Virus record (IMG/VR): IMGVR_UViG_3300008116_000340
Location: 1 to 27,269 of that record
Reading direction: 5' to 3' (one strand)
DNA: 27,269 nucleotides
Origin: a virus
Both the position numbers and the translations under genes were made by a program. The notes beneath the pieces were generated by a model. The model was given only the letters and a program-made list of their open reading frames with translations, was not told the origin of the DNA and did no database searches. Shown piece after piece: positions 1 to 27,269 of this stretch. The number at the start of each line of letters is the position of its first letter. Position 1 is the stretch's first letter.

Positions 1-98
1 TCCCGTTCTGCGAGGGCCTGCAGGTAGTTATTGAGTATTTCGATCTGTTGCTCCATGAGCATTAAATCGGCGACGAATTGTCCTATTTTGTTTTCCAT
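1..98 (-). CDS. Small coiled-coil-like protein, C-terminus cut by window edge
   Basis: This reading frame starts at an ATG at 96-98 on the minus strand and runs off the left edge, so only about 32 residues are visible. The start is well supported by an AGAAAGGAGAAAG Shine-Dalgarno (101-113), the same sequence used by several other genes here. The visible part begins MENKIGQFVADLMLMEQQIE and is rich in Leu, Gln and Glu with heptad-like spacing, which suggests a short helical or coiled-coil protein. It is the last visible member of the small-gene run read from the promoter near 1616. I do not recognise the family and no function is assigned. Confidence 0.6.
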   Translation of the reverse strand, partial: MENKIGQFVADLMLMEQQIEILNNYLQALAER

Positions 99-121
99 GG
101 CTTTCTCCTTTCTAGGGTGGG

Positions 122-364
122 TCAGACTTTGAAGTCTATTTCATCTTTCTTGCAGTATTGGATCAACTCTCGCACTGGGACATCGGTCACGAGGTGGATG
201 CGCAGAATGACGTGGGCGCTGATTTTGTTAGTGCCGCGTCGGATTTTGCTAATGCAAGAGGGTTGTACGCCGAGGATGTCGGCGAGGTCTAGGTCTCTGT
301 CGAGTTCGAGGAAGTCTTTGACGGCGTCGAGAAGGCGATGTGAGTCAGTATGTGCGCGTGGCAT
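122..364 (-). CDS. Small helix-turn-helix (XRE/Cro-like) DNA-binding protein
   Basis: An 80-residue protein. A helix-turn-helix lies at about residues 26-50: LADILGVQPSCISKIRRG has the usual helix, Gly turn and recognition helix (SCISKIRRG) of Cro/XRE-type domains. The MPRAH start and the block ISKIRR followed by an ILRIHLVTDVPVREL-like stretch resemble a family of about 75-residue proteins I know from betaproteobacterial chromosomes (remembered, not searched). In a phage it would bind DNA, perhaps to control early genes or to mimic a host regulator. It has an AAAGGA Shine-Dalgarno, and its ATG overlaps the TAA of the upstream gene by one base (TAATG), so translation is probably coupled. The DNA-binding role is likely; the target is unknown. 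Confidence 0.75.
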   Translation of the reverse strand: MPRAHTDSHRLLDAVKDFLELDRDLDLADILGVQPSCISKIRRGTNKISAHVILRIHLVTDVPVRELIQYCKKDEIDFKV

Positions 365-570
365 TAGATTTTCCTTTGGCAGGAGAAGGCTTGGTGATCG
401 ACGCGGAAGGTCATGGCGTATTTGCAGTCACTCATGATCCGTGATTCGCTATTACCTGCACCGATGTAAAGGCCGATTAAAAAAGTAAACAGCGGCCAGA
501 AGGAGAATGACCAAATGCGTTTGGCCCATGGCGCGACTTGCTTGGTGTCGAAGAAGTTTTCAAAGTTCAT
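364..570 (-). CDS. Small single-pass membrane protein
   Basis: The start is taken as the ATG at 568-570 (MNFENFFDTKQVAPW), which has AAGGAC upstream; the longer frame back to 615 would run far into the preceding gene. The product is 68 residues: a charged N-terminus, one hydrophobic segment at about residues 19-38 (WSFSFWPLFTFLIGLYIGAG), and a polar tail with two cysteines (SDCKYAM and FSCQRKI). It overlaps the 3' end of the upstream gene by 11 bases and touches the HTH gene through TAATG. It could be an early inner-membrane protein that alters the host or excludes other phages, but nothing in the sequence proves this. No family recognised. Confidence 0.65.
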   Translation of the reverse strand: MNFENFFDTKQVAPWAKRIWSFSFWPLFTFLIGLYIGAGNSESRIMSDCKYAMTFRVDHQAFSCQRKI

Positions 571-790
571 CTTTAGTGTCCTTGAGGGTTTTGAGTTCAG
601 CCAGTAAGGTTTCATTTTCCTTCTCCAGTTGTGCGTATTTCTCTCCGAGTTCGGCCCATTTTATTTTGTAGATATTGTTGTTATCGATGGTATCGGCAGC
701 GGTATACAGTAGGCTGGAGACGGTGTCGTTATTGTGATCTTCAAGGGTTTGTCCCACGTCGCGAAGTAGTTCAGTAAACCGCTTGTTCAT
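560..790 (-). CDS. Small acidic coiled-coil protein
   Basis: A 76-residue acidic protein. The C-terminal half (about residues 44-76, KWAELGEKYAQLEKENETLL and onward) has a leucine heptad pattern and is almost certainly a coiled coil. The N-terminal half (MNKRFTELLRDVGQTLEDHN) looks like an amphipathic helix pair. A GGAG sits eight bases before the ATG, and the start overlaps the stop of the upstream gene by four bases (ATGA), indicating coupled translation. It belongs to the small-gene run 1-1592. The family is not recognised; it may act by binding a host or phage partner through the coiled coil. Confidence 0.65.
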   Translation of the reverse strand: MNKRFTELLRDVGQTLEDHNNDTVSSLLYTAADTIDNNNIYKIKWAELGEKYAQLEKENETLLAELKTLKDTKDEL

Positions 791-1011
791 GCTATTGCTC
801 CGAGGAGGTTCTTGATGCGTTGTTTTAAATTAGGACTGGTCCGTGTTGCGCGAATCTGGCGCAGGTAATCGTTACCGTCTTGTGCGCAGCCGGTAGCGAT
901 GTAGAGTTGTTTTTGAAGCGATTGGATTTCTCGTACGGCCATGTCCCGTTGGCGGCGATAGCGCTCGGAAAGACGTTGCCAGTATTCGACGGTGTGCACT
1001 GAATTATTCAT
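787..1011 (-). CDS. Small basic helical protein of unknown function
   Basis: The ATG at 1009-1011 is chosen because GGAGGAG lies five bases upstream; the open frame extends to 1161, but that extension overlaps the upstream gene and lacks such a signal. The 74-residue product starts MNNSVHTVEYWQRLSERYRR. It has a basic helical middle with heptad-like spacing and a basic C-terminus (LKQRIKNLLGAIA) that may be amphipathic. It overlaps its upstream neighbour by eight bases and its downstream neighbour by four. No family is recognised. Confidence 0.65.
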   Translation of the reverse strand: MNNSVHTVEYWQRLSERYRRQRDMAVREIQSLQKQLYIATGCAQDGNDYLRQIRATRTSPNLKQRIKNLLGAIA

Positions 1012-1267
1012 GTGAACTCCTCCATGCCTTGACGCGAAAGTAGTTGTCGATGAACTCCGGGGTGAGGATATCATCCTCGACGGCAAGTACCTCTGATTCA
1101 GAAAGTGCCGACAGGATATTAACGCGGCGAGCTTTGTTTTGTGAAGAGGGGACTTTGACAAACACGCCCGTGATGTCCACTTGCAGTGGGATGTCGGGGC
1201 CGTCGAGGGGATCGAGTATGTCGAACTCGACGTCTACCTCAAGGTTGATGTTGGTTTTTAAGTGCAT
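1004..1267 (-). CDS. Small acidic protein of unknown function
   Basis: An 87-residue acidic protein that begins MHLKTNINLEVDVEFDILDP. The alternating hydrophobic/acidic N-terminal half suggests beta strands, followed by a helical acidic region (ALSESEVLAVEDDIL). AAAGGAGAAAG lies just before the ATG, matching the strong Shine-Dalgarno shared by several genes of this phage. The start lies 29 bases inside the AT-hook gene upstream. Small acidic early phage proteins are often inhibitors or DNA mimics, but no specific evidence for that exists here, and I do not recognise the family. Confidence 0.65.
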   Translation of the reverse strand: MHLKTNINLEVDVEFDILDPLDGPDIPLQVDITGVFVKVPSSQNKARRVNILSALSESEVLAVEDDILTPEFIDNYFRVKAWRSSHE

Positions 1268-1592
1268 CTGCTTTCTCCTTTATGCGTCTTCTGACTTCTT
1301 CTTGATACCGTGCGTAGGCTTCGGTTTCTTCCTTGTCTTTTTGTTCAACTTCAACCAACGTCTTCTTGAATGCCGCTTCGATGATCTTTTGTGTAAAGCT
1401 CATCATGGATATTTTGTAGTACATAGACAATTCCTTGAGCATCTGGTGCGTCAAGAGATTGATGTTTAAGACCTTGTACTGCGTCTTGCGTAGCGCTGAG
1501 CCGGGGCCGGGATACTTGTACTTTCGGGGCCTGCCACGTCGCTTCTTCTTGCTGCCCTTAGGACGCCCTACCGGCTTAGGCTTGTAATCCAC
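1239..1592 (-). CDS. Basic DNA-binding protein with AT-hook motifs and RHH-like segment
   Basis: A 117-residue protein, first gene after the promoter at 1616-1642. The start is GTG (1590-1592), five bases behind a GGAG within AAGAAAGGAGAAAGT. Residues 9-24 hold two AT-hook-like cores, GRPKGSKKK and GRPRKYK, which bind the minor groove of AT-rich DNA. Residues about 38-78 (VLNINLLTHQMLKELSMYYK and onward) have the strand-helix-helix look of a ribbon-helix-helix protein. The rest is a charged helix (KDKEETEAYARYQEEVRRRI). It probably binds DNA as an early regulator or nucleoid-like protein. The AT-hooks are clear; the RHH assignment is an inference. Confidence 0.7.
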   Translation of the reverse strand: MDYKPKPVGRPKGSKKKRRGRPRKYKYPGPGSALRKTQYKVLNINLLTHQMLKELSMYYKISMMSFTQKIIEAAFKKTLVEVEQKDKEETEAYARYQEEVRRRIKEKADALKNQHQP

Positions 1593-1615
1593 ACTTTCTC
1601 CTTTCTTACGTGCAT

Positions 1616-1642
1616 AGTATACGACATCGGTGAAACATGCAA
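1616..1642 (-). promoter_or_regulatory. Sigma70-like promoter for the small early genes
   Basis: Read on the minus strand, TTGCAT (1637-1642) and TATACT (1616-1621) are separated by 15 bases; shifting the -35 by one base to CTTGCA gives 16. The -10 is a near-perfect match. It lies 24 bases upstream of the GTG of the AT-hook gene and directly downstream of a strong terminator, so it would give independent transcription of the small genes by host RNA polymerase. The divergent region near 8420 has the same TTGCA and TATACT elements. The spacer is short, so strength is uncertain. Confidence 0.6.
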
Positions 1643-1657
1643 GGCGGAATTTATTCT

Positions 1658-1684
1658 AAAAAAAGGGCCTGCATGAACAGGCCC
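1658..1684 (-). terminator. Rho-independent terminator after the DNA polymerase gene
   Basis: On the minus strand a perfect 7-bp GC-rich stem GGGCCTG / CAGGCCC with the six-base loop TTCATG is followed at once by seven T. It lies about 50 bases past the polymerase stop and just before the promoter for the small genes, so it ends the replication transcript. Confidence 0.9.
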
Positions 1685-1732
1685 CAAGCCAACATAGGAG
1701 AAAGGAGGCTTCTCTCGAAGACCCCGAATCGA
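1685..1732. other. Short intergenic stretch with a hairpin around AGGAGG
   Basis: Between the polymerase stop and the terminator. On the plus strand it reads AGGAGAAAGGAGGC followed by TTCTCTC; GAGAA and TTCTC can pair with AGGAGGC in the loop. It looks like a Shine-Dalgarno on the plus strand, but no plausible gene follows there. It may be mRNA structure at the end of the polymerase transcript or a remnant. Confidence 0.35.
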
Positions 1733-3559
1733 TCATACTGCTTCTCCCCATGAACGTCCAATCTCCACGTCCACACGGCTGGGGACCTCGATGGATACGG
1801 CCTTTTCCATGATGGCAGCGGCCTCGCGCGCTTCTTCTGCCGACTTTACCGACATTGCCACCTCATCGTGGACCTGTAGTAACAAAGTAAAACCTGCTTT
1901 GTGTAGCGCGATCATTGCCGCCTTGGTCTGATCCGCAGCCGATCCCTGAATCAAACGGTTCAACCCCTTGTAAGTGAACGCTCGCTTCACCTGCCGCCCG
2001 TATTCCACCACGGCCTGCTCATACGGCAACGCCTTGTTCACGCCCCATTGTTTCGGCTCCCACAATGGAAAGCGGCACTTTCTGCCCAAGAGTGTGCGGA
2101 TCGCGCCGCCTGAGGCGGGATGGTCAATCCGCTGCATCACCGCGTTCACCGTCCCCTTCAAGTACGGCACCTTCTTGTGGAAGACTTCCAGAAGGTCAGT
2201 GGCCTCCTCCATGCCCATATCCAAGGATGCTGCAAGCTTGCCCTTCTTACGCTTAATCCCTGCCATATCCGCGACCATCTGGTGGAAGTCGGTATCGGGG
2301 TCTTGGTGGTAGGCCTCGACCATCTTCTCCGCCCCCGGCAGACTTAAGAGACTGGCGTAGTGCACCAAGAGCCGTGGTTCTTGAGAACTGAAGTCACAAG
2401 AAGCCCACATGTCGCCTTCTTCGGGCAGAAAGAGCGAGCGCACTAACGGGCCGATTACCTCATGCCGGGCCGGGACCTGCTGCAAGTTAGGGTTTGCCAT
2501 GGACAGTCGTCCTGTAACCGTGCCGCCCTCATCACTACGTAGCTGGTTCACGTGCGGGTGGATACGACTGTCACCCTTGGAGAACTCAAGATACGGTTGT
2601 AAGAATGTCCCGTGGGTCTTGTTTAGTTCTCGGGCCTCCACGATCATCTTGGCAACCGGATGTTCGCAACTGTCGAGGAAGCTTTTTGTAAAGGACGGCA
2701 GGCCGTTGGTGGTCTTGGGATACGCCACGCCAAGGTGGTCAAAGCCCTTGGCAATCGACGCAGCGGCCCAGATATCCACGGGACTGTCACAGGTCTTGCG
2801 GATGTCCTTAATCAGCTTGGCTTCGCGGTCTCGATACTCTGAGATCACCTGCTCTGCCTTGTTCCTGTCAAAGCGAATCCCGCGCAGTGTCAGGTTGATC
2901 AGGATGGGCAGAAGTTCTGTTTCGATCTCAAAGATGTGTTGGACTTCGTCACGCAACAGCAGCGGCTTGAAGGCTTGCCAGAGCTTTAAAGTAAGCGCAG
3001 CGTCTTGCTCTGCGTACTCTCCGACGTACATAGCGGGGAGCTTCCAGAGTTCTTTCTTAGCATGTACGCCGAAGTCCCCAGCCGCGTCTTTAAGACCTTG
3101 TTCCGATTTGACCTCTTTAAGGTAGTCGAAGCCAAGCGCATTGAGGCTGTAGGAGAAACGATTTTCGTCGAGAAGCGGGGCGGCGAGCATCGTATCGATG
3201 AGTCGGCCATTGACTGTAAATCCGCTTGCAGCCAGCCATCCGGCATCGTAGGCGGCGTTATGCATGATTTTGTCTGCGGGGGTGGCGAGGACTTTTCTGA
3301 TCCACCGCTCGACAATATTCTTATCAAGATTCCCGCCCCCACCATGAGCAACAGGAAAGTAACCGCTCCATCCTTCGACAGCAACAGCGTACCCAACAAT
3401 GTACCCGTCCCGACGAGGCCAGCCGGGACCCATACCTTCCATGTGCGGATCACAGGTTTCCAAATCAATTGCAATCTCCTTTGCATCAGACAGATCAGGG
3501 AAGTGGGCCGGGGGCACCCATTCGGTCTTCACCGGAAACAGTGGCATGGTCCTATTCAA
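1733..3559 (-). CDS. Family-A DNA polymerase with 3'-5' exonuclease, lacking motif B
   Basis: A 608-residue phage replicative polymerase. The proofreading domain is intact: Exo I D32/E34 (AIDLETCDP), Exo II H100-N-x-x-Y-D105, and Exo III Y182 to D186 (YAEQDAALT). In the polymerase domain, motif A is WASCDFSSQEPR (D389, E394), the late conserved LNRLIQGSAAD is at 533-543, and motif C is QVHDEV (H564, D565, E566). Motif B (the O-helix, R-x3-K-x(6-7)-YG) is missing: IKRK (435-438) runs straight into KGKLAASL, where relatives carry about 14 more residues. TTG at 3557-3559 has GGGGA seven bases upstream; ATG at 3545-3547 is the alternative start. The stop of the helicase gene overlaps the start. 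As written it should proofread but may not polymerise. Confidence 0.95.
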   Translation of the reverse strand: MNRTMPLFPVKTEWVPPAHFPDLSDAKEIAIDLETCDPHMEGMGPGWPRRDGYIVGYAVAVEGWSGYFPVAHGGGGNLDKNIVERWIRKVLATPADKIMHNAAYDAGWLAASGFTVNGRLIDTMLAAPLLDENRFSYSLNALGFDYLKEVKSEQGLKDAAGDFGVHAKKELWKLPAMYVGEYAEQDAALTLKLWQAFKPLLLRDEVQHIFEIETELLPILINLTLRGIRFDRNKAEQVISEYRDREAKLIKDIRKTCDSPVDIWAAASIAKGFDHLGVAYPKTTNGLPSFTKSFLDSCEHPVAKMIVEARELNKTHGTFLQPYLEFSKGDSRIHPHVNQLRSDEGGTVTGRLSMANPNLQQVPARHEVIGPLVRSLFLPEEGDMWASCDFSSQEPRLLVHYASLLSLPGAEKMVEAYHQDPDTDFHQMVADMAGIKRKKGKLAASLDMGMEEATDLLEVFHKKVPYLKGTVNAVMQRIDHPASGGAIRTLLGRKCRFPLWEPKQWGVNKALPYEQAVVEYGRQVKRAFTYKGLNRLIQGSAADQTKAAMIALHKAGFTLLLQVHDEVAMSVKSAEEAREAAAIMEKAVSIEVPSRVDVEIGRSWGEAV

Positions 3560-5054
3560 TTCGAAATCCCCTCTCTAGGCTTTTTGGTTTGATGATGTGC
3601 AGTGTCTCTTTGGCGCGAGTAAGACCCACGTACAGCAGTCGATTCACGTCGTCCGCGTTATACGCATATTCTTTGGCAAACTTCGGCGAGAGGTCCGTGA
3701 GCAGTAAGACGTGATCCGCCTCCCCGCCTTTCGCGCCGTGGATCGTGGACAGTTTGATCGGCGCTTTGTCGTTCAATCTTGCCCCGCGTCGCAGGATCGA
3801 GATCATGTATTGGCGCTGGGCGTCGGATATTTTGGTCAGCACCTTGTGCCAGATGTCGTCAGCCAGAAGGCCGAACGACTCCTGCAGTTGCGTCATTGTG
3901 TATTCACCATTCGGATCGATGTCGCGCAGTGTCTTGAATCCGCGTTTGACGAACTCAGCACCTAAGAAGCGATAAATCGTTTTGACCACGGGCATAGGCA
4001 TGGCTTTGCCTTTGCGCAGCGCCTCCCATCCGAGTACAGCGGTTAGGATGTTCTCGGAGATGCTCCGTTGTCCGTGACGCTCGAACATCAATCCTTGCGA
4101 CTTTAACCACTCATGCAAGTCATTTAGCATGTAGTTGGTGGACGCGAGCAGTAACCATTCACCCTGCGTGACGTTAACTTGTTCAAAGTCTTCGTAGTAG
4201 AAGATGCTCCCCTCTTCTGTGCGAGGATGCCACTTCTTCTCTTGCCGCGAGCGGATGCGACTGACTACCTTGTTTGCCAGCGCGTGAATCTTTGCAGGCA
4301 CACGGTATGACTGTTGCAGTACCTTGACCTCGCCGTCTAACGAGAGGAAGGTTTTGACATCTGCGCCTGCCCAGTTATAAACCGCTTGGTCATCATCACC
4401 CGCGATGAAAGTGCGGTTTGCGCGTTCAGCGAGTTGGATGACCATCTCCCACTGCAGGCGCGAGAGGTCTTGTGCTTCATCGACAATCAACACGTCCAGC
4501 TTTGGCAGGTAGTCCGGCTCTTGCACGATCTGCTCTAGTAGATCGGTGAAGTCCATCAGATTGTTTGAATACTTGTAGTGACGATACGCGCGCTCGACGA
4601 ATTCGAAGTGAAACCATTCGATACTAAGACCCGAGCGGTTGTAGTGTGTGCGTAGGTCCACGCCACGGATGCGGGCGAGGTTGATTTCGTTAAGGATGGG
4701 GTTATCCGTCTGAACGACAAACTCTTCGTCTCCGCTGCTAACGCTCATGTCAAGCCCTGCTTGCCGTGCAAACTCACGGTAATTCTCTGGCTTCATGATT
4801 TCATTGTTCGACACACGCAAGCAGCGATAGGCGAGGCTATGCAGTGTGCGAAAGTACGGGAAGTCCGTCTCGGCGTTGAGTTCGTTGAATTTGGCGATCG
4901 CACGGTCTCGTGCTTCGTTCGCGGCCTTACGCGTAAACGCGAAGTAACCGATGGAACGTGCAGGTACTCCCGACTCTAGTTCTTGCTCGACCAAGTTCAA
5001 AAGATACGTGGTCTTACCAGAGCCGGGAGGCCCGAAGATTTTATGAATCTTCAT
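3552..5054 (-). CDS. SF1 DNA helicase, UvrD/PcrA-like
   Basis: The ATG at 5052-5054 is used because MKIHKIFGPPGSGKT places Walker A at residues 8-15, as usual; the frame open to 5126 only overlaps the upstream gene. The 500-residue protein has all SF1A motifs: Walker A GPPGSGKT, TLHSLAYR (70-77), motif II VDEAQDLS (191-198), motif III GDDDQAVYNWAG (219-230), motif IV QSYRVP (248-253), motif V STIHGAKGGEADHVLL (436-451), and motif VI LLYVGLTRAKETL (473-485). It would unwind duplex DNA 3'-5' with ATP at the phage fork or in recombination. At 500 residues it is shorter than cellular UvrD (about 720), mainly through reduced 1B/2B insertions. It lies between a small acidic gene and the polymerase and overlaps both, so translation is coupled. 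Confidence 0.95.
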   Translation of the reverse strand: MKIHKIFGPPGSGKTTYLLNLVEQELESGVPARSIGYFAFTRKAANEARDRAIAKFNELNAETDFPYFRTLHSLAYRCLRVSNNEIMKPENYREFARQAGLDMSVSSGDEEFVVQTDNPILNEINLARIRGVDLRTHYNRSGLSIEWFHFEFVERAYRHYKYSNNLMDFTDLLEQIVQEPDYLPKLDVLIVDEAQDLSRLQWEMVIQLAERANRTFIAGDDDQAVYNWAGADVKTFLSLDGEVKVLQQSYRVPAKIHALANKVVSRIRSRQEKKWHPRTEEGSIFYYEDFEQVNVTQGEWLLLASTNYMLNDLHEWLKSQGLMFERHGQRSISENILTAVLGWEALRKGKAMPMPVVKTIYRFLGAEFVKRGFKTLRDIDPNGEYTMTQLQESFGLLADDIWHKVLTKISDAQRQYMISILRRGARLNDKAPIKLSTIHGAKGGEADHVLLLTDLSPKFAKEYAYNADDVNRLLYVGLTRAKETLHIIKPKSLERGFRIE

Positions 5055-5289
5055 TGTCGTCGAAGTTTTTCCACAGGACGATGGGCTGCGTGTCGCCTGC
5101 ATACTTGAACACGAACTCGCGTTCAATGTATTCGGCGGCTTCTTGTTCGCCCATGTTGTCTTCGTCCATTAAGATGCGGACCATTCCAATTGCGTCGTAG
5201 ACGAGGCGCTCGACTAGCTGCTCGCCATGCCACGTTGTGCAGATACCTACTTCAGCCGCTTTGAATTTTTGCAGTTCGAGGATTTCCAT
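5041..5289 (-). CDS. Small acidic protein between primase and helicase
   Basis: An 82-residue acidic protein starting MEILELQKFKAAEVGICTTW. The second half (DEDNMGEQEAAEYIEREFVF) is acidic and helical and the end is NFDDNEDS. AGAAAGGAGC lies ten bases upstream of the ATG, and the start touches the upstream stop (TAATG). Its end overlaps the helicase start by 14 bases. The position between primase and helicase genes suggests a replication accessory role, for example a loader or partner, but no known domain is visible. Confidence 0.65.
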   Translation of the reverse strand: MEILELQKFKAAEVGICTTWHGEQLVERLVYDAIGMVRILMDEDNMGEQEAAEYIEREFVFKYAGDTQPIVLWKNFDDNEDS

Positions 5290-5645
5290 TAGAACGGCGC
5301 TCCTTTCTGTTGTGGTGTTTCAAACGGTGTTTCTTGACGCGTGAACCGTGGTACGCGCCACGCTCTTACTGCTCTGCCCTTCAAGAACAAACTAATTGGC
5401 TCGCCCCCGAGGTCACGAATCTTCTGTGCCATACGAGGTGCGGTCATGCCGCTAAATGCACTGCGCTTTAAGTGTGCTTCGAGGTCCTTCATGCGAAAGT
5501 AAACGCGAGACTCTTCTTCGTCCGTCCAAGGACGGCCCATAAGAATTTCTTCGCGGTCCATCGCTTGTTGCAAGTGCGTGGTGAACTCCTCTAGCAAATC
5601 TTGGAAGCGGCCTGATTGACTGTTCAATGCGCCTGCCGTTGACAT
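5289..5645 (-). pseudogene. C-terminal part of the primase in a shifted frame
   Basis: A 118-codon frame. From about residue 7 on (LNSQSGRFQDLLEEF to RAWRVPRF) it reads like the continuation of the primase: primase residues PPLWFLDVNGRRIE join naturally onto LNSQSGRFQDLLEEF. The segment FRMKDLEAHLKRSAF with IRDLGGEPISLFLKGR resembles the C-terminal winged-helix-like end of this phage primase family. The two frames differ by +1, with the shift at about 5625-5645. The ATG at 5645 has no convincing Shine-Dalgarno, so separate translation is less likely than a frameshifted or formerly continuous gene. A joined product would be about 453 residues. A programmed +1 frameshift, a real inactivating insertion and a consensus error all remain possible. 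Confidence 0.7.
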
Positions 5646-6651
5646 CCAAGAACCACAGTGGTGGCTCGGAGTTGTACTTGGTCAAGCTTGATACCTTCGG
5701 TGAATCTGGGCCGTCAGCACCGATGCCATGTCGGCGGGTGCGGCATAGACCGGAATTGCAAAAGGAGTTCAAGGGTGCGTCTTTGCACTTGTACTTGTAG
5801 TCCTTCTTTTGTATCTGCTTCGTGATCACCAACAGTTCATTTAAGGGCAGTGGTGGGCCCATGAACTTTTGGTTGTACTCCATGAGTTTGTCTTCCCAGT
5901 TGTTCGGGATGGACTTTTTGAGGTAGACCGCGATGTTAAATAGGCCGTTGTTGCGAGTGCCTTCCGGAAATCCCTGATTACATAACGCCTGCAGACAGGG
6001 CGGACCATCTTTGATGGGCGCGTCCGCATTTTTCTTTTCCGCTTCCGGATGAACGAGCGGCACTGGTTGTACATATTGTTCGTAAAGCCCAAAGAATTCG
6101 CTAAGGCTGGAAGCCTCGCCAGCATCATTGATCGCGTAACGCAGGGTTTCATCGCCCCCGAAATACGGAAGGTTAAGGAAGTTACCCGTGTCACCGCGCT
6201 CAACAAGGACTTCAGTTTGTTTCGGAAAAATTTCACGACCACTTTCTCCCAGTATGCTTGCACACGTGTTTAAGTAGCGCTGCATCTCTGCAGCGAAGAT
6301 GGGTTCTTTTGTAAACAGGAATACATGCGCGCCGCCTGACTTACTACGGCAGACAACAAGCGGTAGGTTTAACCGACGAATCTTTTCCACCAGACCTTTA
6401 TGGTCCAGAGGGTACTGATCAATGTCAATGCAACCCCATATGCAAGTATTGTCAGGACGAATAGGAATGATGCCAAGAGAAGGCTCAGCACCCTGTAGGT
6501 GACGTTCCCAAAGGTCATCGGTTGGCGGGTTCCGTACAACAACTGCCTTGCCTGCTTGTTTGCCATTCCCCGTCTCTCGCTCTATTTTGTAGGTTCCATA
6601 GGCGATATTCGACCCTTCGAATATCGACTTGAATTTGGCGATATCAGTCAT
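5452..6651 (-). CDS. Archaeo-eukaryotic-type (AEP) DNA primase, N-terminal part before a frameshift
   Basis: The frame codes 399 residues, but about 343 are genuine primase. Catalytic AEP features: IWGCIDIDQY with D76 and D78, SKSGGAH (103-109, the S-x-H motif), and GDTGNFLNLPYF (153-164). Further on, C219, C289, C298 and C303 (YKCKDAPLNSFCNSGLC) form a likely metal or Fe-S site, as in primases of TOTE-type systems and related phages. It would make primers for the polymerase. After residue 343 the frame leaves the family and becomes Arg/Pro/Ser-rich, while the expected C-terminus continues in the +1 frame at 5289-5645. The upstream AGAAAGCAGAAATG differs from this phage's usual AGAAAGGAGAAA by one base, so initiation may be weak. 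A hairpin terminator lies just upstream. Confidence 0.85.
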   Translation of the reverse strand: MTDIAKFKSIFEGSNIAYGTYKIERETGNGKQAGKAVVVRNPPTDDLWERHLQGAEPSLGIIPIRPDNTCIWGCIDIDQYPLDHKGLVEKIRRLNLPLVVCRSKSGGAHVFLFTKEPIFAAEMQRYLNTCASILGESGREIFPKQTEVLVERGDTGNFLNLPYFGGDETLRYAINDAGEASSLSEFFGLYEQYVQPVPLVHPEAEKKNADAPIKDGPPCLQALCNQGFPEGTRNNGLFNIAVYLKKSIPNNWEDKLMEYNQKFMGPPLPLNELLVITKQIQKKDYKYKCKDAPLNSFCNSGLCRTRRHGIGADGPDSPKVSSLTKYNSEPPLWFLDVNGRRIEQSIRPLPRFARGVHHALATSDGPRRNSYGPSLDGRRRVSRLLSHEGPRSTLKAQCI

Positions 6652-6670
6652 TTCTGCTTTCTGTAAAGGG

Positions 6671-6704
6671 AAAAAGGGCCCTACTCCCTCGCGGTTTCGG
6701 GCCC
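6671..6704 (-). terminator. Terminator-like hairpin between ssDNA-binding gene and primase
   Basis: On the minus strand, GGGCCC (6699-6704) pairs with a second GGGCCC (6676-6681) across a 17-base loop and is followed by five T. It lies six bases past the stop of the upstream gene. It may act as an attenuator that gives more of the ssDNA-binding candidate than of the primase, helicase and polymerase. The loop is long, so strength is uncertain. Confidence 0.6.
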
Positions 6705-6709
6705 GTCAA

Positions 6710-7480
6710 TCAGAAAGGTTGCGCGCCTGCTGGTGCAGCCTGTTCGTCGCTATGAGTGACTTTCACATCACCTGCGTTGATTGAATCTGCAAACCTCTTC
6801 GCAGTCAGATACATACCCTCGTCTTCGACGCTGCTGTTGTGCTCAACTTCCCAACCAAACCACTGGCCCTTGTCGTTGCTTTCCTTGACAGTGGTCAAGC
6901 GATAGGTTTGGGAATACATCGGAGGCGTGTAAAGACCGTTCTTGCCCATCAGCTTCACGCTTTGCATCATGGTGTTCCACTTGCGCGACTTCTTAAGCTG
7001 CGTGGACTTCATGACGATTAGCGCTGGATGAGGGATGCCTGCTGCGTCGATTACCATGACGTAGTGGTTGGCGGTGTTCTCGATGTAGTTGCCGTTATCG
7101 AGATAGTCTTTGTTCTCGCCGGGTACGCGATGCGTTTTGGAGAGGATGTCGCTAGTGCTGGGGTAATACGCTATAGGTGCGCCAGAGCCGCTGCCACGCG
7201 GTGCCCACTCAATGTACTGACGTACGTAGGCACAAGGGATAACCAGAATACCCTTCTTGCCATCGAAGAGTTCCCCTGTAACGCTGTTATAGATCATACC
7301 CGGCATTGCGCCGTCTAATGAACCAACCTCTGGCGAAGTGTTAGTCAGTAGGCGGAGAAACGGAAGCGCAAAGTCATCCTGATTCATGCCAGCGAAACCG
7401 GACTGCGCATCCTCTTCAAAACGGTTCGTTAAGACTGCGACTGCATTAGTCTTGACTTCTGCTATTTCTGCTTTACCCAT
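6710..7480 (-). CDS. Putative phage single-stranded DNA-binding protein
   Basis: A 256-residue protein starting MGKAEIAEVKTNAVAVLTNR with AAGGAG upstream. FALPFLRLLTNTSPEV, IYNSVTGELFDGKKGILVIP and FGWEVEHNS are conserved-looking blocks of a protein common beside phage primase and polymerase genes and sometimes labelled ssDNA-binding. It is predicted to be mainly beta, with a flexible C-terminal tail (THSDEQAAPAGAQPF) that ends in Phe, like the tails of ssDNA-binding proteins that recruit partners, though it is less acidic than DDDIPF. It would coat ssDNA at the fork or assist annealing. Operon position supports this; the sequence alone does not prove an OB fold. A terminator-like hairpin follows. 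Confidence 0.55.
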   Translation of the reverse strand: MGKAEIAEVKTNAVAVLTNRFEEDAQSGFAGMNQDDFALPFLRLLTNTSPEVGSLDGAMPGMIYNSVTGELFDGKKGILVIPCAYVRQYIEWAPRGSGSGAPIAYYPSTSDILSKTHRVPGENKDYLDNGNYIENTANHYVMVIDAAGIPHPALIVMKSTQLKKSRKWNTMMQSVKLMGKNGLYTPPMYSQTYRLTTVKESNDKGQWFGWEVEHNSSVEDEGMYLTAKRFADSINAGDVKVTHSDEQAAPAGAQPF

Positions 7481-7500
7481 GATTCTTGCTCCTTGTGTCG

Positions 7501-8055
7501 TTAAACGGATTTGATTGTCGCTTTTTGGCCGATGTAAGCGCCGAACAACTCAGATGGAAATTCGCGACCTTTCTCCACCTGTTCCTTGACCCATGCTTTG
7601 AGTGTCATGGGCTCAACCTTTTCTGCTTGCTCAACGGGATAACCTGCGTCCCGTAGTGTCGCAACGGCTTTAGCACAGAGTGCTTCTTCACCACGACCAA
7701 AGCGAACAGAGACAGTATTCTTGATGATGTCGTCAAAGCCATGGTCCCGCAGCCATTGGAAGGCTTCAGAACGCTTTGCTTCAGTGATCGAGGCGCTGTA
7801 AAACGCTTTGATCTCGATGGACGAACCGTCTTCCATCTTGAAGCTTTTCATGCCTAGACTGGTCAATGCCTCGGGGATGACTTCCTCAGTCAGCTTGCGA
7901 TACTGCTCTTTACGCTGCTTGAGTTCAGTCTCGTAGTCCTCGATCTCTTTCTCAAGAGACTTGGCACGACGCGCCATTTTTGCAATGCCTTGCAGATCGT
8001 TATCTGCGATCTGCAGTGCTGCTGCATCTTGCTCAAATATATTCGTCAAACTCAT
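7501..8055 (-). CDS. Phage replication-region protein with N-terminal coiled coil
   Basis: The ATG at 8053-8055 (MSLTNIFEQDAAALQ) is chosen over the longer frame because AGGAG lies nine bases upstream and the extra residues fall within the neighbouring gene. The product is 184 residues. Residues about 26-60 (ARRAKSLEKEIEDYETELKQ onward) form a coiled coil. The rest is a compact domain with the blocks GSSIEIKAFYSASI, WLRDHGFDDIIKN and SVRFGRGEE. I recognise this as a recurrent phage protein found next to ssDNA-binding and replication genes, but its biochemical role is not known to me. It overlaps the upstream gene by 23 bases. Confidence 0.65.
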   Translation of the reverse strand: MSLTNIFEQDAAALQIADNDLQGIAKMARRAKSLEKEIEDYETELKQRKEQYRKLTEEVIPEALTSLGMKSFKMEDGSSIEIKAFYSASITEAKRSEAFQWLRDHGFDDIIKNTVSVRFGRGEEALCAKAVATLRDAGYPVEQAEKVEPMTLKAWVKEQVEKGREFPSELFGAYIGQKATIKSV

Positions 8056-8389
8056 TTTGCATTTCTCCTTTCTTGAACGCGCTATTAAAGTCAATCTGTA
8101 TTGGGATGTATCGTCGTTCTCGCTTATCCCATTTCAAACACTTGAAGCGTCCGTTGTTGCGTTGTGCTGCAACGACTGCGACGATCGACATGGCCGTCGG
8201 GTCACCGATGAACAGAAGATAATCTTCGTCAGAAAAGTTTTCAAGTACTCGATGTGCCCGACGCACTGTAGGTGCTACAGAAAATGCCACCTGTGCATTA
8301 GGGGGCAAGATCGTAACGATATCTCCGAAGTCCAAAGCAGACGATATATTGTGTTGCCCCGTTTCGGAAACGGCAAAGACTGTAGGCAC
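8033..8389 (-). CDS. Hypothetical protein, first gene of the leftward replication operon
   Basis: The start is taken as GTG at 8387-8389 (MPTVFAVSETGQHNISSALD), since AGAAAGGAG lies seven bases upstream; the frame open to 8449 would begin inside the promoter. The product is 118 residues, with a beta-rich first half (FGDIVTILPPNAQVAFSVAP) and DEDYLLFIGDPTAMSIVAVVAA in the middle. The C-terminus (KCLKWDKRERRYIPIQIDF) looks like a strand pair. The first half could be a small beta-barrel. As the promoter-proximal gene of the replication operon it is probably abundant. Function not recognised. Confidence 0.65.
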   Translation of the reverse strand: MPTVFAVSETGQHNISSALDFGDIVTILPPNAQVAFSVAPTVRRAHRVLENFSDEDYLLFIGDPTAMSIVAVVAAQRNNGRFKCLKWDKRERRYIPIQIDFNSAFKKGEMQNEFDEYI

Positions 8390-8400
8390 TTCATTTCTCC

Positions 8401-8429
8401 TTTCTGTGTTCGAGTTTTGAGTATATACT
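8401..8429 (+). promoter_or_regulatory. Candidate plus-strand promoter for SNF2 and nuclease genes
   Basis: TATACT (8424-8429) on the plus strand is a good -10 and lies 43 bases before the ATG of the SNF2 gene. The region 17 bases upstream (8401-8406, TTTCTG) is a poor -35, so this promoter may need an activator or be weak. It shares bases with the minus-strand -10. Confidence 0.35.
8420..8429. repeat. Palindrome AGTATATACT holding both divergent -10 boxes
   Basis: A perfect 10-bp palindrome that supplies TATACT to both strands. A protein bound here, or polymerase on one strand, would block the other direction, so it could work as a switch between the leftward and rightward replication genes. 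No operator protein is identified. Confidence 0.6.
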
Positions 8430-8449
8430 TGACTCCGGGGATTTTGCAA
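8420..8449 (-). promoter_or_regulatory. Sigma70-like promoter for the leftward replication operon
   Basis: On the minus strand TTGCAA (8444-8449) and TATACT (8420-8425) are 18 bases apart, and the GTG of the first gene follows 30 bases later. The same TTGCA and TATACT pair occurs at 1616-1642. The -35 falls in the leader of the divergent SNF2 gene, so the two transcripts start back to back and may interfere with each other. Confidence 0.55.
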
Positions 8450-8472
8450 CCCCCACAGAAAGGAGAATCGCT

Positions 8473-9924
8473 ATGGATGAATTTTTACAACGATACCCCT
8501 ATAAGAATAAGCCCTTCCTGCATCAGGAGGCCTATCTGACTAGGTTTTGGAATAAGCAAGTGGCCGCTCTCTTTTCAGAGATGGGCACAGGCAAAAGCTT
8601 TATGTTGATCAATAACTTGGCAATGTTGTATGACCAAGGACAGGTCAATGCGGCGTTGGTGATTGCGCCGAAGGGTGTGTACCGTAACTGGATGGACACA
8701 GAGATACCCAAGCATATGCCAGAACACATCGTGTATCGAATGGCATTGTGGACCCCGTCTCCGAAGAAAGCAGAAAGAGAAGCGTTAGACAGAATGTTCG
8801 AAATCAGTGAGGACTTAAAAATTCTCATCATGAACGTGGAAGCTTTATCCACGGAAAAAGGCGTGAAATTTGCGAGTAGGTACTTACTTGCACATGACGC
8901 TTTTATGGCGATCGATGAATCGACCACGATCAAGACGCACACGGCGGCACGGGCAAAGAACGCGACGAAGATTGGCAAGCAGGCCAAGTACAAGCGCATC
9001 ATGACCGGCTCACCCGTGACGAAGAACCCGTTGGACTTGTTCCAGCAGTGCGTGTTCCTTGATCCGCGATGCTTGGGGCATGACAGCTTCTACACGTTTC
9101 AGGCGCGCTATGCGGTGATGCAGGAGCGGCAGTTAGCGACGCATACGTTTAAGCAGATTCTGGGCTTTCGGCATTTAGAGGAATTAAGGGAGAAACTGGA
9201 TCGCTTTAGCTTTCGGGTGACGAAGGATGAGTGTCTGGACTTGCCTGATAAGTTGTACGTAAAGCGGGAGGTGGACTTAACGGAAGAGCAGGCCAAGGCG
9301 TACAAGGAGATGCGGCTGATGGCGTTGGCGTTGTTCCGGGAGGGCGAGGTGTCCACGGTGAACGCGCTGACCCAGATCATGCGGCTGCATCAGATCGTCT
9401 GCGGGCATGTGAAGCTGGACAATGGGACGGTGCTGGACTTGCCGAACAACCGGATCAAGGAGTTGATGAGCATCGTCGAGGAGTCGGACGGCAAGATGAT
9501 CATCTGGGCCAATTACCGGCATGACATCGAGGCGATCAAGCTGGCTTTGTCTTCTGTCTACGGGATGAACTCGGCGGCGGCGTACTACGGGGAGACGGAG
9601 ACGGACAAGCGGCAGGAGATCGTCAACGACTTCCAAGACCCGAACAACCCACTGCGGTTCTTCATTGGCAACCCGACCACGGGTGGATATGGCTTGACGC
9701 TGACGGCGGCAAATTTGGTGGTGTACTACAGCAATTCGTTCGATTTAGAGAAGCGCCTACAGTCGGAAGACCGGGCGCACCGGATCGGCCAGACCAAGAA
9801 CGTGACCTACATCGACCTGATCTGCCCCGGTACGGTGGACGAGAAGATCGTTAAATCTCTGCGCGACAAAATTAACATCGCCACTCAGGTGATGGGAGAG
9901 GAACTGAAATCATGGCTAATTTGA
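8473..9924 (+). CDS. SNF2-family SF2 helicase/translocase
   Basis: A 483-residue protein with the SF2 set: Walker A SEMGTGKS (35-42), Ia VIAPKGVYRNW (63-73), motif II AIDEST (147-151, DEST in place of DEAH), motif III TGSP (178-181), motif V GGYGLTLTAANLVVYY (404-419), and motif VI SEDRAHRIGQ (431-440), which is the SNF2 signature. It would translocate on duplex DNA with ATP, remodelling forks, stripping proteins or assisting recombination. AGAAAGGAGA lies before the ATG. It is the first of two plus-strand genes; its end overlaps the nuclease gene by 13 bases. The first part (to about 8930) is clearly more AT-rich than the second half, which suggests mosaic origin or changed codon use. Confidence 0.93.
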   Translation: MDEFLQRYPYKNKPFLHQEAYLTRFWNKQVAALFSEMGTGKSFMLINNLAMLYDQGQVNAALVIAPKGVYRNWMDTEIPKHMPEHIVYRMALWTPSPKKAEREALDRMFEISEDLKILIMNVEALSTEKGVKFASRYLLAHDAFMAIDESTTIKTHTAARAKNATKIGKQAKYKRIMTGSPVTKNPLDLFQQCVFLDPRCLGHDSFYTFQARYAVMQERQLATHTFKQILGFRHLEELREKLDRFSFRVTKDECLDLPDKLYVKREVDLTEEQAKAYKEMRLMALALFREGEVSTVNALTQIMRLHQIVCGHVKLDNGTVLDLPNNRIKELMSIVEESDGKMIIWANYRHDIEAIKLALSSVYGMNSAAAYYGETETDKRQEIVNDFQDPNNPLRFFIGNPTTGGYGLTLTAANLVVYYSNSFDLEKRLQSEDRAHRIGQTKNVTYIDLICPGTVDEKIVKSLRDKINIATQVMGEELKSWLI

Positions 9925-10604
9925 TCCCCGTCAAGAATCTGTACACCTACGAGCGTCTAGAGCGCATCGAGACGCCCAAAGGACGCACGTATCGTCGGGG
10001 AGAGGAGACGCCGGTCTACAGCGTCACCAACATTCTTGACAAGACGAAAGATAAAACCACGCTGGACGCTTGGGTGGCGCGGGTAGGGGCCGAGGAAGCG
10101 GAAAGAATCAAGAACAACGCCGCTCACGTGGGAACCGCCATGCATTTCGTCATTGAAAGATTCCTAGAGGGAACGGCATTGCCCCCTGCGGAGGATTGGC
10201 TGCAGCTACGGGGCTATGAAATGGGCCACCGGTTGATCAATCAGCACTTCGATTCGTTGGAGGAGGTGTGGGGGTCAGAGGTGCCTTTGTACTATCCCGG
10301 CAAATATGCGGGGACGACGGATTTGGTGGGCGTGTTCCGTGGGAAACCGTCCATTGTGGACTTCAAACAAAGCCTGAAACCCAAGCGCTATGAATGGATC
10401 ACGGATTATTTCCACCAGCTTGCCGCGTATGCCATGGCTCATGACATCCTGCACGGCACAGACATCAACTTTGGGGTGGTGCTGATCGCGGTACAGGATG
10501 GCTCGACGCAGGAATTCACGACCACAGGCCGTGATTTCGAGCGTCAGAAGAAGGAGTGGATGGACCGGGTGGAGAAGTTTCTGACTAAACTTTCCGAAAC
10601 CTAG
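9912..10604 (+). CDS. PD-(D/E)XK exonuclease, RecB/Cas4-like
   Basis: A 230-residue protein with the RecB-like nuclease layout: GTAMHFVIERFLEG (H78), SEVPLYY (E123), YAGTTDLVGVF (D137), IVDFKQS (D150-x-K152) and YFHQLAAYAMA (Y166, Q169). These are the metal-binding and catalytic residues of the PD-(D/E)XK fold, arranged as in Cas4, RecB and MGME1-type exonucleases. It would resect DNA ends for recombination or degrade host DNA. GAGAGGAA precedes the ATG inside the SNF2 gene, so the two are translationally coupled and may act together. Its last 20 bases overlap the opposite-strand gene 10585-10824. No CRISPR is present, so it is not a Cas4 of an adaptation module. Confidence 0.88.
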   Translation: MANLIPVKNLYTYERLERIETPKGRTYRRGEETPVYSVTNILDKTKDKTTLDAWVARVGAEEAERIKNNAAHVGTAMHFVIERFLEGTALPPAEDWLQLRGYEMGHRLINQHFDSLEEVWGSEVPLYYPGKYAGTTDLVGVFRGKPSIVDFKQSLKPKRYEWITDYFHQLAAYAMAHDILHGTDINFGVVLIAVQDGSTQEFTTTGRDFERQKKEWMDRVEKFLTKLSET

Positions 10605-10824
10605 CGGTCTTCTTGGCAATGCGTTTTGGCTGCGCGACGAACTGCTTGCCAGCCTTCTTGCCTGCCCGTTTTGCCCGTGTCGTAGCAAGATAATCTTCTG
10701 GACTCAGGGCCTTGATGGCCTTCTCTGGCAGGTAACGCTCGCCGGTTACAGAAGAAGGCTTGCCACTTTTTGTGGTCCATTTCTGCTTGCCCCAAGCCTT
10801 CAGACTTAGCTGGGGCTTTTTCAT
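10585..10824 (-). CDS. Small basic phage protein of unknown function
   Basis: A 79-residue highly basic protein starting MKKPQLSLKAWGKQKWTTKS. The middle block ALSPEDYLATTRAKRAGKKAGKQF, followed by a Lys/Arg-rich end, is a pattern I know from small phage proteins near virion genes. It may bind DNA in or near the virion. The ATG overlaps the stop of the upstream EF-hand gene by four bases (ATGA). Its 3' end overlaps the nuclease gene on the other strand by 20 bases, and I see no terminator between the convergent transcripts. Confidence 0.7.
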   Translation of the reverse strand: MKKPQLSLKAWGKQKWTTKSGKPSSVTGERYLPEKAIKALSPEDYLATTRAKRAGKKAGKQFVAQPKRIAKKTARFRKV

Positions 10825-11153
10825 CTTTTCTTCGCAGCGGGTTTTTTCACACTCTTTGAAACGGTGCCCCCTTTTTTGTATACTCCGCGTCCTTTCAAGA
10901 CATCTGCGCGAGTTACTTTACCGTCTCCTGTTAAATCAGGAAATTTTTTAGCAGGAGCTTTTACCGCACCGCCCTTTTTCATGCCGCGTGTTTCTCGACG
11001 TAGCTCATCCCGCTCTTCTCTTGCTTTTTTCTTGTCCTCATATTCCCCCATATCAAAGCCATAGCTTTTACCAAAGAGACGAGCAACATTACGCGCGTCC
11101 ACTCCCGCCTCAAGAAGGGCGTTAGAAAGCTTTCTTTTATCTACACTAGCCAC
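10821..11153 (-). CDS. Small basic protein with an EF-hand/dockerin-like calcium loop
   Basis: A 110-residue protein with a GTG start (11151-11153) five bases behind GGAGGAGG. Residues 73-84, DLTGDGKVTRAD, match the 12-residue EF-hand or dockerin calcium loop, with ligands D73, T75, D77, T81 and D84. The N-terminus (KLSNALLEAGVDARNVARLF) is helical; the rest is charged and Lys/Gly-rich (MKKGGAVKAPAKK, KKPAAKKR). Similar small proteins with this loop sit beside virion genes in other phages. Calcium binding is likely from the motif; whether it stabilises a virion part is inference. Its start lies inside the end of the DUF5872-like gene. Confidence 0.75.
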   Translation of the reverse strand: MASVDKRKLSNALLEAGVDARNVARLFGKSYGFDMGEYEDKKKAREERDELRRETRGMKKGGAVKAPAKKFPDLTGDGKVTRADVLKGRGVYKKGGTVSKSVKKPAAKKR

Positions 11154-11337
11154 GATAACCTCCTCCAGATGATTTGTACTTCTTCGCTAAAAGCTGGGCC
11201 TTGCGCGCGCTCCATTGCCCGGCGGCAGTGCCCTGCACGTTTGATCCTTTAATTTGCTCGAACAGGCGCTTACGCAAAGAAGGCTTTGTGTAGTTGCCTG
11301 CCTGATTGACCTTCGACTTCGTCGGTTTGGTTGCCAT
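11146..11337 (-). CDS. DUF5872-like small basic protein
   Basis: The ATG at 11335-11337 (MATKPTKSKVNQAGNYTKPS) is used, with AGGTG five bases upstream; a GTG two codons earlier is also open. The 63-residue product has the hallmark NYTKPSLRKRLFEQIKG followed by GQWSARKAQLLAKKYKSSGG, which I recognise as the short DUF5872 domain found in many phages and some bacteria. The function of that domain is not established; its basic helices suggest nucleic-acid binding. It follows the 1086-residue gene by eight bases and overlaps the EF-hand gene by eight. Confidence 0.78.
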   Translation of the reverse strand: MATKPTKSKVNQAGNYTKPSLRKRLFEQIKGSNVQGTAAGQWSARKAQLLAKKYKSSGGGYRG

Positions 11338-11345
11338 GATCACAC

Positions 11346-14300
11346 CTATTGAATGGTGGTGTCAAACGGGAACAAGCGCTGCAGCATCTCGCGACTAGTC
11401 CCGCCAGCGGCTGGTTTTGCTGGGGAAGGTAGCGGCGACTTTGTAATGTCAGGCATCGGAGGCACGTTCCCAGTCACTCCGGGCACACCCATTGTCGGTG
11501 GTGCGCTAGGCATTAGGCGTCGTTGACGAATCGGAGGCACCGGCGCTGCATAAGGTGGCTGTTGTGGGTTGACCGTTGGACGGGTATCCGATGTGGCGAA
11601 ATTGATACCCGCATTAATCATCGAACTATTGAAGAGGCGAGCTAACAGGTAGCTCTGCTCCTCAGGCAGTTTGCCTGTTTTCTTCAGTAACTGCGCCATC
11701 ATCACAGGGTCTTTGACCGCTTGCTCTAATATCTGCCGTGTTGCCAGTAGTGGCGTTTTGTCAAACATGTCACGCAAATACTTCGAACCCGCGCTTGCCG
11801 CGATCAGTGAACTAGAGTCGAAGGTTTTACCCAGTTTTGCACCAAGTACACGAAGCGCAAGTTCTTCGACAGCACCTGCGCCGGTTAGCAACTCGTTCAA
11901 AAGCTGCGGGCTTTTCATCGCGACTTCAACCTGATCCATACGGTTGATCAACGATTTGATGTTCTTTGCCTCGCTGATCGACATCATCCCTTTGTTGCGC
12001 ATCATCGAATACAGGGATGGACCTTTCAGGTACAGGGGCTTAAAGATCGCGTCTTCAAACGCTCGAACGTTGAAGTTATCGATGCCGCCTGCTTTGGTGA
12101 AGGCATAATCCATGACGGTAGCCTTCAACCCGTCCAAGGATGCACCGGCGTCCTTTGCCTTGTTCTTGACCGCGATGTCCGCGAGCCGTGCAAAATCAGC
12201 AGCAGGCTTTTTACCGTTTAAGATTTGAGTCAGAACACGTGTTGGATTCTCAACGCCTTCTCCAACCAAGTCAGCAAAAGCGCGCTGCGATGCGACCTGC
12301 CTGTTAAAAGAGCTTTTCGGATCGAGGACAACACGTAGGGCATTCTCTGCGGTGACCGCGTTTTCCAAATCGTTGTACAACCCCATTCTGCGCAATGCAT
12401 TTTGGTGCTGGTTGACAAACTTCTGCAATCTTGCCGGATTAACGCGCTGCGTGACAGGATCGATCGTCTCATTAGCCATCAACATTAAATACCGCTTGTG
12501 CGCGTCTTGAATAGATACGACCGCATCACCAGTGACCTCAGCGTAGGGCTTTAAGAAGCGCACCTGTGGGCTGTTCGCACCGAAGTCTCTGACAGCATCG
12601 TCGTACGCTTTTCTCAACGAACCTACGGCGTTTTCTATCTGCGACATACGCAATGACGTGAGGTCAGTCCCTCTGCCATAGGCTTGTTGGACCAATATCT
12701 CTGCAGGCAACTTCTCCCCTGCTGCAGTGGCTACTGCACGGCCACCGGCATACGTCGTGCCTTGCGTTACATCTGAGGCAAAGGTCCGTGAGAAAGTATC
12801 ATTTAACATCCTTGAAAAGGAGCGCGCTCTGTCGTATGCAGGCAATCCCAGCGCGTCCAAGTCTTTTAACGCCGCCTCCGCCATTTTTCCGTAGAAAGCG
12901 GCAAAGGATGGATTGGATGTTGCCGCATCTCTAGCATAAGCCAACAGATCGCTGCGGATGTTGATTAAGTCCTGTACTGTCGTGTTGTCAAAGATCGATA
13001 CACGCTTTTGCGTTCTCGGACCCGCAGGCTTTGTCAGATACTCCTCTGGCACACGTCGTGTGTCTAGATAGGCCCGCGTAGCCTTGCCCTGACGGTAGTT
13101 GTTGATCACGTCGCCATCAATACCAAGACGGCCCATGATGGATCGTATCTCGGCAGGCATCTTCGTGTTGAACCGTTCCGGTGTCATGGACGTTGCTACA
13201 TCCAAAAACGCCTCGCCCAGATTGTTTGTCTTCGCTGCGCGGGGAAGAACGGTAGCCTCACCCTTGATCTTACGGGTCTTGAAAGCGTCTTTCTCAGCCT
13301 CTTCCCACAGCAGTCTTTCGTACTTGCGCATGTCATCTAGCGCACGTACCGTTTCGTTCTTGATCGTTTCACCGATCGACCGACGCGTGTCTTCAGGATT
13401 AGCAGCAAGACGCATCTTCGAGACTCTATCTGCCGCTGTCATCTCAGCGGCCATCAGCCGCTTGTTGATGATGTCGTCAAAGACTCCTCTTTCCAACTCT
13501 GCCGCCTTTTTAAGCGCAGCCGGAGAGCCTGCTTGACGAAGCTTCTCAATTACAAGCGCATAGACCTTTAGCGTCTCTTGTCCCTGCTTTAGTACAGCAG
13601 CAGATAGCTGTGGATGGTTACGAGCCATCGTGCTCTCAAAGCCCATCAGCGTGGCAGAGCCGCCTTTTTGTGCAGACGTAGGAACAGCGCCAGCAGGCAA
13701 CTGTGCTTCGAGGGCCTTGATCAGTGAAGGAATGTCCTCGCCATTTTGTTCCAGTATGCCGCGCAGCTTGTTGGCAACTTCCAACTCTTTTCTGGCAAAC
13801 GCTTGCTGGGCAGCGCTTTCGCTCGGGCGGATCATGTTCTTCAACTTGACGCCGTAATCCACAAGCGCATTACCTAGTGTCATGACCACTTTTCCGGGGG
13901 CAAAAATACTGCCGCCTACTTCACTCGTAAAACGTGCAAAGGCGTTGCCCGGAAAGGCCGTCTCGGCAAAGTAAGCGCCTGTACCCGCACCGGTGGCAGA
14001 AATACCCTCTCCGATCAAAAATTGAATAGGATTCTTTCGTGCGGACATACCGATGTCGGTGATGAAATTACTCACACGACCATACTGCATAACCGGCATG
14101 CCCAACATGAAGGGCGAATACATCAGCATTTCGCCAGTGACTTTTGCGCCCTCACGAAACGGAATCAGACCCTGTTTTTTAACCTCCGGGAAAAGCGCTT
14201 CGATTTCCTCTGCAACCTGCATGCCCCCGAGAGTACCTGTGCCAAAACCAAGTAACCCGGCATAGGGCTTGACTGAAAGTGGCACGGGGGCCATGAGCCC

Positions 14301-14606
14301 CCCACGCAGACCCGCATAGCCGCCTGCCGCAGTTGCCGCACCACGACCTAAACCAATCTGGAAGCCCTCTTTCAATGTTTGGGACACTTCCTCAGGCGAC
14401 ACCTGACCCGTCTGTTCTGCCATGCTAACGCGTGGTGCAACAGTAGGTTCCTCGGTAACGGGCAGTGCCTGCAAGCGGATGTCGGTAAGCTGTTCCGTAG
14501 TCAGACCTGCCGCAGGACGTGCAGGCGCAGCCTCGGGTTTAGCAGCCCCTTTACTGGACTGCGTCTGTGACTGGATTGCTGCAAAGTCTTCCGCACTAAG
14601 TCCCAT
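11346..14606 (-). CDS. Large virion protein, probable internal/ejection protein
   Basis: A 1086-residue protein, the largest in the window. After an Ala/Pro-rich N-terminus, residues about 85-265 contain several Gly/Ala-rich hydrophobic segments (GRGAATAAGGYAGLRGGL, YAGLLGFGTGTLGGMQ, FLIGEGISATGAGTGAYFAE). A long mainly helical region follows and the C-terminus is Pro-rich (QPPYAAPVPPIRQRR). Size, helix content and position among virion genes resemble podovirus internal core or ejection proteins such as T7 gp15/gp16, which leave the capsid to form a channel for DNA entry; this is analogy, not sequence identity. AAAGGAC precedes the ATG by six bases. No lysozyme motif is visible. Confidence 0.7.
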   Translation of the reverse strand: MGLSAEDFAAIQSQTQSSKGAAKPEAAPARPAAGLTTEQLTDIRLQALPVTEEPTVAPRVSMAEQTGQVSPEEVSQTLKEGFQIGLGRGAATAAGGYAGLRGGLMAPVPLSVKPYAGLLGFGTGTLGGMQVAEEIEALFPEVKKQGLIPFREGAKVTGEMLMYSPFMLGMPVMQYGRVSNFITDIGMSARKNPIQFLIGEGISATGAGTGAYFAETAFPGNAFARFTSEVGGSIFAPGKVVMTLGNALVDYGVKLKNMIRPSESAAQQAFARKELEVANKLRGILEQNGEDIPSLIKALEAQLPAGAVPTSAQKGGSATLMGFESTMARNHPQLSAAVLKQGQETLKVYALVIEKLRQAGSPAALKKAAELERGVFDDIINKRLMAAEMTAADRVSKMRLAANPEDTRRSIGETIKNETVRALDDMRKYERLLWEEAEKDAFKTRKIKGEATVLPRAAKTNNLGEAFLDVATSMTPERFNTKMPAEIRSIMGRLGIDGDVINNYRQGKATRAYLDTRRVPEEYLTKPAGPRTQKRVSIFDNTTVQDLINIRSDLLAYARDAATSNPSFAAFYGKMAEAALKDLDALGLPAYDRARSFSRMLNDTFSRTFASDVTQGTTYAGGRAVATAAGEKLPAEILVQQAYGRGTDLTSLRMSQIENAVGSLRKAYDDAVRDFGANSPQVRFLKPYAEVTGDAVVSIQDAHKRYLMLMANETIDPVTQRVNPARLQKFVNQHQNALRRMGLYNDLENAVTAENALRVVLDPKSSFNRQVASQRAFADLVGEGVENPTRVLTQILNGKKPAADFARLADIAVKNKAKDAGASLDGLKATVMDYAFTKAGGIDNFNVRAFEDAIFKPLYLKGPSLYSMMRNKGMMSISEAKNIKSLINRMDQVEVAMKSPQLLNELLTGAGAVEELALRVLGAKLGKTFDSSSLIAASAGSKYLRDMFDKTPLLATRQILEQAVKDPVMMAQLLKKTGKLPEEQSYLLARLFNSSMINAGINFATSDTRPTVNPQQPPYAAPVPPIRQRRLMPSAPPTMGVPGVTGNVPPMPDITKSPLPSPAKPAAGGTSREMLQRLFPFDTTIQ

Positions 14607-14623
14607 GAAAATGTCCTTTAGCT

Positions 14624-16666
14624 TTAAGGCTTAGTAAGAATCTGTTCTGCGCCAGTGCTTGGATCAGCGACGATCCACATGCTTCCAGACGGCGCTTTAT
14701 CCCACTGGTCCTTGCTCTGCAAAACCTTGGCGTTAGGCGGTGGGAGTCCCACCAGTTTTCTAATCGCGTCCACGTCGTTGATTTTTTCACGAGCGGCTCG
14801 AATCGTTTCAGGCGCTAATTTTTGTCCCCCGTAGCCCACCTTGTACGATTCTTTGCGAATGTTAAGCAGGAGATCATCCAACGAGCGCAGACGCAGTCGA
14901 TACGCGCTTGGGTTGTCGATCATGTTAGGGCTGATCTCAAGCTTCGTTTCAATTGCTACACGTTCTGCATCGGTGAATCGCGGGTTCGTTCTAAGCGCAA
15001 GGTTGATTCGACCCTCTGCCTGTTTCAAGAAACTCGTCGCCGTGACCTGCTCTTCTTCACCCGCGATCTGATCCAAGCCGAAGGGCAACGTCTTAACAAA
15101 TGCGCCAAAGATGTTAACGACACCCGTTCCTTTACCCGCCAAGTTATACAACGTCGGGTTACCCGAAGTGGGCGACTGCCAGAAGTAAGGAACATTCTGC
15201 TTACCTTGTCTGACGGTAATGGAGGGTTCCGCTGGCTCTGCTGCGCCCTTGGCTTCTGGAGGCGCGCCACCACCGCTCGGACGTGTTCCTCCACCACCTG
15301 TTGCAAAGTTAACGTCTGCGCCGATTGTCTTGAAGAAATCCGTGCCGGTGCGGTCCTTGTAGACCTTCGCGGCTTGCTTTACGTGAGGCGGCATATACAC
15401 AGGCATCGTCACCGTGTAAGGCTGGTTCGTGATGGGATCAGTTCTTGTCTCTACACGCGGCGTTGCAAGCTTGGTCAGCGCAGCCTCAATAAGGTTGTTC
15501 TGCTGCTCCGTGGTCTTGCCCATGGCCCAATTGGACAACGCGCCCGGCTCAGAAATGATCCGATACTCCCAGTCGCCTTTGCCAAAGAGGTTGCCAAGAC
15601 CCGATTTGCTGAGGACGTTTTCAAAGCGCTTTCGATTGCTTTCAATGACCCTAGCGTTGTATTCCAAGGTGTTGCCAATCTGCTTTTCAGTCGCCTCAAG
15701 CGCTGCCAGATTGATAGCACGATCCTGCTTTTGTAATTCCGCTGCACGTGCGCCAATTAAAGCCGGTACGTTACGTATACCGGCTGCAATACGTCCAATT
15801 GGCGAGACGTTGCCACGAATGCGATTGCCCTCGGCATCCACGCCTGCTGCAACATTCAACGCGCCCTGCGCGATGTCAAATAGCATCTGCGCTTGCGTGA
15901 GTTCTTTTGAACCACCACCCAGCAACTGACGATAAGCCGCTGCCTTTTTTGGCGCGTCCACCGCTAGTTCAGGAACAGGCAGGGTTGATGATGGCGTCAT
16001 TAACGCCTGTCTGGCTTGCGCGACCAACTCGGGGGGCAAGCTCATGTAGGAGGTCTCTTGGACTGGGGTCACGGCCTCCTCATCGGACCCATCCTTAAAA
16101 CGTTGGACAATGCCGCCATTTTTCATGGCAATCGGCGCTTGTTGTTCAGCGGCTGCAGGCAACGATCCAATACCGCCCGGAGGGGGTGCCTTAGGCATTG
16201 GCATCGGAGGCGCGGTCTGTGGCCCTTGAGCCATGGCCGCTAAGTCGGCAACCCCGCCTGCCGGTGCTGCCATCGGATTCGCTTGTGCAGGCATTGCCAT
16301 CTGTGGTGGCGGCTGCACCATCGCGCCTTGTTGCGCCAATACTGGCTGCAACAGCGCCAAAACCTCTGTCGGTGTTTCCGAAGCAGCGCGGTAGCCGACG
16401 AGGTCTGCGAGTTCTTCGACACGCGCATCTACTGAGCGCATGTCACCGCGAAGATTGTTCATGAGGATTTCAGGCGAATCAGGACGACGGTCCATCATCT
16501 TGCCCATCTCCATTTCATCCTCGTCTTCTTCCTCGCCTTCCATGTCGTCCATCATGGATACCTGATCCATGAAGCCCTGCATGATGCCGACGTTATTCAC
16601 GTCCTCAGGGGGAACGGGAGGCCCTTTCTTCTTGAACATCGGCCTGTCAATTACTTTCGATTTCAT
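14624..16666 (-). CDS. Virion-associated protein with acidic/Met-rich N-terminus
   Basis: The second of two adjacent ATGs (16664-16666) is preferred because AGGAGG is four bases before it but only one base before the first. The 680-residue product has a very acidic Met-rich stretch (MMDDMEGEEEDEDEMEMGKM), a helical block (MNNLRGDMRSVDARVEELAD), a Pro/Ala/Met-rich linker, then IAMKNGGIVQRFKDGS, a short motif I know from phage virion proteins. The C-terminal half is mixed helix (RFTDAERVAIETKLEISPN). Similar proteins are encoded next to large internal virion proteins, so it is probably part of the tail or ejection apparatus. The exact role is unknown. Confidence 0.7.
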   Translation of the reverse strand: MKSKVIDRPMFKKKGPPVPPEDVNNVGIMQGFMDQVSMMDDMEGEEEDEDEMEMGKMMDRRPDSPEILMNNLRGDMRSVDARVEELADLVGYRAASETPTEVLALLQPVLAQQGAMVQPPPQMAMPAQANPMAAPAGGVADLAAMAQGPQTAPPMPMPKAPPPGGIGSLPAAAEQQAPIAMKNGGIVQRFKDGSDEEAVTPVQETSYMSLPPELVAQARQALMTPSSTLPVPELAVDAPKKAAAYRQLLGGGSKELTQAQMLFDIAQGALNVAAGVDAEGNRIRGNVSPIGRIAAGIRNVPALIGARAAELQKQDRAINLAALEATEKQIGNTLEYNARVIESNRKRFENVLSKSGLGNLFGKGDWEYRIISEPGALSNWAMGKTTEQQNNLIEAALTKLATPRVETRTDPITNQPYTVTMPVYMPPHVKQAAKVYKDRTGTDFFKTIGADVNFATGGGGTRPSGGGAPPEAKGAAEPAEPSITVRQGKQNVPYFWQSPTSGNPTLYNLAGKGTGVVNIFGAFVKTLPFGLDQIAGEEEQVTATSFLKQAEGRINLALRTNPRFTDAERVAIETKLEISPNMIDNPSAYRLRLRSLDDLLLNIRKESYKVGYGGQKLAPETIRAAREKINDVDAIRKLVGLPPPNAKVLQSKDQWDKAPSGSMWIVADPSTGAEQILTKP

Positions 16667-16674
16667 CATTCCTC

Positions 16675-17907
16675 CTAGAACAAGCCTGCTTTCTTGGCCC
16701 CTGCAGCCGCAGTGATGCCCGCAATACCCGTAGACACTGCCGACATCAACGGACTAGGCGACGGCGACGTAGTGGACGTGAGTGCCGTCTGACTACCCGG
16801 CGTCTTCGACAAAATATCCGACTGGAAGGAGAGCAACTGGAACGGCAAGAAGGCTTCCTGTGTTTTCGTTGCCCGCAGCGCATCCAAACGTGCTTGCTGC
16901 AACGCCTGCTCCTGTGCGCCAATCTGTCCCATGAGTGCAATATCGCCTTGACCGAGTTGCTGCTGCAACGCTGCCAGATTGCCGCGCTGACCGGCCTGTT
17001 GCGCAAGCTGGGAACCCATTCCGCCCAAGGCAGAACCTTGCTGCAGACCAAACTGACCTTGCTGCAATCCGAGACTGCCAATGCCCTGACCAAGCTGGCT
17101 GTAGATATTGGCTTGGTTACCCAAAATGTTTGCCTGCTGCCCCGCAATCTGCGAAGGTAACAAACTCATCTGACCTAAGGCCTGCGCGGCAGCAAGCTGA
17201 CGCTGCTGCTGCGACTCAAAGCCCTGTTGCGCGGCCTGTTGTGCTTGGATGTAGTTCTGTGAGTAGTCCTGCAGGATGCGCTGGCCCATGACATCCATCA
17301 AGCCACGCTCCATCTCTGCGCGCTGGACCCCTTCACGCGTACCACCAAAGGCACCCGTACGAACGGCTTGTGCCGCTTGTCCTTGAGCCGCGATGTCTGC
17401 TTGGCGCTGCATTTCACTTAAGGCATTGGCCGTTACCTGCTGTTGGTACGGGTTCATGAAGGCCGCAGCTTGCGAAGGATCGTAGCCAGTTGCCGCACCG
17501 GGCAGCATTGCAGCCGCAGCGCCCGCCGCAGGCAAGCCCTGTCCTGCTGTGTTTGCCAACGCGCCTAAGTTACCTGCCGCACCAGCACCTGCCTGATATG
17601 CACCGTAAGCAGCGCTCAAGGGCTGGGAGATGTTGAGTCCAGCGATGCCTTGTGCAGCTTGTTGGGTCAGGCCCTGCCCGGCAACCATCCCTTTTTCTGC
17701 TTCTGTCAGAAGCGGCTGGTAAGCACCGATACCTTGTTCGGCTAGGGCCTTGGCCTGAAGCTGTCCTTCGCCTAGACCGGCAACCTCGTATCCCGGTATC
17801 GAGATCGGTTTGGATACCTGTCTTTCTGCCGTTTTAAGAAGGGCAAGTCGCGCCTTTTCTATCTCAGGCGCTTCCTGAATCGTTTGTACCTGATATTCAG
17901 TTGCCAT
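16675..17907 (-). CDS. Gln/Ala/Gly-rich virion protein
   Basis: A 410-residue protein dominated by Gln, Ala and Gly. The centre has AFMNPYQQQVTANALSEMQR and RTGAFGGTREGVQRAEMERG, blocks I recognise from virion-associated proteins of podovirus-like phages. Around residues 205-340 there are repeated QQ-containing segments (LGLQQGQFGLQQGSALG) that are probably long helices. The C-terminus is Ser/Pro-rich followed by a hydrophobic Ala/Gly end (GIAGITAAAGAKKAGLF). It starts three bases after the stop of the upstream gene with a weak AGAAAG signal, so coupled translation is likely. Probable tail or internal protein. Confidence 0.7.
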   Translation of the reverse strand: MATEYQVQTIQEAPEIEKARLALLKTAERQVSKPISIPGYEVAGLGEGQLQAKALAEQGIGAYQPLLTEAEKGMVAGQGLTQQAAQGIAGLNISQPLSAAYGAYQAGAGAAGNLGALANTAGQGLPAAGAAAAMLPGAATGYDPSQAAAFMNPYQQQVTANALSEMQRQADIAAQGQAAQAVRTGAFGGTREGVQRAEMERGLMDVMGQRILQDYSQNYIQAQQAAQQGFESQQQRQLAAAQALGQMSLLPSQIAGQQANILGNQANIYSQLGQGIGSLGLQQGQFGLQQGSALGGMGSQLAQQAGQRGNLAALQQQLGQGDIALMGQIGAQEQALQQARLDALRATKTQEAFLPFQLLSFQSDILSKTPGSQTALTSTTSPSPSPLMSAVSTGIAGITAAAGAKKAGLF

Positions 17908-17910
17908 GAT

Positions 17911-18618
17911 TTACGCTTTCTTTTCCAAGGCCTTCATTAGCGCGTACATACGCTTTGCACCCTTGCGCCGTGAGCCGTTGCCCATGGCACGTACTGCTCT
18001 TGCGGTGAACACGAATTCGCCGTCCGAGAGCATGGCTGGAATCGAATCCGACGTACCCGTGCCGGGGCCGTTGATAGGGCCAGTCTTTCGAGGGAAGCTC
18101 GAAGTACCGCGTTTCAAGCTGGCGATGCCGCCTGTGGCATAACGATACGCTTGTCCGGTAGATGCGGAAACGGTTCGCACATCAGGCGTCAAGTAGTATG
18201 GGTTTTGTGCGTACAGTTCTGCGCCTGAAGTTGGTATATCGGGCTTTGGCGGCTCTGGTACGTCAAAGGCCCCACCTAAATAAGCCGCACCCAGAGTCGC
18301 ACCGGCGAGAGGGCCGTAGGTTGCGACCATACCGGGCATGCTGGCTTCATACGCCTTCAAGGCAAGGTCTTTACTACCTGTCCTAGCCAAAGTATCGGCA
18401 TAAGCCTTTTCTGCGTTCTTAGCTCCAGCGGACTGTATGCCACTCGGAGACAAATATTCGTCGTAGAGATCGCCAACCTTCGATGCAGCGGTCTTGCCTG
18501 CCTCGACAAACTTACCCTGACTAACCAAGTCCATCACGCCTTGTGACGGAGCCGCTGCAGGGGTCATGGCGTCAAGTTTCAGAGGGCTCGTGTCACCCGG
18601 CATCTTCAAGCCAAGCAT
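17911..18618 (-). pseudogene. C-terminal part of a virion protein split at a run of ten C
   Basis: A 235-codon frame whose end (PINGPGTGTSDSIPAMLSDG then EFVFTARAVRAMGNGSRRKG) is a conserved C-terminal block of phage virion proteins. The ATG at 18616-18618 has no good Shine-Dalgarno, and the frame stays open upstream (PALTGTGTMLGLKMPGD) into the C tract at 18641-18650. There it joins naturally to the protein of 18633-20114. With one more C or two fewer, the two frames become one gene of 735 codons (17911-20114). It may be produced by -1 ribosomal or transcriptional slippage on the tract, or the split is a length error in the sequence. Confidence 0.75.
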
Positions 18619-18632
18619 AGTGCCTGTACCCG

Positions 18633-20114
18633 TTAGGGCCGGGGGGGGGGTGGGACATTAGTACCCGACAGGCTTGGCTGTACGCGAGCACCTGTACCCG
18701 TGTAACTGGAGAGGTTAGGAACGTCAGGGGAAATCCGCTCCAATCCCGTTTGCGTGGGAACGGCAGCGGTTCTGCCACTAATCACATCCAGTTTTAGGTC
18801 ATCCAAATTCTGTACTGCAGACTCCACCGGAGCACCAGTAGTTGTCTTACTCACTGTTCTGCCCAAAGCGTCTGTTTGATAAGTGGTGATCGTGCCGTCA
18901 GTATTAGGAACGCTTTGTGCAGTTCTAGGCGCTCCTGCCCCCGTTTTAAGTAGGGCGGCATCATCCGCTGCGCTTGCTGCAGCAGGAGATATTGGAACCG
19001 CCGCTGCCGCTTCATCTACAGCGCCTGCTGCAGCAGGAGACACAGGGGCCGCTGGGGCCGCTGCTGCCGCTTCATCCGCTGCGCCTGCGGCCTTTGTTAC
19101 GTCTACCGCAGACTTGCCACCCACCGTGTCTGTAAAGCTCTTCCACGACTCAGAAGCACTCGTAGGACCTGTGTAAGAACCCGACTTGAACGCTGAAGCA
19201 CCGCCCAGTACACCCGAGAAGGCACCTGCGGTCAAACCACCCATGGCACCCGATTTCAAGGCCTCGCTAATGCTGCCACCGGCCATCAAAGTCGAGCCAG
19301 CAGAACCCACAAAGCCGCTGATCGCAGCCACACCCACACTCGAAGTGACGCCTAACATACTCGCCGCTGCTGGGCCTAAGAAGAAGCCCAACGCCACCGA
19401 AGTAACAATTCGTCCCACGGTGCTGCTTGCAAACTTTTTGACGGCTCTGCCGATGCCCCGGACAGCGCCTTTGATGGCTTTACCTACGCGTGTGAACGCT
19501 CCACCGATGGCTTTTCCCAGCTTCTTCAAGAAAAATTCAGGTAACCCTGTGACTGGGTTGATCGTTCCCGCGCCGCCTGCGCGCATCAGCATACGCGCCT
19601 CACGTGGCGTGATGTGAGCCAGCATCTTATCGCCGCCTCGGCCCAAGCTTGCAATCCCGGCAGAGATGGGGTTTTTGACCATTCCACCGCGAGCAAAACC
19701 CTGAATAACAGGCTGAGAAACCTGATCCAATGCCATGTCCAACGCCATCAAATACATGGGGTCAAACTCAGCGGGCAAGAGGTCTTCTGGAACGCCCTCT
19801 TTAATCAGTTCCTGCCGGTTTTGGGCGTAATTATTAGGTTCTTGGAGAAGGGCATCTACCATCTCCTTCATCAAGTCAATCAGTTCCTGAGGCAACTGCA
19901 TGCCACGCAACATCGTGCGTAGCTCTGCCACCGCCTGCGGATCAGCTTCTTCCGCAGCGGTAAACATCTCAGTGTTGAACTGTTGGGGGGAGATAGAGTT
20001 GCGAAGCTCGTTGAGCGTCGCATCATCTTCAGGGGTGAGATAACTCTTAGCGGCATTGCCTTGACCCGACATTTCGGGAACTAAAGACATGACGCCCTGC
20101 ATCGCTTCAGCCAT
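18633..20114 (-). CDS. Virion protein with Gly/Ala-rich hydrophobic domain, N-terminal part
   Basis: The ATG at 20112-20114 (MAEAMQGVMSLVPEMSGQGN) has AAAGGA five bases upstream; the longer frame lacks a signal. The 493-residue product has a helical N-terminus (TLNELRNSISPQQFNTEMFT), the block GFARGGMVKNPISAGIASLG, then KMLAHITPREARMLMRAGG, a basic amphipathic stretch (about 210-245), and a long Gly/Ala-rich hydrophobic region (VALGFFLGPAAASMLGVTSS and on) that looks able to insert in a membrane. An Ala/Pro repeat follows. The frame ends PPPPRP right after ten C; the natural continuation is the frame 17911-18618. It probably forms part of the ejection or tail machinery; that role is inferred. 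Confidence 0.75.
   Translation of the reverse strand: MAEAMQGVMSLVPEMSGQGNAAKSYLTPEDDATLNELRNSISPQQFNTEMFTAAEEADPQAVAELRTMLRGMQLPQELIDLMKEMVDALLQEPNNYAQNRQELIKEGVPEDLLPAEFDPMYLMALDMALDQVSQPVIQGFARGGMVKNPISAGIASLGRGGDKMLAHITPREARMLMRAGGAGTINPVTGLPEFFLKKLGKAIGGAFTRVGKAIKGAVRGIGRAVKKFASSTVGRIVTSVALGFFLGPAAASMLGVTSSVGVAAISGFVGSAGSTLMAGGSISEALKSGAMGGLTAGAFSGVLGGASAFKSGSYTGPTSASESWKSFTDTVGGKSAVDVTKAAGAADEAAAAAPAAPVSPAAAGAVDEAAAAVPISPAAASAADDAALLKTGAGAPRTAQSVPNTDGTITTYQTDALGRTVSKTTTGAPVESAVQNLDDLKLDVISGRTAAVPTQTGLERISPDVPNLSSYTGTGARVQPSLSGTNVPPPPRP
18641..18650 (-). repeat. Homopolymer of ten C within a virion gene
   Basis: On the minus strand CCA is followed by ten C and then GG. The tract lies exactly where the virion gene changes frame. 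Runs of this length invite slippage by polymerases, ribosomes and sequencers. It is the longest homopolymer I noticed in the window. Confidence 0.95.
18961..19091 (-). repeat. Imperfect in-frame tandem repeat coding Ala-rich linker
   Basis: Two units and a partial third (about 18961-19011, 51 bases; 19012-19071, 60 bases; 19072-19091) share the elements CATC-GCGC-TGCTGCAGCAGGAGA and GCTGCCGCTT on the plus strand. They code for repeats of the type DEAAAA-P-SPAAA. Unit lengths are multiples of three, so copy number can change without breaking the frame. Confidence 0.75.
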
Positions 20115-20204
20115 GATAATCCTTTCCAAAGTGGCAATAGACCCTCGTGCAGGGTCGCGCGCCGGGAAAGGACGCGGAATTGTCAGCAATTATGTGGTAA
20201 TTCA
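20115..20204. other. Gap between virion genes with a short hairpin
   Basis: Ninety bases without a gene. A perfect inverted repeat GACCCT / AGGGTC with a five-base loop (20140-20156) lies 26 bases upstream of the virion-gene ATG. There is no T-run, so it is not an intrinsic terminator. CATAAT (minus strand, 20189-20194) could be a weak -10, but the -35 is poor. Confidence 0.4.
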
Positions 20205-20531
20205 TTAGTTTCTGTCCACTTCAAGATAGCTTAGATAGAAATGTACGGTAGCAACCGACGATGTCACTTTGAGAATATCCCCGGCTTCTACAATGCAAGG
20301 AATTCCGTTAAAAACGTCAAAAGTCTCATTAACGGGCAGCGCCCTTACCTTTTGCAAAAAGTGTGGAGTGCCCGAGACAACCTGTGTCACCGTGATCAGC
20401 GCGCTCGATGTACCCGCATTGGTCACCCGCAATGAGCGCATGATGCCCGTATTCGCCGCAGGCACGGTATAGATCGTTTCCTCCGTCGCAGCAGCAGGGA
20501 TTAGGTACTTACGTAGGTATTTATTTGCCAT
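20205..20531 (-). CDS. Small beta-rich virion protein
   Basis: A 108-residue protein starting MANKYLRKYLIPAAATEETI. The pattern of alternating strands (IMRSLRVTNAGTSSALITVT, IPCIVEAGDILKVTSS, ATVHFYLSYLEVDRN) fits a small beta-sandwich, as in phage head-tail or tail decoration proteins; the same style (yTVPAANTGIMRSLRVTN) is common in phage structural genes. Its ATG overlaps the TAA of the upstream gene by one base and no Shine-Dalgarno is visible, so it seems to depend on translational coupling. Precise role unknown. Confidence 0.7.
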   Translation of the reverse strand: MANKYLRKYLIPAAATEETIYTVPAANTGIMRSLRVTNAGTSSALITVTQVVSGTPHFLQKVRALPVNETFDVFNGIPCIVEAGDILKVTSSVATVHFYLSYLEVDRN

Positions 20532-21958
20532 TATTGCGTTAGATCATAAAAAGAAATCGATCCGACCCCACTTCCTTGGGTCGCGCCGTCTACCGTTCTA
20601 ACCGCTAAAGTAAAGATATCGCTGACCCCCGCGATCGTCGCGCCAAGTTGCAAATCCCAGTTGTAGTCGTTAGGCAAACTGGTTTGACTCACCCCCGCAC
20701 TTCCACTAGAAGTCACATAATCCGTTTGAACTATGGTTCCTATTGCAGATATTGCAGTTGCAGCGACATCGTATTCCACGTTGCTATCAGAGGGTACGGT
20801 AGCTGCCCATGTCGCCCCCGTTAGCGTGGGATTCTTGAGCAGGACTACTTCATAGTTCTGGCTAGTCAATGGCAAAAACTGCACACGGTTTGGTAATACC
20901 ACGGCACCTGTTCTGCCCGAGGCTAAACGAATAGACACGATGGGGAAAAAAGTTGCCGCCGTAGTGATGTTCGTAAACACCGTGGTGCGCCGTGCTACGT
21001 GGTCAATGGACGTTTGTTCAAATCCGCCTTCAGATACAACAGAGCAACATATCGATTTCATCGAAGCAGCTACGGCAGCAGTGGTCGTAATGATCTCGTA
21101 GCGTACCGGCAAAATCGCAGTAGTCATGTACACCGAGGTGACATCGTTGGCGTTTTGAAAGGTGTGGCAAATAATGTATTCACCGTTGATGATGAATCCA
21201 CAACGTATTGAACCCACACCCAGCCATTCAAAATCCATCCACAGAATCTGCGCCTTACTGGGGTCCAGTGTTAAACCGCTCGGACCTGTTCCATCTAACT
21301 TGTCCCCATTCCACGACGATTGGTTCACAGTTCGCACGTCGCTTGGAGTGCCGGGAGTAGGCGTCGAGTTAGAACGCAAAACAAAGGAATACGTACCGTC
21401 AACGCGTTGGAAAAACACGCCGTTACTGTCGTTGTAGTACCCCACCCGTTGAGTCAAATTAAGACTCTGGCTGCTGTCCATCACAAAGGTGGCTAAAACC
21501 AGTAGGCCCTTGCCCGGCTGGTACGGGAACGAACGATACGTCTGTCTTTTAACAGACCCTACGCCTGCGCCAGTTACCTCCATCTTGATCGCGGCTTCAT
21601 TTGACAGGTAGGTGGTAGTCCCGGTGCCCGTCGTTACCACGTCAAACTGGTTATCCGCAGCGTATCGGTTTTGACTGTCAAACAACGTATAAGGCTCGCT
21701 GACGCGTAGTCGTCCAAACGCATCCGTATTCGTGCCACCAATTGATACAGGAATCGTCATGCCAGTATCATCCATAACACCACCACCAGCTTCGTACCAT
21801 GTAAAGGCAGCATCTTTGTCTTCCGTAACGACAGGCGAATACGTGTTGTTTAACTGCAGAATAACCTGTTCAAGAGAGCGAACAAGCTGGTTAAACTGCT
21901 CCGGGCTGTACTGCTGCGTCGCTGCGTTGGGCAGACGGACGTTAGTGATCTTACTCAT
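20531..21958 (-). CDS. Virion structural protein, beta-rich
   Basis: A 475-residue protein. A short N-terminal helix (SPEQFNQLVRSLEQVILQLN) may serve as a docking or trimerisation element. The block DAFGRLRVSEPYTLFDSQNR, followed by a long beta-rich body (residues about 95-475), is a pattern I know from phage virion proteins encoded near tail genes. It is low in charge and rich in Thr, Ser, Gly and Val, typical of tail or decoration proteins. Its ATG overlaps the stop of the upstream tail gene by four bases. No enzymatic motif is visible; a role as tail or head fibre component is inferred. Confidence 0.75.
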   Translation of the reverse strand: MSKITNVRLPNAATQQYSPEQFNQLVRSLEQVILQLNNTYSPVVTEDKDAAFTWYEAGGGVMDDTGMTIPVSIGGTNTDAFGRLRVSEPYTLFDSQNRYAADNQFDVVTTGTGTTTYLSNEAAIKMEVTGAGVGSVKRQTYRSFPYQPGKGLLVLATFVMDSSQSLNLTQRVGYYNDSNGVFFQRVDGTYSFVLRSNSTPTPGTPSDVRTVNQSSWNGDKLDGTGPSGLTLDPSKAQILWMDFEWLGVGSIRCGFIINGEYIICHTFQNANDVTSVYMTTAILPVRYEIITTTAAVAASMKSICCSVVSEGGFEQTSIDHVARRTTVFTNITTAATFFPIVSIRLASGRTGAVVLPNRVQFLPLTSQNYEVVLLKNPTLTGATWAATVPSDSNVEYDVAATAISAIGTIVQTDYVTSSGSAGVSQTSLPNDYNWDLQLGATIAGVSDIFTLAVRTVDGATQGSGVGSISFYDLTQ

Positions 21959-23817
21959 CTCAAGCCATCCGGCTGTATGTCAACGCGCAACGTGCCATAA
22001 CGCCAGTTGTCATCTACCTCGTCACTCTCAATCCGTAAACTGATCTGCCGCCCACGCGCGCGCGTGTCCACCTTCTCAGTGTTCGGAGCGATCACATACG
22101 GGTCTAACGAACTAGGCGCGGCTGTGGACTGCGGGTAAGACCGCAACAGCAAATGCACTGTCAAGTCGCCCACCTGATTCTTAAAGTCAGGGATAAACCG
22201 ACGCATGTACATCATATTGTCGCCGTCACCGATGTCAAAGTAACCCGACTTAATGAATGACGTAATCGCTGCACCTTCGCCATTCACACCGTCCTCTTGG
22301 TTGTAGACACGCGTACGTCCCGCAGTCAAACCGTAAATCGTCGAGATCGTCGGCGCAGTGCTGTTCTGCATAAAGTTCGTCGCAAGCGGCTTTACAAAGG
22401 TGCCAATATCAGTCCACGCCGTACGAGACAAGGTGCCTATCGACCAGACATTCTCCAGATAGTTAAACGTCACAAACCGGTTGATGTAGTCAGTGCCTAA
22501 AGCGCAGTACCACCACGTTACCTCGTTAAACTGCGAGTTAACGCCAACGTGGAACTTCTCTTTTTGCGTCAGATTGATGTCCTTAAAGACGTAATCCTGC
22601 ACCGTGCAAGGCATCTTCTTGACCGTACCGTCAAAGACGTAAAACGCCTCTGTTCCCATCCAAAACGCCACACCGTTTACGTCCGCTGCTGCGTGAGGCG
22701 CGAGGCATCCACAGTTAGCACCTAGCTGCTGAAAGCCAAACGTGTACGGAGGGCCGACATACTGCATGCCGTGCAAAGACGTGTCGGTGAAAATCAATAT
22801 CTGACCACGAGAACGCACTGCGGTGATGATCTCGCTACCGTCAGTGAGCCGTTGGCCCCCGGCAGTGTTCGTGACACTCTCGGTAAAGACAGAAATGTCC
22901 TCTTGATTCGAGAATCGTACAAACATCGGGTCCTGCGTCGGGGGCGAACCCACTACGCTCTCCGTGCCAAAACAGACCAAATGCCGGTCTGGCGTCGATA
23001 CCAAGGCATATTTGCTCTTGGTCGGCGCACCAGCAATCGCTAACACCCTGTCGTTAGGTGCGCTTGTGTCAAACAGGTAAATACCGCCATCGGCAATCTG
23101 GCAGATTACATCCTCGCCGTAGTTGTCGAACTGCCAGACACGTGAGCTCAACGACAAGCCTGCAGAGGCAGGACGTGGCGTACCCCACGTAGACAAGCTC
23201 CACGTACCAGTGCCCCAGCCATAGTCAAAATAGCTGATGTCTGAGCCCGTATTGATCTGATACGCGCCTACGACGGACGCACCACCGTTACCCGAATCAG
23301 AGCCGGTGGCCGTGACACCTACTTGAATGGTGTAAGTATTTACGCCAATGATTTCTTGAATTTCAAACTCGGCGTTTAAGAAGGCTGCAGTAACCGCACC
23401 CCCCAAACCAGCTGCGCCGCTGAAGGTGACAAAGTCCCCTCGAATCGCACCGTGTGCAGCGTCCGTAACCGTGACAATGTTGCTGCCGGTTGTCGCGGCA
23501 AACGTCACCCCGCCCGGGGGCGTTGTTGCTCGCAAAGGCGTGACATCCGTCCATGTACCGCCGTAAAAGCCATAAAGCTTCTTGTTCGTACCCACGAGGA
23601 CGTGCGGAGCGCCGGATAGATCATTCCACGTGTGGACATCACTAGACATACCAACAAGGTACGCATTGTTTTCGGCGAACGAAGTCCAGCCGCCTATCTT
23701 TTCTGGCAGTCCATAACGAAAGCGGATGTAATCACCATCGATCCATCCGCCCTCTGCGCCGTATTCGGTATTCTGCTTGTCGATACCGGGCTTTAGCGCC
23801 AGTCTAAAATATGCCAT
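21955..23817 (-). CDS. Tail/DNA-stabilisation protein, possibly P22 gp10-like
   Basis: A 620-residue protein with the N-terminus MAYFRLALKPGIDKQNTEYG followed by GGWIDGDYIRFRYGLPEKIG, a highly recurrent opening in phage tail proteins. The rest is repeated beta units with aromatic residues (DVHTWNDLSGAPHVLVGTNK, YALVSTPDRHLVCFGTES, ILIFTDTSLHGMQY), compatible with a beta-propeller. This layout resembles the P22 gp10 packaged-DNA stabilisation protein, which closes the portal and joins the tail; the link is structural analogy and would need a profile search. AGGATAAAAAAC precedes the ATG. It lies between virion genes and the lysis cassette. Confidence 0.7.
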   Translation of the reverse strand: MAYFRLALKPGIDKQNTEYGAEGGWIDGDYIRFRYGLPEKIGGWTSFAENNAYLVGMSSDVHTWNDLSGAPHVLVGTNKKLYGFYGGTWTDVTPLRATTPPGGVTFAATTGSNIVTVTDAAHGAIRGDFVTFSGAAGLGGAVTAAFLNAEFEIQEIIGVNTYTIQVGVTATGSDSGNGGASVVGAYQINTGSDISYFDYGWGTGTWSLSTWGTPRPASAGLSLSSRVWQFDNYGEDVICQIADGGIYLFDTSAPNDRVLAIAGAPTKSKYALVSTPDRHLVCFGTESVVGSPPTQDPMFVRFSNQEDISVFTESVTNTAGGQRLTDGSEIITAVRSRGQILIFTDTSLHGMQYVGPPYTFGFQQLGANCGCLAPHAAADVNGVAFWMGTEAFYVFDGTVKKMPCTVQDYVFKDINLTQKEKFHVGVNSQFNEVTWWYCALGTDYINRFVTFNYLENVWSIGTLSRTAWTDIGTFVKPLATNFMQNSTAPTISTIYGLTAGRTRVYNQEDGVNGEGAAITSFIKSGYFDIGDGDNMMYMRRFIPDFKNQVGDLTVHLLLRSYPQSTAAPSSLDPYVIAPNTEKVDTRARGRQISLRIESDEVDDNWRYGTLRVDIQPDGLR

Positions 23818-23865
23818 GTTTTTTATCCTGCTTAGACAATAGGCCTACCATCAGTCCCCATGCGA
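23818..23865. other. Short gap between lysis cassette and tail gene
   Basis: Forty-eight bases that hold the Shine-Dalgarno of the tail gene (AGGA at about 23826-23829, minus strand). I see no terminator or promoter, so the lysis and tail genes are probably co-transcribed. Confidence 0.4.
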
Positions 23866-24330
23866 TCACTTGCCTCTTACGGCTTCGTATTGGCGGTAGC
23901 ACTGCTTGAGGGCGAACCTGAGCTCATCGGCTTCTCCAGCGAGCCGGATAAGAAATTCGCTATCCGATCGGTAAAGCTCTTTTCCGGTACAGCCGCCTGA
24001 TCCAACACCGGAGGCACCGGACACGGAATCGCCTTGGGCGGGGCGCTCATTCCTGTCGCGCAAGCTGTTAGAAAGAGCGGTAGCACGAGCATTAACATTC
24101 CTGATCTCAGCATCTTTTTCCCTCCGCAGCCTGTCCGCCGCCTCCTGCATATCCTGCTCGCGTTTCCTAGCTTCTTCCTGCCCTTTGGCGTAGGCCGCAT
24201 ACTGCTCAGCCTTCTCCTTGTCCCACGCCTGTTGGACCTCGGCTTTACCCGCGATATTGCCTTTATAATACCCGCCCCCAGCCGCTGCGCCAACAGCTAG
24301 TACAAAGCCAAGTATTACCCAAGGATTCAT
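23866..24330 (-). CDS. Rz: Rz-like inner-membrane spanin
   Basis: A 154-residue i-spanin. One N-terminal membrane anchor (residues about 4-23, WVILGFVLAVGAAAGGGYYK) is followed by a long periplasmic coiled coil (KAEVQQAWDKEKAEQYAAYA to about residue 90) and a C-terminal block with a cysteine pair (GCTGKELYRSDSEFLIRLAG, ALKQCYRQYE), as in many Rz proteins. With Rz1 it would bridge the envelope and fuse inner and outer membranes after the wall is cut. GGAG lies five bases before the ATG, which overlaps the stop of the small upstream gene (ATGA). Rz1 is embedded in another frame of this gene. Confidence 0.9.
   Translation of the reverse strand: MNPWVILGFVLAVGAAAGGGYYKGNIAGKAEVQQAWDKEKAEQYAAYAKGQEEARKREQDMQEAADRLRREKDAEIRNVNARATALSNSLRDRNERPAQGDSVSGASGVGSGGCTGKELYRSDSEFLIRLAGEADELRFALKQCYRQYEAVRGK
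23877..24113 (-). CDS. Rz1: Rz1-like outer-membrane spanin lipoprotein, nested in Rz
   Basis: A 78-residue lipoprotein in a different frame inside Rz. It starts at ATG 24111-24113, seven bases behind a perfect GGAGG, which is not needed by Rz and so marks a real start. MLRSGMLMLVLPLFLTAC is a lipoprotein signal peptide with lipobox LTAC; C18 would be lipidated. The mature part is Pro-rich (APPKAIPCPVPPVLDQAAVP), as usual for o-spanins. It would sit in the outer membrane and pair with Rz. The whole gene lies within Rz, the most compact Rz/Rz1 arrangement. Confidence 0.9.
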   Translation of the reverse strand: MLRSGMLMLVLPLFLTACATGMSAPPKAIPCPVPPVLDQAAVPEKSFTDRIANFLSGSLEKPMSSGSPSSSATANTKP

Positions 24331-24518
24331 TTCTTCTCCGGCACTTTGGTGCCGTCAAGCTTCTTGTGAAGTTTGATCTCTTTACAGACCTGTACCTCTT
24401 TACCCTTCTTGTCTTTTTGCATATTGCAGACTTTCTTGGTCTCCGCTGCATGAATCTGGAATACCAAGAACAAGCTTGCAAAAACAGTAACTGCCATGCG
24501 TAGATAGATAAACATCAT
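24327..24518 (-). CDS. Small secreted Lys-rich protein in the lysis cassette
   Basis: A 63-residue protein with a signal peptide (residues 1 to about 24, RMAVTVFASLFLVFQIHA) and a short basic mature part with two cysteines 13 residues apart (KVCNMQKDKKGKEVQVCKEI) that could form a disulfide in the periplasm. GGAG lies five bases before the first ATG. It overlaps the holin-like gene and the Rz gene by four bases each. It may help lysis or act on the envelope, but no known family is recognised. Confidence 0.65.
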   Translation of the reverse strand: MMFIYLRMAVTVFASLFLVFQIHAAETKKVCNMQKDKKGKEVQVCKEIKLHKKLDGTKVPEKK

Positions 24519-24988
24519 GAAATCTCCGGGTGAGGTGGTTGTACAGGGGCTGGTTTGCCAGCGTAACCTGTGGACGTAGCAGGTGCTGCACTAACTGGGT
24601 CAATCGTTGGCTCCATACGCGTCACAGGTGCATGCGTCGGTGCCGGGGCCTTAGGCGCAGGTGCGCTTGGCTTGTCCTCACGTTCTGCCGATGTAGACAG
24701 GCCCGGCGGCGTGAACATAGGCAATGCATCCTTGCCCTTGACCGCGAGGAGCGTCGCAAGACTTCCCAATATGTATTTCGACATATCGCTCAAGATTAGG
24801 AAAAATTGCTTGTCAGCAGGAGCCATCCCCGTCATCGGCTGGGTCACCCAGACCACCGAATACAAGCTAATGCCCACCATCATCACGACCGTAAAACAGA
24901 ACGTGACCGCGATGCAGAACTTAATTACCGCATCGTGTTGTTCCTGTGTTAGTGCAAGGAACTGACTGATCAATTTTAGGGGGTTCAT
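24515..24988 (-). CDS. Holin-like membrane protein
   Basis: A 157-residue protein with one clear membrane segment (about residues 21-48, VIKFCIAVTFCFTVVMMVGI) and a second, more amphipathic one (about 62-83, FFLILSDMSKYILGSLATLL), a Lys-rich KGKD junction, and a long Pro/Ala-rich tail (about 98-157). Two segments with a charged cytoplasmic tail, and the position between endolysin and spanin genes, fit a class II or pinholin-like holin that would trigger lysis. The long Pro-rich tail is unusual for a holin. AAAGG lies seven bases before the ATG. Its first 68 bases overlap the lipoprotein gene. Confidence 0.68.
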   Translation of the reverse strand: MNPLKLISQFLALTQEQHDAVIKFCIAVTFCFTVVMMVGISLYSVVWVTQPMTGMAPADKQFFLILSDMSKYILGSLATLLAVKGKDALPMFTPPGLSTSAEREDKPSAPAPKAPAPTHAPVTRMEPTIDPVSAAPATSTGYAGKPAPVQPPHPEIS

Positions 24989-25169
24989 TGTCTACCTTTG
25001 CATCTTCCGGTTTCACAAGTTGGTCTGGGCAGGTTCCGGTACTACTACAATAAGGCCGCTTGCATTCCTTCTTTTCCCAGTTATCAGGGTTTTGGCAAGG
25101 ATAGCGATACTGATCGCATCCACTAAGCCAACTTACTACCAGAATCAACCATATTAAGCGCCATCTCAT
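24921..25169 (-). CDS. Small Cys-rich lipoprotein
   Basis: An 82-residue lipoprotein: signal peptide MRWRLIWLILVVSWLSGC with lipobox LSGC, lipidated at C18. The mature part has six further cysteines (YPCQNPDNWEKKECKRPYCS, GTCPDQ, SVPCTNTGTTRCGN), so it is probably disulfide-bonded in the periplasm. Short phage lipoproteins of this kind occur next to endolysins in other phages; superinfection exclusion, as by the T5 Llp lipoprotein, is one possible role, but this is inference. GGGAG lies seven bases before the ATG. It overlaps the endolysin gene by 47 bases and the holin-like gene by 68. Confidence 0.72.
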   Translation of the reverse strand: MRWRLIWLILVVSWLSGCDQYRYPCQNPDNWEKKECKRPYCSSTGTCPDQLVKPEDAKVDNEPPKIDQSVPCTNTGTTRCGN

Positions 25170-25776
25170 AGTGATGCTCCCTGTCTGCTAATCCGATATA
25201 CCCGCCGTTAATGGCCTTGGTCAAACCTTTGAAGTCGTTCGCGTCTACAAAGCGATTAAGTTTGTTCGTCTCCCAGAACCAGCAAGCACTCTGCGCGGCA
25301 CCTTCAAAAGTCTGCATATATTCCGCTGCCTCTTGCGTCGTAATACTCAACGACGCGGCAAACCAAAAATAGTTATCCTTGCCGGTCAACTGCAAAATTC
25401 CGCGTCCGCGAAAGGCGAAGCCATCACCGCTGGCTTCATCGCCATTGCCCATGCGGTTGGCATAAACGCGATTAGCGATCTTTTGCGGATTGCGCTCGTA
25501 CTGCTTGGCGGTCGCCAAATCCGGAAAATATTTGGGGAAAACGCGCATCAGACCAGACGCGTTGTAGTTCAGGTTTTCGCTTAGGAAAACAAAGCCGCCC
25601 GATTCATGCCCACACTGCGCAAGAAAAGCTGCCAATCGTTTGGGGGTGTTGATCTCGTATTCTTGCAGCAAGGATTTGCCGCCGAGTTCTGTTTGAGGCC
25701 TAAAAAAGGTGTCGTACCACTGCTCCGCGTATCGCGTGTTCGGGGCAAACTTCTTAAACTGTGCCAGCGAAATCAT
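25123..25776 (-). CDS. Glycoside hydrolase 19-type endolysin
   Basis: A 217-residue endolysin of the GH19 (chitinase-like) fold. GHESGGF (57-62) carries the general acid E58, SENLNYNASGLM (66-77) has the second acidic residue E67, and GFAFRGRGILQLTGKDNY (119-136) is the family's substrate-groove signature. It would cut glycan strands of peptidoglycan during lysis, once the holin lets it through; there is no signal peptide or separate wall-binding domain. It overlaps the upstream membrane gene by four bases and the lipoprotein gene by 47. Chitinase is the family name only; a lysis role is certain from context. Confidence 0.92.
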   Translation of the reverse strand: MISLAQFKKFAPNTRYAEQWYDTFFRPQTELGGKSLLQEYEINTPKRLAAFLAQCGHESGGFVFLSENLNYNASGLMRVFPKYFPDLATAKQYERNPQKIANRVYANRMGNGDEASGDGFAFRGRGILQLTGKDNYFWFAASLSITTQEAAEYMQTFEGAAQSACWFWETNKLNRFVDANDFKGLTKAINGGYIGLADREHHYEMALNMVDSGSKLA

Positions 25777-26078
25777 TTCCCGTATAACCTTTCCTCAAGA
25801 ATCTCGCGCCGAAGTTCTTTCATTTTTCTGACTTCTTGCACTGCCGCCTGCGTAGCAAAGTACATGTCGTAGTACATAAAAGCCAACACAGGCATCACAA
25901 TAAAGAAGGTCAACAACACTGCCATTACCACAACGATCAATGACCAAGGGACGTTCTCATCATCGCGCTTCTCGTTGTTAGCCACATTAGTCCCACCGCC
26001 CATAGAACTACGAAAACCACTGCCGAAACCCACGCCACCTTTGACTTGATTTCCGCTATTCTTTTTCTGCGTCGCCAT
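25773..26078 (-). CDS. Single-pass membrane protein before the endolysin
   Basis: A 101-residue protein with a Gly/Asn-rich N-terminus (QVKGGVGFGSGFRSSMGGGT), one strong membrane segment (about 44-69, PWSLIVVVMAVLLTFFIVMP) and a charged helical C-terminus (EVRKMKELRREILEERLYGK). Its first 142 bases overlap the end of the upstream gene in another frame. The upstream ribosome signal is weak, so coupled translation is likely. It could be a holin or antiholin partner, or a virion membrane protein; I cannot decide. I know similar proteins from related phages but not their role. Confidence 0.65.
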   Translation of the reverse strand: MATQKKNSGNQVKGGVGFGSGFRSSMGGGTNVANNEKRDDENVPWSLIVVVMAVLLTFFIVMPVLAFMYYDMYFATQAAVQEVRKMKELRREILEERLYGK

Positions 26079-26623
26079 CTTGCGATCTGTATTAGTTTAA
26101 GTTCTTCGGCGTGGGCTACTTCCTGTTCAGCAACGATCCGCTGCCACATCTCTTCAAACTTACTCCAGAGTGCTCCTAACTCTGGCGGCGCTCGGTACAC
26201 CATTGTCTCTCGTATCTCAGCCAACATTGCATCTAGCCTCGTCGTTATGATGATGCGCCGAAGTGCCCGTCTACCAATACTCTCGTCACCCTTGTACACC
26301 TTGCTACCCGCCACCTGCTCTGCCAGTAACGCCTTACTTAGCGCGTCGTAGCTATCCATCAGCACACCCAACTGGTCACCAATCTCGGTGTAAACGTCAT
26401 TTGGGTCAGCTTTGGCTATCTCCTGCACCCGCTGCACTTCGGCGTTGTACTGTGCTTTTTGTATCGGTGTCGGGTCTACTATCTTGCTGTACTGCTCCTT
26501 CAAATCCTTCAATACGTCGCTGACATCCCCCGCTGCGCCTTTGATGTCCTTGTAAAGCTTACACCCCGCCTTGACCGCAGCAACAGCAGCATTAGCTGCA
26601 GCCAAAAGGGTTAGTGGGTCAAT
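25937..26623 (-). CDS. Helical protein with C-terminal membrane segment, likely ATT start
   Basis: A protein of about 228 residues. The frame extends upstream of the TTG at 26605 to ATT at 26621-26623, which lies five bases after a perfect AGGAGG (26629-26634) and gives MDPLTLLAAANAAVAAVKAG. Related phage proteins open with MDP and a similar AAANAA helix, so ATT is the best start; TTG is 22 bases too far from any signal. The N-terminus is an Ala-rich helix, followed by a long helical body with basic residues (KLIQIARWRRRKRIAEIKSK) and one C-terminal membrane segment (WVSAVVFVVLWAVGLMWLTT). It overlaps the next gene by 142 bases. Function unknown; it lies between tail and lysis genes. Confidence 0.7.
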   Translation of the reverse strand: MDPLTLLAAANAAVAAVKAGCKLYKDIKGAAGDVSDVLKDLKEQYSKIVDPTPIQKAQYNAEVQRVQEIAKADPNDVYTEIGDQLGVLMDSYDALSKALLAEQVAGSKVYKGDESIGRRALRRIIITTRLDAMLAEIRETMVYRAPPELGALWSKFEEMWQRIVAEQEVAHAEELKLIQIARWRRRKRIAEIKSKVAWVSAVVFVVLWAVGLMWLTTRSAMMRTSLGH

Positions 26624-26632
26624 TTAGCCCTC

Positions 26633-27269
26633 CTACTGTAGCTGCAGCGCCGAGGTCGGCGGGACGAAGTTAGCGGTATATCGTGCGTAGCCCTTTGTTA
26701 CTCGCAGGTCATCCATGTAGCCATTAAAATTTTCAATGGTTACTGTATTACCGTTTGTTCCGATAACAGGTCTTTGGGCGACGTTTAAAAGCGATGTGCT
26801 GTTAGTAACTGTACTGCCGACTTGAGTACCATTTATAAAGCCTCGTAGACTCGTGCCTGAACGTGAAACAGCAAGATGAGTCCAAGTGTTTGTAGAAATA
26901 GTTCCAGCTTGAAGTATTGCTGTGTTGTTCAGACCCAAAAGTAATTGTCCAGAAACAATAGCAATTTGTAGATAGGCTCCGTTTGTTCCTGATGGTCTTG
27001 AATCATATAAAGAAACAGCAGTAACGCTTGCTGCATATACCCACATTTCAATAGTAAAATCACCAGTACCAAACGCATACAAATCAGTTGTCGCGGCGTT
27101 CGGTATTAAATAATCCCCCGTCCCATCGAAGTACATACTCGACCCGCCGAACCGGCTCTGCGCCGTGCTGATCTGCGCGTTGCCAACAGTCTCAAGGTCG
27201 TTCTTTGCTGTAGCGTCTGTGATGCCAGCGTTGGTGAAGTTGAGGAGATACTCTACATTGCCAGATGTT
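26633..27269 (-). CDS. LamG/concanavalin-like tail protein, N-terminus outside window
   Basis: The frame is open to the right edge, so this is the C-terminal 211 residues of a larger protein. FGGSSMYFDGTGDYLIPNAA, FTIEMWVYAASVTAVSLYDS, WTHLAVSRSGTSLRGFINGT and GYMDDLRVTKGYARYTANF are the hallmark blocks of a LamG-type (concanavalin-like) sugar-binding domain, as at the ends of phage tail fibres and spikes. It would recognise host surface glycans. The stop is TAG at 26633-26635, inside the Shine-Dalgarno of the next gene. The first visible part (NVEYLLNFTNAGITDATAKN) is a usual linker into this domain. Confidence 0.85.
   Translation of the reverse strand, partial: TSGNVEYLLNFTNAGITDATAKNDLETVGNAQISTAQSRFGGSSMYFDGTGDYLIPNAATTDLYAFGTGDFTIEMWVYAASVTAVSLYDSRPSGTNGAYLQIAIVSGQLLLGLNNTAILQAGTISTNTWTHLAVSRSGTSLRGFINGTQVGSTVTNSTSLLNVAQRPVIGTNGNTVTIENFNGYMDDLRVTKGYARYTANFVPPTSALQLQ

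Follow-up and report, generated by a model that had tools for sequence, protein, structure and literature searches.

Holins are the least recognisable of phage lysis genes and have little sequence in common. The T4 holin T combines a single helix with a large periplasmic domain, and its gene lies away from that of the antiholin RI. The logic of that system, a membrane protein with a small membrane-anchored partner acting from the outer side of the cytoplasmic membrane (as outlined in the parts of PMC11413866 and PMC8385771 drawn on here), is all that we propose it shares with the gene pair discussed below. In Mu, a small membrane protein, releasin (gp25, DUF2730), lies beside the endolysin and spanin genes, and the endolysin is signal-anchored (PMC9239132, sections consulted). 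Lambda-type spanin genes consist of Rz with the lipoprotein gene Rz1 embedded in its +1 frame (PMC6139136, sections consulted).

How does the present locus compare? The stretch of DNA analysed (27,269 nt, positions 1-27,269 of IMG/VR record IMGVR_UViG_3300008116_000340; hereafter the window) contains at 23866-26623 what is almost certainly a lysis cassette, made up of a GH19 endolysin gene (g3), Rz/Rz1 spanin genes (g7 and g8) and five unnamed envelope genes. Its source is a tailed, uncultured phage, known solely from environmental DNA and related to DSL-LC04, a lake phage (proposed 'Dishuiviridae'). ORF analysis gave eight minus-strand genes, g1-g8, overlapping in series by 142, 4, 47, 68, 4 and 4 nt, with g8 nested in g7; a first-pass annotation made from the sequence had listed the same chain, and every length was reproduced. 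The features are as follows.

26629..26634, minus strand: Shine-Dalgarno AGGAGG, 5 nt ahead of the g1 ATT start (read from the sequence)
26626-26624, minus strand: in-frame TAA before g1 (read from the sequence)
25937..26623, minus strand: g1, 228-aa helical protein with a C-terminal membrane helix; ATT start at 26623-26621
25937..26078, minus strand: g1/g2 dual-coding overlap, 142 nt (ORFs, relatives, synonymous and third-position tests)
25773..26078, minus strand: g2, 101 aa, with one membrane helix (residues 47-65) and an N-terminus rich in Gly
25123..25776, minus strand: g3, endolysin of GH19 type without a visible signal sequence
25123..25169, minus strand: g3/g4 overlap, 47 nt (ORFs, relatives, synonymous test)
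24921..25169, minus strand: g4, 82-aa predicted lipoprotein with lipobox LSGC, Asp at +2 and a four-Cys YRYPCQNP domain
24921..24988, minus strand: g4/g5 overlap, g5-constrained, 68 nt in 64/85
24515..24988, minus strand: g5, holin-like membrane protein with a conserved loop and Pro-rich tail
24327..24518, minus strand: g6, 63 aa, Lys-rich, two-Cys, with an N-terminal hydrophobic signal-like stretch
23866..24330, minus strand: g7, Rz-like i-spanin
23877..24113, minus strand: g8, Rz1-like o-spanin lipoprotein (LTAC), within g7 in the +1 frame

The overlaps are kept in relatives. The window and 218 fetched loci, 219 sequences in all, yielded 86 distinct sequences that carry g1 as well as g3, that of the window entering once. 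The full set of eight genes was detected in 59 of these, Rz1 alone went undetected in 17, and more genes did so in ten. When start codons nearest to those of the window were picked, g1 and g2 overlapped in 86/86 (103-169 nt), g2 and g3 in 85/86 (1-11 nt), g3 and g4 in 84/85 (26-59 nt), g5 and g6 in 73/79 (1-4 nt, with a 9-nt gap in the other six), and g6 and g7 in 73/76 (1-4 nt, with an 8-nt gap in three). The loss of one overlapping frame in related phages, which the annotation had named as evidence against its proposal, is therefore not seen for g1/g2. For g4/g5 there was an overlap in 85/85, but the 68 nt that it had given, though correct for the window, are not universal, the length being 35 nt in three sequences and 4 nt in 18.

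Codon-level constraint in both frames, the proposed check on the chain, is also evident: in the relatives, the ratio of observed to expected synonymous change is 0.83-0.93 in single-coding stretches and 0.31-0.58 within overlaps (those of one or two codons being left aside), with a column permutation P of 2e-4, which ignores the relatedness of the sequences, in each of five tests. Likewise, third codon positions account for 58-69% of differences outside the overlaps and 27-45% inside. The g4/g5 overlap is exceptional in both respects, g4 having a ratio of 0.01 there and g5 retaining 74% third-position differences, so that g5 is the constrained frame and the tail of g4 largely rides along. An open second frame is in itself weak evidence of coding, because in 27-84% of codon-resampling trials in which one protein was held the second frame stayed open (2% for Rz1). 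As had been claimed, the 142-nt overlap encodes both the hydrophobic helix at the C-terminus of g1 and the N-terminal Gly-rich part of g2, and the earlier description of the locus, as membrane and lysis genes overlapping in a chain, is borne out.

Judged by homology and by its HES and ENLNY motifs, g3 is a GH19 endolysin. It matches phrog_181 (endolysin; E 2.3e-69) and the solved endolysin/GH19 chains 9eoi, 8p8e, 9ms6 and 4ok7, the likeness to GH19 phage endolysins covering the catalytic part, with no added binding domain in g3. The HESGG and ENLNY stretches, which presumably have an active-site role in GH19 endolysins, are kept in relatives, although no Pfam GH19 match was found at E 1. Hydropathy revealed no hydrophobic or membrane helix and, having no signal sequence, the enzyme would need a hole in the inner membrane. 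The g7 product matches phrog_312 (E 7.2e-17) and PF10721 (DUF2514; 44 bits against a cutoff of 26); its N-terminal hydrophobic stretch is visible but falls below the hydropathy threshold used, so a membrane anchor is assumed from the family. Offset by 217 nt and hence in the +1 frame, g8 has a lipobox (present in 59/60 sequences scored) and, being so divergent, gives no firm profile match (phrog_456 spanin, E 0.09); in some relatives its frame ends just beyond that of g7. With an i-spanin family match for one and a lipobox in another frame for the other, g7 and g8 are classed as two-component spanins, essentially indistinguishable in arrangement from those of lambda type, and would breach the outer membrane.

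The g4 product is predicted from its lipobox, or in other phages from an N-terminal helix, to lie on the outer face of the cytoplasmic membrane. In the window its lipobox reads on as CDQ, and so conforms to the E. coli rule for inner-membrane retention, namely Asp at +2 followed by D, E or Q (PMC6469965, PMC5727369). Among 85 clade sequences, position +2 is D in 42, E in 38, G in three and S in two (D/E in 80/85, with strict Asp in about half), whereas in Rz1 it is A/S/G/T in 59/59 scored. The residue after +2 is often Arg; that many g4 proteins carry Glu at +2 or Arg at +3, neither of which this rule scores as strong retention, counts against the mechanism proposed below. AlphaFold models g4 poorly (pLDDT 64.5); no Pfam family matched more than two of 108 members, and no PHROG more than one. 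Homology of g4 to an antiholin of the T4 RI kind was not found, there being no shared Pfam or PHROG family and a best PDB match at E 0.21.

In g5 there is one clear helix (residues 24-42) and a weaker second one, below the simple hydropathy threshold in the window protein; with this reservation, it has the one to three membrane helices and the gene adjoining an endolysin that are expected of a holin. Mean K+R counts over 85 proteins (3.0 in the N-tail, 1.2 in the loop and 2.3 in the C-tail) fit weakly with an N-in/C-in topology. By sequence g5 belongs to phrog_25359 (E 3.7e-6 for the window, 2.8e-17 for actinophage DSL-LC01), with weaker matches to phrog_1544 and phrog_721, all families of unassigned function. 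Homology to an established holin family was not found in PHROGs, Pfam or NCBIfam, and nowhere in the family libraries is g4 or g5 named holin or antiholin. No sequence relation to T4 RI or T was found, and the build differs: g4 is a four-Cys domain anchored either as a lipoprotein or by a helix, and g5 has two short helices with a loop of about 15 residues. Like the Mu releasin, g5 is a small membrane protein near endolysin and spanins, but an identity with releasin was rejected, since no cassette protein matches DUF2730 and g3 is without a membrane helix.

Relatives of g4 and g5 are abundant among environmental virus contigs (at least 572 and 557, respectively), and they travel together. Two linkage searches were made, each seeded on one protein alone. 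Among 80 loci found with g4, g5 was directly downstream in 75, at 457-698 nt in three and lacking in two, of which one has g4 only and one is at a contig end; among 80 found with g5, g4 was directly upstream in 76, the rest comprising three cut by the contig start and one fusion-like case. Counted without motif filtering, a P, two Q, N, D, F and G are kept in 66/66 distinct g5 proteins from g4-found loci, and four Cys in 64-65 (R and Y in 64) of 65 distinct g4 proteins from g5-found loci. In the flanks of 140 distinct modules (up to 4 kb fetched, sense strand), no phmmer match at E 1e-4 to g1, g2, g6, Rz or Rz1 of the window was found. Thus g4 and g5 are a portable two-gene module. Of the 133 modules for which enough sequence was available, 113 have a hydrolase frame that begins beside g5 (at most 1 kb after it, or with an overlap of no more than 200 nt at its end), of six kinds at the Pfam level: GH19 (58), CHAP (36), VanY (9), M15 (7), transglycosylase (2) and M23 (1). 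Five of the other 20 have a listed hydrolase elsewhere in the fetched stretch. Other carriers thus mostly have the hydrolase after the pair, whereas g3 is just before it. This adjacency to several kinds of peptidoglycan hydrolase supports the earlier suggestion that the Cys-rich lipoprotein is a lysis-linked candidate. Among 50,697 deposited phage records just 4 gave a match to the module, and in these it is called hypothetical or left unannotated. At the corresponding place, DSL-LC04 has no g4-g5 but an M15 endolysin and a 3-TM holin, both annotated, which counts against the reading proposed below.

How might the cassette work? We consider it probable that g4 and g5 act together in lysis; that g5 is a holin with g4 as its regulator is more tentative, at somewhat less than an even chance. 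The eight genes would be translated as one overlapping chain. The g5 product would most likely be the holin, or a membrane subunit opening the way for the endolysin, and g4 its partner, the four-cysteine domain being tethered by lipid in the window (where Asp at +2 predicts inner-membrane retention) and by an N-terminal helix in other phages. By binding the conserved outer loop of g5, g4 may set the time of firing, a role analogous to that of RI on T, without kinship. The g1 and g2 products would be extra membrane proteins of this clade, and g1, starting on AUU, AUC or GUG, may be made at a low level or in a manner sensitive to initiation factor IF3. Taken as a whole (the cassette, g5 holin-like, g4 its partner or regulator, and an AUU brake on g1), this seems to us evenly balanced between right and wrong. 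The boldest version is doubtful: a new class of lysis timer, in which tethered four-cysteine g4 holds g5 shut, possibly read through disulfides, and which is employed by uncultured phages whose endolysins are unrelated and whose hosts include bacteria with an outer membrane as well as (predicted) actinobacteria, the AUU/AUC-headed chain forming an IF3-sensitive brake.

There is nearly an even chance that this is an ordinary overlapping cassette, its overlaps reflecting compact genomes and its unnamed genes being uncharacterised holin and antiholin genes that follow no new principle. Short overlaps and embedded spanin genes are indeed commonplace in phages: 182 embedded and 228 overlapped cases are given among 528 two-component spanin systems (PMC6139136, sections consulted). 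What it leaves unexplained is why g4 and g5 are linked, whichever of them is searched for, in phages whose flanks show no relatives of g1, g2, g6 or the spanins, and why g1 starts with AUU/AUC. It is rather unlikely, though it has some evidence in its favour, that the pair is a lysis accessory that, much as releasin does, tunes, activates or escorts the endolysin or the protein making the hole, the latter being g2 or g1 here and a small hydrophobic neighbour elsewhere. The window holds two further membrane proteins, g1 and g2, and in DSL-LC01 a small hydrophobic holin-like gene immediately precedes g4 (no hydrolase being annotated within 4 kb), a layout in which the pair may be accessory. Also counting against g5 as the holin, no listed hydrolase starts beside it in the 20 modules mentioned, and two transglycosylase-like neighbours open with a signal-like stretch, so that no holin would be needed for their export. 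In Mu, a membrane protein beside the endolysin need not be a holin (PMC9239132, sections consulted). Another conserved multi-helix small gene lay within three genes in ten of 104 GH19/CHAP/M15 modules, but was not seen in the other 94, in a scan that is a weak one (open frames of 60-300 aa in at least three loci; g5 of the window itself scored one helix).

T4 gene 26* reportedly uses an AUU start. The infC gene starts with AUU in E. coli and ATC in Streptomyces (PMC5472188, sections consulted); the present case differs in that such a start is retained across a clade of phages, by the gene that heads their lysis chain. The g1 frame could run to 25937 from 26623 (ATT) or 26605 (TTG), and relatives favour the former, the end point of the first-pass annotation. 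AUU or AUC is found in 66/86 sequences, GTG at the equivalent position in 20, and AUG in none. AUU is very probably the true start, and readthrough from the upstream gene, or a later start, improbable. Readthrough is conceivable given an in-frame stop one or two codons before ATT/ATC in 61/66, and in the window a TTG lies six codons downstream; but stop and ATT do not always lie so close together (in 4/66 the first in-frame stop upstream is 9-10 codons away), no canonical start intervenes between stop and ATT/ATC in any of the 66, the next one is at least 33 codons into g1 in 60, and a Shine-Dalgarno-like match (3 to 5 nt) lies 5-9 nt ahead in 60. The AlphaFold model of g1 is all-helical (mean pLDDT 78; hydrophobic helix at residues 196-214 by hydropathy), with no PDB fold match at E 0.001 and six viral structure matches, every one to an uncharacterized phage protein. 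For g2, no convincing family was found in PHROGs, Pfam or NCBIfam, and no match in the 50,697 phage records at E 1.

The small Lys-rich protein g6 is the product of a real gene and, as the annotation had it, apparently secreted; it is cationic (net charge +6 to +8), with a signal-like N-terminus and two Cys in its last 40 residues in 77/77; relatives outside the clade were not found in phage records, the 140 modules or PHROGs. Small phage lipoproteins with exclusion roles do exist (T5 Llp, for example), and the annotation had proposed exclusion, but that g4-g5 is a superinfection-exclusion or immunity pair located by chance in a late lysis region is quite improbable: nothing found here points to exclusion, an exclusion gene would not be expected to lie beside several kinds of hydrolase, and g4 and g5 stay together; the failure to find PADLOC matches for g4, g5 or g6 is a weak argument, that library not being an exclusion-protein catalogue.

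For annotation, the g4-g5 pair is a concrete marker by which lysis regions can be located in hundreds of virus contigs from the environment, and gene callers restricted to ATG, GTG and TTG can misplace genes such as g1, whose start offers a natural system for IF3-dependent control in a phage. The pair is also a directly testable candidate holin and regulator: a widespread, unnamed membrane-associated pair that, to judge from sequence, probably helps to set the time at which the host bursts.

The eight-gene segment at the right end of the window is mostly a normal, very compact lysis cassette, and the lengths of the overlaps in its minus-strand chain are exactly those stated in the first-pass annotation. 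In order of transcription, the genes (all on the minus strand) are as follows.

g1, start codon ATT at 26623-26621: 228 aa counted from that start, with a C-terminal membrane helix
g2, 25773-26078: 101 aa, with one membrane helix
g3: GH19 endolysin (phrog_181 endolysin match, 2.3e-69; also matching the solved endolysins 9eoi, 8p8e and 4ok7)
g4: lipoprotein of 82 aa
g5: hydrophobic protein of 157 aa
g6: Lys-rich protein of 63 aa with a signal-like start
g7: Rz-like spanin (phrog_312 spanin and PF10721 matches)
g8: Rz1-like lipoprotein, its gene embedded within g7

Elsewhere the window, a virus record of 27,269 bases, has genes for a DNA polymerase, helicases, a primase, an exonuclease and a virion protein; of ten other frames that were scanned, three found no counterpart in PHROGs and one fell into a family without assigned function. 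When g1, g2, g4, g5 and g6 were compared with Pfam, PHROGs, NCBIfam and PADLOC, the only family found was phrog_25359 (for g5), likewise of unknown function. A resemblance of g2 residues 33-96 to ZorB/MotB was weak (22 bits, E 2e-5) and probably reflects helix composition, to which we also attribute g2 matches to FliP/YscR; both resemblances lie over the membrane helix of g2, and neither is used here.

Does the dual coding proposed from the sequence of the window hold among its relatives? IMG/VR was scanned with g3, g2 and g5, and removal of identical g1-g3 stretches and of loci lacking g1 or g3 reduced 219 sequences to 86 distinct ones (the window's own included), on which the overlap counts rest. 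The g1/g2 overlap is present in all 86, at a length of 103-169 nt (142 nt in 40 of them), and Rz1 is detectable in 60. Synonymous change is lower inside the overlaps than outside them (outside to inside: g1, 0.83 to 0.43; g2, 0.83 to 0.31; g3, 0.87 to 0.51; g5, 0.86 to 0.55; g7, 0.89 to 0.47; p 2e-4 in every case by a column permutation that ignores kinship of the sequences). The third-position share of differences likewise drops inside overlaps, with the exception of g5 where it overlaps g4. In the single-coding parts of g4 and g6, 65% and 63% of differences, respectively, fall at third positions, so both are genuine genes.

The pair formed by g4 and g5 recurs as a module in other phages. Among 50,697 phage records, tblastn with g4 and g5 as queries gave matches only in DSL-LC01, MW202675, MW202462 and MW202544, and g5 is downstream of g4 in all four. 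IMG/VR was then searched with alignments that included these four records, and the best 80 of 572 g4 relatives and the best 80 of 557 g5 relatives were kept. Among the kept loci, g5 is directly downstream in 75 of the 80 found by g4, and g4 directly upstream in 76 of the 80 found by g5; together, these best-80 sets comprise 140 distinct modules. The window's g1, g2, g6, Rz and Rz1 had no match in the fetched flanks of these modules. An overlap could be scored in 110 of them (29 lacked the regular-expression loop motif and one lacked a start), and was 4 nt in 64 and 8 nt in 35, a tally biased to 4 because the ATG or GTG nearest to a 4-nt overlap was chosen. A literature search for a lipoprotein/holin module turned up only a survey of spanins.

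A peptidoglycan hydrolase gene starts within 1 kb downstream, beside g5, in 113 of the 133 modules with enough sequence; of the 20 without one there, five have one elsewhere in the stretch. Hydrolases were identified by Pfam for example genes and, for GH19, by similarity to g3 of the window, the VanY, M23 and transglycosylase seeds being drawn from the modules' own neighbour genes. The 'six kinds' of hydrolase distinguished in this way are Pfam-level names, as VanY is related to M15. Other neighbours include a 75-aa protein family in 54 of the 140 modules, often directly 3' of g5 (an example, at 4261-4488 of locus L353, gave no match in Pfam and PHROG searches), and a staphylococcal-nuclease-like gene near 26 of the 140 (such as L322, 4509-4916). 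At L367 (3887-4216) a single frame joins g4 and g5 domains with part of g4 missing, which reflects either deletion and fusion in nature or misassembly.

The g4 and g5 sets first used were partly picked by motif, so that conservation of the motif residues was partly built in; conservation was therefore rerun without the motif filter, with each protein drawn from the loci that the other had retrieved. Among 65 distinct g4 proteins from g5-found loci, the short g4 domain keeps its four Cys in 64-65, and an R and a Y in 64. Ahead of it lies either a lipobox or a hydrophobic stretch at the N-terminus; a lipobox was scored in 65 of 126, an approximate division, as the regular expression overlooks some lipoboxes (of the kind seen in L224, L231 and L286) and flags two helix-anchored proteins. 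Among 85 g4 proteins of the window's clade, 80 have D or E immediately after the lipid-bearing Cys, a position at which Rz1 has A, S, G or T in all 59 scored. In E. coli, Asp at +2, above all when followed by D, E or Q, is described as marking retention in the inner membrane; the rule is reported to be weaker in other species, and Glu to act differently (PMC6469965, PMC5727369). The CDQ of the window's g4 matches the strong form of the E. coli rule. The AlphaFold model of g4 was poor. In g5 a clear helix is followed by a loop of some 15 residues and then by a weaker helix; in and around this loop, Q, P, Q, N, D and F are invariant among 66 distinct g5 proteins from g4-found loci, and VTQ is present in 70 of the 78 in the unfiltered rerun. 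That both proteins have conserved surfaces predicted to lie at the outer face, and are coded by overlapping genes, suggests that g4 and g5 touch. A conserved C-terminal HPEIS of g5 (window 24515-24540) contains GGAG just 5' of the g6 start, and its conservation may reflect the ribosome-binding site of g6.

The closest match found among deposited records is the Dishui Lake phage DSL-LC04, with 66.5% identity across 53% of a stretch of 7.3 kb. It has been assigned to a proposed family, 'Dishuiviridae', and its host is predicted to be a gammaproteobacterium (PMC10611076). Where the window has the cassette, this phage carries a 152-aa gene, a holin whose annotation gives three membrane helices, and a gene for an M15 peptidase; unlike the window, it has no g4-g5. 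As the 152-aa gene matched g1 with a profile E of only 0.11 and not at all in tblastn, we do not claim homology between them. The distant phage MW202462, from Manatee Spring, has profile matches to g1 (E 3e-67), g2 (2e-4), g4 (4e-17), g5 (3e-12), Rz (1e-7) and Rz1 (3e-4) in the order of the window, with a g1/g2 overlap of 103 nt, but its GH19 gene sits at the end. In our view its annotated g1, g2 and g5 starts (L222, 3998-6576) are too late, and its annotation lacks the Rz/Rz1-like pair found at 5499-5990. In MW202675 the g5-like gene (L223, 3013-3282) is unannotated, and an N-terminal hydrophobic stretch replaces the lipobox of g4. In the search for a host, g4 matched only two metagenome-assembled contigs in a genome collection, and g5 had no match among plasmids.

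How might these proteins act in lysis? The endolysin g3 would require a hole, as it has no visible signal or anchor. g5 may be the holin or a hole-forming partner, since no other membrane protein is found so constantly next to such enzymes, and g4, tethered at the outer face, would be positioned to control it, much as the membrane-anchored RI of T4 is described as working as a dimer with the holin T (PMC11413866). The strongest mechanistic rival is that g4-g5 serves a different holin as an accessory. The main reasons are that DSL-LC01 has a further holin-like gene upstream of g4, that DSL-LC04 lacks the pair, and that two neighbours resembling transglycosylases bear a signal-like start of their own. 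Further along the cassette, g6 has two Cys within its last 40 residues in all 77 sequences and a net charge of +6 to +8, and had no match at E 1 among phage records. Its gene lies just upstream of the spanin genes, and this cationic, apparently secreted protein could contribute to disruption of the outer membrane.

A second unusual feature is the start of g1, located by anchoring on a conserved Asp-Pro after it: across the 86 distinct sequences it is ATT in 57, GTG in 20, ATC in 9 and ATG in none. The 66 ATT/ATC cases form 51 clusters at 95% identity, and in every one of the 66 an in-frame stop precedes the start, no canonical start codon separating the two. In 60 of them the next canonical start is at least 33 codons downstream (in the window there is a TTG at codon 7), and in 60 a Shine-Dalgarno-like match, 3-5 nt long, is found 5-9 nt upstream of the start; no such match was detected before the GTG in 16 of the 20 GTG cases. 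The AlphaFold model of g1 was fair; with Foldseek it had six viral matches, all to uncharacterized phage proteins, and none in the PDB at E 0.001. Literature on AUU/ATT starts, as judged by titles and the openings of abstracts, offered no phage gene with such a start. The bacterial precedent is infC, and Streptomyces sigR (GTC) is described as showing IF3 control (PMC5472188); the AUU/AUC start may have a role of this kind in g1. Within this compact cassette, it is the g4-g5 pair first, and the conserved AUU/AUC start second, that are worth pursuing.
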